Both the position numbers and the translations under genes were made by a program. From Aggregicoccus sp. 17bor-14 (lineage in GTDB: Bacteria; Myxococcota; Myxococcia; Myxococcales; Myxococcaceae), in contig NZ_VJZZ01000001.1 of the NCBI RefSeq assembly GCF_009659535.1, positions 124,001 to 188,000 on the forward strand: 64,000 nucleotides of DNA, read 5' to 3'. Positions 1 to 64,000 of this stretch are shown here, piece after piece. Below the pieces are notes generated by a model. The model had not been told where the DNA came from. It saw only the letters and a list, made by a program, of their open reading frames with translations, and searched no databases. The stretch's first letter is position 1, and every line of letters begins with the position of its first letter.

Positions 1-1
1 G

Positions 2-1228
2 CGCATCCAGGAGACGGCGAAGGGGCTGCGCTGCCCGCTGCTGTACCTGGTGGACTCCGCAGGCGCGCGCATCACGGACCAGGTGGAGATGTTCCCCGGC
101 CGCCGCGGCGCGGGCCGCATCTTCTACAACGAGGTGCACCTGTCGGGTGAGGTGCCGCAGATCTGCCTCCTCTTCGGGCCCTCCGCCGCTGGCGGCGCCT
201 ACATCCCGGCCTTCTGCGACCTGGTGATCATGGTGGACGGCAATGCCTCCATGTACCTGGGCAGCCCGCGCATGGCCGAGATGGTGATCGGCGAGAAGGT
301 GACGCTCGAGGAGATGGGCGGCGCGAAGATGCACTGCTCCGTCTCGGGCTGCGGCGACGTGCTGGTGAAGAGCGAGCCGGAGGCCATTGCCGCCGCGAAG
401 AAGTACCTCTCCTACTTCCCGGAGAACTTCCGCCAGCTGCCCCCCACCGTGGAGCCCAAGGCCCCCAAGGCCAGCGGCAAGCGGGTGGACGAGATCATCC
501 CGGGCGACCAGAACAAGCCCTTCGACATGCACGCCCTCATCGCGGAGCTCATCGACGAGGGGAGCTGGTTCGAGGTGAAGAAGCTCTTCGCCCAGGAGCT
601 GATCACGGGCCTCGCGCGCATCGGCGGGCGCCCGGTGGGCATCGTGGCGAACCAGCCCAAGTACAAGGGCGGCGTGCTCTTCGTGGACTCGGCGGACAAG
701 GCCGCGCGCTTCATCTGGCTGTGCGACGCCTTCAACATCCCGCTGCTGTACCTCGCGGACGTGCCGGGCTTCATGATCGGCACGAAGGTGGAGCGCGCGG
801 GCATCATCCGCGCCGGCGCGAAGATGATCTTCGCGGTCTCCGAGGCGAGCGTGCCGCGCATCTGCGTGGTGGTGCGCAAGGCCTACGGCGCCGGCCTCTA
901 CGCCATGAGCGGCCCGGGCTTCGCCCCCGAGGCCACGCTGGCGCTGCCCCAGGCGATGATCGCCGTGATGGGCCCCGAGGCGGCGGTGAACGCCGTGTAC
1001 TTCAACAAGATCCAGGAGAAGCCCGAGGCCGAGCGCGCTGCCTACGTGCAGCAGCTGCGCGACGAGTACCGGGCGGACGTGGACATCTACAAGCTCGCCG
1101 GCGAGCTCGTCATCGACGAGATCGTCCCCGGAGACAGCCTGCGCGCCGAGCTGGACAAGCGTTATGCCCTGTACAGCCGGCGCTTCGAGCCGCGCGCGGA
1201 GAAGAAGCACGGCGTGCTGCCGGTCTGA
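2..1228 (+). CDS. Acyl-CoA carboxylase, carboxyltransferase (beta) subunit, 5' truncated by window edge
   Basis: Biotin-dependent carboxyltransferase subunit of an acyl-CoA carboxylase (propionyl-CoA or methylcrotonyl-CoA type). It moves carboxybiotin CO2 to an acyl-CoA in the cytosol. The reading frame is already open at base 2, so the N-terminus lies outside; 408 residues remain. Visible family motifs are LVDSAGARI, the oxyanion-loop glycines in [27 protein letters not shown], and in the C-terminal crotonase domain [18 protein letters not shown] and [16 protein letters not shown]. An acyl-CoA dehydrogenase follows after 149 bases and MeaB lies two genes further on. That context fits propionate or branched-chain amino acid breakdown. 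Family membership is clear; the substrate cannot be fixed from sequence alone. Confidence 0.93.
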
Positions 1229-1377
1229 CACGCCGCGCCACAGGCTGCCCGTCCGTCCGACTCCCGACGCTCTGCCGCGCCGGGATGAGTGACGGGCGGA
1301 CGCTGCGAGAAGCGCAACTTGCGGCCGGGCCCGCGAAAGCCCCGCCGCGCCACCCTTTGCGATACATCCTCGATCCC

Positions 1378-2520
1378 ATGGACTTCGAACTGCCCGAGAC
1401 TCACCGCGCCCTGAAGGCGTCGCTGCGCGACTTCTGCGAGCGCAAGGTCAAGCCGTACGCCCGCGACTGGGACCGCGACGAGAAGTTCCCGATGGAGGTC
1501 GTGAAGGAGCTGGGCGAGCTGGGCGTGCTCGGCATGCTGGTGGCCGAGGAGTTCGGCGGCGCGGCGCTGGACTGCCTGGCGGTGGCCGTGGCGGTCGAGG
1601 AGATCGCCCGCTACGACGGCTCGCTCGCGCTCACCGTGGCGAGCCACAACGGCCTGGGCACCAGCCACCTGCGCGTGTTCGGCAACGAGGCGCTGCGCAA
1701 GAAGTACCTGCCCAAGCTCGCCACCGGCGAGTACCTGGGCGCGTGGGGCCTCACCGAGCCGGGAAGCGGCTCGGACGCGGCCGGCATGAAGACCACCGCG
1801 GTGCGCCACGGCGACACCTGGGTGCTCAACGGCGCCAAGATGTTCATCACCCAGGGCACCGTGGGTGACGTGTTCGTGGTGCTCGCGCTCACCGACCCCT
1901 CCAAGAAGCAGAAGGGCATCACCGCCTTCGCGCTGGAGAAGGGGATGAAGGGCTTCAGCCAGCGCGCCATCCACGGCAAGCTCGGCATGCGCTCCTCGGA
2001 CACCGCCGAGCTCATCATGGAGAACGTGGAGGTGCCGGACTCGCAGCGCGTGGGCGAGGTGGGCCAGGGCTTCATCGACACCCTGAAGATCCTCGACCGC
2101 GGCCGCATCACCATCGGCGCGCTCAGCGTGGGGCTCGCGCGCGGGGCGCTCGAGGAGTCGGTGCAGTACTCCAAGGATCGCACCGCCTTCGGCCAGCCCA
2201 TCTCCGAGTTCCAGGGCCTGCGCTGGATGATGGCGGACATGAAGACCGAGCTGGAGGCGGCGCGCCTGCTCGTGCACCGCGCGGCGCGCCTGTGCGACGC
2301 GAAGCAGCCCTACAGCCGCGAGGCCTCCATGGCGAAGCTCTTCGCCTCCGAGGTGGCCACCCGCGCGGCGAACAAGGCGGTGCAGATCCACGGCGGCTAC
2401 GGCTACACCCGCGAGTTCCCCGTGGAGCGCTACCTGCGCGACGCGAAGCTGTGCGAGATCGGCGAGGGCACCAGCGAGATCCAGCGCAGCATCATTGCGC
2501 GCGAGATCTTCAAGGGCTAG
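1378..2520 (+). CDS. Acyl-CoA dehydrogenase
   Basis: FAD-dependent alpha,beta-dehydrogenation of an acyl-CoA, with electrons passed to ETF; cytosolic. At 380 residues it has standard ACAD length. Motifs in order: [10 protein letters not shown] (flavin/substrate loop), [54 protein letters not shown] and the C-terminal [15 protein letters not shown]. The Glu of the EGTSEIQ segment aligns with the catalytic base of short/medium-chain enzymes. The start is the ATG giving [12 protein letters not shown], the usual family N-terminus; the frame is open much further upstream but only as low-complexity GC sequence. No clear Shine-Dalgarno is visible. The next gene starts 10 bases after the stop, so the two are probably co-transcribed. 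Substrate chain length is undetermined. Confidence 0.93.
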
Positions 2521-2530
2521 CAAGGACCCG

Positions 2531-3475
2531 ATGGACGCGGCACTCCTTCAGAAGCTCGGGCTGGCGTGGGAGGCGGAGGAGGGCGGCGGCGAGGCGGTGC
2601 TCGAGCTGCACTCGCTGCCGCTCGTCAATCCGCTCACCCGCCACTTCATCGACCAGGTGCGCCTGCGGCCCGAGGGCGAAGGCGCGCAAGGCGCGCTCCT
2701 CCCCGTGGCGCCCGCGGAGGTGCGGGGGCTCGCGCCCGTGCCTCTCGCGGGCGTGGAGCGCTCGGCGGACCTCGAGGCGCAGGTGAGCGCCCTCTTCAAC
2801 GCGGCCATCCTGAGCATGCAGCGCCGCTCCGCGGAGCTCCAGGTCCTGGGCGTGACGCCGCGGGTGGACCCGGACTCGCTCGAGCTGAGCGCCGAGCTCG
2901 ACGCGGTCGTGGCCGTGGAGGGCACCGGGGGCCGGGGCCGCGCGCTCCTGCAGCTCACGCTGACGGCCGACCGCCAGGGCCAGTTCCGGCTCACCCGCGC
3001 CGAGCGCGACGGGGCGACGCTGGACATCCCCGAGGCGGCCGCGGCGCCCTTCGACCTCTCGGAGTTCCGGGAGAAGAGCGCCCTGGTCGGCTACCTCGCG
3101 GCGCTGGTGGGTGAGGAGCTCGCCCCCCAGACGGCTTCGCCCCGGGAGGCCGCCGAGCCGCAGGAGGCGCCGCTGCGCTACAGCGAGCTCGTGGCCACCT
3201 TCGGGGCGGGGCTGATCGTCCCGCCGCGCAGCGCGCTGGAGCTGCTCGCCGAGGTGGTGGTGGAGGGCAAGACGTACCGCTTCGCCGCCGCACGGGTGGC
3301 GGGGCGCAGCTTCCGCGGCCTGCTGGCGGGAGCGCAGGGCAAGCTGTGGGCCGAGCGTTTCGAGCTCGAGGAGTTCCCGGGCGTGGTGGCGCTGGTCTCC
3401 CGGCTGCTCCACGTCCCGCCCGAGGCCGTGCAGGTGGTGGGCGGAGAGGCAGCCCCGCATTCCGAAGGGGAGTGA
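2531..3475 (+). CDS. Conserved hypothetical protein between an ACAD and meaB
   Basis: I do not recognise a family. The 314-residue product has no signal peptide or membrane segment and is acidic and Ala/Glu/Leu-rich. A low-complexity stretch (about residues 195-215) separates an N-terminal part from a C-terminal part of about 100 residues containing RYSELVATFGAGLIVPP and KTYRFAAARVAGRSFRG. The start is the ATG at 2531, 10 bases after the preceding stop. The stop lies 3 bases before the meaB start, so co-transcription and translational coupling with meaB are likely. Codon use matches the neighbours. A role linked to acyl-CoA metabolism is only a guess from position. Confidence 0.8.
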   Translation: MDAALLQKLGLAWEAEEGGGEAVLELHSLPLVNPLTRHFIDQVRLRPEGEGAQGALLPVAPAEVRGLAPVPLAGVERSADLEAQVSALFNAAILSMQRRSAELQVLGVTPRVDPDSLELSAELDAVVAVEGTGGRGRALLQLTLTADRQGQFRLTRAERDGATLDIPEAAAAPFDLSEFREKSALVGYLAALVGEELAPQTASPREAAEPQEAPLRYSELVATFGAGLIVPPRSALELLAEVVVEGKTYRFAAARVAGRSFRGLLAGAQGKLWAERFELEEFPGVVALVSRLLHVPPEAVQVVGGEAAPHSEGE

Positions 3476-3478
3476 GTC

Positions 3479-4528
3479 TTGGCAACGAAGTCCAGTCTGT
3501 CCCAGAGGGTGCTGGAAGGTGACGTGCGGGCCGCCAGCCGGCTGATGCGCAACATCGACGACGGGGCGCCCGGCGCCACCGGCGAGCTGCAGGCCCTGTT
3601 CCCCAGGACGGGCCGCGCTTACGTCATCGGCATCACCGGCTCGCCCGGCGCGGGCAAGAGCACCCTGACCGACCGCCTCATCGCGCACTACCGGCAGGCG
3701 GGCAAGACGGTGGGGGTCATCGCGGTGGACCCGACGAGCCCCTTCACCGGCGGCGCCATCCTCGGAGACCGCATCCGCATGCAGGACCACGCCACCGACC
3801 CCGGCGTGTTCATCCGCTCGCTCGCCACCCGCGGCAACCTGGGCGGCCTCTCGCGCGCCACCGGCGACTGCATCCGCGTGATGGATGCGATGGGCCGCGA
3901 CGTGGTCATCGTGGAGACGGTGGGCGTGGGCCAGGACGAGCTGGACATCGCCCAGATGGCGCACACCACCATCGTGGTGGTGGTGCCCGGCATGGGCGAC
4001 GACATCCAGGCCATCAAGGCCGGCATCCTCGAGGTGGCGGACGTCTTCGCGGTGAACAAGGCGGACCTGGACGGCTCGGACCGCACCGTGCGCGAGCTGC
4101 GCATGATGCTCGAGCTGCGCCACGCCGTGCGCGCCCCACCCCTGGACCACGACGCGTACCACCGCATGGTGCGCGCGAAGGCCGAGGGCACGCAGGCGCC
4201 CGAGCCGGCCGCGGAAGCCGCCGCGCCCGAGTGGGAGCCGCCCATCCTCAAGGTGGTGGCCGCGCGCGACCAGGGCGTGGACAAGCTGGTGCAGGCGGTG
4301 GAGCAGCACCGGGCCTTCCTCGACAGCAGCGGCACGCGCGGGCTCAAGGAGCGCACGCGCGCGGCGATGCAGTTCGTCACGCTCTTGCGCGAGCGCCTGC
4401 TGCGCAGCGCGCTGGAGCGCCTCGAGCGCGAGAAGGGGCAGCTGGACGAGGTGGCCGGGCGCATCGCCTCGCGCCAGGCGGACCCCTACGCGCTCGCCGA
4501 GGAGCTGGCGCACCAGCTGGCGGAGTAG
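3479..4528 (+). CDS. meaB: Methylmalonyl-CoA mutase-associated GTPase MeaB/ArgK
   Basis: G3E-family P-loop GTPase of the MeaB/ArgK type. It protects and reloads adenosylcobalamin in methylmalonyl-CoA mutase or related mutases. Over 349 residues: Walker A GSPGAGKST at 54-62, the Mg/switch segment AVDPTSPFTGGAILGDRIRM, base-recognition motif NKAD near residue 200, and a C-terminal helical dimerisation region. The start is a TTG at 3479 preceded by GGGGAG at 7-base spacing. The preceding gene ends 3 bases upstream and rnc starts 6 bases after the stop. Segment 222-250 is an Ala/Glu/Pro-rich insertion (KAEGTQAPEPAAEAAAPE) between the G domain and the C-terminal part. No mutase subunit is in the window. 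Confidence 0.95.
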   Translation: MATKSSLSQRVLEGDVRAASRLMRNIDDGAPGATGELQALFPRTGRAYVIGITGSPGAGKSTLTDRLIAHYRQAGKTVGVIAVDPTSPFTGGAILGDRIRMQDHATDPGVFIRSLATRGNLGGLSRATGDCIRVMDAMGRDVVIVETVGVGQDELDIAQMAHTTIVVVVPGMGDDIQAIKAGILEVADVFAVNKADLDGSDRTVRELRMMLELRHAVRAPPLDHDAYHRMVRAKAEGTQAPEPAAEAAAPEWEPPILKVVAARDQGVDKLVQAVEQHRAFLDSSGTRGLKERTRAAMQFVTLLRERLLRSALERLEREKGQLDEVAGRIASRQADPYALAEELAHQLAE

Positions 4529-4534
4529 CGGCGC

Positions 4535-5359
4535 GTGGGCTCGGGCGAAAAGCTGAGCGCCACCGAGCGCGTGCAGGCCCTGGAGGAGCGGCTGCAGCTG
4601 CGCTTCGCCAGGCCCGAGCTGGGGCGGGCGGCGCTCACCCACAAGAGCTACGTCAACGAGCACCGCGACGAGGGGCTCACCGACAACGAGCGGCTCGAGT
4701 TCCTCGGGGATGCGGTCATCGATCTCGCGGTGAGCCACCGGCTCATGGAGCGCTACCCCGCGGCGAACGAGGGCGAGCTGACCAAGCGCCGCGCCCTCAT
4801 CGTCAACGAGGAGGGGCTCGCGCGGGTGGCCCGCAGCCTTCGGCTGGGGGAGCTGCTGCTGCTGGGCCGGGGCGAGCAGCGCACCGGCGGCAGCGACCGT
4901 GCCTCCCTGCTCGCGGACGCGATGGAGGCGGTCATCGCGGCGGTGTACCTGGGCGGAGGGCTCCCCGAGGTGCTGAAGCTCGTGGACCTGCACTTCGCGG
5001 ACGCCTTCGTGGAGCTGGCCGAGGGCCGCCACGGGCTCGACTACAAGACGCTGCTGCAGGAGGAGATCCACGCGCGGCTGAAGATCAGCCCGCGCTACGG
5101 GCTGGTCTCCGAGTCCGGCCCCGAGCATGCGAAGCAGTTCGAGGTGGAGGTCACCATCGGCGCGAACCTCTACGCGCGCGCCACGGGGCGCAACAAGAAG
5201 GAGGCCGAGCAGGCGGCGGCCCGCGCCACGCTCGCCATGCTGCGCGCCGCGCAGCAGTCGCCCGCTCACAGCGCGGGCGAGCAGGCGCCGGCAGCGCCCG
5301 GTGTCGCCCCGGAATCGGCTCCCGTGAAAGGGCTTGGTGGGGTAGGTCCAGAGGAATAA
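4535..5359 (+). CDS. rnc: Ribonuclease III
   Basis: Double-strand-specific endoribonuclease for rRNA precursor and mRNA processing. The 274-residue protein carries the RNase III signature NERLEFLGDA at 51-60 and the second acidic pair in LLADAMEAV. A C-terminal double-stranded-RNA-binding domain begins at DYKTLLQEEIHARL and ends around RNKKEAEQAAARATLAML. About 45 Ala/Pro-rich residues follow the last domain, longer than in E. coli. The GTG start has GGAG nine bases upstream. It sits 6 bases after meaB. In many bacteria rnc is next to era; here era is 1.5 kb downstream with two cyclophilin genes between. Identification is secure. Confidence 0.97.
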   Translation: MGSGEKLSATERVQALEERLQLRFARPELGRAALTHKSYVNEHRDEGLTDNERLEFLGDAVIDLAVSHRLMERYPAANEGELTKRRALIVNEEGLARVARSLRLGELLLLGRGEQRTGGSDRASLLADAMEAVIAAVYLGGGLPEVLKLVDLHFADAFVELAEGRHGLDYKTLLQEEIHARLKISPRYGLVSESGPEHAKQFEVEVTIGANLYARATGRNKKEAEQAAARATLAMLRAAQQSPAHSAGEQAPAAPGVAPESAPVKGLGGVGPEE

Positions 5360-5415
5360 GGTCCGGCGCCCGTCGGCTTTACGCCTACATCGCGCCCCCT
5401 CAGGAGCCCCGCCCG

Positions 5416-6111
5416 ATGTCCCGCCCGTTCTCCCTCTCCGCGCTGCTGCTCGCCGTCCTGATGCTCGCTGCCCCGGCCTTCGCCGCCGGCAACAAGTGGA
5501 CCCAGCGCGTCGCGGCCGGCCAGGACGTGTGGGCCACGGTGCAGACGAGCCAGGGCGACTTCACCCTCCGCCTCTTCTCCAAGGACGCGCCGAAGACGGT
5601 GGCGAGCTTCGTGGGGCTGGCCACGGGGCAGAAGGAGTGGACGAACCCGGAGACCGGCAAGCCCACGAAGAAGCCCCTCTACGAGGGCGTCACCTTCCAC
5701 CGCGTCATCCCGGGCTTCATGATCCAGGGCGGCGACCCCACCGGCACCGGCGCGGGCAGCGTGGGCTTCAACGTGCCGGACGAGTTCCACAACGGGCACA
5801 CCTTCGACAAGCCGGGCATGGCGGCGATGGCGAACGTGGGCCGCCCGGACACGAACAGCTCGCAGTTCTTCGTCACCGTGGCGCCCACCCAGTACCTCAA
5901 CGACCGCCACACCATCTTCGGCGAGGTCGTGCAGGGCTACGACGTGGTGGAGAAGATCTCCAAGGTCCCCACCTCGCGCGGCAACCGCCCCGAGGAGCCG
6001 GTGGTCATCCGCAAGGTGGTCCTGAGCGACCGGGCCCCGGGGGCCAAGGCGCCTCCCGCGAAGGCGGCTCCGGCCAAGGGCAAGGGCGCCTCCGCGGCCC
6101 ACAAGCCCTGA
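5416..6111 (+). CDS. Exported cyclophilin-type peptidyl-prolyl isomerase
   Basis: Catalyses proline cis/trans isomerisation in exported proteins. The 231-residue product starts with a signal peptide (hydrophobic core about residues 6-19, likely cleavage after PAFA at about 22), so it should act in the periplasm. The cyclophilin fold is shown by FHRVIPGFMIQGGDPTGTG, the segment around SSQFFVTVAPTQYLNDRHTIFGEV, and the substrate-pocket Phe/Gln/Trp-class residues. The last 25 residues are an Ala/Lys/Pro tail (KAPPAKAAPAKGKGASAAH) of the kind that may interact with the cell wall or membrane. The ATG start has AGGAG nine bases upstream. A cytosolic paralogue follows after 84 bases. Confidence 0.93.
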   Translation: MSRPFSLSALLLAVLMLAAPAFAAGNKWTQRVAAGQDVWATVQTSQGDFTLRLFSKDAPKTVASFVGLATGQKEWTNPETGKPTKKPLYEGVTFHRVIPGFMIQGGDPTGTGAGSVGFNVPDEFHNGHTFDKPGMAAMANVGRPDTNSSQFFVTVAPTQYLNDRHTIFGEVVQGYDVVEKISKVPTSRGNRPEEPVVIRKVVLSDRAPGAKAPPAKAAPAKGKGASAAHKP

Positions 6112-6195
6112 GGCCGGGGCACACACGCAAGCTTCCTCGGGGGGTCCTCGCCAGCGCACGGGCCGCCCACCACAACGCAGGTCGGGAGACAGAGC

Positions 6196-6747
6196 ATGGG
6201 AATGATGGACGAGGCACGCGCCGGCAAGGACCTGTACGCCACCTTCGACACCACCGAGGGCACCATCGTGGTGAAGCTGTTCACGAAGGACGCCCCCAAG
6301 ACGGTGGAAAACTTCGTGGGCTTGGCCACGGGCGAGAAGCCCTGGACCCACCCGGCCACCAACGAGAAGCAGAACGGCACGCCGCTCTACGACGGCACGA
6401 TCTTCCACCGCTGCATCGGGGACTTCATGGTGCAGGGCGGCGACCCGCTGGGCCGCGGCACCGGCGGCCCCGGCTTCCGCTTCGAGGACGAGTTCCAGAG
6501 CGGCCGCAAGTTCGACAAGAAGGGCCTGCTCGCCATGGCCAACGCCGGCCCGGGCACCAACGGCTCCCAGTTCTTCATCACCGTGATTCCGACCCCTTGG
6601 CTCAACAACAAGCACACCATCTTCGGTGAGGTCATCAAGGGCCAGGAGGTGGTAGACAGGGTGGCGAACGAGATCCCCAAGGGGGCCGGTGACCGCCCCA
6701 AGACGGACGTGAAGATCAAGAAGCTCTCCATCAGCACCTCCGCCTAG
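6196..6747 (+). CDS. Cytosolic cyclophilin-type peptidyl-prolyl isomerase
   Basis: 183-residue cyclophilin without a signal peptide, so a cytosolic proline isomerase. It aligns along its length with the upstream exported paralogue: both share KLF/RLFxKDAPKTV, FVGLATGxK, a [20 protein letters not shown] segment, and a SQFFxTV..T.xLNxxHTIFGEV core. The arrangement looks like a tandem duplication in which one copy has an export signal. The ATG start has GGGAG eight bases upstream. A 10-base-pair GC hairpin lies 15 bases after the stop. Confidence 0.94.
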
Positions 6748-6761
6748 CCGTACCCCTTCAT

Positions 6762-6791
6762 CCCGCGCTGCGCCTCCCCGGGCAGCGCGGG
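6762..6791 (+). terminator. Perfect 10-bp GC hairpin after the second cyclophilin gene
   Basis: Arms 6762-6771 and 6782-6791 are perfectly complementary with a 10-base loop, 15 bases after the cyclophilin stop and 53 bases before era. No U-tract follows. It may end the upstream operon or act as an RNA-stability element. The structure is seen directly; the termination role is inferred from position. Confidence 0.5.
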
Positions 6792-6844
6792 CCCGCAGTC
6801 CCACGGGGCAGCCGCAGGGCCGTCCCCAGACCACCTCCCAAGCG

Positions 6845-7786
6845 ATGCCTTCCAAGACACATCGCAGCGGTTTTGCCGCGTTGATCGGCCGTCCCAACGT
6901 AGGCAAGAGCACGCTGCTCAATCAGCTGACCGGCGAGAAGATCGCCATCGTCTCGCCCAAGCCGCAGACGACCCGCAACCGCATCCTCGGCGTGGTCACG
7001 CGCCCCGAGGGGCAGGTCGCCTTCATCGACACCCCCGGCATCCACGAGGCCAAGGGCGAGCTCAACCGGTACATGGTCGAGGCGGCGCTCGCGGCCGTGG
7101 ACGACGTGGACCTGGTGCTCTTCCTCATCGAGCCGCCGGGCGGAGACGCCCCCTCGGTGAGCCCCGGCAACCGCACCATCCTGGAGCGGCTGCAGGCGGC
7201 GAAGAAGCCCACCTTCCTGGTCATCAACAAGATCGACCAGATCGCGAAGCCTGCGCTGCTGCCGCTCATCGACCTGTACCGCAAGGAGTTCCCCTTCGCG
7301 GAGGTGGTGCCGGTGAGCGCGCGCGAGGGCGACGGCGTGGACAACCTGTTCCAGACCGTGCTCGGGCACCTGCCGGAGGGAGACCGCCTCTTCGACGAGG
7401 AGATGCTCACCGACCAGGCCGAGCGCGCCATCGTGGCGGAGTACATCCGCGAGCAGGTGCTGCGCCACTGCCGCCAGGAGATCCCGTACTCGGCGGCCGT
7501 GGTCATCGAGGAGTTCGACGAGACCGAGCGCGAGCCGATCAAGCCGCAGGCGCCGGGACGGCTCGCGGGCCTGGTGCGGATCATGGCCGTGCTGGTGGTG
7601 GAGCGCGAGAGCCAGAAGGCGATCGTCATCGGCAAGGGCGGCACGATGCTCAAGACCATCGGCACGGACGCGCGCAAGGCGATCGAGCGGCTGCTGGGCA
7701 CCCACGTGTACCTCTCCCTTCGCGTGAAGGTGGAGGAGCGCTGGAGCGAGCGGCCCGAGGGCCTGAAGAAGCTGGGGTACGAATGA
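6845..7786 (+). CDS. era: GTPase Era, 16S rRNA/30S assembly factor
   Basis: Essential-class GTPase that binds the 3' end of 16S rRNA during 30S maturation. 313 residues. G1 motif GRPNVGKST near residue 15, effector-loop TTRNRI, G3 DTPGIH, G4 NKID, G5 VSAREGDG, then the C-terminal KH domain with IVIGKGGTMLKTIGTDARK. The ATG at 6845 gives the usual short N-terminus before the P-loop; I see no clear Shine-Dalgarno. Its stop overlaps the der start by four bases (ATGA), so the two GTPases are translationally coupled. Assignment is secure. Confidence 0.97.
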   Translation: MPSKTHRSGFAALIGRPNVGKSTLLNQLTGEKIAIVSPKPQTTRNRILGVVTRPEGQVAFIDTPGIHEAKGELNRYMVEAALAAVDDVDLVLFLIEPPGGDAPSVSPGNRTILERLQAAKKPTFLVINKIDQIAKPALLPLIDLYRKEFPFAEVVPVSAREGDGVDNLFQTVLGHLPEGDRLFDEEMLTDQAERAIVAEYIREQVLRHCRQEIPYSAAVVIEEFDETEREPIKPQAPGRLAGLVRIMAVLVVERESQKAIVIGKGGTMLKTIGTDARKAIERLLGTHVYLSLRVKVEERWSERPEGLKKLGYE

Positions 7787-9165
7787 AGCCGCTGGTCGCC
7801 ATCGTCGGACGCCCCAACGTGGGCAAGAGCACGCTCTTCAACCGGCTCGCGGGCCGCAGGCTCGCCATCGTGCAGGACGAGCCCGGAGTCACGCGGGACC
7901 GCCACTACGTCGACGCCGAGTACGAGGACCGCGCCTTCACCATCATCGACACGGGCGGCTTCGTGCCCGGCGAGAAGGATCACCTGCTGAGCGCCGTGCG
8001 CGAGCAGGCCCAGCTCGCGGTGGAGGAGTGCGACGTCATCCTCTTCGTGGTGGACGCCCAGACAGGCATCACCGCCGCGGACCTGGAGGTCGCCACCTAC
8101 CTGCGCAAGAGCGGCAAGCCTTGCGTGGTGGGGGTAAACAAGATCGACAGCGAGGGCCACACGCAGAAGGCCGCCGCGGCGGACTTCCACCGCCTGGGCG
8201 TCAGCGACGAGGTGCTGCCCATCTCCGCCGAGCACGGCATCGGGATGGGGCACCTGCTCTCGGCCATCAAGGAGCGCCTGCCCCCGCTGCCCGAGGGCGC
8301 CGAGACGGACACCGAGGAGCTGCCGGACGACGGCGCGGTGCGCATCGCGATCATCGGCCGGCCCAACGTGGGCAAGAGCACCCTGGTCAATGCGCTGCTC
8401 AAGGAGAAGCGCGTGGTGGCCAGCCCCGAGGCGGGCACCACCCGAGATCCCATCGACTCGGCGCTCGAGTACAAGGGCCGCAAGCTCATCCTCACGGACA
8501 CCGCCGGCATCCGGCGCAAGAAGACCGTGGCGCACCAGCTGGAGAAGTTCGCCGTGGTGAGCGCGCTCAAGGTGCTCGAGCGCAGCGAGGTCGCGGTGCT
8601 CCTCATGGACGCCACCGAGCCCGCGGTGGACCAGGACGCGAAGCTCGCCGGCATCGCCGAGGAGAAGGGCCGCGCGCTGGTCATCGTGGTCAACAAGTGG
8701 GACCTCATTGCGCAGGACAAGCGCAAGCAGGACCAGTTCCGCGAGGACCTCAAGTACGCCATGAAGTTCGTGGGCTACGCGCCCATCGTCTTCTGCTCCG
8801 CGCTCACCGGGGACAAGGTGGAGAAGGTGCTGGAGCTGGCGGTCGCCCTCAGCGACCAGTTCCGCTTCCGCGCCCCCACGCCCCAGCTCAACCGGCTGCT
8901 CGAGCAGATGATCGACTCGAACCCCGCGCCCATCGTGGGGGGGAAGCCCTTGCGCCTGTACTACATCGCGCAGGTCACCGCCGCTCCGCCCACCTTCGCG
9001 CTCACCGCGAACAAGCCCAACGACGTGCCGGACATGTACACGCGCTACATCACCAACCAGATCCGCAAGACCTTCGATCTGCGCGTGCCCATCCGCATCC
9101 ACTTCCGCGAGCGCCCCGGCAAGGCCAAGCGCGAGGCCCGCCGCCGCCCGCGCAAGGAGCGCTAG
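7783..9165 (+). CDS. der: GTPase Der (EngA), 50S assembly factor
   Basis: Double-GTPase needed for 50S ribosomal subunit assembly. 460 residues contain two complete G domains: GRPNVGKSTLFN near residue 8 with DTGGF and NKID, and a second GRPNVGKSTLVN near residue 190 with DTAGIRRK and NKWD. A C-terminal KH-like domain follows, ending in a basic tail (RERPGKAKREARRRPRK). The start overlaps the end of era by four bases. Ninety-eight bases and a good promoter separate it from the next operon. In gamma-proteobacteria der lies beside bamB and yfgM, and the same association is seen here. Confidence 0.97.
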   Translation: MKPLVAIVGRPNVGKSTLFNRLAGRRLAIVQDEPGVTRDRHYVDAEYEDRAFTIIDTGGFVPGEKDHLLSAVREQAQLAVEECDVILFVVDAQTGITAADLEVATYLRKSGKPCVVGVNKIDSEGHTQKAAAADFHRLGVSDEVLPISAEHGIGMGHLLSAIKERLPPLPEGAETDTEELPDDGAVRIAIIGRPNVGKSTLVNALLKEKRVVASPEAGTTRDPIDSALEYKGRKLILTDTAGIRRKKTVAHQLEKFAVVSALKVLERSEVAVLLMDATEPAVDQDAKLAGIAEEKGRALVIVVNKWDLIAQDKRKQDQFREDLKYAMKFVGYAPIVFCSALTGDKVEKVLELAVALSDQFRFRAPTPQLNRLLEQMIDSNPAPIVGGKPLRLYYIAQVTAAPPTFALTANKPNDVPDMYTRYITNQIRKTFDLRVPIRIHFRERPGKAKREARRRPRKER

Positions 9166-9195
9166 CGGGGGGCTTGCCCCACCTTCGTTGAAGCG

Positions 9196-9225
9196 TTGAC
9201 ACCCCTCGGGAGCGGTCCTTAGATT
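9196..9225 (+). promoter_or_regulatory. Predicted sigma-70-type promoter for the yfgM-bamB-like operon
   Basis: A perfect -35 box TTGACA at 9196-9201 is followed after 18 bases by TAGATT at 9220-9225 (4 of 6 to TATAAT). The start codon of the next gene is 39 bases downstream. It lies in the 98-base gap after der, so the downstream operon can be transcribed on its own. Confidence 0.6.
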
Positions 9226-9263
9226 GCCCGCCCTTCGCCCGAGGCAAGAGAGGACGAACCGCC

Positions 9264-10079
9264 GTGGCCGAGAAGTCCCAGAAGATGACGAAGCAGGAGC
9301 TGAAGCATCTCAAGGAGCCGGACGCGTTCCAGCGCGTGGGCTCCCAGGCCCGCGACTGGCTCGACCAGCGCCAGAAGGCGGTGGCGATCGCCGCCGTCGT
9401 CGTGCTGCTCGGCCTGCTCGGCGTGCTGGTGGCCCGCCACTTCTCCGCGCGCGGCGAGGAGCAGGCCTCGCGCGAGCTGGGCGAGAAGCTCAAGATCCTC
9501 AGCCGCCCGGTGAAGGGGCAGGTGCCCGCCGAGCCCGGTGACACCGAGCAGCCCTTCGACAGCGTGCAGGCCCAGGACCAGGCGCTGCGCCAGGCGCTCG
9601 AGTCCTTCCGCAAGGAGCGCCCGGGTACCCGCGCCGCCGTGACGGCCGCGCTGCCGCTGGGCAAGGCCCAGTACCGGCTCGGCGACTACGACGCCGCGCT
9701 CGCCAGCTTCAACGCCTTCCTCGAGTCCGCCCCCGCGGACGACACGCTGCGCGCCCAGGCGCTCGAGGGCCAGGGCTACAGCTACGAGGCGAAGAACCAG
9801 TACGACCAGGCGCTCGCGTCCTTCCAGAAGCTCTCGGAGACGGCGAAGAGCGACTTCCTGGTGGGCATGGGCGAGTACCACCGCGGGCGCATCCTCGCGC
9901 TCAAGGGCCAGAAGGACGAGGCCGCGAAGGTGCTCTCGCAGCTGTCCGCCCAGCACCCCAACACGGCCGCCGCGCGGCTCGCGGCCGAGCGCCTCGCGGT
10001 GCTCGCCTCGCAGGGCGTGAAGCTGCCGCCGCCTCCTCCGGCGCCCTCCGCTCCGCAGGCCACCCCGGAAGGGAAGTAG
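9264..10079 (+). CDS. YfgM-like inner-membrane TPR protein
   Basis: 271-residue protein with a cytosolic N-terminus, one membrane helix (about residues 38-56) and an external TPR-type helical domain (about 90-245), then a Pro-rich tail. Topology, size and position (der upstream, BamB-like gene downstream) match the YfgM family, which associates with the Sec translocon and periplasmic chaperones. I infer a role in handing exported proteins to the envelope folding machinery. The GTG start has AGAGGA nine bases upstream and a promoter just before. The next gene begins 10 bases after the stop. Sequence similarity to YfgM is judged by architecture, not alignment. Confidence 0.75.
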   Translation: MAEKSQKMTKQELKHLKEPDAFQRVGSQARDWLDQRQKAVAIAAVVVLLGLLGVLVARHFSARGEEQASRELGEKLKILSRPVKGQVPAEPGDTEQPFDSVQAQDQALRQALESFRKERPGTRAAVTAALPLGKAQYRLGDYDAALASFNAFLESAPADDTLRAQALEGQGYSYEAKNQYDQALASFQKLSETAKSDFLVGMGEYHRGRILALKGQKDEAAKVLSQLSAQHPNTAAARLAAERLAVLASQGVKLPPPPPAPSAPQATPEGK

Positions 10080-10089
10080 CCCCGCACGC

Positions 10090-11250
10090 ATGAGGCACGC
10101 CTCCCTCTGGAAGCGCCTGTGCATCCCCGTGGCGGCGGCCGGCCTGATGGGCGGCTGCACCTTCGGGATGCCGCTGTACGGCAACGCCGTGACTTCGGAC
10201 ACCGCGCGCCCGCCCTACGCCACCTTCACCGTGGACTGGTGGAAGCCGCTGGTGGAGCCCCGGATGCTCGAGTACGGGCCCCGGGAGACGGCGCGGCCCA
10301 CGCTGGATCCGGACTCGGGCCGCGTCATCGCCGCCACGCGTGACGGGTACGTGCGCAGCGTGGCGCCGGGCGGGCAGGTGGCGTGGGAGTTCAAGACGCC
10401 CAACCGCTTCCTCGCGGGCGCGCTCGTCCACGAGGGCGTCGTGTACGCGCCGGGCGGCGACGGCACCCTCTACGCGCTGGATGCGAAGACGGGCGCCCTC
10501 AAGTGGCGCTTCGCCTCCAACGAGGCCCTGAGCACCCCGCCGGTGTACGCCGGCGGCCGCGTGCTGGTGGTCTCCGAGAACGACACGCTCTTCGCCGTGG
10601 AGTCGGCGAGCGGGAAGTGGGCCTGGCAGTACCGGCGCGATCCCCCCAGCGGCTTCACCGTGCGCGGCGCGGGCACCCCCGTCGTGAGCGGCGACTTCGC
10701 GTACCTCGGCTTCTCGGACGGCTACCTCGTCGCGCTCGCCCACGAGGACGGCAGCGTGAAGTGGGAGAAGGAGCTGTCCTCCGCGGGCTCCGAGTTCCTC
10801 GACGTGGACACCACCCCGGTGCTCGACGACAAGGGCCGGCTCTTCGTGGCCTCGTACAAGGACGGCATCTTCGCCGTGGACTCGAAGAACGGCGACGTGC
10901 TCTGGAACACCAAGACCCAGGGCATCACCGGGCTCGTGGCGCGCGGCGAGGCGCTCTTCGCTACGGGCGATGACCGTGTGTCCGCGTACCACGCGGAGAC
11001 GGGGCGCCACCTGTGGACCACGGATCTCGGCGGCCACGCGGGGCAGACCCCGGTGTTCGCGCGCGGGATGGTGATCGTCCCCAACGAGGAGGCGCTGCTC
11101 TTCGTGGACCCGAAGACGGGCCGCAAGGAGCTGAGCTGGAACCCGGGCAAGGGCGTCACCGCGACCCCCTTCGTCGCCCAGTCGCAGCTCTACGTGCTCT
11201 CCAACCTCGGCGGCCTCTACGCCCTGGAGCTGCACGGGGGCCCGGGGTGA
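10090..11250 (+). CDS. BamB-like PQQ/beta-propeller lipoprotein
   Basis: 386 residues. A lipoprotein signal ends in LMGGC (Cys about residue 23). A beta-propeller follows, built from repeated blades with the PQQ/quinoprotein motif, for example DGTLYALDAKTGALKWRF, ALFATGDDRVSAYHAETGRHLW and LFVDPKTGRKELSW. This is the architecture of BamB, an outer-membrane beta-barrel assembly (BAM) lipoprotein. The neighbouring YfgM-like gene and der support that reading. The stop overlaps the GTG start of the Nudix gene by four bases (GTGA). A generic PQQ-repeat lipoprotein unrelated to BAM remains possible. Confidence 0.8.
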   Translation: MRHASLWKRLCIPVAAAGLMGGCTFGMPLYGNAVTSDTARPPYATFTVDWWKPLVEPRMLEYGPRETARPTLDPDSGRVIAATRDGYVRSVAPGGQVAWEFKTPNRFLAGALVHEGVVYAPGGDGTLYALDAKTGALKWRFASNEALSTPPVYAGGRVLVVSENDTLFAVESASGKWAWQYRRDPPSGFTVRGAGTPVVSGDFAYLGFSDGYLVALAHEDGSVKWEKELSSAGSEFLDVDTTPVLDDKGRLFVASYKDGIFAVDSKNGDVLWNTKTQGITGLVARGEALFATGDDRVSAYHAETGRHLWTTDLGGHAGQTPVFARGMVIVPNEEALLFVDPKTGRKELSWNPGKGVTATPFVAQSQLYVLSNLGGLYALELHGGPG

Positions 11251-11675
11251 GCTCCGGCGCGGTGCGCACGGTGCGCGTGGTGGCTGCGCTGATCCCCCAG
11301 CGCGACGCGCCCGGGCGCTTCCTCGTCCAGCAGCGGCTGCCCGGCGGAAGCCGCGCGCTGTTGTGGGAGTTCCCCGGCGGCAAGGTGGAGCCGGGCGAGA
11401 GCGAGCCCGAGGCGCTGGCGCGCGAGTGCCGCGAGGAGCTGGACGTGCAGCTCGCGGTGGGCCGCCGCCTCTGGGAGGGCCGCCACAGCTACCCGGATCT
11501 CACGGTGGAGCTGGTGCTCTACGCGGCGCGCATCGAGTCCGGTGAGCCGCGGCCGCTCGGCGCGCAGGCGCTGCGCTTCCTCACCATCCCGGAGATGCAG
11601 GCGCTGCCCTTCTGTGAGGCTGACATCCCGCTGCTCGAGGAGCTCGCCCAGGGAAGGCTGGGCCCGCTCGGCTGA
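11247..11675 (+). CDS. Nudix hydrolase, MutT family
   Basis: 142-residue MutT-like pyrophosphohydrolase. The Nudix box is complete: GGKVEPGESEPEALAREC followed by REELDV. It keeps the catalytic REUxEE core, with Asp in place of the usual Gly near the end. The PGGSRALLWEFPGGKVE lead-in and the C-terminal FLTIPEM/LPFCEADIPLL segments are typical of 8-oxo-dGTP diphosphatases of the MutT type, which sanitise the nucleotide pool. The GTG at 11247 overlaps the upstream stop. The gene's own stop shares one base with the next ATG. Substrate is inferred from the family. Confidence 0.9.
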   Translation: MSSGAVRTVRVVAALIPQRDAPGRFLVQQRLPGGSRALLWEFPGGKVEPGESEPEALARECREELDVQLAVGRRLWEGRHSYPDLTVELVLYAARIESGEPRPLGAQALRFLTIPEMQALPFCEADIPLLEELAQGRLGPLG

Positions 11676-12565
11676 TGCTGCGCCGCACCTTCCAGCACAT
11701 CCCCGGAGTGGGGCCGTGGCGCGAGAAGGACCTGTGGGCGCGCGGCATCCGCACCTGGGATGACTTCCCCGCGGGCGGCCCGGCGGTCGCTATCTCGCGC
11801 AAGCAGGACGCGGTCGCACGCGAGCGCATCGCCCAGGCCCGTGAGGCACTCGAGCGACGGGATCTCGCGGCGCTCGCCGCGCTCCTGCCGCCGCGCGAGC
11901 ACTGGCGCCTGTACCCCGAGTTCGCCGAGTCGGCGGTGTTCTGGGACATCGAGACGGACGGGCAGGAGCTGCAGCGGCCCACGGTGGTGAGCCTCTTCGA
12001 CTCCACCGGCCTGCACGTCTTCATCCAGGGCCGCAACATGGACGCGCTGCCCGAGGCGCTCGCCGCCCGGGCGCTGTGGGTGACCTTCAACGGCTCCTGC
12101 TTCGACGTGCCCGTGCTGCGCGACTACTTCGGCGCCGAGCGCTTTCCCACGCCCGCGGCCCACATCGACCTGCGCTTCGTCTGCAAGCGGCTGGGGATGG
12201 GGGGAGGGCTGAAGGAGATCGAGGACGACCTGGGCCTCGGCCGCCCGCCGCACATGCGCGGCGTGAACGGCTGGGACGCCGTGCTCCTGTGGCGCGCCTA
12301 CCGGGCGCGCGGGGACGTGGAGGCCCTGCGCTTCCTCGTGGAGTACAACCTCTACGACTCCTTCCAGCTGCGCACCCTGATGGACACGGCCTACAACCGC
12401 GGCGCGGACGACCTGAACTGCGACGTGCCGCGCCTTCCCGTGTTCGATCGCGGTGACGTGCTCTACGACGTGAGCAAGCTGCTGCTGGAGCTCGGCCCCA
12501 CGCGGCGCGACCTGAACGTCATCGAGCGGATCCGCCGCCAGAGCCGGGATCTGCGAGACGACTGA
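11675..12565 (+). CDS. YprB-type RNase H-fold (DEDD) exonuclease-like protein
   Basis: 296 residues. The short N-terminal segment FQHIPGVGPWREKDLWARGI resembles a helix-hairpin-helix. A DEDDy-exonuclease-like RNase H domain follows: ExoI WDIET (about residue 90), ExoII FNGSCFDVPVL (about 134) and ExoIII YNLYDSFQL (about 230), which together supply the expected D, E, D, D metal ligands. This is the YprB ribonuclease-H-like family, presumed to be a 3'-5' nuclease; no biological substrate is established from sequence. It is translationally coupled to mutT by a one-base overlap and is the last gene of the operon. It converges on the DUF5996 gene with a 28-base gap. Confidence 0.85.
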   Translation: MLRRTFQHIPGVGPWREKDLWARGIRTWDDFPAGGPAVAISRKQDAVARERIAQAREALERRDLAALAALLPPREHWRLYPEFAESAVFWDIETDGQELQRPTVVSLFDSTGLHVFIQGRNMDALPEALAARALWVTFNGSCFDVPVLRDYFGAERFPTPAAHIDLRFVCKRLGMGGGLKEIEDDLGLGRPPHMRGVNGWDAVLLWRAYRARGDVEALRFLVEYNLYDSFQLRTLMDTAYNRGADDLNCDVPRLPVFDRGDVLYDVSKLLLELGPTRRDLNVIERIRRQSRDLRDD

Positions 12566-12593
12566 GGGGCCGGGCGGAGGGGGGGAGGGCGCT

Positions 12594-13565
12594 TCAGGAG
12601 GGCGCCGGGACCTCGTCCGTGGGCTGCTCGGCGGCGACCTGCCCCACTGCTACAGGTCTGATCAACGGACGCTCCAGCGCCTGGCGGTCCCAGCCGGCCC
12701 GGTCGGCCGCCGCGGCATAGGTGCTCTCGAGGAAGTCGAAGACGGTCCGGCGGGGATCCGCGGAGGTGCGCACGGCCTCGTAAGGCAGGAGGAACTCGCC
12801 GAACGAGGCGTTGTAGTGCGCCTCCGGGGGGCGCACCGGGGCCTGGGCGAGCCCGTCGGGAGCCGGCGCCGCGTACGCGTAGAACGCAGCCTCCGGGAAC
12901 GGACCGCCGCCGGGCCAGAAGCCCGCGCTGATGACCTCTTCGCAGTAGGACTCGCGCGTCACCGCGTCCGCGCCTCGGCGCTCGGGCGCACGGCGGCCCG
13001 CGAAGCGCGTCACGGCCAGATCGAAGCTTCCCCAGAAGAAGTGCACCGGACTGACCTTGCCGGTGAAGCGCGCCCGGAACTCCTTGAGCAGGGCGTCCGC
13101 CTGGACGAGGACCTGGAACCAGCGGCGCACGGCTTGCGGATCATAGGTCCGGTGGACGCGGTCGTCGCTCAGCGACTCGGTCGCATCCGGGATCTCGCAG
13201 ACCCGATCAGAGAGCCGGACCTCGATGCCCAGCCCGTGCAGGGTGGCCAGCAGCTCCCGGTAGAAGTCGGCGACCGACTGCGAGCCCAGCTCGCGCTCGT
13301 GGCGCTCGCCATCGCTCGTCTGGATGCGCAGCTCGTGCGCGAGGAAGTCGAAGTCGACCTCGAAGGTCCGGTCGCCGTACGGGATCGGCGAGGTCGTGAG
13401 GCCGCGGCTCGTCACGTAGAGCGCGACGTGCCAGTAGTGGTTGAGCATCGGCGAGAGCGCCAGGCGCACCTTGCCCACGATCTGCGTGTACCGGTGCAGG
13501 GTCTCGTACGTGGGCTTCCACTCAGCGAGCGGCAGTGCCGGCCACGCCTCGATCGCGGTGCTCAT
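12594..13565 (-). CDS. DUF5996 family protein
   Basis: 323-residue cytosolic protein of the DUF5996 family, function unknown. Recognisable conserved stretches are LPLAEWKPTYETLHRYTQIV, SRGLTTSPIPYGDRTFEVDF, SPVHFFWGSFDLAVTRFAGR and SAGFWPGGGPFPEAAFYAY. The many conserved His, Trp and Asp residues suggest an enzyme, but I can name no reaction. The ATG start has GAGG six bases upstream. A 7-bp palindrome and a strong 10-bp hairpin lie 10-45 bases upstream. The gene begins a patch of short single-gene units unlike the operons on both sides. Confidence 0.88.
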   Translation of the reverse strand: MSTAIEAWPALPLAEWKPTYETLHRYTQIVGKVRLALSPMLNHYWHVALYVTSRGLTTSPIPYGDRTFEVDFDFLAHELRIQTSDGERHERELGSQSVADFYRELLATLHGLGIEVRLSDRVCEIPDATESLSDDRVHRTYDPQAVRRWFQVLVQADALLKEFRARFTGKVSPVHFFWGSFDLAVTRFAGRRAPERRGADAVTRESYCEEVISAGFWPGGGPFPEAAFYAYAAPAPDGLAQAPVRPPEAHYNASFGEFLLPYEAVRTSADPRRTVFDFLESTYAAAADRAGWDRQALERPLIRPVAVGQVAAEQPTDEVPAPS

Positions 13566-13574
13566 CCAGGACCT

Positions 13575-13609
13575 CGCTCCTGAGGAGCGGGCGCGCCGTG
13601 CGCCCGCTC
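13575..13609 (-). promoter_or_regulatory. Nested palindrome and hairpin upstream of the DUF5996 gene
   Basis: A 15-base palindrome (arms 13575-13581 and 13583-13589, one central base) partly overlaps a perfect 10-bp stem (13585-13594 with 13600-13609, 5-base loop). It sits 10-44 bases before the DUF5996 start and about 100 bases after the stop of the upstream lipoprotein gene. It could be an operator for the DUF5996 gene or a terminator of the upstream transcript. No U-tract is present. Confidence 0.4.
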
Positions 13610-13709
13610 GGGTGTCAGTCGCGAAGCTTGGCCTGCGCAGACGGTCGGACCATTGGACCGGAACGCAGCCGGGCGAGAGCTCGGGCCGTCGCGAGCCTGG
13701 TCGCTGGGC

Positions 13710-14267
13710 TCAGTGCCGGCGGTGTCGGCGGCTGGGCTTTTCCTTCTTCGGGGCCGGGGCAGGCTTTTCCTTCTCGCCAGCCACCAGGAACTCGAAGCGC
13801 TGGTCCGGGACGTGCCGGCCGGCCGCGTCCGTCATCGTCGCGCCTGTCTGGGCGTCCACGACCAGGGTGTACTTGTGGCCCGCCTTCAGGGGCTCCGGCA
13901 GGGCGATCTTGTAGACGAAGCCCGCGTCCGAGTCCGTGGCCTCGTCGTCGGAGACCATCGCGCGGCCGGCCTCGTCGAAGAGGCGCACGCGGTGGTTGCG
14001 CAGCCCCAAGTCGGTGCGGAGCTCGAGGCCCTGCGTAGGCTCGATGACGGGGCGCTCGGAGCCGCCCACGGCGACGCCCTGGGTGCCCGCGTCGAGAAGC
14101 TGCTCGGACAGCGTGAAGGTGACCACGTCCGGGATGCTGGCAGGCGCCTCGCCGGCATCTCCAGCGGCGACGGGGCCGCCGTCCGGAACGCCCGCGGGCT
14201 GCTCGCGGCAAGCGAGCGGGGCGACGAAGACACAGCAGGCGAGCATCGTGAGTGAGCGCAGGCGCAT
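13710..14267 (-). CDS. Predicted lipoprotein with Ig-like/SbsA-type domain
   Basis: 185 residues with a lipoprotein signal ending in APLAC (Cys about residue 20). An Ala/Gly/Asp-rich spacer follows, then a beta-rich domain from about residue 45 to 160. Motifs such as RVRLFDEAGRAMVSD, YKIALPEPLKAGHKYTLVVD and the terminal DQRFEFLVAG resemble bacterial Ig-like (SbsA/Big_5) domains that end in an F-x-F-type strand. The C-terminal 25 residues are Lys/Pro/Arg/His-rich (APAPKKEKPSRRHRRH). Probably a surface or periplasmic lipoprotein of unknown role. It is divergent from the STN lipoprotein gene across a 373-base gap. Confidence 0.75.
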   Translation of the reverse strand: MRLRSLTMLACCVFVAPLACREQPAGVPDGGPVAAGDAGEAPASIPDVVTFTLSEQLLDAGTQGVAVGGSERPVIEPTQGLELRTDLGLRNHRVRLFDEAGRAMVSDDEATDSDAGFVYKIALPEPLKAGHKYTLVVDAQTGATMTDAAGRHVPDQRFEFLVAGEKEKPAPAPKKEKPSRRHRRH

Positions 14268-14640
14268 GGTGCGCGGAACCTACGTGCTGGGCCCGGGTCT
14301 TTGAAGAACGGAGTCAGCCCCGGGGCGCACAAATGGGTCGCTCGGCCGGTCCGCACACCCCATTCCCCCTCTGACCAGACGTCGGATAAGATGCGTTATG
14401 TAAACTTAGCTCGTGGATGGCCGGCGTGGCTCTGGGGCCTGGGCTCTCGAGCCGAACCGCAGCCGCTCGCCTGCTCCGGGTGTCCGTCGGCGGGCGTCCA
14501 GCCAGCTCGCGAACGTCGGTCGTGGTCCTGGGATACGACGGCTTGTGTGACGACACTTCCGCGGGCGGCGTCACGGTTGCCGTGACGCCCTGCCCCTGTT
14601 CTCGCCAGGTTCCTTGCAGCTCAGGGAGGCCCGCCGGTCC
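14268..14640. other. 373-bp intergenic region with an AT-rich patch, between divergent lipoprotein genes
   Basis: Largest gene-free stretch of the window, shared by the upstream regions of two divergent lipoprotein genes. It holds no credible ORF and no tRNA-like fold that I can see. The notable part is an AT-rich island at about 14383-14410, unusual in this GC background, with GATAAG at 14385 and TAAACT at 14401. It is a plausible promoter or regulator-binding area, but I could not assign a convincing -35/-10 pair on either strand. Confidence 0.5.
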
Positions 14641-15267
14641 ATGAGGATGAGCTCGATTGTTCGTGGTGCCGTACTGGGCGTCGCCTTGGGCCTCACTGCG
14701 TGCGCGCACTCGGATTCGCCTCATGCGTTGGGCGGCACTCCTCCAGGCCCGGCGGCCGCCCCTGCGGAGGTCCCGGCCCGCATCGACGTCGTGTTCGACA
14801 ACGAGGACATCTACGAGGCCTTCCGGGCGCTCGCGCAGCAGGCCCGGATCAGCCTTTTCCTCGACCCGGACATCGAGGGTCGCGTGACCTGGTCGGCGCA
14901 CGCCGTTCCCTGGCCGGACGCCCTTGCGGCGCTCGCCCAGGTGCATCGACTCCGCGTCGAGCGATTGACCGTCCACGGAGTCGCAGCCCCGTGCTTCTGG
15001 GTGTCCCGGACATCGAGCCCCCCAGCGCCTCAGACCGAGTTCACCGGCACGCGCGTCAGCCTCCGGTTCGATGACACCCCGATTCGGGAAGCAGTCAGGC
15101 AGCTCGCGGAGGCCGCGAAGACGCCCATCGTGGTGGACGAAGGCGTCCCGGACGTGCCGATCACGCTTCACCTCTGGCTGCCGTGGGACCTCGGCCTGGC
15201 GCACCTCGCGCAGAAGTACGCGCTGCACCTCGTCCGGACGAACGGCACCATCCACGTGGCCCGCTGA
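14641..15267 (+). CDS. Lipoprotein with two tandem secretin/TonB short N-terminal (STN, N0) domains
   Basis: 208 residues. A lipoprotein signal ends at LTACAH (Cys about residue 21). Two STN/N0-like domains follow. The first (about 48-120) has IDVVFDNEDIYEAFRAL, FLDPDIEGRVTWS and VPWPDALAALAQVHRLRVE. The second (about 135-208) has VSLRFDDTPIREAVRQLAEA, IVVDEGVPDVPITLHLW and DLGLAHLAQKYALHLVR. Such domains form the N0 part of PilQ/GspD secretins and of TonB-dependent transducers, but no secretin or barrel domain follows here. I infer a free outer-membrane-anchored adaptor. ATG 14641 is chosen; ATG 14647 is an alternative. It converges on the next gene with an 18-base gap. Confidence 0.8.
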   Translation: MRMSSIVRGAVLGVALGLTACAHSDSPHALGGTPPGPAAAPAEVPARIDVVFDNEDIYEAFRALAQQARISLFLDPDIEGRVTWSAHAVPWPDALAALAQVHRLRVERLTVHGVAAPCFWVSRTSSPPAPQTEFTGTRVSLRFDDTPIREAVRQLAEAAKTPIVVDEGVPDVPITLHLWLPWDLGLAHLAQKYALHLVRTNGTIHVAR

Positions 15268-15285
15268 GGCACGGCTCCGGGCCGA

Positions 15286-15621
15286 TCACCCGGGAACCTC
15301 CGGGATGACGTGTCGGAGGTTCGGGTCCCCTTCCGGAAACGTGACGCCCAGGGAGACGTTGCGCGGAGTGTCCGCCGCCTGCTCCGCGGCCTCGAGCAGT
15401 GCGGCGGAGACCTCGTCGAGCATGACCCCCGCCGCACGGAGGCGCTGCGCGAAGTCGCCGAGGCGCGCGGTCTCGAGCTCGGCCTGGAACATGAAGTAGA
15501 GCCCGGAGAATGGCCGTGCGGCGACGAGCCATCCGCACGCGGAGATGGCCTCCTCGATGCGTGCGATGGCCGCGGTGCGGTCACCACGAGCGACGGCTGA
15601 CAGCGTGAGCCGGCCCTTCAT
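15286..15621 (-). CDS. Small conserved hypothetical protein
   Basis: 111-residue soluble protein that I do not recognise. It begins MKGRLTLSAVARGDRTAAIA and continues with an amphipathic helix (ARIEEAISACGWLVAARPF) and a beta-strand pair (GLYFMFQAELE). The central helices contain LRAAGVMLDEVSAALLEAAE. The mixed alpha/beta ferredoxin-like pattern is a guess. Support for coding comes from a good Shine-Dalgarno (AAGG about nine bases before ATG), neighbour-like codon use and absence of a better ORF on the other strand. It lies 30 bases downstream of the YgiD-like gene on the same strand. Confidence 0.6.
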   Translation of the reverse strand: MKGRLTLSAVARGDRTAAIARIEEAISACGWLVAARPFSGLYFMFQAELETARLGDFAQRLRAAGVMLDEVSAALLEAAEQAADTPRNVSLGVTFPEGDPNLRHVIPEVPG

Positions 15622-15651
15622 CGGTGCACCTTCACCTCGCTCCAGAGTGCT

Positions 15652-16518
15652 TCAGACGTTGCTGCCGTCCCAGGGCGTCGTGGGCGGCACCGCGGCGGCT
15701 CCCTCTCCGTTCGCCCTGCCCGCAGCCGCGCCGTCGGCGCCCAGGGTATAGGCCGTCATGGAGAGCGAGCCGAAGGCGTAGCCGTCCACCAGCACGTCCG
15801 CGGGCTTGCCGGCGGCGCTCGCGAGCCCTGCCAGGTACAGCAGCGGGATGAAGTGCTCGGGCGTCGGCGCTGCGGCCTTGAAGTCCTGGTGGCCGGCCAC
15901 GGCCGGGAGCTCCGAGGGACCCCCGGCCATGATCTCGCGCACCCGCTCGTCCACGTGCTGGGCCCAGGCGAAGCCCGTCTCCGGCTTGTGCCAGTCGATC
16001 GCCCGCAGGTTGTGCACCACGTTGCCACTGCCCAGGATGAGCACCCCGCGCTCGCGTAGCGGTGCCAGCTTCGCGCCGAGCTCGAGGTGGTAGTCGAAGG
16101 GCTTGAGCGAGTTGATCGACAGCTGCACCACCGGCACGTCCGCCGCTGGGAACGCGTGGACGAGCACGGACCAGGTCCCGTGATCCAGCCCCCAGCTGTC
16201 CACGTCCGCGCCCACCCAGTCGGGCTTCGCAAGCTCCGAGACCTCGTCGGCGAGCTCAGGCAGCCCGGGCGCCGGGTACTGCACGTCGAAGAGCGCCTGG
16301 GGAAAGCCGTAGAAGTCGTGGATCGTCTTCGGCTTCGGCATCGCCGTGACGGCCGTCGCGTTGATGTACCAGTGCGCCGAGACGACCAGGATGGCCCGGG
16401 GCTTCGGGACCGCCCTGCCGAACGCGCGCCAGGCCTCGGTGTACCGGTTGGCCTCCAGCGTGTTCATCGGGCTGCCGTGTCCGAGGAAGGCCGCGGGCAT
16501 CAGATCTCGTGGGGTCAT
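15652..16518 (-). CDS. YgiD-like extradiol (4,5-DOPA) dioxygenase
   Basis: 288-residue class III extradiol dioxygenase of the LigB/YgiD family, which cleaves catechol-type rings such as DOPA using a bound metal. Likely metal ligands lie in LGHGSPMNTL (His about 12) and VVSAHWYI (His about 48), with further conserved segments GNVVHNLRAIDW and SWGLDHGTWSVLVHAFP. The start is taken at ATG 16518 rather than 16551 because GGAGGAG stands nine bases upstream and the family N-terminus begins there. Residues beyond about 260 are an Ala/Gly-rich extension. The physiological substrate is unknown. Confidence 0.9.
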   Translation of the reverse strand: MTPRDLMPAAFLGHGSPMNTLEANRYTEAWRAFGRAVPKPRAILVVSAHWYINATAVTAMPKPKTIHDFYGFPQALFDVQYPAPGLPELADEVSELAKPDWVGADVDSWGLDHGTWSVLVHAFPAADVPVVQLSINSLKPFDYHLELGAKLAPLRERGVLILGSGNVVHNLRAIDWHKPETGFAWAQHVDERVREIMAGGPSELPAVAGHQDFKAAAPTPEHFIPLLYLAGLASAAGKPADVLVDGYAFGSLSMTAYTLGADGAAAGRANGEGAAAVPPTTPWDGSNV

Positions 16519-16690
16519 CGCTGCGCACTCCTCCGGCCCGAGCCGGCGCACCTCAGGGACTGCGGGTGAATATGGGCATTCTCACCGGTGAACCCAGGGT
16601 CTCGACCAGAAGGCCAAACCCCTGAAATCTGACGCGCCGCGGCGAGGTTGACTGACCAGCAATGGTTGGGGGTCCGGCCAACTTCAGCGC

Positions 16691-16719
16691 TTGACCCCCC
16701 TTCCGGCATCCCGCAGAAA
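16691..16719 (+). promoter_or_regulatory. Weak candidate promoter for the S46 peptidase gene
   Basis: TTGACC at 16691-16696, 17 bases, then CAGAAA at 16714-16719 (3 of 6). The position, 38 bases before the start codon, is suitable but the -10 match is poor. Confidence 0.35.
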
Positions 16720-16756
16720 CACAGTCCCGATTTCGGGACCCCTGAAAGGAACCAAC

Positions 16757-18847
16757 TTGAAGCGACTGCTCGTCGTGGCATCCCTGGCGCTCGGAGTGAG
16801 CGCGTCAGCGGACGAGGGAATGTGGACGTACAACAACTTCCCCTCGCAGCAGGTGAAGCAGAAGTACGGCTTCGAGCCCACGCAGCAGTGGCTCGACAAC
16901 GTGCGCCTCTCGTCGGCCCGGCTCGCGGGCGGTTGCTCGGCCAGCTTCGTGTCCGAGAACGGCCTGGTGATGACGAACCACCACTGCGCGCGCGGCTGCG
17001 TCGAGCAGCTCTCCACGGCCAAGCAGAACTACCTGGACAACGGCTTCTACGCCAAGACCGAGGGCGAGGAGCGGCAGTGCCCGGCGATGGAGCTCAACCG
17101 GCTGGAGAAGATCACCGACGTCACCGACCGGATGGACAAGGCCACCCAGGGCCAGAGCGGCGCCGCGTACGCGACCGCGCTCAAGGCGGAGATGGCGAAG
17201 ATCGAGAAGGAGTGCGCCACCAGCGACGACGTGCGCTGTGACGTGGTGACGCTGTACCAGGGCGGCCGCTACAACCTGTACCAGTACCGCCGCTTCCAGG
17301 ACGTGCGCCTGGTCTTCGCGCCCGAGCACGCCATCGCCTTCTTCGGCGGCGACCCGGACAACTTCGAGTTCCCGCGCTACGACCTCGACGTGTCGTTCCT
17401 GCGCGTCTACCAGAACGGCAAGCCGGCGAAGATCGATCACTACTTCAAGTGGTCCAAGGCGGGCGCCAAGGACGGCGAGCTCACCTTCGTGTCCGGCCAC
17501 CCGGGCAGCACCAGCCGCAACCTGACCGTGGCCCAGCTCGCGTACACCCGCGACGTGCTGCTGCCCAAGGGCATGGAGCGCCTCGGTGAGATGCGCGGCA
17601 TGCTGACCGAGTACATGAAGCGCGGGCCCGAGCAGAAGCGCACCGCCAGCAACCTGCTCTTCGGCACGGAGAACTCGCTCAAGGTCTACATCGGCCGCCA
17701 GGAGGCCCTGACGGACTCGGACTTCTTCGCCAAGAAGGTGAAGGAGGAGAACGACCTGCGCGCCAAGATCAACGCGGACCCGAAGCTGAAGGAGCAGTTC
17801 GGCGGCGCGTGGGATCAGATCGCCCAGGCGGTGAAGCAGGCGAAGAACATGCGCGTGGAGGTCAGCCAGATCGCCATGCTGCAGGGCCTCAACGAGCCGC
17901 TGTTCCAGAACGCGCTGCGCCTGGTGCGGTACGCAGACGAGCTCGCCAAGCCCAACGAGCAGCGCCTGCGCGAGTACGTGGACTCCAACGTGCCCGCGCT
18001 CAAGGCGCAGATCGGCAGCGCGGCGCCGCTCTATCCCGAGCTGGAGATCGCCCGCCTCACGCACAGCCTCACCAAGATGCGTGAGGACCTGGGGCCCAAC
18101 CATCCCTTCGTGAAGAAGGTGCTGGGCAACGAGAGCCCGGCGGCGCTCGCCACGCGCCTGGTCAAGGGCACCCGCATGTTCGACCCCAAGGTGCGCCTGG
18201 CGCTGCTCAAGGGCGGCAAGGCGGCGGTGGACGCGAGCCACGACTCGATGATCGAGCTGGCCAAGCGCCTGGACGCGGACTCGCGCCAGGTGCGCAAGGC
18301 CTACGAGGAGGGCCCCGAGGCCACCCTCGACAAGGCCAGCGAACTCATCGGCAAGGCGAAGTTCGCGGCCTACGGCACCGGCATCTACCCGGATGCGACC
18401 TTCACGCTGCGCCTGTCCTACGGCTCGGTGAAGGGCTACCAGGAGAACGGCAAGCGGGTGCAGCCGTTCACCTACATGGGCGGGACCTACGATCACGCCA
18501 CGGGCGAGGACCCCTTCAAGCTGCCGCCCAGCTGGCTGCGCGCGCGCGGCAAGATCAACGCCCAGACCCCGATGAACTTCGTGACCACCAACGACATCAT
18601 CGGCGGCAACTCCGGCTCGCCCATGGTGAACAAGGACGCGGAGATCGTGGGCCTCATCTTCGACGGCAACATCCAGTCGCTCGGCGGTGACTACGGCTAC
18701 GACGAGAGCGTGAACCGTGCGGTCGCGGTGCACAGCGACGCCCTCATCGAGGCGCTGGACAAGGTGTACGGCGCCAAGCGGGTGCTCGAGGAGCTGCGCC
18801 CGGGCAGCACCCCGCAGGCTCCGGTCAAGGCGCCCACCCCGGGGTAG
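16757..18847 (+). CDS. S46 family dipeptidyl-peptidase (DPP7/DPP11 family)
   Basis: 696-residue exported serine peptidase that releases N-terminal dipeptides. After a signal peptide (residues 1-18, cleavage near SASA-DEG) it has the S46 His segment MTNHHCARGC, the Asp region around EFPRYDLDVSFLR, and the nucleophile in GGNSGSPMV with the following IFDGNI segment. The residue 18 after the catalytic Ser is Gly, the DPP7-type state, rather than the Arg linked to acidic-residue preference in DPP11. The TTG start has GAAAGGA six bases upstream. The gene converges on guaA with a strong terminator between. A likely role is digestion of peptides from prey or medium. Confidence 0.95.
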   Translation: MKRLLVVASLALGVSASADEGMWTYNNFPSQQVKQKYGFEPTQQWLDNVRLSSARLAGGCSASFVSENGLVMTNHHCARGCVEQLSTAKQNYLDNGFYAKTEGEERQCPAMELNRLEKITDVTDRMDKATQGQSGAAYATALKAEMAKIEKECATSDDVRCDVVTLYQGGRYNLYQYRRFQDVRLVFAPEHAIAFFGGDPDNFEFPRYDLDVSFLRVYQNGKPAKIDHYFKWSKAGAKDGELTFVSGHPGSTSRNLTVAQLAYTRDVLLPKGMERLGEMRGMLTEYMKRGPEQKRTASNLLFGTENSLKVYIGRQEALTDSDFFAKKVKEENDLRAKINADPKLKEQFGGAWDQIAQAVKQAKNMRVEVSQIAMLQGLNEPLFQNALRLVRYADELAKPNEQRLREYVDSNVPALKAQIGSAAPLYPELEIARLTHSLTKMREDLGPNHPFVKKVLGNESPAALATRLVKGTRMFDPKVRLALLKGGKAAVDASHDSMIELAKRLDADSRQVRKAYEEGPEATLDKASELIGKAKFAAYGTGIYPDATFTLRLSYGSVKGYQENGKRVQPFTYMGGTYDHATGEDPFKLPPSWLRARGKINAQTPMNFVTTNDIIGGNSGSPMVNKDAEIVGLIFDGNIQSLGGDYGYDESVNRAVAVHSDALIEALDKVYGAKRVLEELRPGSTPQAPVKAPTPG

Positions 18848-18873
18848 TCGCCTCCCGCAGGCGTTGAAAGCAC

Positions 18874-18914
18874 GAGAGGCTGCCCTGGACACCCGGGGCA
18901 GCCTCTCCGCTTTT
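18874..18914. terminator. Intrinsic terminator between the S46 peptidase gene and guaA
   Basis: A perfect 12-bp stem (18874-18885 with 18896-18907, 10-base loop) is followed on the plus strand by cgcTTTT at 18908-18914. It lies 27 bases after the peptidase stop and 29 bases before the guaA stop on the other strand. It is a good intrinsic terminator for the plus strand and may also stop guaA transcription. Confidence 0.8.
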
Positions 18915-18942
18915 CGGGGCGCGCCTTCGAAGCGCTACTCCC

Positions 18943-20496
<1,554 letters not shown>

Positions 20497-20518
20497 CGAG
20501 GCCTCCCGGCTTCTCGCG

Positions 20519-20548
20519 TTGACGTTTGGGGGGCCTTATCGCTACAAA
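20519..20548 (+). promoter_or_regulatory. Predicted promoter for the lipoprotein gene at 20605
   Basis: TTGACG at 20519-20524, 18 bases, TACAAA at 20543-20548 (4 of 6). It is 56 bases before the ATG. It overlaps the oppositely directed guaA promoter, so the two may compete. Confidence 0.55.
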
Positions 20549-20565
20549 CTTTCGGAAAGCAACCC
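20534..20565 (-). promoter_or_regulatory. Predicted guaA promoter (GGGTTGCTTTCC / GATAAGG type)
   Basis: Read on the minus strand: GGGTTGCTTTCC (20565-20554), 13 bases, GATAAGG (20540-20534). The same two blocks with a 14-base interval lie before miaB. They act plausibly as -35 (TTGCTT) and -10 (GATAAG) with 16-17 base spacing. The leader to the GTG start would be about 30 bases. Confidence 0.55.
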
Positions 20566-20604
20566 TTAAGAAGCCTGCCGGCTTCCCGAGAGAGAGACGC
20601 CCCG

Positions 20605-21201
20605 ATGCGCTTGCCCGCCGCGGTTGCCTTCGCCCTGCTTTCGTCCTTCGCCACCGGCTGCGTGAAGGAGATCTCCTCGGAGGAGCGGCTGGATCGCGCC
20701 ACGTCGGACTCGAGCGCGTCCGCCTGCAAGAGCCCCGAGGAGCTGCGCAAGCTCTCGTGCGAGAGCACGGGGGACGCGCTGGAGCGCGCGCGCGACCTCA
20801 ACCGCCCCGAGACGGACCGCATGCAGGGCTACATCGACCTGTACCGCTCGCTGCGCCAGCGCACCGCCGCCTTCGAGCAGGCCATGGCCTGCAACCCCGA
20901 CCTCGCCTACCGCGACGACACCAAGGCCCTGGTGGGCGCGCAGGACGGCTGCGTGCGCACGCTCGCGGACGTGCAGGTGGAGTTCGAGACCTACGTGCGC
21001 GAGCTCGTCACGGTTCCCACCGCGCAGGACATCAAGGGCGGCAACACGGTGACGGTGGCGCGCCTGGACTTCAACACCCTGCGCCAGGCCATCCAGGTGC
21101 TCGCCCCCGACGACGCCGAGCAGCTGCTCGCGCGCGTGGACGGCGCCGAGAAGCGGCTCAGCCCGGGCGGCGCGGAGTCCAGCAGCGGGCGCCGCCGCTA
21201 G
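20605..21201 (+). CDS. Predicted lipoprotein, unknown function
   Basis: 198-residue lipoprotein with a lipobox ending in FATGC (Cys about residue 19). The rest is mainly helical and charged, with several Cys (SACKSPEELRKLSCES, AMACNPDLAY, QDGCVRTLADV) that could form disulfides after export. The C-terminal half contains QEDI-like helical stretches such as RLDFNTLRQAIQVLAPDDAE. I know no named family. It has its own promoter 56 bases upstream and an intrinsic terminator 54 bases downstream, so it is a single-gene unit. Confidence 0.78.
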   Translation: MRLPAAVAFALLSSFATGCVKEISSEERLDRATSDSSASACKSPEELRKLSCESTGDALERARDLNRPETDRMQGYIDLYRSLRQRTAAFEQAMACNPDLAYRDDTKALVGAQDGCVRTLADVQVEFETYVRELVTVPTAQDIKGGNTVTVARLDFNTLRQAIQVLAPDDAEQLLARVDGAEKRLSPGGAESSSGRRR

Positions 21202-21254
21202 CGCGGGGCCCGAGGTAGGGGCGAGGAGCACTCGCGACGACCTCGCCGCGCGAA

Positions 21255-21274
21255 GCGGGGCCTCCCCGCGTTTT
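21255..21274 (+). terminator. Intrinsic terminator after the lipoprotein gene
   Basis: A 6-bp GC stem (21255-21260 with 21264-21269, 3-base loop) is followed by gTTTT at 21270-21274. It lies 54 bases after the lipoprotein stop and 66 bases before the PilZ-Hsp70 gene. Together with the element at 18874 it is one of the few hairpins in the window with a U-tract. Confidence 0.65.
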
Positions 21275-21339
21275 GATGGCCGTCCACCGAGCGTTCGGGC
21301 GATACTCCCGTCCTCTCCTCTCTGCGCGCGAGCCAGGCA

Positions 21340-23520
21340 TTGGCGGACACAACCCAAGGGGCCATCGGCCTCGTCGTGAAGCTCCCCTTCGCAACGCCCG
21401 AGGAGTTCCTCGCCAAGTACGGCCGGAACCTCTCCCGCGGCGGCATCTACCTGCGCTCGCGCACGGTGAAGCCGCCGGGCACGCCCGTCACGCTGGACCT
21501 CAAGCTGGTCAACGGCGAGCGGCTCATCTACGCCTCCGCCGTGGTGCACTACACCACCGGCACCACCGCGTCCGCGGGCACCGGCGTGCTGGGCATGGGC
21601 CTGCGCTTCGTGACCCTGGACGAGCCCACGCGCGCCTTCATCGAGAACGCGCCGGGGCTCGCGAGCTCGGACCCCGCGCTGCCTCCGGTGCCCGCGGGCG
21701 TCGGTGAGCCGCTCTACGCACCCGAGGCCCCGGCGGCCCCCGCCACTCCTCCCCCGCCGCCCCGGCCTCCCACCGTCACGGCGAGCGCGCCCGCCCCCAC
21801 GCTGGGCGCCCCCGTGGCCGCGCCCAGCGCCCCGGCCTTCGAGGAGCCCACCGAGGAGCCCAAGCGCACCGGGCTCATCATCGGCATCGACCTGGGGACC
21901 ACCAACAGCTGCGCCGCGTACGTGCGCGGCGGCAAGCCCGCGGTGCTCGCGAGCCGCGAGGGGCACAACACCGTGCCCTCGATCATCGCGCTCAACGCGC
22001 GCAGCAAGCTGGTGGTGGGCCACCCCGCCAAGGGGCAGATGCTCACCAACCCGCGCCAGACGGTGTACGGCGCGAAGCGCCTGGTGGGCCGCGCCTTCGA
22101 GTCGCCGATCGTGCGCACCATCAAGGATCGCTTCGCGTACGAGATCGCCCCCGGCACCGAGGGCGAGGCGGCGGTGCGCCTGGGAGACCGGGTCTACACC
22201 CTGCAGCAGATCTCCGCGCTCATCCTGCGCGAGGTGCGCGAGGTGGCGCAGAACCAGCTCGGCCAGCCCATCTCGCGCGCCGTGATCACGGTGCCGGCCT
22301 ACTACAACGACAACCAGCGCCACGCGGTGCGTGAGGCAGGACGGCTCGCCGGGCTCCACGTGGAGCGCATCCTCAACGAGCCCACGGCAGCGGCGCTCGC
22401 CTACGGCTACGGGCGCAAGCTGACCCAGCGCGTGCTCGTGTACGACCTGGGCGGCGGCACCTTCGATGCCTCGGTGCTCGAGCTGAGCGACAACGTCTAC
22501 GAGGTCATCTCCACCGGCGGCGACACCTTCCTCGGCGGCATCGACTTCGACAACGCGATCGTCGAGTACCTGCTCTCCGAGTTCCAGCGGCAGACGGGGC
22601 GCGCCTTCCAGGGCGACCGCGTGGCGCTGCAGCGCATCAACGACGCGGCCGAGCGCGCGAAGATGGCGCTCTCCGAGCGCACCGAGGTGCGCGTGCACGT
22701 GGCCTTCGTCACGGTGCTCGACGACAAGCCCTACGACCTCGACGTGATGCTCACCCGCGAGAAGCTCATCTCGCTCACCGAGGGGCTGGTGGACCGCACC
22801 GTGCAGGTGTGCGGCGAGGTGCTGCAGGCGCGCGGCCTCAAGCCCGAGGACATCAACGAGGTCATCCTCGTCGGAGGCCAGAGCCGCTTCCCGCTCGTGC
22901 ACGAGAAGATCACCCGCTTCTTCGGCAAGGCCCCGAGCAAGGGCGTGCACCCGGACGAGGCCGTGGCGCTGGGCGCCGCGCTGCTCGCGCACAGCCTCGG
23001 GCAGCTCGAGGGCGTGGTGCTCATCGACGTGCTCCCCATGGCCATTGGCGTGGGGCTGCCCGGCGGGCGCTTCAAGGCGGTGCTCGAGCGCAATACGTCG
23101 CTGCCGGCGACCAAGAGCTACCAGCTGTCCACCAGCCGCGACGGGCAGACGGAGCTCGAGCTCACCATCTTCCAGGGCGACTCGGACAAGGCCGCGGAGA
23201 ACGAGTACCTGGGCACGCTGCGGCTCGCGAACCTGCCCAGGCTGCCGCGCGGCGCGGTGCGGGTGGAGGTCACCTTCGAGGTGAGCAACGAGTCGCTGCT
23301 GCGGGTGACCGCGAAGGAGGCGACGACCGGAGCCCAGGTCTCCAGCACCTTCACCACGCGGGACACCCCCGAGGCCGTGAAGGCGCGCCTGAGCGCCGCC
23401 GAGGGGCCGCAGAGCTCGACGGGCGTGCCCACCGTTTCGGCGGCGCCCGCAGCTGCGGCCAAGAGCGAGGGCGGCGGTCTCTTCGGATGGCTCGGCCGCC
23501 TCTTCGGCGGCGGGCGCTAG
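21340..23520 (+). CDS. PilZ domain-Hsp70 (DnaK-like) fusion protein
   Basis: 726 residues. Residues about 5-110 form a Myxococcus-type PilZ domain with the NxSxxG signature in KYGRNLSRGGIYLRS, but no upstream RxxxR motif. A Pro/Ala-rich linker (about 115-175) leads to a full Hsp70 ATPase domain: phosphate-1 GIDLGTTNSCAAYV, AVITVPAYYNDNQR, connect region INEPTAAALAYGYG-like LNEPTAAALAYGYG, phosphate-2 VYDLGGGTFDASVL and VILVGGQSRFPLV. The beta substrate-binding domain (about 555-690) is present, but the helical lid and EEVD-like tail are absent. The protein ends in an amphipathic LFGWLGRLFGGG. The TTG start is uncertain. Probably a dedicated chaperone controlled by a second-messenger-type domain. 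Confidence 0.9.
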   Translation: MADTTQGAIGLVVKLPFATPEEFLAKYGRNLSRGGIYLRSRTVKPPGTPVTLDLKLVNGERLIYASAVVHYTTGTTASAGTGVLGMGLRFVTLDEPTRAFIENAPGLASSDPALPPVPAGVGEPLYAPEAPAAPATPPPPPRPPTVTASAPAPTLGAPVAAPSAPAFEEPTEEPKRTGLIIGIDLGTTNSCAAYVRGGKPAVLASREGHNTVPSIIALNARSKLVVGHPAKGQMLTNPRQTVYGAKRLVGRAFESPIVRTIKDRFAYEIAPGTEGEAAVRLGDRVYTLQQISALILREVREVAQNQLGQPISRAVITVPAYYNDNQRHAVREAGRLAGLHVERILNEPTAAALAYGYGRKLTQRVLVYDLGGGTFDASVLELSDNVYEVISTGGDTFLGGIDFDNAIVEYLLSEFQRQTGRAFQGDRVALQRINDAAERAKMALSERTEVRVHVAFVTVLDDKPYDLDVMLTREKLISLTEGLVDRTVQVCGEVLQARGLKPEDINEVILVGGQSRFPLVHEKITRFFGKAPSKGVHPDEAVALGAALLAHSLGQLEGVVLIDVLPMAIGVGLPGGRFKAVLERNTSLPATKSYQLSTSRDGQTELELTIFQGDSDKAAENEYLGTLRLANLPRLPRGAVRVEVTFEVSNESLLRVTAKEATTGAQVSSTFTTRDTPEAVKARLSAAEGPQSSTGVPTVSAAPAAAAKSEGGGLFGWLGRLFGGGR

Positions 23521-23539
23521 CGGGGCTCTGCCGCCCCGC
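23520..23539. terminator. GC hairpin between convergent hsp70-like and dedA genes
   Basis: A perfect 7-bp stem (23520-23526 with 23533-23539, 6-base loop) fills most of the 24-base gap between two converging stop codons. There is no U-tract. It would form on both transcripts and is a plausible bidirectional terminator or mRNA 3' end block. Confidence 0.45.
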
Positions 23540-23544
23540 CGTGC

Positions 23545-24297
23545 CTACTTGCGCAGCTCGCCGCGCACGCCACCCGTGCCCTCGTAGAGCTTCGCCGGGG
23601 GCGGCGCGTCGCCGTCACTGGCGAGCGCGGGCTCGAGCGAGCCCGTGCGGGGCAGCGCCGCGCTGTCCTGCGCCGCCTGGGCGCGCGCGGCCGCTGCGCG
23701 GCGCCGGCTGAGCACGAGCGTCACCACCGCCACGACCGCGAGCCCGACGAGCACTACCGTCTGGCCCTCCTTGAGCTTGTCGATGAGCAGGTCCAGCTCG
23801 CCGCCGAAGTGGAAGCCCAGCCAGATGAAGAGCGGCGCCGAGGCCAGCGCCGCGAGCCCATCCCACAGGATGAAGCGCGTATAGGCCATGCCGGCCGAGC
23901 CCGCCGTGAAGTAGGTCACCGCGCGCACGCCGGGCAGGAAGCGGGCGATCATCACGATCTTCTGCCCGTGCTTCGCGAAGAGCCCTTCCACCTTCGCGCG
24001 CTTCTCGGGCGTGACGATGCGCGCGAAGAAGCCCCCGGGCTTGCGCCCCACCTTGGTGCCCAGCCGGCGTCCCGCGACGAAGATGAGGCTGTCGCCCACC
24101 AGGATGCCCAGGAAGCCCACCATCATCATCACTGGCAGGCTCGCCGCGCCCTTGTGCGCGAGGAAGCCGCCCAGGATGAGCGAGATGTCCTCGGGCAGCG
24201 GCACGCCCAGGCCGCAGATCACCAGCACCCCGAACACGGTCAGGTAGGCGATGAGGCCCTGCGAGTTGCCCAGAAGGCTATGAAGAAGGTCTTCCAC
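23545..24297 (-). CDS. DedA family membrane protein
   Basis: 250-residue integral membrane protein of the DedA/VTT superfamily, which includes undecaprenyl-phosphate and phospholipid flippases and scramblases. It has about five hydrophobic segments. Family motifs are GLGVPLPEDISLILGGFLA (with the membrane-embedded acidic residue), VGDSLIFVAGRRLG, the charged KRAKVEGLFAKHGQKIV and ARFLPGVRAVTYFTAGSAGM (the conserved F/Y-x-P-G-x-R segment). The start is placed at GTG 24297, with AGGA six bases upstream; an in-frame ATG at 24384 gives a less plausible Arg-rich extension. The C-terminus is a soluble Ala/Pro-rich tail. Transport substrate is inferred only from the family. Confidence 0.88.
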   Translation of the reverse strand: MEDLLHSLLGNSQGLIAYLTVFGVLVICGLGVPLPEDISLILGGFLAHKGAASLPVMMMVGFLGILVGDSLIFVAGRRLGTKVGRKPGGFFARIVTPEKRAKVEGLFAKHGQKIVMIARFLPGVRAVTYFTAGSAGMAYTRFILWDGLAALASAPLFIWLGFHFGGELDLLIDKLKEGQTVVLVGLAVVAVVTLVLSRRRAAAARAQAAQDSAALPRTGSLEPALASDGDAPPPAKLYEGTGGVRGELRK

Positions 24298-24523
24298 GCT
24301 GCGTCCTGTCGATCTCGAAGAGGCCCGCACGTGCCGGCAGGCAACCAGGGCCCGCCGGGAGTCCCCCCTGCGGCGCCCCTTCAACCGGGCCCACGCCCCT
24401 AAAACTCCGCCTCCCCCGGCCGGCCGCTCCGCGAGGTAGACCCGGCTCCGCCGGGGGTGAAGGTCTTTAGCGCGGCTCCCCTACGGGATTCCAGAAGATC
24501 GCTCGTCTGCCCGCCTGGACTGA

Positions 24524-24979
24524 TCAGGTCCTACCCACCAGGGAACGCAGGGGCTCGCGGTTGTCGCGCACCTTCTGGCCGAAGTGCGTGACCATCCCCA
24601 TCAGCAGCTTGATGCAGGCCTGAGGCTTCTCGGTCATCAGGCGCTGGAAGTCCTCATGGCGGATTTCCAGCGCACGCACGTCCGAAACGGCCGTGGCAGT
24701 GCAGAGCCGGGGGCCGGGCTTCACGAGCGTCAGCTCGCCCAGGGGCTCGCCTGCCCCCACGTCTCCCAGCGCCACGTCCTCGCCGGCGCCGTTCTGGGCG
24801 CTGAGGCGCACCGTGCCCTCCTCGACGATGAGCATCGAGTCGCCCGCCGCGTTCTCGGCGAAGAGCCGGGCGCCCTTTGGGAAGGCGCGCGCCTTGGCGA
24901 CGCCCCCCAGGATGCGGAGACCGGTATCGGTGAACCCCTTGAAGAGGGGGCACGCCTTCAGCGCATCCGTGACGACCAT
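24524..24979 (-). CDS. Single cyclic-nucleotide-binding-domain protein
   Basis: 151 residues that consist almost entirely of one CRP-type cyclic nucleotide-binding domain: LFKGFTDTGLRIL at the N-terminus, the beta-roll, and a phosphate-binding-cassette-like segment GEPLGELTLVKPGPRLCTAT, then a C-terminal helix. The cassette keeps an Arg but has two extra residues (LC) before the Thr-Ala-Thr, so ligand binding is uncertain. No DNA-binding domain follows. It may act as a regulatory subunit or a degenerate sensor. It lies 54 bases downstream of miaB on the same strand and may be co-transcribed with it. Confidence 0.85.
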   Translation of the reverse strand: MVVTDALKACPLFKGFTDTGLRILGGVAKARAFPKGARLFAENAAGDSMLIVEEGTVRLSAQNGAGEDVALGDVGAGEPLGELTLVKPGPRLCTATAVSDVRALEIRHEDFQRLMTEKPQACIKLLMGMVTHFGQKVRDNREPLRSLVGRT

Positions 24980-25033
24980 GGCGCTTTCTTACCACGCGCC
25001 TGCATAGGCGTCAGCGACTCGCGCCCGCGCGGC

Positions 25034-26422
25034 TCACGCGGTGACGGGGAGCCGGAAGCCCGGGATGGGGCTCTCCGCGGGCTCGGGCATCACCGTGGGC
25101 GGCTGCAGCACGGCGAGCTGGGTGCCCGCGAGCGCCGCGACGCTGGCGCGCTCGATCTTCACCCTCACGAGAGCGCCCGCGGGCGCGTCGCCCTCGAAGT
25201 TCACGGTGCGGTTCTCCGGCGTGCGGCCGAAGCGCTTGGTGGGGTCATACTTCGAGTGGCCCTCGACGAGCACCTCCACCTCGCGGCCCACCTGGGCGGC
25301 CATCAGCTCACCGGAGATGCGCTTCTGCAGCTTCTGCAGGCGGTCCAGGCGCGCGGTCTTCACCTCGTGCGGGATGACGCCCCACTCGTCCTCCTTGAGG
25401 CTCGCCACCGTCTTGGGGCGGGGGCTGAAGACGAAGGAGAACTGGTTCTCGTAGCGCACCTGCTCGGTGAGGGCGAGCGTGCGCTCGAAGTCCTCCTCCG
25501 TCTCGCCGGGGAAGCCCACGATGATGTCCGTGGTGACGGCGATGCCGGGACGCGCGGCGCGCAGCTTCTCGAGGCGCTCGAGGTACTGCACCACGGTGTA
25601 GTCGCGGCGCATCCGCTTGAGCACCGGATCCGAGCCGCACTGCACCGGCAGGTGGAAGTGCGGGGCGATCTTCGGCTGGATGCGGAAGGCGTCGATGAGC
25701 TCGTCGGAGAGATCGTGCGGGTGGCTGGTGGTGAAGCGCACGCGCTCAATGCCCGGCACCTCCGCGGTGCGCAAGAGCAGCTGCGCGAAGCTGATGCCGC
25801 CCGCGTACGAGTTCACGTTCTGGCCGATGAGCGTCACCTCGCGCATGCCCACGCGCGCGAGCGAGTCCACCTCGAGCAGCACCTCGGGGAACGCACGGCT
25901 CACCTCGCGGCCGCGGGTGTGGGGCACCACGCAGAAGGCGCAGACGTTGTCGCAGCCCTTCATCACGGTGACGAACTCGGTCACCTTGCCGCGGCTCGTC
26001 TCGGGGTCAGCGCGAGGGAAGACGTACTCCTCGCTGTCCACCCAGGCAGTCTCCACCACGCGCGCCCGGTCGTTCTCCACCTGGCCCACGATCTCCGGCA
26101 GCTTCGCGATGGCGTCCGGCCCGAACACGAAGTCCAGGTAGGGCACCTTCTTGAGCAGCTTCTCCTTCTCCTGCTGCGCCACGCACCCGCCCACGCCCAG
26201 GAGCGTCCCGCGCCGCGTCTTCTGGGTGCGGTAGCGCCCGAGCGCGGAGAGCATCTTGTCCTCCGCCTTCTCACGGATGGCGCAGGTGTTGAGGATGATG
26301 AGGTCCGCGTCGTCCGCCGTGGGCGTGGGGGCGTACTGCATGCGCCCCAGCACCTCGCTCATGCGGAGCGAGTCGTTGACGTTCATCTGACAGCCGAAGG
26401 TGTGGATGAAGTAGCGCTTCAT
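25034..26422 (-). CDS. miaB: tRNA-2-methylthio-N6-dimethylallyladenosine synthase MiaB
   Basis: Radical-SAM methylthiotransferase that adds a 2-methylthio group to i6A37 of tRNAs. 462 residues: the N-terminal MTTase domain holds three cluster Cys (HTFGCQMN, LNTCAIRE, GVGGCVAQ). The radical-SAM motif is CDNVCAFC (C-x3-C-x2-C) in MKGCDNVCAFCVVPHTRG. A C-terminal TRAM domain follows (about 385-445). The start is ATG 26422, giving MKRYFIHTFGCQ; the frame opens further upstream, but that part would include the promoter. The -10 element ends 12 bases before this ATG, so the mRNA may be nearly leaderless. miaA is not in the window. Confidence 0.96.
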   Translation of the reverse strand: MKRYFIHTFGCQMNVNDSLRMSEVLGRMQYAPTPTADDADLIILNTCAIREKAEDKMLSALGRYRTQKTRRGTLLGVGGCVAQQEKEKLLKKVPYLDFVFGPDAIAKLPEIVGQVENDRARVVETAWVDSEEYVFPRADPETSRGKVTEFVTVMKGCDNVCAFCVVPHTRGREVSRAFPEVLLEVDSLARVGMREVTLIGQNVNSYAGGISFAQLLLRTAEVPGIERVRFTTSHPHDLSDELIDAFRIQPKIAPHFHLPVQCGSDPVLKRMRRDYTVVQYLERLEKLRAARPGIAVTTDIIVGFPGETEEDFERTLALTEQVRYENQFSFVFSPRPKTVASLKEDEWGVIPHEVKTARLDRLQKLQKRISGELMAAQVGREVEVLVEGHSKYDPTKRFGRTPENRTVNFEGDAPAGALVRVKIERASVAALAGTQLAVLQPPTVMPEPAESPIPGFRLPVTA

Positions 26423-26434
26423 GGGAAATCGGCA

Positions 26435-26467
26435 CCTTATCCGTCGGAGGCGCGGGGAAAGCAACCC
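26435..26467 (-). promoter_or_regulatory. Predicted miaB promoter (GGGTTGCTTTCC / GATAAGG type)
   Basis: On the minus strand: GGGTTGCTTTCC (26467-26456), 14 bases, GATAAGG (26441-26435). The two blocks are identical to those before guaA. The -10 lies 12 bases from the ATG. Confidence 0.55.
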
Positions 26468-26494
26468 GTGAGGGCCCCTGGCTCGGGGGGGGCC

Positions 26495-27022
26495 TCAACC
26501 CTGGAGGACCTGGCCCATCCGGGTGTGCAGGGCGAGGATCTGCGGCTCGTGCGCGAGCAGCAGGGCCACCTGCTCCGGGCCGTAGCGCTGCTCGAGCTCC
26601 TGCAGGCTCTCTAGACGGGCGAGCTCCTCCTCCACCCTCGCCCGGCGCTCGGCCGCGCGGGGGCTGTCCTCGCCCTGGAGCTCGGCGTAGCGGGTGCGCA
26701 CCCGCTGCAGCGTCCAGCGTCGGCCTCCAAAGGCACGCAGCAGGGCGAGCCCCCGCTCGACCTCCTTCACCCCCAGGGCGCTGGCCTCGAGGCCCTTCGC
26801 GTGCGCCTCGGCGAGGGTCGCGGGCGCCGCCGCGCCGGGGCGTCCTTCCGCGTGAGCGAGGAAGGCCTCCTGGTAGCGCAGGAGCGCCCGGAGCCGGACC
26901 TCGTCGATGCCCGGGGACGCGAGCCGCAGCGTGCGCGAGTCGCCCGTGCCGGGCTCCTGGTGGAGCGGGACGAGCTCGGCCTCGGGGCCCGAGGCACTGG
27001 GATCGTCGAAGAGGTTGCCCAT
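26495..27022 (-). CDS. Hypothetical protein downstream of a VWA protein
   Basis: 175-residue, largely helical cytosolic protein that I do not recognise. The first 55 residues (MGNLFDDPSASGPEAELVPL onward) are probably disordered. The rest is helical with heptad-like charge patterns (ARVEEELARLESLQELEQRY), suggesting a coiled-coil or helical bundle. The ATG start has AAGGAG nine bases upstream, 14 bases after the stop of the VWA gene, so the two products are made together. I infer a partner or accessory of the VWA protein; no function can be given. Confidence 0.75.
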   Translation of the reverse strand: MGNLFDDPSASGPEAELVPLHQEPGTGDSRTLRLASPGIDEVRLRALLRYQEAFLAHAEGRPGAAAPATLAEAHAKGLEASALGVKEVERGLALLRAFGGRRWTLQRVRTRYAELQGEDSPRAAERRARVEEELARLESLQELEQRYGPEQVALLLAHEPQILALHTRMGQVLQG

Positions 27023-27036
27023 GGCGGCGGTCTCCT

Positions 27037-28434
27037 TCAGGCGGGGACGAGCTGGTCGGCCAGGCGCGCGAGATCGCCCACCGACTGGACGACCACCGCC
27101 TGGTGGCAGTGCTTGGAGTACGTCAGCATCTCGCTGTCGCCAACACCCCAGTTGCGCTCGGGCTCGGGGCAGATCCACAGCAGGCGCTTCGCCTTGCGCC
27201 GCAAGTCCTTGAGCGCCCAGGCGTTGGCCGCGTTGAAGTTGTTGCGCCCGTCCCCGATGACCATCACGGTGGTGCGCCGGGTGATGCTGCCCAGGTGGTC
27301 GCGGCTGAAGCTCGCGAGCGCGCGGCCGTAGTTGGAGTTGCTGGTGAGCGAGATGGCCTGGCCCGCGGTGGCGAGATCGATGGCCCGGTCCACGTCCAGG
27401 TCCTTGAAGTACTGCGTCACCTCGCCCACGTCCGAGACGAAGACGAAGGAGCGCACGCGCACGAAGAGGCTCTGCAGCGTGTGCATGAAGAGCATCATCA
27501 TCCGGCTCGCGTTGCGCACCGAGTCCGAGACGTCGCAGAGGATGACCACCTCGGGTCGCTCGGGCCGCCGCGCGCGGAACTGCGGCACCATGGGGATGCC
27601 GCCCCACGGCATGTTGCGCCGCAGGGTGCGCCGCACGTTGAGCGCGCCGCGGCGGCGCGAGCGCTGCTTTCGGATGAGCCGGCTCTTGAGCTTCTCCGCG
27701 AGCGTGCGCACGGCCGTCTCCATCTGGGCGACCTCGGCGGCGCTCAGCGTGTGCAGCGGCTTGTCCACTGAGCCGTCCCCGCTGCGCCGCACGCGCCCCT
27801 TCGCCTGGCGCTGCACCTCGCGGCGCGCCGCGTCCTCCACCTTGCGCATCGCCTCGGCGACCTGGCGGCTCACCACCTCCACGCCTTCCGCACTGAGCCC
27901 GCGCGCCTTGAGCTCGTCCTCGAAGCCCTTGAGCTCGCTGCGGGCGCGCTCCATGCCGGCGCCCGCGAGGAGGCGGCGGCTGTAGAAGCCCACCTGCAGC
28001 GTGCTCTCGAGGCCCGAGAGATCCAGCTGCAGGGTCGCCGCGCGGAAGATCTGCGCGAGCCGCGCGCGGTCTCCCTGCAGGAGCGCCTGCGTGAGCGGGC
28101 TCATCTCCGGCAGCAGCAGGTTCATCTGGTAGAGCAGCATCGTGAGGTTGTCGCCCTCGAGCAGCCCCTGCTCCTGCATCTGCTGGAACAGCGAGCGATC
28201 CAGAGCCTCGAAGGTCTGCGCCGCGCCGGAGAAGTAGAAGTCGAAGCAGCGATTGAAGACCTCCACGTCCAGCTCACGCTTGATGAGCGTGGTGCGCAGC
28301 ACGGCGCGGAACACGCCCTTCTCCTGCAGCCCCACCTCCGCGCTCGCGCGCAGCGCGTCCTGCACCTCGCTGGTGCTCACGCGCACGCCGTTCTGGCGCA
28401 GGACCTCGGAGAACTCGACGATGCGGGCGTCCAC
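27037..28434 (-). CDS. VWA domain-containing CoxE-like protein
   Basis: 465 residues. A helical N-terminal half (about 1-250) ends in a strongly basic segment (KLKSRLIRKQRSRRRGALN). The C-terminal half is a von Willebrand factor A-like domain with a MIDAS-type motif in LCDVSDSVRNASR (DxSxS with one substitution) and VMVIGDGRNNFNAANAWAL. This is the layout of CoxE/YehP-type proteins, which normally work with a MoxR-class AAA+ ATPase to insert metals or remodel complexes. No MoxR gene is adjacent. The GTG start has AGGGGA nearby. The rumA-like gene ends 17 bases upstream and a small helical protein follows. Confidence 0.88.
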   Translation of the reverse strand: MDARIVEFSEVLRQNGVRVSTSEVQDALRASAEVGLQEKGVFRAVLRTTLIKRELDVEVFNRCFDFYFSGAAQTFEALDRSLFQQMQEQGLLEGDNLTMLLYQMNLLLPEMSPLTQALLQGDRARLAQIFRAATLQLDLSGLESTLQVGFYSRRLLAGAGMERARSELKGFEDELKARGLSAEGVEVVSRQVAEAMRKVEDAARREVQRQAKGRVRRSGDGSVDKPLHTLSAAEVAQMETAVRTLAEKLKSRLIRKQRSRRRGALNVRRTLRRNMPWGGIPMVPQFRARRPERPEVVILCDVSDSVRNASRMMMLFMHTLQSLFVRVRSFVFVSDVGEVTQYFKDLDVDRAIDLATAGQAISLTSNSNYGRALASFSRDHLGSITRRTTVMVIGDGRNNFNAANAWALKDLRRKAKRLLWICPEPERNWGVGDSEMLTYSKHCHQAVVVQSVGDLARLADQLVPA

Positions 28435-28451
28435 GCGTGTCCCCTCTTCCC

Positions 28452-29756
28452 TCAGGCGCGCTCGAAGGAGAGCAGCGCCTCCACGTGGTGCGTCTGCGGG
28501 AACATGTCCAGGACCTGGAGGACCTGCGGCCGGTAGCCCGCCTGGGCGAGCTCGCCAGCGTCGCGCGCGAGCGAGGCCGGATCGCAGGCCACGTACACGA
28601 GCCGCTTCACGCCCAGCGCCTTGGCCCAGCGAGACAGGCCCGGCGCCCCCGTGCGCGGCGGGTCCGCGAGCAGCAGCTCGAACTGGGCCCCCTCGCGCAC
28701 CAGGCCGTCACAGGCCTTGCGCGCATCCGCCTGGATGAAGCGCACGTTGGCGACGCCGCCCTCGCGGGCGCTGCGCTGGGCGAGCTCCACCGAGACGCTG
28801 GAGGACTCCACCCCCAGCACCGAGGCCGCCGTCCCGGCGAGCGGGAAGGTGAAGTTGCCGTTGCCCGAGTAGAGCTCCAGCACCCGCTCGTGCGTGCGCG
28901 GAGCGAGCTCGGTGAGGGCCGACGCCACCAGGCCCAGGTTGGCCTCGGCGTGCGCCTGGCTGAAGGCATCCGGGCGCAGGAAGAGCGGCACCTCGGGGCG
29001 CAGCGGCTGCAGCGAGCGCAGCGTGGGCTTTCCCACGAGGCGCGGGGCGCCGGCCTGGGGACCCGGCACCAGCACCGCGCCCTCGAGCCGCAGCGCGCGC
29101 ACCGCTCCTTCCGCCACCTCCACGTGGCGCGCCGTGACCAGGCCCTTGAAGGTCACCGCGAAGGCGGCCTTGGTCCCTTCCGAGAGCAGGTGCAGCTCGT
29201 CCGCGTCCTTCGCGAGGGGCTTCAGCAGCGGGGCGAGCCGGCCCGGCAGCGCCGCGAGCGGCTCCGCGAGGGCGCCGCAGGTCTCCACCGGGACCCGCTC
29301 GTGGCTGCGCCGGCCGAAGTAGGTGGGCAGCCCTTGCGAGAAGTGGAGCACGGCGCGGCGGCGGTAGCCGGTATCGCGCGGGGCCACGAGCAGCGGGCGC
29401 ACGGTGAGCTGGGCGCGCGGGATGCGCCCCAGGTGCTCGAGCGCGGAGAGGACGATCTCCTGCTTCGCCTCGCGCTGGGCGGGCTCCGCGAGCTCGAGCC
29501 AGTCGCAGCCGCCGCACGCGGAGCTGAGCGCGCACCCGGAGAGGCGGCGCGAGGGGCTGGGGGCGACCACCTCGGCCAGGTGGCCGCGCAGCACCTTGCC
29601 CGCCTGCTCGAGCCGCGCGCGCACGCGCTCGCCCGGGAAGGCGCCGGTGACGAAGACGGTGCGCCCCTCGAAGAGGGCCACGCCCTCCCCCAGCTGGCCG
29701 AGGCGGTCGATGTGCAGCTCGACCGGCTGCTCTGGGAGGGGAAGTTCGAGAGCCAT
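28452..29756 (-). CDS. TrmA/RumA-type 23S rRNA or tRNA (uracil-5-)-methyltransferase
   Basis: SAM-dependent C5 methylation of a uridine in rRNA or tRNA. 434 residues. An N-terminal TRAM domain (about 8-62) precedes a 4Fe-4S-type Cys set (SGCALSSACGGCDWLE, plus Cys in VETCGAL). The Rossmann domain has ELYSGNGNFTFPLAG for SAM binding, ADPPRTGAPG, and the catalytic Cys in VYVACDPASLARDAGEL, where Ala-Cys-Asp replaces the commoner Ser-Cys-Asn. The start ATG 29756 has AAGG ten bases upstream. RlmD, RlmC or TrmA cannot be separated by eye, though the four-Cys cluster favours the RlmD/RumA side. Confidence 0.92.
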   Translation of the reverse strand: MALELPLPEQPVELHIDRLGQLGEGVALFEGRTVFVTGAFPGERVRARLEQAGKVLRGHLAEVVAPSPSRRLSGCALSSACGGCDWLELAEPAQREAKQEIVLSALEHLGRIPRAQLTVRPLLVAPRDTGYRRRAVLHFSQGLPTYFGRRSHERVPVETCGALAEPLAALPGRLAPLLKPLAKDADELHLLSEGTKAAFAVTFKGLVTARHVEVAEGAVRALRLEGAVLVPGPQAGAPRLVGKPTLRSLQPLRPEVPLFLRPDAFSQAHAEANLGLVASALTELAPRTHERVLELYSGNGNFTFPLAGTAASVLGVESSSVSVELAQRSAREGGVANVRFIQADARKACDGLVREGAQFELLLADPPRTGAPGLSRWAKALGVKRLVYVACDPASLARDAGELAQAGYRPQVLQVLDMFPQTHHVEALLSFERA

Positions 29757-29781
29757 GGGGGTACGGCCTTGGATGCAGCGC

Positions 29782-30189
29782 CTAGCGCTTTGCTTCGCTC
29801 TGCGCAGAGCCGCCGGACAGCTCCGGCAGCTCCTGGCGCAGGCGGGTGACGAAGCGCTCGATGCGCGAGCGCCTGTCCTCGTCAACGTTCACGAACTCGA
29901 TGCCCATCCCCGCGCCCTGGTGCTGCGCGTTGTCCGCGCCGCTCACCCGGGCCACCCTCCCCTCCACCTCGAAGGGGGTGGGCGCGTCCGGGAGGCTGAG
30001 CACGAGCTCCAGGGGGCTGCCCACGGGCAGCGGAGTGGAGGTGTTGATGAACAGGCCGGAGCCCGAGAGGTTCACCGCCCAGTGGCTGGCGAAGCTGGCG
30101 CCGCCCGGGCTGCGGTAGGCCACCAGCAGCTCGTGCTGCAGGCGGCTGCCGCGCCGCTGCGGCGGGGAGGACTCGACCTTGTCCGTCAT
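29782..30189 (-). CDS. Stand-alone PilZ domain protein
   Basis: 135 residues, nearly all PilZ domain. Both c-di-GMP signature motifs are visible: RRGSR (RxxxR) near residue 12 and NLSGSG (NxSxxG) near residue 40, followed by the beta-barrel core (VEGRVARVSGADN, GMGIEFVNVDEDRR). I therefore expect c-di-GMP binding, in contrast to the fused PilZ at 21340. The ATG has GGAG eight bases upstream. It is the first gene of a likely operon with the RNA methyltransferase, 25 bases away. An 11-bp hairpin separates it from the CoA-transferase genes. Confidence 0.88.
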   Translation of the reverse strand: MTDKVESSPPQRRGSRLQHELLVAYRSPGGASFASHWAVNLSGSGLFINTSTPLPVGSPLELVLSLPDAPTPFEVEGRVARVSGADNAQHQGAGMGIEFVNVDEDRRSRIERFVTRLRQELPELSGGSAQSEAKR

Positions 30190-30204
30190 GGGCTCGGCTC
30201 CAGG

Positions 30205-30231
30205 GTCCCGGGTGATGCGCTCACCCGGGAC
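30205..30231 (-). terminator. Perfect 11-bp GC hairpin after the CoA-transferase operon
   Basis: Arms 30205-30215 and 30221-30231 are perfectly complementary with a 5-base loop, starting 12 bases after the CoA-transferase B stop (minus strand) and ending 16 bases before the PilZ start codon. There is no U-tract. Position favours a terminator; it could also be an operator for the PilZ operon. Confidence 0.5.
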
Positions 30232-30242
30232 TCTAGCAGAGC

Positions 30243-30899
<657 letters not shown>

Positions 30900-30903
30900 G
30901 GTG

Positions 30904-31602
30904 TCAGGCCTGCTTGCGGACGGTGCGCCGCTCGATCCACTTCTGGAGGTTCTTACCGACGACGATCCGCTTCACGAAGATGCTCGGGATGTGGATCTGA
31001 TCGGGCTCGATCTCGCCGGGCTCCACCAGCTGCTCGCACTCGACGATGGTGGTCTTCGCGGCCATGCACATCATGGGGGCGAAGTTGCGCGCGGTCTTGC
31101 GGAACACGAGGTTGCCGTAGCGGTCCGCCTTCCACGCGTGCACGATCGCGAAGTCCGCCTTGAGCGGCGTCTCGAGCACGTGCAGGCGCCCGTCGATCAT
31201 GCGCGTCTCCTTGCCCTCGGAGACCTGGGTGCCGGCGCCGGTGGGCGTGAAGAAGCCCGCGATCCCGCAGCCGCCTGCGCGGATGCGCTCCGCGAGCGTG
31301 CCCTGCGGGTTGAGCTCCACCTGCAGCTCGCCGCTGAGGAACTGGCGCTCGAACTCCTTGTTCTCGCCCACGTAGCTGCTGACCATCTTCTTCACCTGCT
31401 TCGCCTTGAGCAGGACGCCGAGGCCCAGCTCCGTGGTTCCGCAGTTGTTGGAGATGATGGTCAGCCCCTTGATCCCCTTGCGGTGGATCGCCTCGATGAG
31501 GTTCTCGGGGTTGCCACACAGGCCGAAGCCGCTGCTCATCAGCACGGCGCCGTCCGGAATGTCGCGGACTGCCTCGTCCGCGTTCGCCACGACCTTGTCC
31601 AT
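30904..31602 (-). CDS. 3-oxoacid CoA-transferase subunit A
   Basis: Alpha subunit of the same transferase. 232 residues, with the glycine-rich [17 protein letters not shown] near the N-terminus, [16 protein letters not shown], and [19 protein letters not shown]. The start is placed at ATG 31602 ([12 protein letters not shown]) because GGAGG stands just upstream; the longer frame from 31632 would add only a Gly/Pro-rich leader. It lies between the thiolase gene (79-base gap with a hairpin) and subunit B. Confidence 0.95.
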
Positions 31603-31633
31603 CGCCCCTCCTGCTCCAGGTGAAGGGGGCATC

Positions 31634-31662
31634 AGGGAGCCCGGACTTGCGCCAGGCTCCCT
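31634..31662 (-). other. 8-bp perfect stem-loop between thiolase and CoA-transferase A genes
   Basis: Arms 31634-31641 and 31655-31662 pair perfectly with a 13-base loop. It lies inside the presumed thl-scoA-scoB operon, 19 bases after the thiolase stop. It may be an RNA-stability or processing element, or a partial terminator that tunes the ratio of thiolase to transferase. Role inferred only. Confidence 0.4.
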
Positions 31663-31681
31663 CGCGCCCCGAAGGATTGCT

Positions 31682-32863
<1,182 letters not shown>

Positions 32864-32931
32864 GGAAGAGGTCTCCTGAGAGAGGGTGGGAAGCCGCCGC
32901 GGGCGGGCCTTCCAAAGTAGTAACGGCCGCC

Positions 32932-32961
32932 CTTAAACACCGCGCCTTCGGAGGGGGTCAA
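32932..32961 (-). promoter_or_regulatory. Predicted promoter of the thiolase/CoA-transferase operon
   Basis: On the minus strand, TTGACC (32961-32956), 18 bases, TTTAAG (32937-32932; 4 of 6). The leader to the thiolase ATG would be about 60 bases. It stands just after the rpsA terminator. Confidence 0.58.
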
Positions 32962-32997
32962 GCACTGTAGGTGTGGCTGCGTCCCAGAAAGCACGAA

Positions 32998-33025
32998 AGC
33001 CGGGCTCCCTCGCGGGAACCCGGCT
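32998..33025 (-). terminator. Intrinsic-type terminator after rpsA
   Basis: Minus-strand hairpin with a 7-bp outer stem (33025-33019 with 33004-32998), an inner 3-bp GC stem and one internal mismatch. It is followed by TTTCGTGCTTTC, 30 bases after the rpsA stop. The interrupted T-run makes it one of the better terminators of the window. Confidence 0.7.
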
Positions 33026-33054
33026 CCGTGTGACTGGTTACGACGTCAGGGCGA

Positions 33055-34770
<1,716 letters not shown>

Positions 34771-34883
34771 GTGGTTGGGAATCCTTTGCTGCGGTACAGC
34801 TGCCCAATTGTGAGAGGCGACGGTGGACCCGCAGGGCGTGTCGGGAGCCGTGGTGTTCCCCACTGTGGGGAGGGAAGGCGCGC

Positions 34884-34913
34884 ACCCTAGACACCGGAGT
34901 TTCCGGCAGTCAA
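34884..34913 (-). promoter_or_regulatory. Predicted rpsA promoter
   Basis: On the minus strand, TTGACT (34913-34908), 18 bases, TAGGGT (34889-34884; 3 of 6). It lies about 114 bases before the rpsA ATG and implies a leader of about 105 bases. Confidence 0.55.
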
Positions 34914-35066
34914 GGGAGGTCGCCAGAGGTGTGTCAGTAGGAGCTAACGCAGGGCGTAGTCGGCTGCCATCCCGGTGAGCTGCTGGGCCCCTCGCTCAGC
35001 GAGCGGGGGGACTGGGGGGGCGCCAGGTCCTTCCAGCCTGCGTCCTGGGATCAGAACGCGCGAGGT

Positions 35067-35083
35067 GGGGAAGTCTCTTCCCC
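35067..35083 (-). terminator. 7-bp hairpin immediately after an acyl-CoA dehydrogenase gene
   Basis: Perfect stem 35067-35073 with 35077-35083, loop of three, 7 bases after the stop codon on the minus strand. No U-tract. It is a likely 3' end of the two-ACAD operon. Confidence 0.45.
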
Positions 35084-35090
35084 CGCCCCG

Positions 35091-36236
35091 TCACCCCAGG
35101 AGCTTGATCGTCTCGCGGGCGATCACGATGCGCTGCACCTCGCTCGTGCCCTCGTAGATGGTCTGCACGCGCGCGTCGCGCAGGTAGCGCTCGACGGGGA
35201 ACTCGTCGATGTAGCCGTAGCCGCCGAGGATCTGCACCGCCTTGTCGCAGACCCGGTTGCTCGTCTCGCTGGCGAAGAGCTTCGCCATGGAGGCCTCGCG
35301 GCTGAACGGGGCGCCCTGCTCCTTGAGCACCGCGGCGCGGTAGGTGAGCAGCTCCGCGGCGCGCAGCTGCACGGCCATGTCCGCCATCATGAAGCGCAGG
35401 CCCTGGAACTCGGCGATGGCCTGCCCGAACGCCTTGCGCTCCTTGGAGTAGCGCACCGCGGAGTCCAGCGCCGCGCGGCCCACGCCGCAGGCCTGCGAGG
35501 CGATGCCGATGCGCCCGCCGTCCAGCGCGATCATGGCGAGCTTGAAGCCCTCGCCCTCCTTGCCCAGGAGGTTCTCGAGCGGGATCTCGCAGTCCTCGAA
35601 GGTGAGCCCCACCGTGTTGGACGCACGCAGGCCCATCTTGTCCTCGTGCTTGCCCACGAGCAGGCCCTTCGTGCCGCCCTCCACGATGAAGGCGGAGAGG
35701 CCGCGGTTGCCCTCGCCGCCCGTGCGCGCCCACACCACCATCACGCCCGCGTGGGCGCCGGAGGTAATCCACTGCTTGGAGCCGTTGATGACCCAGCTGT
35801 TGCCGCGGCGCTTCGCCGTGGTGTGCATGGCGCCGGGGTCCGAGCCCGCGTGCGGCTCGCTCAGCGCGAAGGCCCCCACGATGGCCTCGCCGGAGGTGAG
35901 GCGCGGCAGGTACTTCTCGCGCTGGGCCTCGGTGCCGAACTTGTAGATGAGCTCGGCGCACATGTTGGTCACGGCCATGCCCACCGCGGTGGAGGCGCAG
36001 GCGGCCGAGACCTCCATCATCGCGAGCGCGTACGAGACGACGCCCGCTTCCGCCCCGCCGTACTGCGCGGGGATGTTCACGCCCAGCAGGCCCAGCTGCG
36101 CGAGCTCGGTGTAGAGCTCGCGGGGGAACCGCTCGTTGCGGTCGCGCTCCCGCGCGCCGGGCGCGATGCGCTCGCGGGAGATCTTGCGCGCGGTGTCGCG
36201 GATGAGCGTCTGGGTCTCGGTGAGCTCGAAGTTCAC
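35091..36236 (-). CDS. Acyl-CoA dehydrogenase (short-chain/butyryl-type)
   Basis: 381-residue FAD enzyme oxidising an acyl-CoA to the 2-enoyl-CoA. Motifs: [70 protein letters not shown] and the catalytic-Glu segment TIYEGTSEVQRIVIA. The GTG start gives MNFELTETQTLIRD, and 11 bases separate it from the preceding tail-protein gene. It is the third gene of an operon whose first gene encodes a paralogue with the same overall motifs. Two linked paralogues suggest different chain-length or branched substrates. Confidence 0.94.
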   Translation of the reverse strand: MNFELTETQTLIRDTARKISRERIAPGARERDRNERFPRELYTELAQLGLLGVNIPAQYGGAEAGVVSYALAMMEVSAACASTAVGMAVTNMCAELIYKFGTEAQREKYLPRLTSGEAIVGAFALSEPHAGSDPGAMHTTAKRRGNSWVINGSKQWITSGAHAGVMVVWARTGGEGNRGLSAFIVEGGTKGLLVGKHEDKMGLRASNTVGLTFEDCEIPLENLLGKEGEGFKLAMIALDGGRIGIASQACGVGRAALDSAVRYSKERKAFGQAIAEFQGLRFMMADMAVQLRAAELLTYRAAVLKEQGAPFSREASMAKLFASETSNRVCDKAVQILGGYGYIDEFPVERYLRDARVQTIYEGTSEVQRIVIARETIKLLG

Positions 36237-36247
36237 GGCGCGTGCCC

Positions 36248-36700
36248 CTACTTGATGGCCTTGAGGTTGAACGGGTACTCGATGGGGTGGTCGCGCTTGT
36301 CGTCGGGCTTGGGGAAGCTCATCGCGGTGAGCACGCCCACCACGCACTCCTTGAGCCCGGCGTCGCGCAGCGCCGGGGCGGTGCCCTTGTTGAGCACCTT
36401 CGCCCCCTTCACCAGGCCCGCGGCCGTGATGGTGAAGGAGGTCATCAGCTTGCCCTCGGGCGCGTGCTTGCCCTTGTTGGAGAGCCACTCCTCGTAGCAG
36501 TCCTGGATCTCGTCCGAGTGGTGGCCCACCACCTGGCGGATGGAGTCCGGGGTGAAGGGCATGTGCTCCACGTCGAGCGGCGCCTTGGCAGGCGCCTTCT
36601 TCGGCGCCTGGGCGGGAGCCGCGGCGGGCGTGCCCCCGTCCTGGGCGAGCGCGGGGACGGCGAGGAGCAGGGCTGCGGCGAGGAGGGTCTTCGTCTTCAT
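36248..36700 (-). CDS. Exported AgmX/PglI C-terminal-domain (TonB-C-like) protein
   Basis: 150 residues: signal peptide (cleavage near ALA-QDG), an Ala/Pro/Lys-rich linker (about 22-45), then a compact domain. Its pattern VVGHHSDEIQDCYEEWL, GKLMTSFTITAAGLVKGAKV, LKECVVGVLTAMSFPKPDD matches the C-terminal domain seen in myxobacterial AgmX/PglI gliding-motility proteins, with the two Cys expected to form a disulfide. The domain resembles TonB-C. Here it is free of the usual N-terminal modules. ATG 36700 is chosen, with GGGAG seven bases upstream. It is oddly placed between two acyl-CoA dehydrogenase genes (gaps 16 and 11 bases). Confidence 0.85.
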   Translation of the reverse strand: MKTKTLLAAALLLAVPALAQDGGTPAAAPAQAPKKAPAKAPLDVEHMPFTPDSIRQVVGHHSDEIQDCYEEWLSNKGKHAPEGKLMTSFTITAAGLVKGAKVLNKGTAPALRDAGLKECVVGVLTAMSFPKPDDKRDHPIEYPFNLKAIK

Positions 36701-36716
36701 CAAGGGGCTCCCGGGG

Positions 36717-37859
<1,143 letters not shown>

Positions 37860-37927
37860 GGCACTCCCGTTGGTAGAAACGTGGAGTCCATCCTATTCGC
37901 GCCGAGGGGGACGTACAGCGAGACTGT

Positions 37928-37952
37928 CAACCGGGGCGGAGAGCCCCGGTTG
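37928..37952 (-). terminator. Perfect 10-bp GC hairpin between the hypothetical membrane gene and the ACAD operon
   Basis: Arms 37928-37937 and 37943-37952, loop of five, 9 bases after the stop of the upstream minus-strand gene and 69 bases before the ACAD start. No U-tract. The end of the stem overlaps a perfect TTGACA (37930-37925, minus strand). Confidence 0.5.
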
Positions 37953-37961
37953 CCATGCCTA

Positions 37962-38579
37962 TTAGAGAACGAGCACCCGCGAGGCCGCCCAGGACAGCAG
38001 CCCGAAGAGCGCGAGCGCCAGCGAGGCCGCCGTGCCCGGCGCCGCCGCGAGACCCGCCACGGCGCACACGGCGCTCGCGCGGAAGAGGCTGCGGCCGAGG
38101 TGGCGCAGCACCCGGAACCGCTCGTGCCGAGCGAGCGCAGAGGGCTCGCGGGGCAGCGCCCCGAGGTCCTGCCGAGGCGCCTCGTGCGCGGCGCTGAGCA
38201 GGCCGTGGGCGAGCGCGAGCAGCAGCAGGGCGAAGAGCCCGGAGGCGAGCGCGGGGCCGAGGAAGAGGCCCGCGAGGAGGATGGCCCCCACCCCACCGCC
38301 CGCGTACTTGAGGCGGCGGCGCGCGCCGCGCTCCAGCGCCGGCCCCAGCCACGCGGACTCGGCCGCCCGGAGCGTCCCCACGCCCTCCTCCGCGCAGTGA
38401 TCCGAGCGGTGGACGTACCCCCACTCGCCCCAGGCCATCAGGGCGTCGCGGGACAGGGTGAGACCGATGGACGGCGCAGCGCGAGCGGGGCGTCGGAAGA
38501 GTCGGACCAAGGTGGCTCCGAGTGTACGGGAGCCGACGGGGCTCGCGAACTCCCTGGAGACTGCCCGCCTGGAGAGCAA
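37962..38579 (-). CDS. Hypothetical membrane protein
   Basis: 205 residues as drawn from a TTG at 38579; ATG at 38438 (MAWGEWGYVHRSDHCAE) is a reasonable alternative that gives 158 residues. Two hydrophobic regions are clear, about residues 94-127 (one or two helices) and 168-205 (one or two helices), with a charged loop between. I know no family. The gene lies 10 bases downstream of an exported hypothetical protein gene on the same strand. Coding support is moderate: the ORF is uninterrupted, the hydrophobicity pattern is protein-like, and no better ORF competes. Confidence 0.55.
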   Translation of the reverse strand: MLSRRAVSREFASPVGSRTLGATLVRLFRRPARAAPSIGLTLSRDALMAWGEWGYVHRSDHCAEEGVGTLRAAESAWLGPALERGARRRLKYAGGGVGAILLAGLFLGPALASGLFALLLLALAHGLLSAAHEAPRQDLGALPREPSALARHERFRVLRHLGRSLFRASAVCAVAGLAAAPGTAASLALALFGLLSWAASRVLVL

Positions 38580-38589
38580 GCGAGCAGGC

Positions 38590-39180
38590 TCAGTCCTCGT
38601 CCTTCGGGTTCACGTTCATCGGCGAGCCGAAGAACATGCGCAGCGGGACGGTGACGTCGAAGCTCAGGTCGTTGCGCGGGCCCTGGTCCGTCCAGGTGCG
38701 GCGCAGGACGAGCGACAGGGTCCAGGGCTGCGTCGTGCGGTGGCGCTCGATGAGATCGTAGGTGAGCCCCAGGCCCGCGACGCCGCCCTTCCCGTCCGTG
38801 CCCCACAGCCCCGCGCCCTCCACGAGCACGCCGAAGAGGTGCTTGTCCGGAAAGGCGTAGAGGCGCGCGCCGGCGAGCAGGCGCCCCTCGCGCTCGGGGC
38901 CCAGGCGCAGCTGCGGCTCCACGAAGGGCGAGGCGACGAGCGTAGGGCCCGGGATGTCCAAGGGCGGCGTGGCCCAGGGGTGCACGGGCCACGAGAGGAC
39001 CGCGCGCCGGGCAGGGCCCCACTCGTAGCGCAGGTCCGGGATCAGCGGCTCGAGGAAGCAGAGCGTGTAGAGGCACAGCGTGCGCTTCCAGGAGACGAGC
39101 GGCGGCGCGCGCGGCCGGGTGTCCTCGGCGTGGGCCGCGGCTGTCAGCAGGAGCAGGACGAGGGCGACGGGTCGGGTCAT
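38590..39180 (-). CDS. Exported hypothetical protein
   Basis: 196 residues with a signal peptide (MTRPVALVLLLLTAAAHA, cleavage about residue 18). The mature part is rich in aromatic residues and alternating hydrophobic strands (PTLVASPFVEPQLRLGPE, LLAGARLYAFPDKHLFGVLV, WTLSLVLRRTWTDQGPRNDL), which suggests a small outer-membrane beta-barrel, though the C-terminus is not the usual aromatic residue. The start is placed at ATG 39180; the longer frame reads through the REP-like repeat. It forms a likely two-gene unit with the next membrane protein gene. Confidence 0.65.
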   Translation of the reverse strand: MTRPVALVLLLLTAAAHAEDTRPRAPPLVSWKRTLCLYTLCFLEPLIPDLRYEWGPARRAVLSWPVHPWATPPLDIPGPTLVASPFVEPQLRLGPEREGRLLAGARLYAFPDKHLFGVLVEGAGLWGTDGKGGVAGLGLTYDLIERHRTTQPWTLSLVLRRTWTDQGPRNDLSFDVTVPLRMFFGSPMNVNPKDED

Positions 39181-39208
39181 CCTGTGCCTCGGGTGGGGAA
39201 GCGCACTT

Positions 39209-39242
39209 CCCTCACCCCGACCCTCTCCCAGAGGGAGAGGGG
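39209..39242. repeat. REP-like palindromic repeat, copy 1
   Basis: A C-rich leader containing TCACCCCGACC is followed by a 9-bp perfect inverted repeat (39221-39229 with 39233-39241 or one base shifted, 3-base loop). This sequence type is widespread between genes of GC-rich proteobacteria and myxobacteria. It lies 29 bases upstream of the exported protein start and 40 bases before the crotonase stop. A second copy with about 24 of 29 identical positions lies at 46689. Confidence 0.65.
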
Positions 39243-39282
39243 ACATTTCGCGCGGCGCCGCGACGGCAGCGCTCGTGCGGTT

Positions 39283-40059
39283 CTACTTGCCGGTGAACTG
39301 CGCGGGCCGCTTCTCGAGGAAGGCCTTCATGCCCTCCTTCTGGTCCGCCGAGCCGAAGAGGTCCGCGAAGCCGCGGCGCTCGGCCTCGAGCGCCTGGCGC
39401 AGGTCCGCGTCCGCGTTGTCCTCGATGACCCGCTTCGCCTTCGCCACCGCGAGCGGCCCCACCTTGAGGATCTTCGCGGCGACGCTGCGGCAGTGCTCGA
39501 GCAGCTTGTCCGCCGGGAGCACCTCGAGCGCGAGGCCGATCTCCTTCGCCTTCGCGGCATCCAGCTTGCCGCCGGTGAAGATGAGCTCCTTCGCGCGCGC
39601 CTTGCCGACCAGGCGCGTGAGGCGCTGCGTGCCGCCGAAGCCGGGGATGACGCCGAGCGTGACCTCGGGAAGCCCGAACACCGCCTTCTCGGAGGCGTAG
39701 ATGAGATCGCACGCGAGCGCGAGCTCGGTGCCGCCGCCCAGCGCGAAGCCGTTCACGGCCGCGATGGTGGGGATGCCCAGCTGCTCGAGCTTCAGCAGCG
39801 TGCGGTGCCCTGCCGCGGCGAACGCCTGCGCCTGCGCCTCGGCGAGCTGCGCCATCTCCGCGATGTCCGCGCCGGCGACGAAGGCCTTCTCCCCTCCGCC
39901 GGTCACGATGAGCGCGCGCACCCCGGTGCCGAGCGAGCCGAGCGCTGCCTCGAGCTCGGTGATTGTCTTGCTGTTGAGCGCGTTGAGCGCCTTGGGCCGG
40001 TCGATGGTGAGGATCGCCAGCGCGCCGTCGATGTCGAGGCGGATGTTCTCGTAGGCCAT
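39283..40059 (-). CDS. Enoyl-CoA hydratase (crotonase)
   Basis: Hydrates 2-enoyl-CoA (for example crotonyl-CoA) to 3-hydroxyacyl-CoA. 258 residues. Both catalytic Glu are present in NGFALGGGTELALACDL (about residue 115) and LPEVTLGVIPGFGGTQRL (about 135), with the oxyanion-hole segment AFVAGADIAEM near residue 62. The ATG lies 28 bases downstream of the hydroxybutyryl-CoA dehydrogenase stop, so the two adjacent steps of C4 beta-oxidation are encoded together. GGAGA is visible ten bases upstream of the start. Confidence 0.95.
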   Translation of the reverse strand: MAYENIRLDIDGALAILTIDRPKALNALNSKTITELEAALGSLGTGVRALIVTGGGEKAFVAGADIAEMAQLAEAQAQAFAAAGHRTLLKLEQLGIPTIAAVNGFALGGGTELALACDLIYASEKAVFGLPEVTLGVIPGFGGTQRLTRLVGKARAKELIFTGGKLDAAKAKEIGLALEVLPADKLLEHCRSVAAKILKVGPLAVAKAKRVIEDNADADLRQALEAERRGFADLFGSADQKEGMKAFLEKRPAQFTGK

Positions 40060-40087
40060 GGTCAGCGTGTCTCCGTGCGAGAGAGGG

Positions 40088-40936
<849 letters not shown>

Positions 40937-40983
40937 GGGTGTCCGTGTCCTTGCTCGAAAAAGGGGGTGTGCGACGTGCGGGC

Positions 40984-41012
40984 GCTATAGCCGCCGGTCC
41001 CCCGGGGGTCAA
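40984..41012 (-). promoter_or_regulatory. Predicted promoter of the hydroxybutyryl-CoA dehydrogenase-crotonase operon
   Basis: On the minus strand, TTGACC (41012-41007), 17 bases, TATAGC (40989-40984; 4 of 6), 47 bases before the ATG. The TGA within the -35 is also the stop codon of the upstream gene. Confidence 0.62.
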
Positions 41013-41443
41013 CGGCGCGCGGAGAGGTAGAGCGAGTGCTCCACACGCGGCTCCGGGCCCACCGTGAAGGGCTCCAGCCGGGGCGGCAGCGTGCCTGCGT
41101 CCGTGCGCAGGAAGAAGCGCGCGCGGTAGTGGCCCTCGCGAAGCTGCAGCGGCACCACCAGCTGCGAGGGCGGCGGGCCGGAGAAGAAGCGCTCCTCGCG
41201 CTTGAGCAGCGCGTCCTGCGCGTCGAGCACCTGCACCTCGAGGCCGCGCACGCCCGCCCAGCCCGGACCGTCCAGGTTCCACACCAGCTCGCGCTCGGGC
41301 ACCTTCGTCCAGTCCCAGAGCGCGAAGCCCACGACCACCAGGACCAGCACCGGCAGCCGGCGCAGGAGCGGGTGGCGGCGCCAGTCGCGCGCCGGCGGCG
41401 GCGCGGGCTCGTTCGGAGCCCCCGGCTCCTGCTCCGCGCTCAC
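41009..41443 (-). CDS. Hypothetical single-pass membrane protein
   Basis: 144 residues. A Pro-rich cytosolic N-terminus with basic residues (ARDWRRHPLLRR) precedes one membrane helix (about 30-45, LPVLVLVVVGFALWDW). A beta-rich external domain follows with LREGHYRARFFLRTD. I do not recognise a family. The GTG start overlaps the stop of the upstream gene by four bases (GTGA), so translation is coupled and the two products may interact. The stop codon forms part of the -35 of the next promoter. Confidence 0.72.
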   Translation of the reverse strand: MSAEQEPGAPNEPAPPPARDWRRHPLLRRLPVLVLVVVGFALWDWTKVPERELVWNLDGPGWAGVRGLEVQVLDAQDALLKREERFFSGPPPSQLVVPLQLREGHYRARFFLRTDAGTLPPRLEPFTVGPEPRVEHSLYLSARR

Positions 41444-41910
41444 TCCTTCTTGCCCTTGCGGCCGCGCCCGGCCTTGAGATCCGAGACGGTGAGCTTCATC
41501 GCGGGCGAGGCGGCCGGCTTCTCCGCCTTCTCCTCGGGAGGCACGAGCCGGATCTGCGCGGTGACCTCCACGGTCATCCCGGAGAGCAGCTTGAGGAACT
41601 CCTCGCGCAGCTTCTCGGACTGCAGGAAGCGGCGCAGCTCCTCGCTCACCACGCGGCCGATGTCGCCCTTGGTCTTCTCCGCCTGCGAGAGGATGAGCCC
41701 CAGCACCTCCTTGGGCAGCTTGAGCTGCCCGGCGAGGGAGCGGATGCCGTCCTCCGTCATGAAGAGGGCGCCCAGGCCCGCGACCGCCGCCTTGCGGACG
41801 AAGTCGGGAACGAAGCCGGCGCGGCCCTCGCGCCCCACGCTGCCGTCGTCGTCGCCGAGCAGCGGGTCGGTGTCGTCGTCCAGGTCGTCGTGGGGCGGGC
41901 GGGGAGCCAT
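41440..41910 (-). CDS. Hypothetical protein coupled to a membrane protein
   Basis: 156 residues, no signal peptide. An acidic N-terminus (DDLDDDTDPLLGDDDGS) is followed by a helical region (FVRKAAVAGLGALFMTEDGI, LKLPKEVLGLILSQAEKTKG, EELRRFLQSEKLREEFLKLL). The C-terminus is Lys-rich (DLKAGRGRKGKKE). The LSQAEKTKGDIGRVVSEELRRFL pattern resembles small proteobacterial proteins that carry an internal amphipathic/phasin-like helix, but I cannot name a family. It lies 22 bases downstream of mrp and overlaps the following membrane protein gene by four bases. Confidence 0.75.
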   Translation of the reverse strand: MAPRPPHDDLDDDTDPLLGDDDGSVGREGRAGFVPDFVRKAAVAGLGALFMTEDGIRSLAGQLKLPKEVLGLILSQAEKTKGDIGRVVSEELRRFLQSEKLREEFLKLLSGMTVEVTAQIRLVPPEEKAEKPAASPAMKLTVSDLKAGRGRKGKKE

Positions 41911-41932
41911 GGCGAGGAGCGAGCCTAGCCCT

Positions 41933-43021
41933 CTACGGGCCCTGCACCACCGGCAAGCGCACGCGCATGTTCTCGGTGGACACTCGGCCCGCGATGTTGC
42001 GCGCCATCTCCACGAAGGCCTTGGCCTCGATGGAGTCCGGGTGGCTCTTCACCACCGGCACGCCCTTGTCGCCGCCCTCGCGCACGCGCAGCTCCAGGGG
42101 GATCTCCCCGAGGAAGGGCACCTTGAAGGCCTCGGCCGCCTTGCGCCCGCCGCCGTGGTGGAAGATGGCGGTGGTCTTGGAGCAGTGCGGGCAGATGAAC
42201 TGGCTCATGTTCTCCACGATGCCCAGCACCGGGATGTGCACCCGGTCGAACATCTGCTTCGCGCGCACCACGTCCGCGAGCGCCACGTCCTGCGGCGTGG
42301 TCACGAGCACCGCGCCCGCGGCGCGCACGCTCTGCGAGAGCGAGAGGGCCACGTCGCCGGTGCCCGGCGGCAGGTCCAGCACGAGGTAGTCCAGCTCGCC
42401 CCAGTTCACGTCACGCACCAGCTGCATCAGCGCGCCGTGCAGCATGGGGCCGCGCCAGATGAGCGCCTGATCCGGCTCCACGAGGAATCCGATGGACATG
42501 ACCTTCATGCCGTGGGCGGTCATCGGGTTGAGCGTCTTGCCGTCCGGGCTCACCGGCTTCTCGGTGACGCCGGTCATCATCGGCACCGAGGGGCCGTAGA
42601 AGTCCGCGTCGAGCAGGCCCACCTTCGCGCCGTGCTGGGCGAGCGCGGCGGCGAGGTTCACCGAGACGGTGCTCTTGCCCACCCCGCCCTTGCCCGCGCC
42701 CACCAGGATCACGTTCTTCACGCCCGGCAGCAGCGCCTGGCCGCCCGTCTGCGGCATGCCTGCGGGGGCGGAGCGCACGCGCGCGCCCCACTCGATCTCG
42801 AACTTCTCGAGGCCGGGCACGCCGCGCAGCGCCGCCTCGGAGTCCGCCTGGATCTTCGCCTTCATCGGGCACGCCGGCGTGGTCAGCTCGATCTTGAGCT
42901 TCGCGGTATTGCCCTCGACACGCACGTTCTGCACCATCCCGGCCTTCACCAGGTCGACGTGCAGCTCGGGGTCCACCACCTTCGACATCGCAGCGAGGAT
43001 GTCGCGCTCGGAAACGTTCAT
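41933..43021 (-). CDS. mrp: Mrp/ApbC-type P-loop Fe-S cluster carrier
   Basis: Iron-sulfur cluster scaffold/carrier of the Mrp/NBP35 family. 362 residues. The N-terminal MIP18/DUF59 domain (about 1-85) has VVDPELHVDLVKAGMVQNV and TTPACPMK. The deviant Walker A VGAGKGGVGKSTVSVNLA is at about 107, with LDADFYGPSVP and DLPPGTGDVALSL downstream. The cluster-binding CPHC is in SQFICPHCSK near 280. The start is ATG 43021. Neighbours of unknown function on both sides appear to be in the same transcript. Confidence 0.95.
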   Translation of the reverse strand: MNVSERDILAAMSKVVDPELHVDLVKAGMVQNVRVEGNTAKLKIELTTPACPMKAKIQADSEAALRGVPGLEKFEIEWGARVRSAPAGMPQTGGQALLPGVKNVILVGAGKGGVGKSTVSVNLAAALAQHGAKVGLLDADFYGPSVPMMTGVTEKPVSPDGKTLNPMTAHGMKVMSIGFLVEPDQALIWRGPMLHGALMQLVRDVNWGELDYLVLDLPPGTGDVALSLSQSVRAAGAVLVTTPQDVALADVVRAKQMFDRVHIPVLGIVENMSQFICPHCSKTTAIFHHGGGRKAAEAFKVPFLGEIPLELRVREGGDKGVPVVKSHPDSIEAKAFVEMARNIAGRVSTENMRVRLPVVQGP

Positions 43022-43063
43022 GGGCGCTGCTCTAACCCAAAGCCGGCCCCTGCGCACGCGCCG

Positions 43064-43492
43064 TCAGCGGGAGGCGCTGCCGGGTTCCATTAGCGCGGCC
43101 GCCAGGGCCTTGCGCAGCGGGGCGAGGACGGCCGGGTCCACGCGGCTCGCCTCGAGCAGGGCGAGCGCCGCGCGGCACACCTGGGGGTCCACCGCCGGCC
43201 CCAGGGTCATGAGGTAGGGGTCGTAGCGGCCCCCGGACGTGGAGGACTGGGCGTCGAAGCTGCCGGTGCGCAGGCCCTGCTCCCGGGTCCACTCGAGCGA
43301 CACCCGGAAGAAGACCAGCTGCAGGTGGCGCGGCGGCGCGCCGGGGACCCCCCAGGCGAAGAGCTCGGTCCCACTGTCGCCGAGGAACCAGCGCACCGGG
43401 TCCTCACCCTGCTCCTGCTGGAGCGAGGAGGGATCGATCTCGCGCAGGCTGCGGCCCAGGCGCAGCAGCAGCTCGGGGCTGGGGCGGCTCAT
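43064..43492 (-). CDS. Hypothetical protein
   Basis: 142-residue soluble protein that I do not recognise. An N-terminal helix (LLLRLGRSLREID) is followed by a beta-rich middle (WFLGDSGTELFAWGVPG, RHLQLVFFRVSLEWTRE) and a helical C-terminus (RAALALLEASRVD, LRKALAAALM). The ATG overlaps the stop of the upstream lipoprotein gene by four bases (ATGA), so the pair is translationally coupled. It precedes mrp by 42 bases. No function can be assigned. Confidence 0.72.
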   Translation of the reverse strand: MSRPSPELLLRLGRSLREIDPSSLQQEQGEDPVRWFLGDSGTELFAWGVPGAPPRHLQLVFFRVSLEWTREQGLRTGSFDAQSSTSGGRYDPYLMTLGPAVDPQVCRAALALLEASRVDPAVLAPLRKALAAALMEPGSASR

Positions 43493-44106
43493 TCGAGCGC
43501 CGCCACGCGGTACCCGCCGTCCTCCCGCACGAGCCTCACCGCGCGGCCCTGTCCCAGCTCGAGCCGGGCCTCCGCCCCCTCGAGCACCAGCGGCCCCGGG
43601 AGCGCGGCGCGGGCGCGCTGCAGGCGCTCGCGGGCGAGCGGCTCGGCGCGGAAGTCCGCCCCCAGGCGCTCCGGCGTGTAGCGCGCGCGCAGGGGACCCG
43701 CGAGCAGCGACCAGGCCTCGGGCCAGCGCCCTGCCTCCGCCGCCTCGAGGAAGCGCTCGAGCGCAGCGCGCGGCGCCGCGTCCGCGCCGGCCTCCCGCAC
43801 GCGCCAGCCCGCGGGCGTCTGCACCAGCAGCAGCTGCGGGCTGCGCGCCTCGAGCTGCGGGAGCTCCGCGCGCACCTCGGCGGCGCGCTCGGCGCGGGCC
43901 TCGGCGCTCGCGTAGCGGGCACGAAAGGCCTCCGCGCCGGCCTCGGGCTCCGCCGTGAGCGCGAGCGCGTCTTCCACGTGCCCCTCGCGCAGCGCGCGCG
44001 CGTAGCGCTCGGCGACGTCGCCCGGGCCGGGGCGCCCGGCGCAAGCGCACAGCAGCACGAGCGGGGCGAGGAGGCGGCGCGAGGGCGGGCGGGAGGGAGG
44101 CGTCAC
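43489..44106 (-). CDS. Predicted lipoprotein, unknown function
   Basis: 205 residues from GTG 44106, which gives a compact signal peptide with lipobox LVLLCAC (Cys about 19 or 21). ATG 44148 would add 14 Gly/Pro-rich residues. The mature protein is Ala/Arg/Glu-rich and seems to contain two similar alpha/beta halves: ERYARALREGHVEDALALTA and LERFLEAAEAGRWPEAWSLL are alike. That pattern recalls small NTF2-like or TPR-like repeats in lipoproteins, but this is a guess. It is coupled to the next gene by a four-base overlap. Confidence 0.65.
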   Translation of the reverse strand: MTPPSRPPSRRLLAPLVLLCACAGRPGPGDVAERYARALREGHVEDALALTAEPEAGAEAFRARYASAEARAERAAEVRAELPQLEARSPQLLLVQTPAGWRVREAGADAAPRAALERFLEAAEAGRWPEAWSLLAGPLRARYTPERLGADFRAEPLARERLQRARAALPGPLVLEGAEARLELGQGRAVRLVREDGGYRVAALE

Positions 44107-44166
44107 GACCCCGATGACGCTACCACCCGGCGCGCCAGGCCCAAGCATTCGGTGTAGGCCGGCCGC

Positions 44167-44886
44167 TCAGCGCAGCGCGTCCAGGAGGAAGGCGACGATG
44201 CTGCCCCAGCCCCCGCCGCGCTTCGCACAGGGCTCCGCGTGCTCCACGTCCGGGGGCAGCGTGGCGCCGGACACCGCCCCCGCCGGGCGGCAGGCACCGC
44301 AGTACACGTCACCATCGAGCGCGTGGGCCTCGCGCACCGTGAGCAGCGCCGAACAGGCGGAGCACTCGAGTGCCGTGTGCGAGTTGATCCGCACCGCGTG
44401 CCCATTCGCGAGCGCGCGGGTCGCGCCCGGGGCACTCCAGGGGTCCGTCACGGGAGCCGCCGCGGCGGGGATCTCCCAGGCCCCTGGGGTGGGAGGCCTG
44501 GGGCGCGCGGGCACGCGCTCGAGCAGCTCCAGCTCGCCGCGGTCCAGCCACACGCCCTCGCAGGGCACGCACACGTCCACGGTGCAGGTGGCCGTCACCA
44601 CCAGCGAGAGCCGCCCGCCGCATGCGGGGCAGGCCACCGGTGCGCTGTGGCAGGTGGCGCAGGCCACCTCCGCGCGAGGCACCAGGTGCCCGAGGCGCCG
44701 GCAGCGCGACGCCGCCTGGCGCGCGGCGGCGAGGAACTGGCGCACCGACGGGCGATCCGGAAAGAGCTCGAGCTCGCCCCGGTCGAACCACAGCCCCTGG
44801 CAGCGCGGGCAGCTGTCCACCTCCACGTCCCGGGCCGCGAGGGGGACGAGGGGCTGTTCGCTGCAGATGGGACAGGCGCGCGGCAT
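44167..44886 (-). CDS. Zinc-ribbon protein with two TFIIB-type zinc finger motifs
   Basis: 239 residues. Two copies of a TFIIB-type zinc-finger module are visible: CPICSEQPL followed by CPRCQGLWFDRGELELF (residues 5-45), and CPACGGRLSL followed by CVPCEGVWLDRGELELL (about 85-125). A third Cys pair set (ECSACSAL and YCGACRP) lies near the C-terminus (about 180-205). This module occurs in many uncharacterised bacterial zinc proteins. The start is ATG 44886, where AGGA stands eight bases upstream; ATG 44895 is possible. It begins 10 bases after the sppA stop. Metal binding is well supported; the role is unknown. Confidence 0.8.
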   Translation of the reverse strand: MPRACPICSEQPLVPLAARDVEVDSCPRCQGLWFDRGELELFPDRPSVRQFLAAARQAASRCRRLGHLVPRAEVACATCHSAPVACPACGGRLSLVVTATCTVDVCVPCEGVWLDRGELELLERVPARPRPPTPGAWEIPAAAAPVTDPWSAPGATRALANGHAVRINSHTALECSACSALLTVREAHALDGDVYCGACRPAGAVSGATLPPDVEHAEPCAKRGGGWGSIVAFLLDALR

Positions 44887-44896
44887 GCGGGCCATC

Positions 44897-46603
44897 CTAG
44901 TCGAAGCGCTCCTGCGCAGGCAGGTCCCCGAGGCCCACCACCCCGAGTGCCAGGGGGCACAGCGCGTACAGCTGGGCGCGGGCCGCTCCTGCCAGCAGCC
45001 GCAGGAGCGAGAGCGGCTGCTCGCGGGCGCCGAAGTGCGCGAGCTCGAAGGGCCCCGGGGCCACCTCCGCCAGCTCGAGCGCGCGTCGGCACGCGTCCTC
45101 GAAGCCGCCCACGCGGTCCACGAGCCCCGCCTCGAGCGCGCGCGTCCCCGAGTACACGCGGCCCTCGGCGCGCTGGTGCACCTGCTCGGGCGTGGTGCGG
45201 CGCGCCTGCGCCACCATCCCCAGGAAGGCCTGGTAGGTCTCCTCCACCTCCGCCTCGAGCGACGCGCGCTCGTGCGGGGTGAAGCCGCGCGAGGAGGAGT
45301 GCAGCCCCGCGTTCTCGCCGCGCGTGATGAGCGTGCGCCCGATGCCCAGGCGCTCGAGCAGCGCGGACGCATCGAACTTGCCCGCGAAGACGCCGATGGA
45401 GCCGACGATCGCATGGGGCGCGCTCCACAGCTCGCGCGCCCCGAGCGCGGCCATGTAGCCGCCACTCGCCGCCACCCGGTCCACGAACGCGATGATGGGC
45501 TTGCGCTGACCCGCGCGCTGCACCGCCTCGAGGATGAGCTCGGAGGCGAGCGCGGAGCCGCCCGGGCTGTCGATGTAGAGCAGCAGAGCGCGCGAGCGCG
45601 GGTCCCGCGCGGCGGCCCGCACCGCCTTCACCACCGCCTCCGAGCCCGCGGCCTGCGGGCCCACGCCCCGCGTCCCCTTGCCCGACACGATCATCCCCGA
45701 CACCGACACCAGCGCGAGCCGCGGAGGCAGGCGCAGCGGCCTCCAGCGCACCGGGGGCCACGGCAGGTGCGCGAGGTAGGCCGCGTAGGACTCCACGCCC
45801 CGCGCCTCGTCGTCCTTCGTCCCCTCGCCCAGCAGCCGTGCGCCGAGGTCCGCCTCGCTGCACAGCGCGTCCACCAGCCCCGCACCGAGCGCACGCCGCG
45901 CGCTGTAGGGGCCCTCGTCGACGAGCGCGCGCACCTGCTCCGGCGTGCGCCGGCGGCCGCGCACCACGGCGTCCACCAGCGCCGCGTAGCGCTCGTCCAG
46001 GAAGCCCTCCAGCGTCTGGCGCTGGATGTCCGAGACCTCGGCGTGGGTGAAGAGCTCGGGGGCGGTCTTGTAGTCGCCGCGCCGCACGAAGTGCGCCTGG
46101 ATGCCGAGGCGCCCCAGCCCCTCTCCGAGCGCCGTGGCCTCGGCCGCGAAGCCCAGCAGGTCCACCCGGCCCGCCGGGGCGAGCAGCACCTCGTCGCAGG
46201 CGCACAGCAGCTCGTAGCCCGCGTTGTCCACGCTCACCGCCCAGCCCACCACCCGCTTGCCCGCGGCGCGGAACGTGGCGAGCAGCTGCGCGAGGGCGTC
46301 GCGCTTCGCGGGCGGCAGGTGCGCGCCCTCGAGCTCGAGGAGGATGCCCTTCAGCGCCGGGTCGCGCGCGAGCCGCTCCAGGGCCTCGCGCAGCGAGTCC
46401 AGCGAGAGCACCGTGGCGGGCTCGGGCGTGCGCTGGCCGGGGCGCCAGCGGCGCTTGCGCGGCACGCGGTAGGGCGGATCTCCCGCCACCCGGAAGCGCA
46501 CCCAGGTGGGGCGCCGGCGCGCGCGCATCAGCCGGAAGGGAGCGGCCACGAGCGCGCGCAGGAGCAGCCAGAGGTTGACGAGGAGGACGGCAATCAGGCG
46601 CAT
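44897..46603 (-). CDS. sppA: Signal peptide peptidase SppA (double-domain, 67K type)
   Basis: Membrane-bound serine protease that degrades cleaved signal peptides. 568 residues with an N-terminal membrane anchor (about 3-22) and two tandem SppA/ClpP-fold halves. The general-base Lys is in RRGDYKTAPELFTH (about residue 190) and the nucleophile Ser in DRVAASGGYMAAL (about 390), arranged as in the long E. coli enzyme. DSPGGSALASELI and GSIGVFAGKFD are further family segments. Length is slightly below E. coli SppA. It appears to be co-transcribed with rtcA upstream (88-base gap) and the zinc-ribbon gene downstream (10 bases). Confidence 0.95.
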   Translation of the reverse strand: MRLIAVLLVNLWLLLRALVAAPFRLMRARRRPTWVRFRVAGDPPYRVPRKRRWRPGQRTPEPATVLSLDSLREALERLARDPALKGILLELEGAHLPPAKRDALAQLLATFRAAGKRVVGWAVSVDNAGYELLCACDEVLLAPAGRVDLLGFAAEATALGEGLGRLGIQAHFVRRGDYKTAPELFTHAEVSDIQRQTLEGFLDERYAALVDAVVRGRRRTPEQVRALVDEGPYSARRALGAGLVDALCSEADLGARLLGEGTKDDEARGVESYAAYLAHLPWPPVRWRPLRLPPRLALVSVSGMIVSGKGTRGVGPQAAGSEAVVKAVRAAARDPRSRALLLYIDSPGGSALASELILEAVQRAGQRKPIIAFVDRVAASGGYMAALGARELWSAPHAIVGSIGVFAGKFDASALLERLGIGRTLITRGENAGLHSSSRGFTPHERASLEAEVEETYQAFLGMVAQARRTTPEQVHQRAEGRVYSGTRALEAGLVDRVGGFEDACRRALELAEVAPGPFELAHFGAREQPLSLLRLLAGAARAQLYALCPLALGVVGLGDLPAQERFD

Positions 46604-46688
46604 GGGGGCGTTGTAACCGCAGCCAGGGCGCCGGCGCCGCTCCGCGTGGCGGGATGCGCGGCCCGCTGTCTCGCAGTGGGCCCCTCTT

Positions 46689-46717
46689 CCCCTACCCCGC
46701 CCCGCTCCCGGAGGGAG
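46689..46717. repeat. REP-like palindromic repeat, degenerate copy 2, inside the end of rtcA
   Basis: About 24 of 29 positions match the copy at 39209 (CCCC-A-CCCCG core and CTCCC-GAGGGAG hairpin). Most of it is read as the last codons of rtcA (RPRTPSGSGAG) and it includes the rtcA stop codon. It appears to be an old insertion that provided a new C-terminus. Confidence 0.55.
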
Positions 46718-47792
46718 TCCGCGGGCGCACCTCGACGGCGCCGGCGGCCGCGTCCACGTCGATGTGCACGTCCAGGAACTGCTGCAGGACGCGGGCGTGG
46801 GTGGTGAGGTGCTCGGTCACCTCGGCCGTGGTGTAGCGCGTGGTGCCCGGCGCGGAGGGCCCGAGGTGCCCCGCGGCGAGCAGCGCCGCGGGCAGGAGGA
46901 TCTGGTCCGCGAGGTGCTCGTCGATGGCGCCGCCGCGCGCCATGAACGCCGCCACCACCTCGGCCGCCTCGCGCCCCACCTCCTCCGCGGGCCGCCCACG
47001 CTCGCCCAGCGCGGTGAAGCCGGCGATGGTGTTCTCGAACTGCGCGAGCACGAAGGTGACGCTGCCGCGCGAGCCGGCCACCGGGAGGGGGCGGTTCTCC
47101 GCATGGCTGAGGATGCCCCGCTCGCGCAGCGCGGCCACCGCGGCGCGCGACTGGCGCTCGGCGATGCTGAACGGAAGCCCCGCGGCGAAGGAGCGCACCG
47201 TCATCTCCTGCAGCGTGCCGCGCGAGGGCAGGTCCACGAGCCGCGGGGGCTCGGAGGGCGGCTGCACCTGGGCGCGCAGCTCGCCGGCCCCCTCCGGGTA
47301 GAAGCCCGCGTGGGTGAGCGAGAGGCTGGCCGGCAGGCCGTAGGCCCGCATCACCGGCAGCCACACCTCCTGCAGGTAGTGGAAGCTGGGGCTCTTGGGC
47401 AGGTGGGTGCCGCCGCGCAGCGTGAGGGTGCCGCCTCCTGCGAGCGCGAGCGGGTAGAAGAGGCACTGCAGCAGCAGCGGCGTGCTGCCCGCGGTGCCCA
47501 CCTCGAGCAGGTAGTCGCCGGGGACGACCGGCCGGGGGGTGAAGCGGATCTCCGAGGCGCCGACCTCGGCGCCCTCGCTGGTGCCCCCGCTGAGCGCCTC
47601 GGCGCCGCGCACGCAGGCGAGGTGCTGCGGCCGCAGCCCCCCGGGCCGCCGGTTCGCCCGCAGGTGGTGCAGGTGCAGGGGGCGCCCGGTGATGAGCGAG
47701 AGCGACAGGGCCGAGCGGAGGATCTGCCCTCCGCCCTCCCCTTCACTTCCGTCCAGCACCACCGGACTCTGGGTTGCGTCACTGCCGCGCAT
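46692..47792 (-). CDS. rtcA: RNA 3'-terminal phosphate cyclase
   Basis: Converts RNA 3'-phosphate ends to 2',3'-cyclic phosphates using ATP through an enzyme-AMP intermediate. 366 residues. Family segments are LDGSEGEGGGQILRSALSL, HLRANRRPGGLRPQHL, GTHLPKSPSFHYLQEVWLP, and the C-terminal DEHLADQILLPAALLAAG. The active-site His is probably that in TEHLTTHARVLQQFL, which lines up gap-free with the HLLTNIAVVERFL segment of the E. coli enzyme. No rtcB or rtcR is adjacent. The last ten residues come from a REP-like repeat. The drawn ATG is head-to-head with the permease ATG; an internal GTG (about residue 11) may be the true start. Confidence 0.93.
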   Translation of the reverse strand: MRGSDATQSPVVLDGSEGEGGGQILRSALSLSLITGRPLHLHHLRANRRPGGLRPQHLACVRGAEALSGGTSEGAEVGASEIRFTPRPVVPGDYLLEVGTAGSTPLLLQCLFYPLALAGGGTLTLRGGTHLPKSPSFHYLQEVWLPVMRAYGLPASLSLTHAGFYPEGAGELRAQVQPPSEPPRLVDLPSRGTLQEMTVRSFAAGLPFSIAERQSRAAVAALRERGILSHAENRPLPVAGSRGSVTFVLAQFENTIAGFTALGERGRPAEEVGREAAEVVAAFMARGGAIDEHLADQILLPAALLAAGHLGPSAPGTTRYTTAEVTEHLTTHARVLQQFLDVHIDVDAAAGAVEVRPRTPSGSGAG

Positions 47793-49104
47793 GGCCCTCT
47801 CGAAGGGGAAGTTGCGTCACCCTAGCAGGAGTGGCTCGGCTACTGTCGCGCTCCTCGTGGCCCTGCTCATCTTCCTGCTGACGTATGTCTTCATCGCCGG
47901 GGCGCGCCTGCCCTTCTCGCGGCTCGACCGTCCGGGCGGCGCCCTGGTGGGCGCAGTGCTCATGGTGGTGCTCGGCCAGGTCACCCCCGCCGAGGTGTTC
48001 GGGCACAGCGCGGACCCGGGGCGCCACGCGGTGGACGCGGACACGATCATCCTGCTGCTCGGGATGATGCTGCTCGCGGCGTACCTCTCGCAGGCCTCCT
48101 TCTTCCGGGCCGCGGGCTACCACGCGGTGCGCCTCGCGCACTCGCCGCGCTGGCTGCTCGTCATCGTGGGCGTCGTGAGCGCGGTGCTCTCCGCGTTCCT
48201 CGTCAACGACACGGTGTGCCTCATGCTCACCCCGCTGGTGCTCGCGGTGGTGGAGGACGCGCGCCTGCCGCCCATCCCCTACCTGCTCGCGGTGTGTATG
48301 GCCTCCAACGCGGGCTCGGTGGCCACCTTCACCGGCAACCCCCAGAACATGCTCATCCAGGGCGCCTCGGGGCTGAGCTACGCGGGCTTCGCGGCGTACA
48401 TGGCGCTGCCCGCGCTGCTCGCGACCGCGGTCGTCATCCTCGCGCTGCTCTGGTTCTTCCGCGCCGAGCTGCCCAACCGCCGCTTCGACACCCAGCGCCC
48501 GCCGCCTCCCGTGGACCGGCCGCTGCTCGGGGTGAGCCTCACCGCGCTCGCCGCCGTGGTGGTGGCCTTCTTCCTCGGGCTGCCCATGGGCTGGAGCGCG
48601 CTCACCGGCGCGGCCGCGGTGATGGTCGTCTCGCGCTGGCCGCCGCGCGAGGCGCTCGAGCGCGTGGACTACGTGCTGCTGCTCTTCTTCGCGAGCCTCT
48701 TCGTGGTGGTGTACGGCGTGAACAAGGGCGGCTGGGCGGAGCACATCCGCACCGCCTTCGCGCCGCTGATGTCCGGCGGGCCCCTGCGCCAGACGCTGGG
48801 CTTCGCGTCGCTCACGCTCTTCGCCTCCAACCTCTTCAGCAACGTGCCCTTCGTGATGCTCGCGCGCACCTGGGTGCCTGCGCTGCAGCAGCCCGTGGTG
48901 GGCTGGCACGTGCTCGCGCTGGGCTCCACGCTCGCCGGCAACCTCACGCTGGTGGGCAGCGTGGCGAACCTCATCGTCTTCGAGGCGGCGCGCGGCAAGG
49001 CGGAGATCTCCTTCTGGGGCTACCTGCGCGTGGGGCTGCCCGTCACCCTGGTGAGCTTCGCGGTGGGGCTCGCGACGCTGCTGCTGGAGCACGCGCTGTT
49101 CTGA
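47791..49104 (+). CDS. Ion transporter (ArsB/NhaD/SLC13 superfamily) permease
   Basis: 437 residues as drawn, with about 11 hydrophobic segments. Superfamily signs are the paired re-entrant-type motifs VNDTVCLMLTPLVLAVVED and VATFTGNPQNMLIQGASGL in the first half, and FASNLFSNVPFVMLARTWVP with SVANLIVFEAARG in the second half. These recall ArsB, NhaD and citrate/dicarboxylate carriers. Substrate (arsenite, Na+/H+ or organic anion) cannot be decided; no arsenic genes are nearby. ATG 47791 shares the CATG tetranucleotide with the rtcA ATG. GTG 47857, just before the first hydrophobic stretch, is a reasonable alternative start. Confidence 0.88.
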   Translation: MALSKGKLRHPSRSGSATVALLVALLIFLLTYVFIAGARLPFSRLDRPGGALVGAVLMVVLGQVTPAEVFGHSADPGRHAVDADTIILLLGMMLLAAYLSQASFFRAAGYHAVRLAHSPRWLLVIVGVVSAVLSAFLVNDTVCLMLTPLVLAVVEDARLPPIPYLLAVCMASNAGSVATFTGNPQNMLIQGASGLSYAGFAAYMALPALLATAVVILALLWFFRAELPNRRFDTQRPPPPVDRPLLGVSLTALAAVVVAFFLGLPMGWSALTGAAAVMVVSRWPPREALERVDYVLLLFFASLFVVVYGVNKGGWAEHIRTAFAPLMSGGPLRQTLGFASLTLFASNLFSNVPFVMLARTWVPALQQPVVGWHVLALGSTLAGNLTLVGSVANLIVFEAARGKAEISFWGYLRVGLPVTLVSFAVGLATLLLEHALF

Positions 49105-49125
49105 CCGGAGCACCGGGCGCACGCC

Positions 49126-49434
49126 TCAGTGCCGCGCGTCCGGGATGGGGTAGAGCGCGTCCAGGTCGCCGTGCTGGCGCAGGCCCATCGCCTCGCGCTG
49201 GACGTGCAGGAAGTAGCGCTGCTGCAGCGCGTCCGCGCGCAGCGTCGCGTGCCGCTCGAGCGCGGACGTGCGCGCGGCGCCGTGCAGGTGCGGAAGCTCG
49301 TGCTCGAGCCGGCGCAGCTCCGAGAGCAGCGCCTCCAGCTTCTCGCCCACGCGGCGCAGGCCCCCGGCCTTCTCCTTGGCCAGCTCCAGCTCGACGTGCA
49401 GCACGCTCCCGGGGTTTCGCGGACGCAGGGCCAT
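49126..49434 (-). CDS. Small helical hypothetical protein
   Basis: 102 residues, predicted almost entirely helical (KLEALLSELRRLEHELPHLH; SALERHATLRADALQQRYFL), possibly a coiled-coil or helical hairpin. No signal peptide or membrane segment. I do not recognise a family. It begins 39 bases after the stop of the lipoprotein gene on the same strand and converges on the permease with a 21-base gap. The heptad-like pattern and absence of competing ORFs support coding. Confidence 0.62.
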   Translation of the reverse strand: MALRPRNPGSVLHVELELAKEKAGGLRRVGEKLEALLSELRRLEHELPHLHGAARTSALERHATLRADALQQRYFLHVQREAMGLRQHGDLDALYPIPDARH

Positions 49435-49473
49435 GCGCCAACGCTAAGCCCTGCCCCGCCCTGCCGGGAGCCC

Positions 49474-50370
49474 TCAGGGCAGCGTGCCGGGCTCGCGCAC
49501 GCGGGGGTTGGAGGCGGGAGGCTCCGGGGTTGCGTCGCCGGGGGCCTCGACCGGGGGCTCGGGCGGCGCCGTCTCGGGCGCGGGCTCCGGCAGCTCGCCC
49601 GGCGGCAGCGCCGGCGAGGGGGCGGGCGCAGGCTGCGCGGGTGCGGCCGGGGCAGGGGTGGGCGGGCGCGCGGCGTGGTCCTTCGGCGTGAGCCCCTGCG
49701 CGAGCTCCGCAGCCACCCCGTCCAGCAGCGCGGTGAGGGCGTCGCGGAACAGCTCCGGCTGCTTCGCCACGCGGTAGGGGTCCAGCGCAGCGCCGCCCTT
49801 GTCGCGCTGATCTGCGCGGAAGGTGCGCCGCCACAGCTCTGCGCCCCCCTTCAGCTCGAAGAGCCGGCCGTAGCCCTGCACGTAGGCGCCCGCGTGGCCG
49901 TCCTCGCTGTGCATCCCGTACTCCTGGATGACGAGCTCCACGACGGCATCCGCGCCGAGCGGCCGCAGCAGCTCGTAGTCGGGCGCATTCGCGGGCACCT
50001 CCTCCACGAGGAAGCTGTCCAGGGCGGAGGCGACGCGCGCGGGGTCCAGGGCGTGAGTCCAGGGCGCCTCGGCGGGCAGCCGCGAGAGCGTGGTCACCCG
50101 CAGCCGCTCCGAGAGCTCGAAGCGGCTCATCGTCTGCCCCAGCTTCACCGCGAGCCGGCGGTCCGCCTCCTTCGGGTCGAGCCGGCGCAGGGTGGGCTCG
50201 TAGGTGTCGTCCTCGCGGAAGACGTCCGAGCGCGGGCCCGCCGCCTCCTCGATGCGGGAGATGAAGGCGGGGTGGCTCACCCGCTCGAGGCTCGCACCGG
50301 AGACCTGGTGGGAGACACAGCCCGAGAGCGCGCAGACGGAGGCAAGGGTGACCCAGAGGATGCGGACCAT
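49474..50370 (-). CDS. Predicted lipoprotein with Pro-rich tail
   Basis: 298 residues with a lipoprotein signal ending in CALSGC (Cys about 18). The mature domain (about 20-215) contains RLAVKLGQTMSRFELSERL, LGADAVVELVIQEYGMHS and GYGRLFELKGGAELWRRTF. The pattern of a variable stem followed by 'GADAVVELVI' and 'LW' strands resembles lipoproteins that oligomerise or that assess transport activity, but I can name no family. Residues about 225-298 are a Pro/Ala/Glu-rich, probably disordered tail that would extend from the membrane anchor. It is divergent from the MshEN protein gene, with a 94-base intergenic region. Confidence 0.75.
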   Translation of the reverse strand: MVRILWVTLASVCALSGCVSHQVSGASLERVSHPAFISRIEEAAGPRSDVFREDDTYEPTLRRLDPKEADRRLAVKLGQTMSRFELSERLRVTTLSRLPAEAPWTHALDPARVASALDSFLVEEVPANAPDYELLRPLGADAVVELVIQEYGMHSEDGHAGAYVQGYGRLFELKGGAELWRRTFRADQRDKGGAALDPYRVAKQPELFRDALTALLDGVAAELAQGLTPKDHAARPPTPAPAAPAQPAPAPSPALPPGELPEPAPETAPPEPPVEAPGDATPEPPASNPRVREPGTLP

Positions 50371-50464
50371 TCCGCTGTCATACCATGTAGGCCTGCCCGT
50401 CTGGACCCCGGGCCCGCATTCGCGGTACGAGGTCCTCGCACCCCACCGGGAAGGATCCGCCTCC

Positions 50465-51223
50465 GTGAGCCTCACGCCCCCTCCAGTTCGTAAACGCCGG
50501 CTGGGTGAGATCCTGATGGATGCGGGGCTGCTCACGGAGCTGCAGCTGAAGGCCGCGCTCTCCGAGCAGCGCAAGTGGGGCGGCAAGCTGGGCCGCACGC
50601 TCGTGGAGATGGGCTTCGTGGACGAGGACTCCATGGCCCACGCGCTCTCGCGTCAGCTCAACATCCCGGTGGTGGACCTGGACTCCCTGCGCCTGCCGCC
50701 GGACGTGGTGCAGCTCTTGCGCATCGACGTGGCCGAGCGCTACGGCATCTTCCCGCTCGGGGGCAACCCCGCGAACAAGCTGCTCCACGTGGCGAGCTCG
50801 GATCCCACGAACATGGAAGCGCTGCAGGAGCTCTCCTTCCAGATCGGGATGCGCATCCAGCAGTCGGTGAGCAGCGCCTCGGGGATCGACCGCGCCATCC
50901 GCCGCTACTACTACGGCGAGAACACCGTCGCCTCCAAGACCGCCTCGCCCGACAGCTACGGCCGCCAGGAGATGACCTTCGAGCCCCAGGCGCCGCGGAT
51001 GGCCGCCCCGCGCGCGGCGCCCGCCCCCGCCGGCGCCCCGGCTGCCCCGGCCGTGGATGCCGAGCAGCAGCGCCGCATCGAGGCGCTCACCGAGCGCGTG
51101 GGCGCGCTGGAGCAGGCCGTGGCCGGCCAGGTGCGCGCGCTGCGGGCACTGATGGAGCTGCTGGTGGACACCGGCGTCGTGCGGCGCGAGGAGTACCTCT
51201 CGCGCGTGCGCAACCCGAAGTAG
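50465..51223 (+). CDS. Stand-alone MshEN (GspE N-terminal) domain protein with coiled-coil tail
   Basis: 252 residues. Residues about 10-140 form an MshEN/GspE_N domain with two tandem signature motifs: RLGEILMDAGLLTELQLKAA and KLGRTLVEMGFVDEDSMAHA, each followed by L-x-x-Q. In MshE-type ATPases these motifs bind c-di-GMP. The secretion ATPase core is absent. Instead an Ala/Pro linker (about 165-195) leads to a coiled-coil segment (RIEALTERVGALEQAVAGQV, about 200-240). The GTG start has AAGGA nine bases upstream. I infer a c-di-GMP-responsive adaptor. Its stop codon abuts that of the converging CNBD gene. Confidence 0.88.
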   Translation: MSLTPPPVRKRRLGEILMDAGLLTELQLKAALSEQRKWGGKLGRTLVEMGFVDEDSMAHALSRQLNIPVVDLDSLRLPPDVVQLLRIDVAERYGIFPLGGNPANKLLHVASSDPTNMEALQELSFQIGMRIQQSVSSASGIDRAIRRYYYGENTVASKTASPDSYGRQEMTFEPQAPRMAAPRAAPAPAGAPAAPAVDAEQQRRIEALTERVGALEQAVAGQVRALRALMELLVDTGVVRREEYLSRVRNPK

Positions 51224-52861
51224 CTACACCAGCATCAGCCCTTCCTCACCCGAGGCCACCACGCCTGCGAGCAGGGCCTCGGTGTGGCGGCGCCGATCGT
51301 CGGTGAGCTCGGCCACGTGCACCAGGATCTGGGGGTGGCTGAGGATGAGCGCGTCGAAGTCCTCGCGCGGCAGCCGGAGCAGCGAGGTGCGGCGCGCGGC
51401 CACCACGCTCGCGGTGGCCGGCGCCTTGTGCAGCAGGGACATCTCGCCGAAGAGCTCGCCCTCGCGCAGCCGCGCCAGGGCCTGGTCCTGCTTGCGCACC
51501 TCGACCTCGCCCGAGAGCACGACGTAGAGGCCGTCGCTGCGCTCGCCCTCGCGCACGAGCACCTCGCCGCGCGGCACCTCGCGGGCGCGGAAGCGCTCGA
51601 CGAGCACGCGCCGGTCCTTGCGATCGAAGAGCTGGAACAGCGCCGCGCTGCCCATCACGTTGGACAGCAGGCGCTCGCGGCAGAACTTCTTGAGCGCGCG
51701 CGCCACCTGCGGGTGCGCGCCGGCCAGCTCGGAGAGCACGGCCGCGGGGATCTCGAGCAGCTGCGTCTCATCCGAGGCGCTGACGACCGAGGCTGCGCGC
51801 GGCGCGCCCGAGAGCAGGGCCATCTCGCCGAAGAACGCACCCTCGCGCAGCAGCGCGAGCTCGCGCACCTCGCCCGCCGCTTCGCGCAGCACGCGCACCT
51901 GGCCCTCGCACACCACGTAGAACGCGCTGCCCACGCTGCCCTGCTCGAGCACGCGGGTGCCGGAGGCGAAGCGCCGCAGCGGGCAGCGCTCGAAGAGCGC
52001 GATGAAGGCCTCGGAGGGAAGGTCCGAGAAGAGCGGGATGTGCGGCAGCGCACCGGGGACGGGCGTGTCGCTCACCATCTCCTCGGTGAGGCTGAACACC
52101 GTCTCCTCGTCCTCCTCGGCTGCGGGGGCCGCGGCCGCCCGGGCCGCACCCTCCACCGCCTGGAGGATGGAGTCCGAGTCGAGCTCGAGCTCCGTGAAGC
52201 CCCCCGCGGGCATCTGCGGCTCCAGGGCCTCGCGCGGCGCGGGCTCCAGCTCGGGCGACGGCTCCGCGAGGGCGTTGCTGCGCCGGGGGCGCAGCCCCGG
52301 AGGCACGGCGCTGGAAGGTGCAGGAGCCTCACCGGCAGGCGGCTCCCCCTCGGGCGCGCCCGCCGGGTGGAGGGCGAGCTCCGGGGGCAGCGGGTCCGAG
52401 AGATCCACGGGACCGGCCTCCGCCGCGAGCGCCGGCTCGCGCACGGGCGCTGCTGCCACGGGCTGCGCCGCTGCGACCTGCACGGGCGCGACGGCCGGGC
52501 GCGGCGGAGACGCGGCACGCGCGGCGCGGGCGGCATCGGCGGGCGTCCCGCGCGCGGCGTACAGGTCCGCGAGCATCCGCTGCACGCCCTGGTGGGCCGG
52601 CTCCTGCTCGAGCACCAGCTTGCTCGCGGCGATGGCGCGGGGCAGGAAGCCGTCGCGCGCGAAGCCCTCGGCGGCGGCCTGGTAGGACGCCACCGCGCGC
52701 TCGCGCTCCCCTGCCTTGAGCCAGGAGTCTCCCAGGCGCAGCCGCGCCTGGTGGTCGCGCGGGTCGCCCGCGCAGTACTGGGCCCAGAGCTCCGCCGCCT
52801 TCCCGAAGCGCCCGCGGGTGAACGCGTCCGCGGCCTGATCCTTCACCTTGCGCAGGTCCAT
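51224..52861 (-). CDS. TPR protein with two cyclic-nucleotide-binding domains
   Basis: 545 residues: TPR-like N-terminus (about 1-105, KAAELWAQYCAGDPRDHQAR, YQAAAEGFARDGFLPRAIAA), a long Ala/Pro/Glu linker (about 110-265), then two CRP-type domains at about 270-395 and 400-520. The first has the complete phosphate-binding cassette FFGEMALLSGAPRAASVV with the ligand Arg. The second, LFGEMSLLHKAPATASVV, lacks that Arg and probably does not bind cAMP or cGMP in the canonical way. No DNA-binding domain or kinase follows. The ATG shares one base with the upstream HEAT gene stop (TGATG), so the two are coupled. Confidence 0.9.
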   Translation of the reverse strand: MDLRKVKDQAADAFTRGRFGKAAELWAQYCAGDPRDHQARLRLGDSWLKAGERERAVASYQAAAEGFARDGFLPRAIAASKLVLEQEPAHQGVQRMLADLYAARGTPADAARAARAASPPRPAVAPVQVAAAQPVAAAPVREPALAAEAGPVDLSDPLPPELALHPAGAPEGEPPAGEAPAPSSAVPPGLRPRRSNALAEPSPELEPAPREALEPQMPAGGFTELELDSDSILQAVEGAARAAAAPAAEEDEETVFSLTEEMVSDTPVPGALPHIPLFSDLPSEAFIALFERCPLRRFASGTRVLEQGSVGSAFYVVCEGQVRVLREAAGEVRELALLREGAFFGEMALLSGAPRAASVVSASDETQLLEIPAAVLSELAGAHPQVARALKKFCRERLLSNVMGSAALFQLFDRKDRRVLVERFRAREVPRGEVLVREGERSDGLYVVLSGEVEVRKQDQALARLREGELFGEMSLLHKAPATASVVAARRTSLLRLPREDFDALILSHPQILVHVAELTDDRRRHTEALLAGVVASGEEGLMLV

Positions 52862-54981
52862 CAGCGGGTGGCCTCCGCGGCGCCGGAGTTGATGCGCGCC
52901 AGCGCCCGCTCCGCAGCCAGGCGCACCTCGCGGTAGTAGTCGCTCTTGAGCGCGTCGAGCGCCTCCACCTGCGCCCCCGAGCCCAGGGTGGTCAGCGCTC
53001 CTGCCGCGGCGGCGCGCACGTCCGGCGTGTCGCTGTAGAGGTCTCGCGCGACGGCCTCCGCCGCGGAGCGCTCGCCGATCTCCCCGAGCGCAGTCAGCAG
53101 CTCGCGGCGCGCGGCCGCCGTCGGGTCCGCGAGCGCGGCCACCAGGGTGGGCACGGCGTCGCGGGCCTTGAGGCGCCCGAGCAGCAGGGCCGCGATGCCC
53201 GCCTCGGTTCCGCCCGCCTTCACGACCTCCGCGAGTGCGGGGGCTGCGTCCGCCGGGACGCTGGTGCGGTAGAGCGCCTCGAGCACGATGACCTTCTCGG
53301 GGCCCAGCTGCGGCAGCGCCGAGACCAGCGCCTTGCGGCCCGCCTCTCCCTGCTCCGACAGCGCCAGGGCCAGCTCCTTCTGGACCTCGCGGTCGGGCTC
53401 GAGCAGCGCCTTCGCGGCGATGCCAGTGCCCTCCCCGCCCAGCCGCGCGAGGCCGACGAGCGCGGCGGTGCGCAGCGCGGGGCTCGGGTCCTGCGCATGC
53501 GGCTTCAGGGCCGCGAGCGCCCCGTCCACGCGAAGCGCGCCGAGGCTGCGCAGCAGCGCCGAGAGCACGCGCAGCTTGCTCTCCGGCACGTCGTCCACCA
53601 ACTCCGTCGGCGGCAGGGGCTCGCTCGCGGGTGCCTGGCCGCGGGCCCGGGCGCGCGCGGCGTTGAGCGTCTTGAGCCGGTCGAAGAGCGCTGCCTGCTT
53701 CGCGCTGTGCGAGTCCTCCGGGTGCGCGCTCGGCGCGGGCGCGGCGGGGTCGAAGCCCGCGCCGTAGCGAAGCGGGAGCGGCGAAGAGACCCAGTCCGCC
53801 TGCAGCGGCTGCACCGCCGCGACCTCTTCCGCGTAGGCCTTGAGCAGCACCGGGCCGGCGGCGGCCGCGTCTCCGAGCGCTGCCGCGGCCTCGATGGCGC
53901 GCACGCGCAGATCCGTGTCCGTCTGGGAGATCAGCGGCAGCACGCGCGGCAGCGCCGCGGCGGCCGTGGGGCCGAGGCCTGCGAGGGTGCGCAGCGCGGA
54001 CTCCTGGGTGGCGGGCTTGCCGAGCCGCTCGACCACGGGCTCGATGGGGCAGCCGCCCCGCGCGCGCATCGCACGCCCTGCATCCAGCGCATCTGTGGGA
54101 GCTCCATCGAGGGCGATACGGCACAGGGCCGCGTCGGACTCGGGCGAGCGCGGCAGGCCGGCGATCGCCGCCAGCGCACCGGCGCTCGCGCTGCTGCGCT
54201 CGAGCGCGACGGCCGCCAGCTTCTGCACGACGACGGGGTCCTGCAGCTTGAGCAGCGCGGCGCTCGCGGCGGTGCGCAGCTCCGGGAAGCTCTCGTCCAG
54301 GAGGACAGCGATCTGGCCCACCGCGCGGGCATCGTCGGCCTCGCCCAATCCCCGCACCGCCGCAGCCGCGAGCACCACCTGCGGATCACGCACCAGCGTG
54401 AGGAGGCGGTCCACGGCCTCGGGCTTGCCGCTCTTGCCCAGCTCCTCGGCAGCCCCCACGCGCTCGGCGAGCGAGCCCTCGTTCAGGGTGAGCAGGTTGC
54501 GATCCCAGATGGCGTGCGACTCGGCCGCGACGGCCGTGGTCATGGGGTTGGGCACGCTGGCTGCGCGGAGCGCCTGGACGATGGCCTGGCGCGTGCGCGG
54601 GCCGCGCCGCGCGTACTGCAGCGTGAGGTAGGCCTTCGCCTTGTCCCCCTTCACCTCGGAGAGCGACATGGCGGCGCGGCTCTGCACCTCCTCGTCGGGG
54701 TCCTCGAGCAGCTCGCCGAGCAGGTCCACGACGCGCGGGTCCTGGCTGCTGCCCAGCGCCACGGCGGCCTCGCTGCGCACCACCGGGGTGAGGTCCTTCG
54801 CGGCCTGCGTGAAGAGCGCGAGATCCTCGGCGCGCCCCTGCTTCGCGAGCTCCTTCACGGCCTGCGCGCGCGTCTCGGGACGCGGGCTCTGCAGGTCCGC
54901 GAGGAGCTGGTCCCGCCCCCGGCCGCAGCTGGCGCAGAGGAGCAGGGCCAGGACGAGAGTGGAGCACGCGCGGGTTCGCAT
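52861..54981 (-). CDS. HEAT-repeat lipoprotein
   Basis: 706 residues. A lipoprotein signal ends in LLLCASC (Cys about 16 or 19). The rest is a long array of HEAT/PBS-lyase-type helical repeats, with units such as VVRSEAAVALGSSQDPRVVD, VQSRAAMSLSEVKGDKA, LRTAASAALLKLQDPVVVQK and VRAAAAGALTTLGSGAQVEA. Such solenoids serve as protein-binding scaffolds, here on the periplasmic face of a membrane. The gene is translationally coupled to the TPR-CNBD gene. Because one product is exported and the other cytosolic, any partnership would be indirect. Confidence 0.9.
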   Translation of the reverse strand: MRTRACSTLVLALLLCASCGRGRDQLLADLQSPRPETRAQAVKELAKQGRAEDLALFTQAAKDLTPVVRSEAAVALGSSQDPRVVDLLGELLEDPDEEVQSRAAMSLSEVKGDKAKAYLTLQYARRGPRTRQAIVQALRAASVPNPMTTAVAAESHAIWDRNLLTLNEGSLAERVGAAEELGKSGKPEAVDRLLTLVRDPQVVLAAAAVRGLGEADDARAVGQIAVLLDESFPELRTAASAALLKLQDPVVVQKLAAVALERSSASAGALAAIAGLPRSPESDAALCRIALDGAPTDALDAGRAMRARGGCPIEPVVERLGKPATQESALRTLAGLGPTAAAALPRVLPLISQTDTDLRVRAIEAAAALGDAAAAGPVLLKAYAEEVAAVQPLQADWVSSPLPLRYGAGFDPAAPAPSAHPEDSHSAKQAALFDRLKTLNAARARARGQAPASEPLPPTELVDDVPESKLRVLSALLRSLGALRVDGALAALKPHAQDPSPALRTAALVGLARLGGEGTGIAAKALLEPDREVQKELALALSEQGEAGRKALVSALPQLGPEKVIVLEALYRTSVPADAAPALAEVVKAGGTEAGIAALLLGRLKARDAVPTLVAALADPTAAARRELLTALGEIGERSAAEAVARDLYSDTPDVRAAAAGALTTLGSGAQVEALDALKSDYYREVRLAAERALARINSGAAEATR

Positions 54982-54996
54982 CGGTCACCGGTGGTT

Positions 54997-55016
54997 GGGG
55001 GCTTCTCGCAGCCCCC
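54997..55016 (-). terminator. GC hairpin after rluB
   Basis: Perfect 7-bp stem (54997-55003 with 55010-55016, 6-base loop), 47 bases after the rluB stop and just before the HEAT-lipoprotein start. No U-tract. A terminator of the scpAB-rluB unit is likely from position. Confidence 0.45.
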
Positions 55017-55062
55017 GGGTTATATCAATGCGTCGCTGCTCAGCGCATGCCGCGCGCCCGCC

Positions 55063-57120
55063 TCAGCGGGGCTTGCGCGGGCCGCCGGGACGGGGGCGGT
55101 TGCCACCCGGCCGCGGCCGGTCCGTCGTCCAGCGCGCGGGGCCCTGGGACTTGCGCTCGCGCCAGTCGGTGAAACCCGGGCGATCTCCGCCCTCGGCCCG
55201 CCCGCCCGCCGCGCCGAAGCCCTTGCGCGCAGGGCGCTCGCTGCCGCCCGCGCCACCGCGCTGAGGCCGCTCGCCCCCGCCGGAGCCGCCCCGCGCAGGA
55301 CGCTCGCCCCGCTCACCGCCGCCGCGCGGCGCGCGCTCCGGGGCACCGCCGAAGCTGCGGCGCGCAGGACGGTCCTCGGAACCGAAGCCCCCGCGCCCTG
55401 CCCCGCCGCCGAAGGGCTTGCGCGCCGGACGGTCGTCGCCGCCGCGCGCGGGCCGGTCATCGCCCGCGAAGGCACGGCGCGTGGGCCGCTCAGCGCCGCC
55501 GCGCGCGGGCCGATCGTCGCCCGCGAAGGCACGGCGCGTGGGCCGCTCGTCGCCACCGCCGAAGCTCTTGCGCGCAGGCCGCTCGTCGCCAGCGCCGAAG
55601 CTCTTGCGGGCGGGCCGCTCGTCGCCACCGCCGAAGCTCTTGCGGGCGGGCCGCTCCGAGCCACCCTCGAAGCCCCGACGGCCGGGCCGCTCGTCACCGC
55701 CGCGAGACGGACGCTCGGAGCCACCGAAGCTCTTGCGCTCCGCGCCGCCACCGAAGCCACCACGCGCCGGACGCTCGGAGCCGCCACCGAAGCTCTTGCG
55801 CTCGGAGCCCCCGAAGCCGCCGCGCGATGGACGCTCATTGCCCCCGAAGCTCTTGCGAGCCGGACGCTCGTCGCCCCCGAAGCTCTTGCGCGCCGGGCGC
55901 TCGTCTCCACCGAAGCTCTTGCGCGCAGGGCGCTCCGAGCCGCCGCCGAAGCCACCGCGAGACGGGCGCTCGTCTCCCCCGAAGCTCTTGCGCGCCGGGC
56001 GCTCCGAGCCACCGCCGAACCCACCGCGAGCGGGGCGATCGCCGCCTGCCCCAAAGCCCTTGCGCGCGGGCCGCTCGCCGCCGCCGAAGCTCTTGCGCGC
56101 CGGCCGGGCCTCCTCCTCCATGCCGCGGCCGAGCGCCTCGGCCGCGCGCTCGCCGGTGCTCTTGCGCACGGGCGCCTCGCTCTCGAGCCCGCGGCGCCCC
56201 GCGCTGAAGGCCGGACGACTGCCACCCTCCGCGCGGCCCCTGGCGGGTGCACCCGCGGCGGGCCGGCGCGCAGGCGGCGGCGCGGCCTCGTCACCGTCCT
56301 CGGCGCCGTCATCCCCATCGAAGGTCTCGAAGCCCGGCGCCGCGCGGCCATGGCGGCGCGGCGGCAGCTTGAAGCTCTTGGGGTTGGGCGCCTCGGCGCG
56401 GCCCTCGGCCACCTCGTTGAGGAGGCGGATCTCCTGGCCGGTGAGCGTGCGCAGCTGCCCGGGGCGCAGCCCCTCCACGTTCACGCCGGCGTAGTTGGGG
56501 CGGTAGAGGCGAAGCACGGGGTGACCGACCGCGGCGCACAGGCGCTTGATGAGGTGGGGCCGCCCCTCGGCGACCACGATCCGCAGCCAGGTGTTGGCCT
56601 CCGCCTTCTCGTGCACGTCGACCGAGACGGGCGTGGCCATGCCGTCCTCGAGCCGCACGCCGCCGCGCAGCTTCTCGAGCGTGGCCGTATCCGGCACGCC
56701 CTTCACCTTGGTGAGGTAGGTGCGCGGCACCTGGAAGCTCGGGTGGGTGAGCTTGTGCGCGAGCGCACCGTCGTCCGTGAAGAGCAGCGCGCCCTCGGCG
56801 TCGTAGTCGAGGCGGCCGACGGGGAAGAGGCGCTTGTCCGTATCCGCGATGTAGTCCGCGACGGTGGGCCGGCCCTGCGGGTCCGAGAGCGTGGTGACCA
56901 CGCCGGTGGGCTTGTAGAGCAGGTAGTACGAGGACTTCTCGGGCGGCTGCACGAGCTTGCCGTCCACGGAGACGAGGTCGGTGCCGGGCTCCACACGGCT
57001 GCCGAGCTCGGTGATGGTCTGGTTGTTCACCTTCACGCGGCCCGCGGTGATCAGCTCCTCGGCGTGACGACGGGAGGCGACGCCCGCGCGGGCGAGGTAC
57101 TTCTGCAGTCTTTCGGCCAT
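55063..57120 (-). CDS. rluB: RluB/RsuA-family pseudouridine synthase with long RGG/FGG-repeat tail
   Basis: Isomerises a uridine of 23S rRNA (or 16S) to pseudouridine. 685 residues. The S4 RNA-binding domain (RLQKYLARAGVASRRHAEEL, residues 4-60) and catalytic domain (catalytic Asp in PVGRLDYDAEGALLFTDDG, about residue 100) end near residue 245. The remaining about 430 residues are a low-complexity basic tail made of some 25 degenerate units of the type ERPARKSFGG and ERPSRGGFGG. Such RGG/FGG repeats typically bind RNA and are disordered. The gene follows scpB by 54 bases, a common order. The catalytic part is secure; the tail function is unknown. Confidence 0.94.
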   Translation of the reverse strand: MAERLQKYLARAGVASRRHAEELITAGRVKVNNQTITELGSRVEPGTDLVSVDGKLVQPPEKSSYYLLYKPTGVVTTLSDPQGRPTVADYIADTDKRLFPVGRLDYDAEGALLFTDDGALAHKLTHPSFQVPRTYLTKVKGVPDTATLEKLRGGVRLEDGMATPVSVDVHEKAEANTWLRIVVAEGRPHLIKRLCAAVGHPVLRLYRPNYAGVNVEGLRPGQLRTLTGQEIRLLNEVAEGRAEAPNPKSFKLPPRRHGRAAPGFETFDGDDGAEDGDEAAPPPARRPAAGAPARGRAEGGSRPAFSAGRRGLESEAPVRKSTGERAAEALGRGMEEEARPARKSFGGGERPARKGFGAGGDRPARGGFGGGSERPARKSFGGDERPSRGGFGGGSERPARKSFGGDERPARKSFGGDERPARKSFGGNERPSRGGFGGSERKSFGGGSERPARGGFGGGAERKSFGGSERPSRGGDERPGRRGFEGGSERPARKSFGGGDERPARKSFGAGDERPARKSFGGGDERPTRRAFAGDDRPARGGAERPTRRAFAGDDRPARGGDDRPARKPFGGGAGRGGFGSEDRPARRSFGGAPERAPRGGGERGERPARGGSGGGERPQRGGAGGSERPARKGFGAAGGRAEGGDRPGFTDWRERKSQGPARWTTDRPRPGGNRPRPGGPRKPR
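55200..56130 (-). repeat. Coding tandem degenerate repeats in the rluB tail
   Basis: DNA encoding about 25 units of a 10-14 residue repeat ([E/D]RPARKSFGG and [E/D]RPSRGGFGG variants). Blocks of nearly identical DNA recur, for example around 55560-55640 and 55850-55930, which makes length variation by slippage or recombination likely. Confidence 0.8.
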
Positions 57121-57174
57121 GATGTTGCGCTCTTCTCTCTGGGCGCCCGCTCTCGCGGGGGCATTGCGGCCCTT

Positions 57175-58119
57175 CTACTCGGGCTTGGGTTCCGGCGGTT
57201 CGGCCGGAGTCTGGGCGGCGAGCGCGGAGGCACTCGCCTTCTGGGTCTTCTCTGCGGCGGCGAGCGCCTCCTCGAGGATCTCGAGGGCGGCCTCGCTCGC
57301 CTGGGTGCTCTTCTCCATGCGGGCCTGGAACTCCGGGTCCGCAAGGGTCTCCACGGTGCCCGCGGCAGTAGGACGGGGTCCGCTCTCCTTCTCTACAATG
57401 TCCTGGTGCTCCTGGGTGAGCTCGTGGAACTCGCGCAGGGTGGGCAGGCTGCTCAGGTCCTTGAGCGCGAAGAACTCGAGGAACTCGCGGGTGGTGCCGT
57501 AGAGGATGGGGCGGCCCACCTCCTCCTTCTTGCCGAGGATCTTCACCAGCTTGCGATCCAGGAGCGCCTTGAGGACCGCGCCGCAGTCCACGCCGCGGAT
57601 GTCCTCCACCTCGGGGCGGGTGACGGGCTGGCGGTAGGCGATGATCGCGAGCGTCTCCACGGCGGCGCGCGTGAGGCGCTGCGGCTTCACCTGGAGGAAG
57701 CGGCGCACGTACTCGGCGGAGTGCGGATCGGTGCGGAACTGCCAGCCGCCCGCGACCTCGTAGAGCACGATGCCGCTGATGCCCTCGCGGTGGATGCCGC
57801 CGAGCTGATCCAGCGCCTTGGTGATGAGCTCGCGGTCGATGCCCGAGCTCTCGAAGAGCTGGTCGAGCGTGAGCGGCTTGTCCGAGACGAAGAGCAGGCT
57901 CTCCACCACGGTGCGCACGCGCTCCGCGCTGAGCTTGCGGCTCTTCTGGACGAGCTTCTCGAAGGGGGTCTCGAAGTCGGGGCCGCCCTCCTCGATGGCG
58001 GCCGCCTCCACGTCGTCCAGGTCCGACTCGCCGCCGGGGCCGGTGACGGCCGCGATCTCCTCCTCGGAGAAGGGGCTGGGGCCGCCGGTGCCGCCCTCGG
58101 GATCCTTACCGGTAGTCAC
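57175..58119 (-). CDS. scpB: Segregation and condensation protein ScpB
   Basis: Kleisin-associated winged-helix subunit of the Smc-ScpAB chromosome condensin. 314 residues; the conserved core (about 65-225) holds VRTVVESLLFVSDKPLTLDQ, GWQFRTDPHSAEYVRRFLQV, and ETLAIIAYRQPVTRPEVEDIRG with GRPILYGTTREFLEFF. It has N- and C-terminal acidic, Pro/Ala-rich extensions longer than in Bacillus. The GTG start overlaps the end of scpA by 14 bases. smc itself is outside the window. Confidence 0.96.
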   Translation of the reverse strand: MTTGKDPEGGTGGPSPFSEEEIAAVTGPGGESDLDDVEAAAIEEGGPDFETPFEKLVQKSRKLSAERVRTVVESLLFVSDKPLTLDQLFESSGIDRELITKALDQLGGIHREGISGIVLYEVAGGWQFRTDPHSAEYVRRFLQVKPQRLTRAAVETLAIIAYRQPVTRPEVEDIRGVDCGAVLKALLDRKLVKILGKKEEVGRPILYGTTREFLEFFALKDLSSLPTLREFHELTQEHQDIVEKESGPRPTAAGTVETLADPEFQARMEKSTQASEAALEILEEALAAAEKTQKASASALAAQTPAEPPEPKPE

Positions 58120-58969
58120 TCTCGTCCACCTCCGTGGGCACCAGGCGCTCCAGGGCGTCGCCGTTGGGTGTGAGGATGATGTCCTGGCCCGCCTCGGCCT
58201 GGGAGACGCGCAGCAGGCGGCGCTTGCACATCTCGAGGATGGCCAGGAAGGTCACCACGATCTGGTGGCGGGTGCGCACGTCCTCGAAGAGGCTCTCGAA
58301 GCTCGCCTGGTTGCCACCTGCGAGCACCTTCTCCGCCACCTTGAGGATGGCCTCGCTGATGCTGAAGGTCTCGCGCACGACCTCGTGCTGCAGCTTGGGC
58401 GTCAGGCGCTCGAGGACGCGGTCGAGCGCCTCGATGAGCTTGAGGACGCTGAACTCCTGCAGGCCCACCTCCTCCTCGGGGATGGGCACGGCCTCGACCG
58501 GGACCTTCCGGGCGAAGACGTCGCGGTCGAGGATGTCCTGCTTCGCGAGCATCTCGGCCGCGTCCTTGTACTTCTGGTAGTCGAGCAGGCGGCGCACGAG
58601 CTCGGCGCGCGGGTCGCGCTGCTCCTCGAGCGCCTCCACGCTCTCCGCGGCCTGGGCGGCCTCCTGGCGCGGCAGGAGCAGGCGGCTCTTGATGTGGCCG
58701 AGCGTCGCGGCCATCACCAGGAACTCGCCCGCGATGTCGAGATCGATCTCGCGCATCCGCTCGAGCTGCTCGAGGTACTTCTCGGTGATCAGCGCGATCG
58801 GGATGTCGAAGATGTCGACCCGGTGCTCGCGGATGAGGTGCAGCAGGAGATCGAGCGGCCCCTCGAAGTTGGGCAGCGCAACGCGGAAGGCGGCGGCCGG
58901 CGACAACGCCGGCGCGTCTCCTTCGCTGAGCGCCTCGTCGGGCGGTGCAGCGCGACGGCCTTCACTCAC
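58106..58969 (-). CDS. scpA: Segregation and condensation protein ScpA (kleisin)
   Basis: Kleisin subunit that bridges the SMC heads of condensin. 287 residues. The N-terminal family signature FEGPLDLLLHLIREHRVDIF (about 36-55), YLEQLERMREIDLDIAGEFL and GHIKSRLLLPR are clear. The C-terminal winged helix (about 205-270) has FESLFEDVRTRHQIVVTFLA. GTG start; a TTGACC/TAGACA promoter lies about 100 bases upstream. It heads the scpA-scpB-rluB unit. Confidence 0.96.
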   Translation of the reverse strand: MSEGRRAAPPDEALSEGDAPALSPAAAFRVALPNFEGPLDLLLHLIREHRVDIFDIPIALITEKYLEQLERMREIDLDIAGEFLVMAATLGHIKSRLLLPRQEAAQAAESVEALEEQRDPRAELVRRLLDYQKYKDAAEMLAKQDILDRDVFARKVPVEAVPIPEEEVGLQEFSVLKLIEALDRVLERLTPKLQHEVVRETFSISEAILKVAEKVLAGGNQASFESLFEDVRTRHQIVVTFLAILEMCKRRLLRVSQAEAGQDIILTPNGDALERLVPTEVDESDYR

Positions 58970-59065
58970 TCCGTGACGTCCTCAGGCTCCCGGCAAGCAG
59001 CGGGTTGGGGGTGAACGTGCGCGCAAAGGCCCGATTTTCCGGCCCCTGCGCGCACCAAGCGGGGG

Positions 59066-59094
59066 TGTCTAGCAGCGGCCCCCCGGGGGGTCAA
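59066..59094 (-). promoter_or_regulatory. Predicted promoter of scpA-scpB-rluB
   Basis: On the minus strand, TTGACC (59094-59089), 17 bases, TAGACA (59071-59066; 3 of 6). The spacer holds the CCCCCCGGGGGG palindrome. The leader to scpA would be about 90 bases. Confidence 0.5.
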
Positions 59095-59139
59095 ATGTTC
59101 AGCCCCCTGCCGCGCCTGCCTGCCCGTCAGCGCGAGGCT

Positions 59140-60150
59140 TCAGCGCAGGCCGACTGCGCGGCGCACCTGGTCCACGATGGGGGCCGCGAGGGCGCGCGCG
59201 CGCTCGGCGCCCGCCTGCAGGATGCGCTCGAGCTCGGCGGGGTCTCCCACCAGCTCGGCGCGGCGGGCGCGGGGCCCGTCGAAGGTGGTGTGGAAGGCCT
59301 CGAGCAGCTTCTTCTTGTACTCGCCGTAGCCCTTGCCGCCCGCGCGCCAGGAGGCGTCCACCTCCTTGAACTCGGAGGGCGGGAGCATCACCTGCAGCAG
59401 CTGGTAGAGGGGCGCGTCCTGGGTGGGCTTGGGCGCCTCCACGGGGGTGGAGTCCGTCTTGATGCCCATGATGCGCTTCTTGACCTCCTTCTCCTCCCCG
59501 AACATCTCGATGGTGTTGCCGTAGGACTTGGACATTTTCTGTCCGTCCACGCCGGGGATGATGGCGGTGTTCTCCTGGATGCGCGGGGCCGGCAGCTTGA
59601 GGATGCCGGGCGCCTTGCTCTTGCGCCCCTCGGGGTCCGCCGGGTCGTAGCCGGGCACGTAGGTGACGTTGAACTTGGTCGCCCAGTCGCGCGCGAACTC
59701 GATGTGCTGCACCTGGTCCTTGCCCACCGGCACCAGGTCCGAGCCGTAGAGCAGGATGTCCGCGGCCATCAGCACCGGGTAGGCGAAGAGCCCGAAGTCC
59801 GGGGAGATGCCGCGCGCGACCTTGTCCTTGTAGCTGTGGGCGCGCTCCAGGTGCGACTGCGGCACCACGGTGCCGAGGATCCAGTACAGCTCGGTCACCT
59901 CGGGCACGTCGCTCTGGCGGAAGAGCAGCGACTTGTTCGGGTCCACCCCGAGCGAGAGGAAGGCGAGCGCCGTCTCGCGGGTGAGCTCCGAGGCGAGCCG
60001 GGGGTCGCGCACGGTGTTGAGCGCGTGGAGGTTGGCGATGAAGTAGAGGGCCTCGCCCTCCTGCTGCAGCTCCACGAACTGCCGGATGGCGCCGTAGTAG
60101 TTGCCCAGGTGCAGTCGGCCCGAGGATTGGACGCCGGAGAGGATCCGCAT
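59140..60150 (-). CDS. trpS: Tryptophanyl-tRNA synthetase
   Basis: Class I aminoacyl-tRNA synthetase that charges tRNA-Trp. 336 residues, normal length. HIGH-type motif in GRLHLGNYYGAIRQF (residue 12 on), MSKS motif in VDGQKMSKSYGN (about 190), and tryptophan-pocket segments such as VLMAADILLYGSDLVPVGKD. The ATG has no obvious Shine-Dalgarno. The divergent DUF4388 gene starts 121 bases away. No T-box or leader peptide is seen in that gap. Confidence 0.97.
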   Translation of the reverse strand: MRILSGVQSSGRLHLGNYYGAIRQFVELQQEGEALYFIANLHALNTVRDPRLASELTRETALAFLSLGVDPNKSLLFRQSDVPEVTELYWILGTVVPQSHLERAHSYKDKVARGISPDFGLFAYPVLMAADILLYGSDLVPVGKDQVQHIEFARDWATKFNVTYVPGYDPADPEGRKSKAPGILKLPAPRIQENTAIIPGVDGQKMSKSYGNTIEMFGEEKEVKKRIMGIKTDSTPVEAPKPTQDAPLYQLLQVMLPPSEFKEVDASWRAGGKGYGEYKKKLLEAFHTTFDGPRARRAELVGDPAELERILQAGAERARALAAPIVDQVRRAVGLR

Positions 60151-60231
60151 AGGTCAGCCAACCCTAACCGAAAGGGACCCCGCACGACGGCGCTTCCGGC
60201 AAGAGCGCAAATATGTAGGAAGATCAGCTCC

Positions 60232-60260
60232 TTGAGACCGCTCGCCGGGTTGGCTACCCT
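60232..60260 (+). promoter_or_regulatory. Candidate promoter close to the DUF4388 gene start
   Basis: TTGAGA at 60232-60237, 17 bases, TACCCT at 60255-60260 (3 of 6), ending only 10 bases before the ATG at 60271. If used, the mRNA would have almost no 5' leader. Confidence 0.35.
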
Positions 60261-60270
60261 TCGGCCTTGC

Positions 60271-61434
60271 ATGGAGCACTTCAAGGGAAGCCTCGCGAGC
60301 TACGGGCTGCAGCTGCTGGTGCCCGCGCTCTTCGAGCGCACGCTCACGGACGGCATCCTGCGCGTGGAGCGCGGGGGCACGGTGCGGCGCTTCTACTTCC
60401 GCGAGGGCGCGCTGGTGGCGTCGAGCTCGAGCGACCCCACGGAGCACCTGTCGCAGGTGCTGGTGCGCCTGGGCGTGCTGGCGCCGGCGCGCGCGGCGGC
60501 CGCCTTCGAGGCCGCCGAGGCGCTGGGGCAGCCCTTCGGGGCCTTCCTCGTCGAGCGCGGCTTCGTGGAGCAGCCGCGGCTCCTGGAGGCGCTGGAGCAC
60601 AAGGCGCGCGAGGCCCTCTTCGACAGCTACGGCTGGCAGTCCGGGGAGCTGGAGTTCACGCCCGGAGCGCCTGCGCTCGCGCGCGGCGTGGAGCTGCGGC
60701 TCCCGCTGGGCTCGCTGCACCGGGACGCGGTGGCGCGCCTGCGCGAGTGGCGGGTCTTCCGCGCGCTCTTCCCTGCCCCGGACACGCGCTTTCGCGTCTA
60801 CCGCCAGTTCGCGGTGGAGGGCGTGGGTGAGGAGGAGGAGCGGCTGCTCGCGCTCGCCGAGGCGGGCGCCGCGCTGGACGAGCTGCTCGCCGCCCCGGCC
60901 GAGGGACCCCTCTTCTGCGCGCGGCGGCTGGTGCAGCTCTACCGCCGCGGCGCGCTCACCCCGCGCACGGATGCAGGAAGCCGCGTGGGCGAGGCCGCGG
61001 CGCTCGCCGAGCTGCTCGCGCTCGCGCGCCGGCACCTCGCCGCCGGGCGCTTCGAGAGCGCCGTGGCGCTCGCCGCCCAGGCGCTGGAGCGCGCCCCGGT
61101 GCCCGAGGCCCAGGCGCTCTACCGGGAGGCGGAGGCGCGGCTCGCGGCCTCGCTCGCCGAGGAGCTGCGAGCGCTGGAAGGGCGGCTGCACTTCGAGCCC
61201 CTGCCCCGCTCGGCGCCGGCGCAGCTCACCGCGGACGACCTCTACCTCTTCGCGAAGCTGCGCGGCGGCCGCTCCGTCACGCAGACGCTGCGCAGCGCGG
61301 CGATGGGCGAGCTCGCGGCCTCGCGCGCCCTGAGGCGGCTGATGGCGGCGGGCCTCGTGCGGCTCGCGCCGGAGGGCGCGGGGCCACAGGCGCGCCGGCG
61401 CACGGATCCGTACGGGATTCCGGCCCTGCGCTGA
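60271..61434 (+). CDS. DUF4388 (PATAN) domain protein
   Basis: 387 residues. The N-terminal DUF4388/PATAN domain (about 1-140) starts MEHFKGSLASYGLQLLVPAL and contains GILRVERGGTVRRFYFREGA and LFDSYGWQSGELEFTPG. Such domains are common in myxobacterial and cyanobacterial signalling and gliding proteins. Residues about 225-300 are helical and TPR-like (LARRHLAAGRFESAVALAAQ). The C-terminal about 70 residues (ADDLYLFAKLRGGRSVTQTL) look like a small winged helix that often ends such proteins. No Shine-Dalgarno precedes the ATG. A regulatory or scaffolding role is inferred. Confidence 0.85.
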   Translation: MEHFKGSLASYGLQLLVPALFERTLTDGILRVERGGTVRRFYFREGALVASSSSDPTEHLSQVLVRLGVLAPARAAAAFEAAEALGQPFGAFLVERGFVEQPRLLEALEHKAREALFDSYGWQSGELEFTPGAPALARGVELRLPLGSLHRDAVARLREWRVFRALFPAPDTRFRVYRQFAVEGVGEEEERLLALAEAGAALDELLAAPAEGPLFCARRLVQLYRRGALTPRTDAGSRVGEAAALAELLALARRHLAAGRFESAVALAAQALERAPVPEAQALYREAEARLAASLAEELRALEGRLHFEPLPRSAPAQLTADDLYLFAKLRGGRSVTQTLRSAAMGELAASRALRRLMAAGLVRLAPEGAGPQARRRTDPYGIPALR

Positions 61435-61483
61435 GCCGGGCGCTCCCCGCCGCGTGGGAGCGCTGCAGCGGGCGAACCGCAGC

Positions 61484-62374
61484 TCAGCCGCTGCGCGGGT
61501 GGTGCTTGTCGTAGACCGAGCGCAGCCGCGCGCCGTTCACATGCGTGTAGATCTGCGTGGTGGCGAGGTCCGCGTGGCCGAGCATGGCCTGCACGGCGCG
61601 CAGGTCCGCGCCGCGCTCCACCAGGTGCGTGGCGAAGGAGTGGCGCAGCTTGTGCGGGGAGATCTGCTTCTGAATGCCCGCCTTGAGCGCATAGCGCTTG
61701 AGCAGCTTCCAGAAGCCCTGCCGGGTGAGGCCCGCGCCGCGCGGGGTGACGAAGAGCGCCCTCGCCGCGCGCTTGCCCAGCAGCGCAGCCCGCGGGCCCG
61801 CGAGGTAGGCCTGCACGCGCTCCACCGCCACGCTGCCCACCGGCACGATGCGCTCCTTGGATCCCTTGCCCTTGGCCACGAGGTAGCCCGCGCCCAGCTG
61901 CACGTCGTTGATGGAGAGCCCCACCAGCTCGCTCACGCGAAGGCCCGTGGCGTAGAGCAGCTCGAGCATCGCCAGGTCGCGCGCGCCCGCCGCGGTGCGC
62001 GCGTCCGGCGCGGCGAGCAGTGCCTCCACCTCGTCCAGCGTGAGGAACACGGGGAGCTTGCGCGGGGAGCGCGGGGTGTCCAGGTCCTCGGTGGGGTCCC
62101 GCTCGGCGAGCCGCTCGGCCACGAGGAAGCGATGCAGCTGGCGCACGGCCGCGAGGTGGCGCGCCTGGCTGCGCTTGCTCAGCCCCCGGCGCCCGAGTGC
62201 CGCGAGGTGCGCGGAGACGTCCTCGCCCTTCACCCGGGTGAGCTCCGAGACGCCGCCCTTGCGCAGATCGGCGAAGTACGCGGTCAGGTCCGCCGCGTAG
62301 GCGTCCACCGTCTTGCCGGAGAGCCCCCGCTCGGAGCGGATGAAGGCGACGAACGCATCGAGATGGCCTTCCAT
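61484..62374 (-). CDS. xerD: Tyrosine recombinase XerC/XerD
   Basis: Site-specific recombinase that resolves chromosome dimers at dif. 296 residues. An N-terminal SAM-like core-binding domain (about 3-90) precedes the catalytic domain with Arg in YATGLRVSELVGL, Lys in GKGSKERIVPV, His-x-x-Arg in SPHKLRHSFATHL, His in MLGHADLATTQIY and nucleophile Tyr in TQIYTHV. The C-terminus KHHPRSG is typical of XerD. It lies 47 bases downstream of a YciO-like gene. No dif-like site was recognised in the adjacent gaps. Confidence 0.93.
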   Translation of the reverse strand: MEGHLDAFVAFIRSERGLSGKTVDAYAADLTAYFADLRKGGVSELTRVKGEDVSAHLAALGRRGLSKRSQARHLAAVRQLHRFLVAERLAERDPTEDLDTPRSPRKLPVFLTLDEVEALLAAPDARTAAGARDLAMLELLYATGLRVSELVGLSINDVQLGAGYLVAKGKGSKERIVPVGSVAVERVQAYLAGPRAALLGKRAARALFVTPRGAGLTRQGFWKLLKRYALKAGIQKQISPHKLRHSFATHLVERGADLRAVQAMLGHADLATTQIYTHVNGARLRSVYDKHHPRSG

Positions 62375-62421
62375 GACGCCGCACAGGGTAGCGGAGCCCG
62401 GCCCGCGGGCAAGCTTCCGCC

Positions 62422-63030
62422 CTACTCGAGCTTGCCCTTGCCCTCGCGCAGCACCTCGAGCTCGTCGCCGATGAGCGAGAGCACCGTGGAGGGCTCGGCC
62501 ACGGTGACGCCGCCGTCGAGGATCAGATCCAGGCCGTGGCCCAGCAGCTCCTTGATCTCCTTCGGATCGATGAGCGGCTCGCCCTCGCGGTTCGTGGCCG
62601 AGGTCGTCACCAGCGGGTGTCCCAGCCCCGCGGCGAGCGCGCGTGCGAGCGGCGCGTCCGGCACCCGGATGCCCACCTGCTTCTGCTTCGTCATCATCAT
62701 CTCCGGCACCTGGCGGGTGGCCGGGAGGATGAACGTGAAGGGCCCGGGGGTGAGGCTCTTCATGGTGCGGTACGCGAAGTTCGACACCAGCGCGTACTTC
62801 GCCACGTCCGAGAGATCCGGCACGAGGAAGGAGAGCGGCTTCTTGCGGTTGCGCTCCTTGAGCACGTAGAGCTTCTCGATCGCCTTCTTCGAGAGGAGAT
62901 CACACCCCAGCCCGTAGTAGGTGTCCGTGGGGTAGGCGATCACGCCGCCCTTGCCCAGCAGCTCCACGGCGCGCTCCACGTGGCGCGGCTGCGGGTGGAC
63001 GGGATCGACCTCGAGGATGGGCGCGGGCAT
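62422..63030 (-). CDS. YciO/YrdC/Sua5-family protein (L-threonylcarbamoyladenylate synthase-like)
   Basis: 202-residue single-domain YrdC-fold protein. It shows GGVIAYPTDTYYGLGCDL, VSNFAYRTMKSLTPGPFTFI, QVGIRVPDAPLARAL and a SATNREGEPL segment. The wording is closer to E. coli YciO (VDNVAFRLMKNNTPGNYTFI and EPEEIKD-type blocks) than to TsaC. YciO paralogues bind nucleotides and RNA, but a full t6A-synthase role is not certain. The conserved Lys/Arg pair that contacts ATP in TsaC appears as RNRKKPLSFL. ATG with GGAG seven bases upstream. Confidence 0.87.
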   Translation of the reverse strand: MPAPILEVDPVHPQPRHVERAVELLGKGGVIAYPTDTYYGLGCDLLSKKAIEKLYVLKERNRKKPLSFLVPDLSDVAKYALVSNFAYRTMKSLTPGPFTFILPATRQVPEMMMTKQKQVGIRVPDAPLARALAAGLGHPLVTTSATNREGEPLIDPKEIKELLGHGLDLILDGGVTVAEPSTVLSLIGDELEVLREGKGKLE

Positions 63031-63040
63031 TCGCGGGCTC

Positions 63041-64000
63041 CTACACCGTTTCTCCCGCGGCGTCCCCGCGGATTTCCCCGCTGCGCTGCAGCGCGCGGCG
63101 GGTGAGCACCGGGCCCACCAGCTCGTGCGCCGTCACCATGGCCACGATGAGCACCTCCACCGCGGCGCCGAACTCCGGGAAGGTGCGCGCGATGAGCGAG
63201 GCCAGGCCGAAGGTGACGCCCGCCTGCGAGATGAGCCCCAGCCACAGGTAGCTGCGCAGCCGCGGGTCCTCCCGCGGCGCGAAGCGGCGGCAGCTCACGA
63301 AGATGGTGAGCGCGCGCACGCCCACGAGCAGCAGCGCTGCCGGCCCCACCTCGCGCAGGGTGTTCAGGTGCAGGCCCGCCCCGGCCGCCGCGAAGAAGAG
63401 CGCGAACACCGGGAGGCTCGCGCGCTGGATGGCCTGGTGCAGTCGCTCACCCGAGCGCTCGTCGAGGTTCGCGATGAGCGCGCCGGCCGAGAGCGCCACG
63501 AGCAGCGGGGACAGGTGCAGGTGCGCGCCGGCCTCCGCGGACGCGAAGCCCAGCCCCACGATGAACAGCGGCAGCTCCGCCTTCACCCGGCGCATGTAGA
63601 GCAGCAGCACCAGCGCGAGCAGCGCCCCCAGCCCCACGGAGCCGAACAGCTCCCACCCCACCCCGCCCAGCAGGCCCACCACGTCGAAGCCCGCGCCGAA
63701 GCTCGCCCGCGCGAGGCCCGCCGCCACCGCGAAGGCCACCATCACGAAGAGGTCTCCGATGATGACCAGCGCCATCAGGAACTCGGTGAAGGTGCCGCGC
63801 GCCTGCGTCTCCTGGACGATCGCGATGGTGACCGTGGGCGAGAAGGACACCACGACGGTGGCCGTCAGCGCGCTCACCGCGAGCGCCTGCGGCAGGGTGA
63901 GCACCGCGAGGAAGGGCAGCAGGGGCCTGAGCAGGAAGAGCGCGATGCCCGTGCTGATGAAGGTGAGCCCGCACACCGAGGCGCAGAGCACGGAGACGCG
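63041..64000 (-). CDS. Cation:proton antiporter (CPA2/KefB-NhaS type), N-terminus beyond window edge
   Basis: 320 codons up to the window edge, with the frame open to 64000, so the N-terminal part is missing. At least nine membrane segments are visible. Family features include PQALAVSALTATVVVSFSPT (the re-entrant crossing helix), IGDLFVMVAFAVAAGLARAS with a membrane-embedded Asp, GFASAEAGAHLHLSPLLVAL and LFFAAAGAGLHLNTLREVGP. It should exchange Na+ or K+ for H+ across the inner membrane. No TrkA-N (RCK) domain follows the transporter part at the C-terminus. It overlaps nothing; the YciO-like gene starts 10 bases downstream. Confidence 0.88.
   Translation of the reverse strand, partial: RVSVLCASVCGLTFISTGIALFLLRPLLPFLAVLTLPQALAVSALTATVVVSFSPTVTIAIVQETQARGTFTEFLMALVIIGDLFVMVAFAVAAGLARASFGAGFDVVGLLGGVGWELFGSVGLGALLALVLLLYMRRVKAELPLFIVGLGFASAEAGAHLHLSPLLVALSAGALIANLDERSGERLHQAIQRASLPVFALFFAAAGAGLHLNTLREVGPAALLLVGVRALTIFVSCRRFAPREDPRLRSYLWLGLISQAGVTFGLASLIARTFPEFGAAVEVLIVAMVTAHELVGPVLTRRALQRSGEIRGDAAGETV

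Follow-up and report, generated by a model that had tools for sequence, protein, structure and literature searches.

What does a protein do that carries two secretin-type N0 domains and no pore of its own? The question is raised by one gene of the window, i.e. the whole stretch of 64,000 nucleotides analysed here (71.6% GC), which a first-pass annotation had described as coding for a lipid-anchored pair of N0/STN domains and nothing else. The sequence bears this description out (Table 1). The tandem-N0 protein is made of two N0/STN domains on a predicted lipid anchor, with no other domain recognised: up to E 10 there was no Pfam match to Secretin, Secretin_N (N1), AMIN or TonB-barrel in its 208 residues, and domain 2 extends to the last of them. 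It is not a secretin, and it displays neither the plug and barrel that follow STN in TonB-dependent transducers nor the cytoplasmic anti-sigma domain and membrane helix that precede it in FecR-type regulators. Sequence and profiles place a lipobox signal peptide, a tether and N0 in this order, with lipidation as a prediction. The residue after Cys21 is Ala and there is no Asp at +2; lipoproteins without Asp at this position are expected at the outer membrane, where the tandem-N0 protein is probably held, to judge from that residue.

Table 1. Features of the tandem-N0 locus, in window coordinates.
Feature	Position	Strand	Basis
Shine-Dalgarno-like AGGGAGG, 11 nt 5' of start codon ATG	14623..14629	+	read off sequence
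Tandem-N0 lipoprotein gene (P0001), 208 aa, stop codon included	14641..15267	+	ORF and codon-position GC
Lipoprotein signal peptide, ends LGLTA/C; lipobox L-T-A-C, Cys21	14641..14703	+	sequence
Short Pro/Ala/Gly-rich tether, residues 22-43	14704..14769	+	sequence
N0/STN domain 1, residues about 44-113	14770..14979	+	PilQ-N0 and short-family N0 profiles; domain model
Inter-domain linker, residues 114-133	14980..15039	+	sequence
N0/STN domain 2, residues 134-208, PilQ-type FTG lead-in	15040..15264	+	PilQ-N0 profile, TIGR02515, PilQ comparison

The GC content of the frame by codon position (0.72/0.52/0.85) is close at the third position to that of the neighbouring genes (0.86-0.97). A 313-aa frame on the opposite strand (0.79/0.57/0.71) looks spurious. 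For the promoter and terminator, a scan with the sigma-70 consensus yielded no match.

Profile searches indicated that both segments are of the N0 type, at Pfam scores under the curated cut-offs. Pfam GspD_N0 (PF21305) matched the protein in two stretches at E 1.1e-5 (25.6 bits, cut-off 27) and STN (PF07660) reached 18.5 bits (cut-off 28.4), while the NCBIfam models of PilQ (TIGR02515) and HofQ gave E 3.8e-11, also in two stretches, and E 7e-10, respectively. The scores of these last two models are far under their full-length cut-offs, as expected because the protein corresponds to a fragment of them, and the best TIGR02515 stretch aligned residues 136-207 with model positions 1-72. No T3SS secretin family matched in the Pfam or NCBIfam searches. 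A PilQ-N0 profile built from 31 distinct PilQ sequences, that of the same genome included, scored 25.5 bits for domain 1 and 32.9 bits for domain 2, and a second profile, built from the N0 of eight short secretin-less N0-N1 proteins, scored 33.9 and 12.5 bits. Domain 2 is, at this level, the more PilQ-like of the two: it starts with FTGTRVSLRF, and the N0 of the same genome's PilQ with FTGKKVTFEF. Domain 1 has in common with PilQ N0 a VPW motif. The two domains are 35% identical and align with a score of 79, which places the doubling far above chance since none of 2000 shuffled controls (mean 25.1, sd 4.9) reached that score. When the whole genome was searched with STN the tandem-N0 gene was missed, because its domains are so divergent, and with GspD_N0 both domains were matched below the cut-off (E 0.198 and 0.365). 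Taken as a whole, the similarity points to PilQ, i.e. to the type IV pilus, over T2SS.

Structure prediction agreed weakly with this assignment. The full-length single-sequence model (pLDDT 41.2) showed alternating strands and helices in both segments, and its top Foldseek rows were engineered ferredoxin and ACT-type folds, with no N0 title among the best 50; at this pLDDT such matches are uninformative, yet they are not in favour of N0. Domain 1 was also modelled from a 15-row alignment of itself and 14 others (domain 2 and 13 PilQ), which biases the model to the N0 fold since PilQ N0 was contained in it. Its pLDDT was 54.8, and Foldseek placed Neisseria PilQ N0 at the top (E 0.062, with no match at E<=0.001) and titles of secretins, TonB receptor or anti-sigma regulators in 12 of the 14 top rows. 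With VIA-align, rows 1-33 of the best 50 were titled secretins or secretin complexes, TonB-receptor signalling domains and anti-sigma regulators, and the best match had Z 5.5 over 62 aligned residues (rmsd 4.2), a Z under 8 possibly reflecting just a common arrangement. The first-pass annotation had made its reading depend on the N0 fold of both segments: the predicted structures lend weak backing to that fold for domain 1, and the N0 identity of domain 2 is suggested by its sequence.

We then considered which surface of N0 has been kept. In Neisseria, the C-terminal domain of PilP is described as binding PilQ N0 with perturbation mainly of helix 1 and strand 1 (PMC3441751). Over 36 columns per half and with interrelated PilQ rows, the mean identity of domain 2 to the 31 PilQ was 0.409 in the first half (strand 1-helix 1-strand 2) and 0.238 in the second, the latter value being possibly depressed by one inserted residue of that half omitted from the alignment. 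This pattern reverses the usual trend, since both the PilQ-PilQ pairs under 75% identity (0.640 and 0.685, n=257, with the first half more identical in just 51) and the pairs of short-family proteins with PilQ (0.387 and 0.562, n=248) favour the second half. Compared with the eight short N0-N1 proteins, first and second halves gave 0.254 and 0.325 for domain 1 and 0.279 and 0.204 for domain 2. Because the half contacted by PilP is the better kept, domain 2 may have retained the ability to bind PilP or a similar ligand.

On these grounds, the tandem-N0 protein is probably a helper, a mimic or a leftover of the type IV pilus machinery. Among these, we tentatively favour a periplasmic lipoprotein that would present PilQ-like N0 surfaces to PilP or a similar partner. 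It would offer the docking surface of a secretin without the pore, on a short outer-membrane tether. Strand 1 and helix 1 of domain 2, if not of both domains, would attach to the HR-type domain of PilP or to a comparable N0 ligand such as GspC, and in the type IV pilus machine the protein would thereby act on the junction of PilQ with PilMNOP as a competitor, a cap or a bridge. That it binds, what it binds and in which direction it acts are all inferred. The sequence does not discriminate between the decoy, adaptor and pilotin-like roles that the first-pass annotation had suggested. In favour of this docking role, both domains score with PilQ N0, domain 2 has the FTG lead-in and the better-kept first half, and lipoprotein N0 domains are described as acting in other envelope machines (DotD, PMC2951367; VirB7, PMC3093366). 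The 6.92-Mb genome, moreover, encodes both PilQ (C9:13854) and PilP (C9:11813, about 2 kb upstream of PilQ on the same contig). Against it, domain 1 shows the ordinary and thus opposite half-pattern with the 31 PilQ (0.209 and 0.309), both domains lie on long branches, and the models are of low confidence, the full-length one having matched other folds. A bolder version, which we consider unlikely, makes the protein a new kind of regulator of type IV pili: with its two PilQ docking domains anchored to the outer membrane, it would seize PilP by domain 2 and, by domain 1, either another N0 ligand or an adjacent ring of N0, and would set where, or in what number, pilus machines are completed.

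The surroundings speak against a docking role as well. The six flanking genes span 11675-18844 and comprise, going upstream from the tandem-N0 gene, a divergent gene for a 185-aa lipoprotein-like product, DUF5996 and RNase_H_2 and, going downstream, a convergent 111-aa gene without family, a LigB-type dioxygenase and a peptidase S46. With its upstream neighbour divergent and the downstream one convergent, the gene stands as the single-gene unit that had been supposed at first, and no secretion, pilus, sigma, FecR or dot/icm gene is found among the six. The 185-aa neighbour (13710-14267, minus strand) begins in a lipobox-like manner (PLAC) and matched no Pfam family at E<=0.01; the 111-aa protein (15286-15621, minus strand) also lacks a Pfam family. 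Farther in the window there are genes for an EngA-type GTPase (7783), a BamB-type beta-propeller (10090), GMP synthase (18943, minus strand), a VTT-domain protein and a radical-SAM methylthiotransferase-like protein, and none of those with a Pfam family among the nine frames scanned (three had no family, and one NAD-GH match was possibly in a wrong frame) is a pil or gsp gene. In the surroundings examined, the tandem-N0 gene has no tie to pilus genes, to type II secretion or to sigma regulation. Elsewhere in the genome, a GspD-type N0 lies at C11:207213.

We searched for orthologs at increasing taxonomic distance, the counts always including the source genome itself. Among 60 relatives, 51 matched at E<=1e-3, 50 of them partially; the genus was represented by one genome, the source, whose sole match was the protein itself. 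In the family, 32 of 96 genomes matched at E<=1e-5 (the best 32 candidates or fewer scored per genome) and, in the phylum, at least 25 of 195 did at E<=3e-6 (the best 16 or fewer). A second short protein matching both domains was not found in the 60 relatives, nor among the best candidates of the 96 family and 195 phylum genomes under strict E limits, and this absence counts against the docking role. The presence or absence of the protein across the family, proposed by the first-pass annotation as a check, is answered in part: strict scoring of the best candidates found the tandem form in the source genome alone among 96, and searches of the family and phylum with such limits and part of the candidates could miss a remote tandem protein. 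The frames with matches reaching well into both domains measure 731-1102 aa and, where read, are mostly PilQ by sequence; one of them, a 776-aa frame (G040:C1:656958), reads as an unrelated protein. In frames under 500 aa the matches stayed within domain 1, apart from two that went on into the linker (G025, to residue 121) or slightly beyond it (G175, to residue 141).

Other collections gave a similar picture. A first scan of a contig collection (37 stretches) found no relatives and a second one found 36 in 137 stretches, every one with a single PilQ-type N0 and none in tandem. A plasmid search returned one record, a secretin-like gene within a T2SS locus; PADLOC gave no match up to E 1, and in PHROGs phage protein IV alone was matched, weakly (E 0.0016). 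No tandem-N0 lipoprotein appeared in the titles or abstract starts of the open-licence PMC literature among the matches listed. As a side observation, a Myxococcus-type PilQ N0 was met on a contig (L096, 4001-4417, plus strand) whose title is Comamonas sp. KCTC 72670, which makes a wrong name or a contamination of that record probable. In a tree of 41 domains, neither domain 1 nor domain 2 was firmly placed on its long branch. Since no ortholog was found, conservation cannot vouch for a function; since a single genome of the genus was covered, absence elsewhere is weak evidence.

This distribution is in favour of the main rival explanation, in our opinion somewhat improbable, that the gene is a lineage-specific leftover, i.e. 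a duplicated and shortened PilQ-type N0 drifting without a present function. Besides the confinement to one genome and the long branches, it would account for the lack of promoter or terminator matches in the sigma-70 scan, and the 111-aa neighbour was likewise found in the source genome alone (1 of 36 genomes, E<=1e-6). However, the frame is intact, with a coding-like third-position GC, a good Shine-Dalgarno and a clean lipobox; N0-like character is kept in both domains, and the confinement itself is weakened by the sampling of the genus. A second rival, unlikely, is a self-assembling envelope lipoprotein whose N0 and tether would oligomerise into a ring or a lattice having nothing to do with pili, as reported for Xanthomonas VirB7 (PMC3093366, PMC6536674) and proposed for DotD. 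The lipobox, flexible tether and N0 do come in the same build order, but the source genome has no match to the VirB9 family (PF03524) at E<=1, the flanking genes include none for secretion, the [T/S]EIPL motif does not precede either N0 (PAEVPARI stands before domain 1 and PQTEFTG before domain 2) and the sequence is PilQ-like.

It is quite improbable that the protein is a regulatory STN which, in the manner of TonB transducers, binds the periplasmic portion of an anti-sigma regulator of the FecR type. Four FecR-domain loci above the cut-off in the genome, a faint FecR_C match in domain 2 (11.4 bits, cut-off 24.4) and a domain 1 model that resembles the signalling domains of PupR and FecA/FpvA about as much as secretins would suit it, and PupR-type sigma regulators are described with an STN domain at the end (PMC7186176); nevertheless, there is no sigma or FecR gene at the flanks and the sequence scores go to PilQ and HofQ. 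The TonB-transducer route looks weak too: besides PilQ, the whole-genome STN search produced one sub-threshold STN-membrane protein (a single-STN protein at C1:224482) and two chance-level matches, although the absence of further STN proteins is soft because that search also missed the tandem-N0 gene. Known type IV pilus pilotins (Tgl/PilF) have a TPR fold. A pilotin-like chaperone escorting subunits of PilQ to the outer membrane, a role in which a predicted lipoprotein with secretin kinship could stand, is highly improbable as no TPR model of Pfam matched the protein.

The outcome matters under either of the two leading explanations. If PilP is bound, the assembly of a trans-envelope machine could be controlled by a detached copy of the docking domain of its secretin, and a simple two-domain protein would be at hand for the study of N0 recognition. 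If the gene is a leftover, it is still a record of PilQ N0 moving freely as a module among myxobacteria, beside the short N0-N1 and STN-repeat membrane proteins of relatives.

Among known systems, PilQ N0 is the best sequence match for the whole protein and for domain 2, with its FTG lead-in. Unlike PilQ, the tandem-N0 protein lacks AMIN, N1 and the secretin pore, has N0 doubled and carries a predicted lipid anchor. A C-terminal helix is reported for PilQ N0 (PMC3441751), for which there is no room in domain 2 because the protein ends there. The Legionella Dot/Icm component DotD is described as a lipoprotein of the outer membrane in which the folded portion is an N0 domain (PMC2951367), as predicted here, but it has a single N0, with 6-11% identity to secretin N0 according to that report, and works with DotC/DotH, for which no gene was recognised at the flanks. 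Xanthomonas VirB7 (X-T4SS) shares the build order, with a lipobox, a flexible tether and a C-terminal N0 through which it is reported to oligomerise (PMC3093366, PMC6536674), and differs by its single N0 and its VirB9-binding and [T/S]EIPL motifs (PMC6536674). For want of VirB9 and of that motif, the tandem-N0 protein falls outside the X-T4SS VirB7 family, and a T4SS part was rejected.

Closer to the source genome, short N0-N1 proteins (L035-L041, L044, L047-L049; e.g. L037, 4943-5452, plus strand) consist of a signal peptide, a PilQ-type N0 and N1, measure about 160-170 aa in those read, lack a secretin domain and, counted as frames shorter than 500 aa, are present in 29 of the 96 family genomes (a 466-aa frame of G078 was left out as a probable cut PilQ); a search of the source genome matched PilQ alone. 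They are also secretin-less PilQ-like pieces, and their N0 profile scores domain 1 best, but N1 is present (by Pfam in L037), N0 is single and no clear lipobox was seen in those read. No neighbours are common to the window and these loci: the comparison of 326 frames with 13 loci gave three matches at E<=1e-4, all to the tandem-N0 gene itself, and none at 1e-8. Secretin-less STN-repeat membrane proteins with one to three STN domains (L108-L113, L117, L120) are found in several families of Myxococcota. They share the tandem STN without secretin and differ by their length, beta-repeat and hydrophobic C-terminal stretches, by the lack of the VPW motif and, in the loci examined (L108 and L120), by an ECF sigma gene close upstream. 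In L120 (1632-4221, plus strand; source genome, C1 about 223131-225720) the sigma gene is followed by a small Cys/hydrophobic protein and a one-STN protein, and in L108 (2274-5229, minus strand) by a protein with two STN domains; both STN proteins have a glycine/valine-rich repeat, by eye like bactofilin-type beta repeats, and the unit looks like cell-surface signalling without a TonB receptor. A further lipobox protein with one STN domain (L114, 2728-3666, plus strand) is cut by the contig end and may for that reason be an incomplete lipid-anchored secretin. As a class, STN proteins without a secretin are no rarity among relatives and single-N0 lipoproteins have been published, so that the first-pass view of STN domains without a barrel as unusual stands for the tandem-N0 lipoprotein, seen here only, and not for the wider class. 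What appears to be new is thus the tandem, PilQ-type and unlinked N0 lipoprotein, single-N0 lipoproteins being already known in DotD and Xanthomonas VirB7.

Follow-up and report, generated by a model that had tools for sequence, protein, structure and literature searches.

The RluB-type gene and its surroundings

The window, the whole 64,000-nucleotide stretch of DNA that was analyzed, contains an rluB-type rRNA pseudouridine synthase gene for a 685-residue protein on the reverse strand (55063..57120). Its open reading frame encodes an S4 RNA-binding domain (residues 3-47, 56980..57114, PF01479, E 1.3e-14) and a catalytic pseudouridine synthase domain (PseudoU_synth_2, residues 65-197, 56530..56928, PF00849 and alignment to E. 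coli RluB), both of which exceed Pfam cut-offs. The TIGR00093 score of 159.1 bits, against an NCBIfam cut-off of 109.3, places the protein among the RsuA/RluB/RluE/RluF pseudouridine synthases, and among solved structures E. coli RluB comes nearest to it (4LAB/4LGT, E 9.6e-42). The GRLD sequence at residues 102-105, which includes catalytic Asp105, is invariant in 99 of 99 sequences, as is Arg133, and Tyr135 is found in 98 of the 99.

Arg133 corresponds to Arg138 of E. coli RluB, so the arginine is kept at this position. The position of E. coli RluB Glu135 is aligned with Gln130 in the window protein and with Gln throughout the core clade, which comprises the eight closest genera (81% or more catalytic-domain identity with the window protein). 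In E. coli RluB, Glu135 contacts the bulged base, and RluF has Asp there (PMC3919597). The RluB equivalog NF007976 is the top equivalog-type match (149.5 bits), yet it falls under its curated cut-off of 290. Because of this score and the Gln in the core clade, the protein is named RluB-type and is not a proven RluB. As judged from its sequence, the gene is a member of the RsuA/RluB family and of RluB type. Its presumed reaction is the isomerization of a 23S rRNA uridine within the peptidyl-transferase region. The best explanation of the locus is that it holds the ordinary RluB-type enzyme of Myxococcaceae, equipped with a long disordered C-terminal tail.

Residues 185-194 (about 56539-56568, reverse strand) read EGRPHLIKRL, as they do across the core clade, and the E. 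coli counterpart is EGRNREVRRL. Nearly every sequence from the order retains the H-L-(V/I)-K-R core of this segment.

The upstream neighbors are scpB (57175..58119, PF04079) and scpA (58106..58969, PF02616), both on the reverse strand; they are ordinary genomic context and are mentioned only as such. A HEAT-repeat protein with a lipoprotein-like N-terminus (52861-54981, reverse strand) lies directly downstream of rluB. It occupies the same place at locus L081, where the gene order trpS-scpA-scpB-rluB-HEAT is also present. The forward strand is open over long stretches here, and one open frame of 1558 amino acids (53497-58173) runs antisense across rluB and its neighbors. This frame is regarded as a side effect of GC-rich codons.

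The tail and its reading frame

The tail comprises residues 241-685 (445 amino acids) and follows the catalytic domain, whose end is placed at about residue 240. Near its root is an LPPRRHGR motif (residues 252-259, 56344..56367) that is also conserved in most short-tail relatives. An acidic or mixed linker leads to the repeat region (residues 338-645, 55186..56109), in which units of the ERPARKSFGG, ERPSRGGFGG, and ERPTRRAFAG kinds bring an aromatic residue about every 14 positions. The last part is a non-repeated segment, DRPGFTDW...GPRKPR (residues 646-685, 55066..55185), and this type of end is common across genera. All of these features are on the reverse strand. The tail has 24 RPxR units and is 19% R, 24% G, and 6% F, whereas the remaining five frames yield quite different residues. 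RGG occurs 11 times and FGG or FGA 18 times within the 445 residues, which qualifies the tail as an RGG/RG-repeat region.

The tail is predicted to be disordered. AlphaFold block-mean pLDDT is 74-93 in the enzyme part and about 40 in the tail, repeat region included, where no secondary structure is predicted, and the tail falls on the disordered side in a charge-hydropathy analysis. The preliminary description had reported an RluB-type synthase with an RGG/FGG-like tail of 430 residues and about 25 units, and had proposed disorder prediction as a check. The domain and structure matches, the measured tail, and both disorder predictions agree with it.

The same description held that near-identical DNA blocks in the tail imply copy-number variation. 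The blocks are mostly not near-identical, and recent copy-number change in this genome is not supported by them. DNA copies inside the gene are mostly old and diverged at synonymous sites: the seven RPARKSFGG peptides are encoded by seven distinct 27-mers. Tandem Repeats Finder reports overlapping arrays in the tail, with periods mostly of 33-105. The sole recent-looking tandem duplication is a block of 57 bp present in 2.2 copies with 92% matches (55437..55559, reverse strand), and the other tail arrays are 66-81% identical. Two RPTRRAFAG copies have zero synonymous differences between them.

An error in the repeat region, shown by long reads, was another observation that the preliminary description had named as speaking against it. 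Within the core clade, all 45 tails that can be read to a stop codon are long (378-1077 amino acids, one of them frameshifted), and 44 of the 45 carry the C-terminal end motif in frame; an F-x-D-W-like motif is present in 35. Because this in-frame C-terminal segment is common across genera, the frame of the window tail is intact through the repeats. A frameshift or assembly artefact, for which the frame slip in the tail of one relative (L150) might be cited, is ruled out for the reading frame of the window tail and has a negligible chance of being right, since this tail ends in the usual in-frame segment, as do 44 of the 45 from the core clade, among them several whose genomes are single contigs.

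In L150 (G104:C1:5198400-5203500), the tail ends out of frame (...GMELVGLGPLRWCWPG) and the usual C-terminal end occurs in another frame downstream. Either a frameshift or a sequencing error within the repeats would account for this slip.

Over 17 pairs of related species, the dN/dS ratio of the tail is 0.06-0.42, values that alignment of the repeats may bias downward. Synonymous divergence (pS) is greater in the tail than in the catalytic domain in all 17 pairs, by 1.4 to 10 times. Because dN/dS is below 1 despite the raised pS, and because identical peptides are specified by different DNA, the tail is translated and under constraint at the protein level, with DNA that mutates quickly or undergoes reshuffling. 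A comparison of pN between units of the gene that had been chosen for an identical motif is circular and was left out of account. Coding on the other strand or in other frames of the tail was rejected, because purifying selection tracks the rluB frame and the residues of the other frames differ.

In the tail, codons ending in A or T exceed the residue-matched expectation from the catalytic domain of the same gene by a factor of about 1.5-3, both in the window (55066-56400) and in 19 other core-clade tails (20 of 20). This excess could reflect a relaxation of codon selection, or selection that disfavors long repeats in the DNA. Active scrambling of codons against DNA repeats is not supported, because in-register codons for the same residue are more alike than random, not less.

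Distribution and conserved chemistry

Each of the 60 genomes covered by the first search has the enzyme, as do 94 of 96 genomes of the family (E <= 1e-70). In a tree built from 93 catalytic domains, six changes are needed to account for the long and short tails. The preliminary description had named tail-less orthologues in close relatives as evidence against it. On this point it stands for the close genera, every one of which is long-tailed, and does not extend to more distant genera of the same family (Myxococcaceae), whose tails have 15-80 amino acids. Because those genera manage with so little, a long tail is dispensable for the enzyme as such. The variation in length anticipated among related species is found as well, both across the core clade and between congeners (573 versus 1077 amino acids within one genus). 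The two closest paralogues of the window gene are frames of just 277 and 314 amino acids.

Long tails are not peculiar to the window lineage, since similar ones occur in Pseudomonadota. Matches were found in 75 of 100 genomes of that phylum, and 20 with long open frames were examined. Extensions of similar character, 200-400 amino acids long, are C-terminal (such as L168, L171, L178, and L179), N-terminal (L169, L172, and L173), or at both ends (L174-L176); the enzymes of the last two groups carry repeats rich in R and G. Their placement at different ends of the protein argues for separate origins. L170 and L186 were only open frames.

The bulk chemistry of the tail persists in the core clade, whereas its repeat sequence does not. 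Repeat units vary by genus, with ERPARKSFGG in the window, GRPERKSWAPRGEG in g15, RFGGDEGGARGGS in g17, and FGADRPERPARKS in g11, and F, W, and Y interchange between genera. Searches with the g15 and g11 tails against eight genomes, and with the window tail against its own genome, gave matches only in rluB; the g15 and g11 searches gave no match even to the rluB of most other genera. Spread of the repeat to other genes was not found in these searches.

In the repeat part of the 44 intact core-clade tails, net charge per residue is +0.095 (SD 0.011). Positive density ranges over 0.19-0.32 and negative density over 0.09-0.19, and the two covary (r = 0.96). Glycine content is high and aliphatic content is very low. 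Aromatic residues number 6.4 per 100 (SD 0.8) and have a median gap of 14, or one F, W, or Y per about 14 residues. Of 1154 aromatic gaps, 78% span 10-20 residues (29% expected at random) and 1.2% are under 5 (24% expected). An R or K lies within the three residues before 96% of aromatics, compared with a background of 60%. Against a tiling null, the constancy of net charge has p <= 0.0005 for units of 15-45 amino acids, 0.02-0.04 for 60-90, and 0.07 for 120. Because the p value weakens with longer units, the strength of the charge-constancy claim depends on unit size; moreover, given the relatedness of the core genera, the tails do not count as independent samples.

Proposed roles and relation to known systems

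The tail probably tethers the enzyme to pre-50S rRNA through multivalent, sequence-tolerant RNA contacts. Steps rich in Arg and Lys, with one aromatic per about 14 positions, would keep the enzyme in loose contact with unfolded pre-23S rRNA, which would raise its local concentration and residence time there, and the tail might also help the rRNA to rearrange. The S4 and catalytic domains would carry out the specific work. If only the bulk chemistry of the tail is needed, repeats could expand, contract, and be replaced as long as net charge and aromatic spacing are kept, and this would explain fast repeat turnover with constant charge and spacing. The end of the enzyme would tolerate growth and in several lineages would have become a long cation-aromatic chain. 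We infer RNA binding by the tail, its role as a tether, and any condensation.

Several results are consistent with a tether. The catalytic Asp, Arg133, and Tyr135 are conserved next to a tail predicted to be disordered. Readable core-clade tails are all long, with constant net charge, regular R/K-led aromatic spacing, and low dN/dS. Searches with the window, g15, and g11 tails match only rluB, and similar extensions exist in Pseudomonadota. However, the C-terminal 40 residues of E. coli RluB are predicted to be disordered, are poorly conserved, and were omitted from the crystallized RNA complex (PMC3919597). Re-expression of RluB in an E. coli strain without ten modification enzymes gave no growth improvement (PMC11194073). 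On the E. coli results, the tail or the enzyme may matter little for fitness (PMC3919597, PMC11194073). Also against a tether, short tails suffice in several other genera of the family, charge constancy is clear only for short units and in related genera, and dN/dS is possibly biased down.

Alternatively, as the preliminary description proposed, the tail might be a condensate scaffold or client that self-associates by Arg-aromatic contacts and, together with RNA, builds or enters ribosome-assembly foci. The regular cation-aromatic sticker-and-spacer pattern kept across genera, together with the Gly-rich, aliphatic-poor composition, suggests this, as do reported bacterial condensates that are marked by the DEAD-box protein DeaD and contain translation factors (PMC12758526). 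However, the net charge and aromatic content fit RNA binding equally well, and the tails of the DEAD-box helicases of the window genome are shorter and of another kind, which leaves no common type of tail to mark a joint focus. We regard this role as possible but doubtful. Condensation by the tail is possible in that it would be compatible with a tether, and no more than that.

A wider form of the condensate proposal is somewhat less likely still. It holds that RluB-type enzymes in several phyla repeatedly gain long cation-aromatic sticker tails at either end, that selection would hold the pattern (an R/K-led F, W, or Y about every 14 residues, with net charge of about +0.1) while units are replaced, and that the tail would make the enzyme nucleate or join ribosome-assembly foci. 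Equally unlikely in our estimate is that the tail is an RNA chaperone, which would anneal or remodel rRNA independently of pseudouridylation, with the enzyme mainly a carrier. A tail that keeps length and chemistry but not sequence is consistent with a chaperone, and the modification enzymes RlmB and RlmL have a second assembly role that is independent of catalysis (PMC11194073). In contrast, E. coli RluB, with a tail of only about 40 residues, showed no such effect (PMC3919597, PMC11194073).

The main sober rival to a tether is near-neutral growth under weak constraint, which we consider improbable. GC-rich slippage repeats would accumulate on a tolerant end of the protein, and selection would remove only stops, hydrophobic patches, and excess charge. 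Such growth could account for unit identity that is not conserved across genera, for congeners that differ in length, for raised tail synonymous divergence in every species pair, and for six tail changes in the order. However, dN/dS is well below 1 in every pair, every readable core-clade genome is long-tailed, and aromatic spacing and charge balance are preserved. The tested repeats are also confined to rluB, whose two closest paralogues are short.

The tails, of which more than 40 can be read, form a natural series: they are 378 to 1077 amino acids long, have diverse repeat sequences with F, W, and Y swapped, and are attached to an enzyme of one function that hardly varies (81% or higher catalytic-domain identity with the window protein). 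With this series, it can be tested directly in a bacterium which bulk features are important in a disordered RNA-binding tail, and whether tethering or condensate-like crowding has a part in bacterial ribosome assembly. The series also shows that disordered sequence under selection, several hundred residues of it, can lie hidden in the RluB genes of GC-rich bacteria. Three elements are already known separately: disordered RluB tails, tails of RGG-like character on RNA enzymes, and disordered regions in which bulk features are conserved (PMC6634968). In the open-access literature searched, nothing was found on long RluB tails, nor any description of the combination of tail length, aromatic pattern, and repeated origin.

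The closest known system is E. coli RluB, the 23S rRNA Psi2605 synthase (4LAB, 4LGT, 9CL9), which shares the S4 and RsuA/RluB-type catalytic domains, the catalytic Asp, Arg, and Tyr, the HPS loop, and a predicted-disordered C-terminal tail. However, its tail has 40 poorly conserved residues (PMC3919597), compared with 445 and a regular aromatic pattern in the window, and its bulge-contacting Glu135 is Gln in the core clade. Eukaryotic RGG/RG and FG-type regions, such as those of DDX3X and hnRNPA1, are likewise Arg/Gly-rich, aromatic-punctuated, and disordered. The window tail differs in belonging to a bacterial rRNA-modifying enzyme and in its strongly acidic share (Asp plus Glu about 14%), its mixed charge, and its RKxF/W repeats, which are not pure RGG; no homology is claimed.

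Bacterial DEAD-box helicases also carry Arg/Gly-rich tails on RNA enzymes, and one helicase of the window genome (L063) ends in such a tail of 145 residues. The helicase tails of this genome are either shorter or differently composed, contain few aromatics, and lack a repeat unit of this kind, and a tail common to rluB and these helicases was not seen on comparison. In yeast disordered regions, the variance of net charge is reduced even though the sequences are unalignable (Zarin et al. 2019, PMC6634968), much as in the core-clade tails. In contrast to the yeast regions, the window case is bacterial and driven by tandem repeats, and regular aromatic spacing is kept as well.
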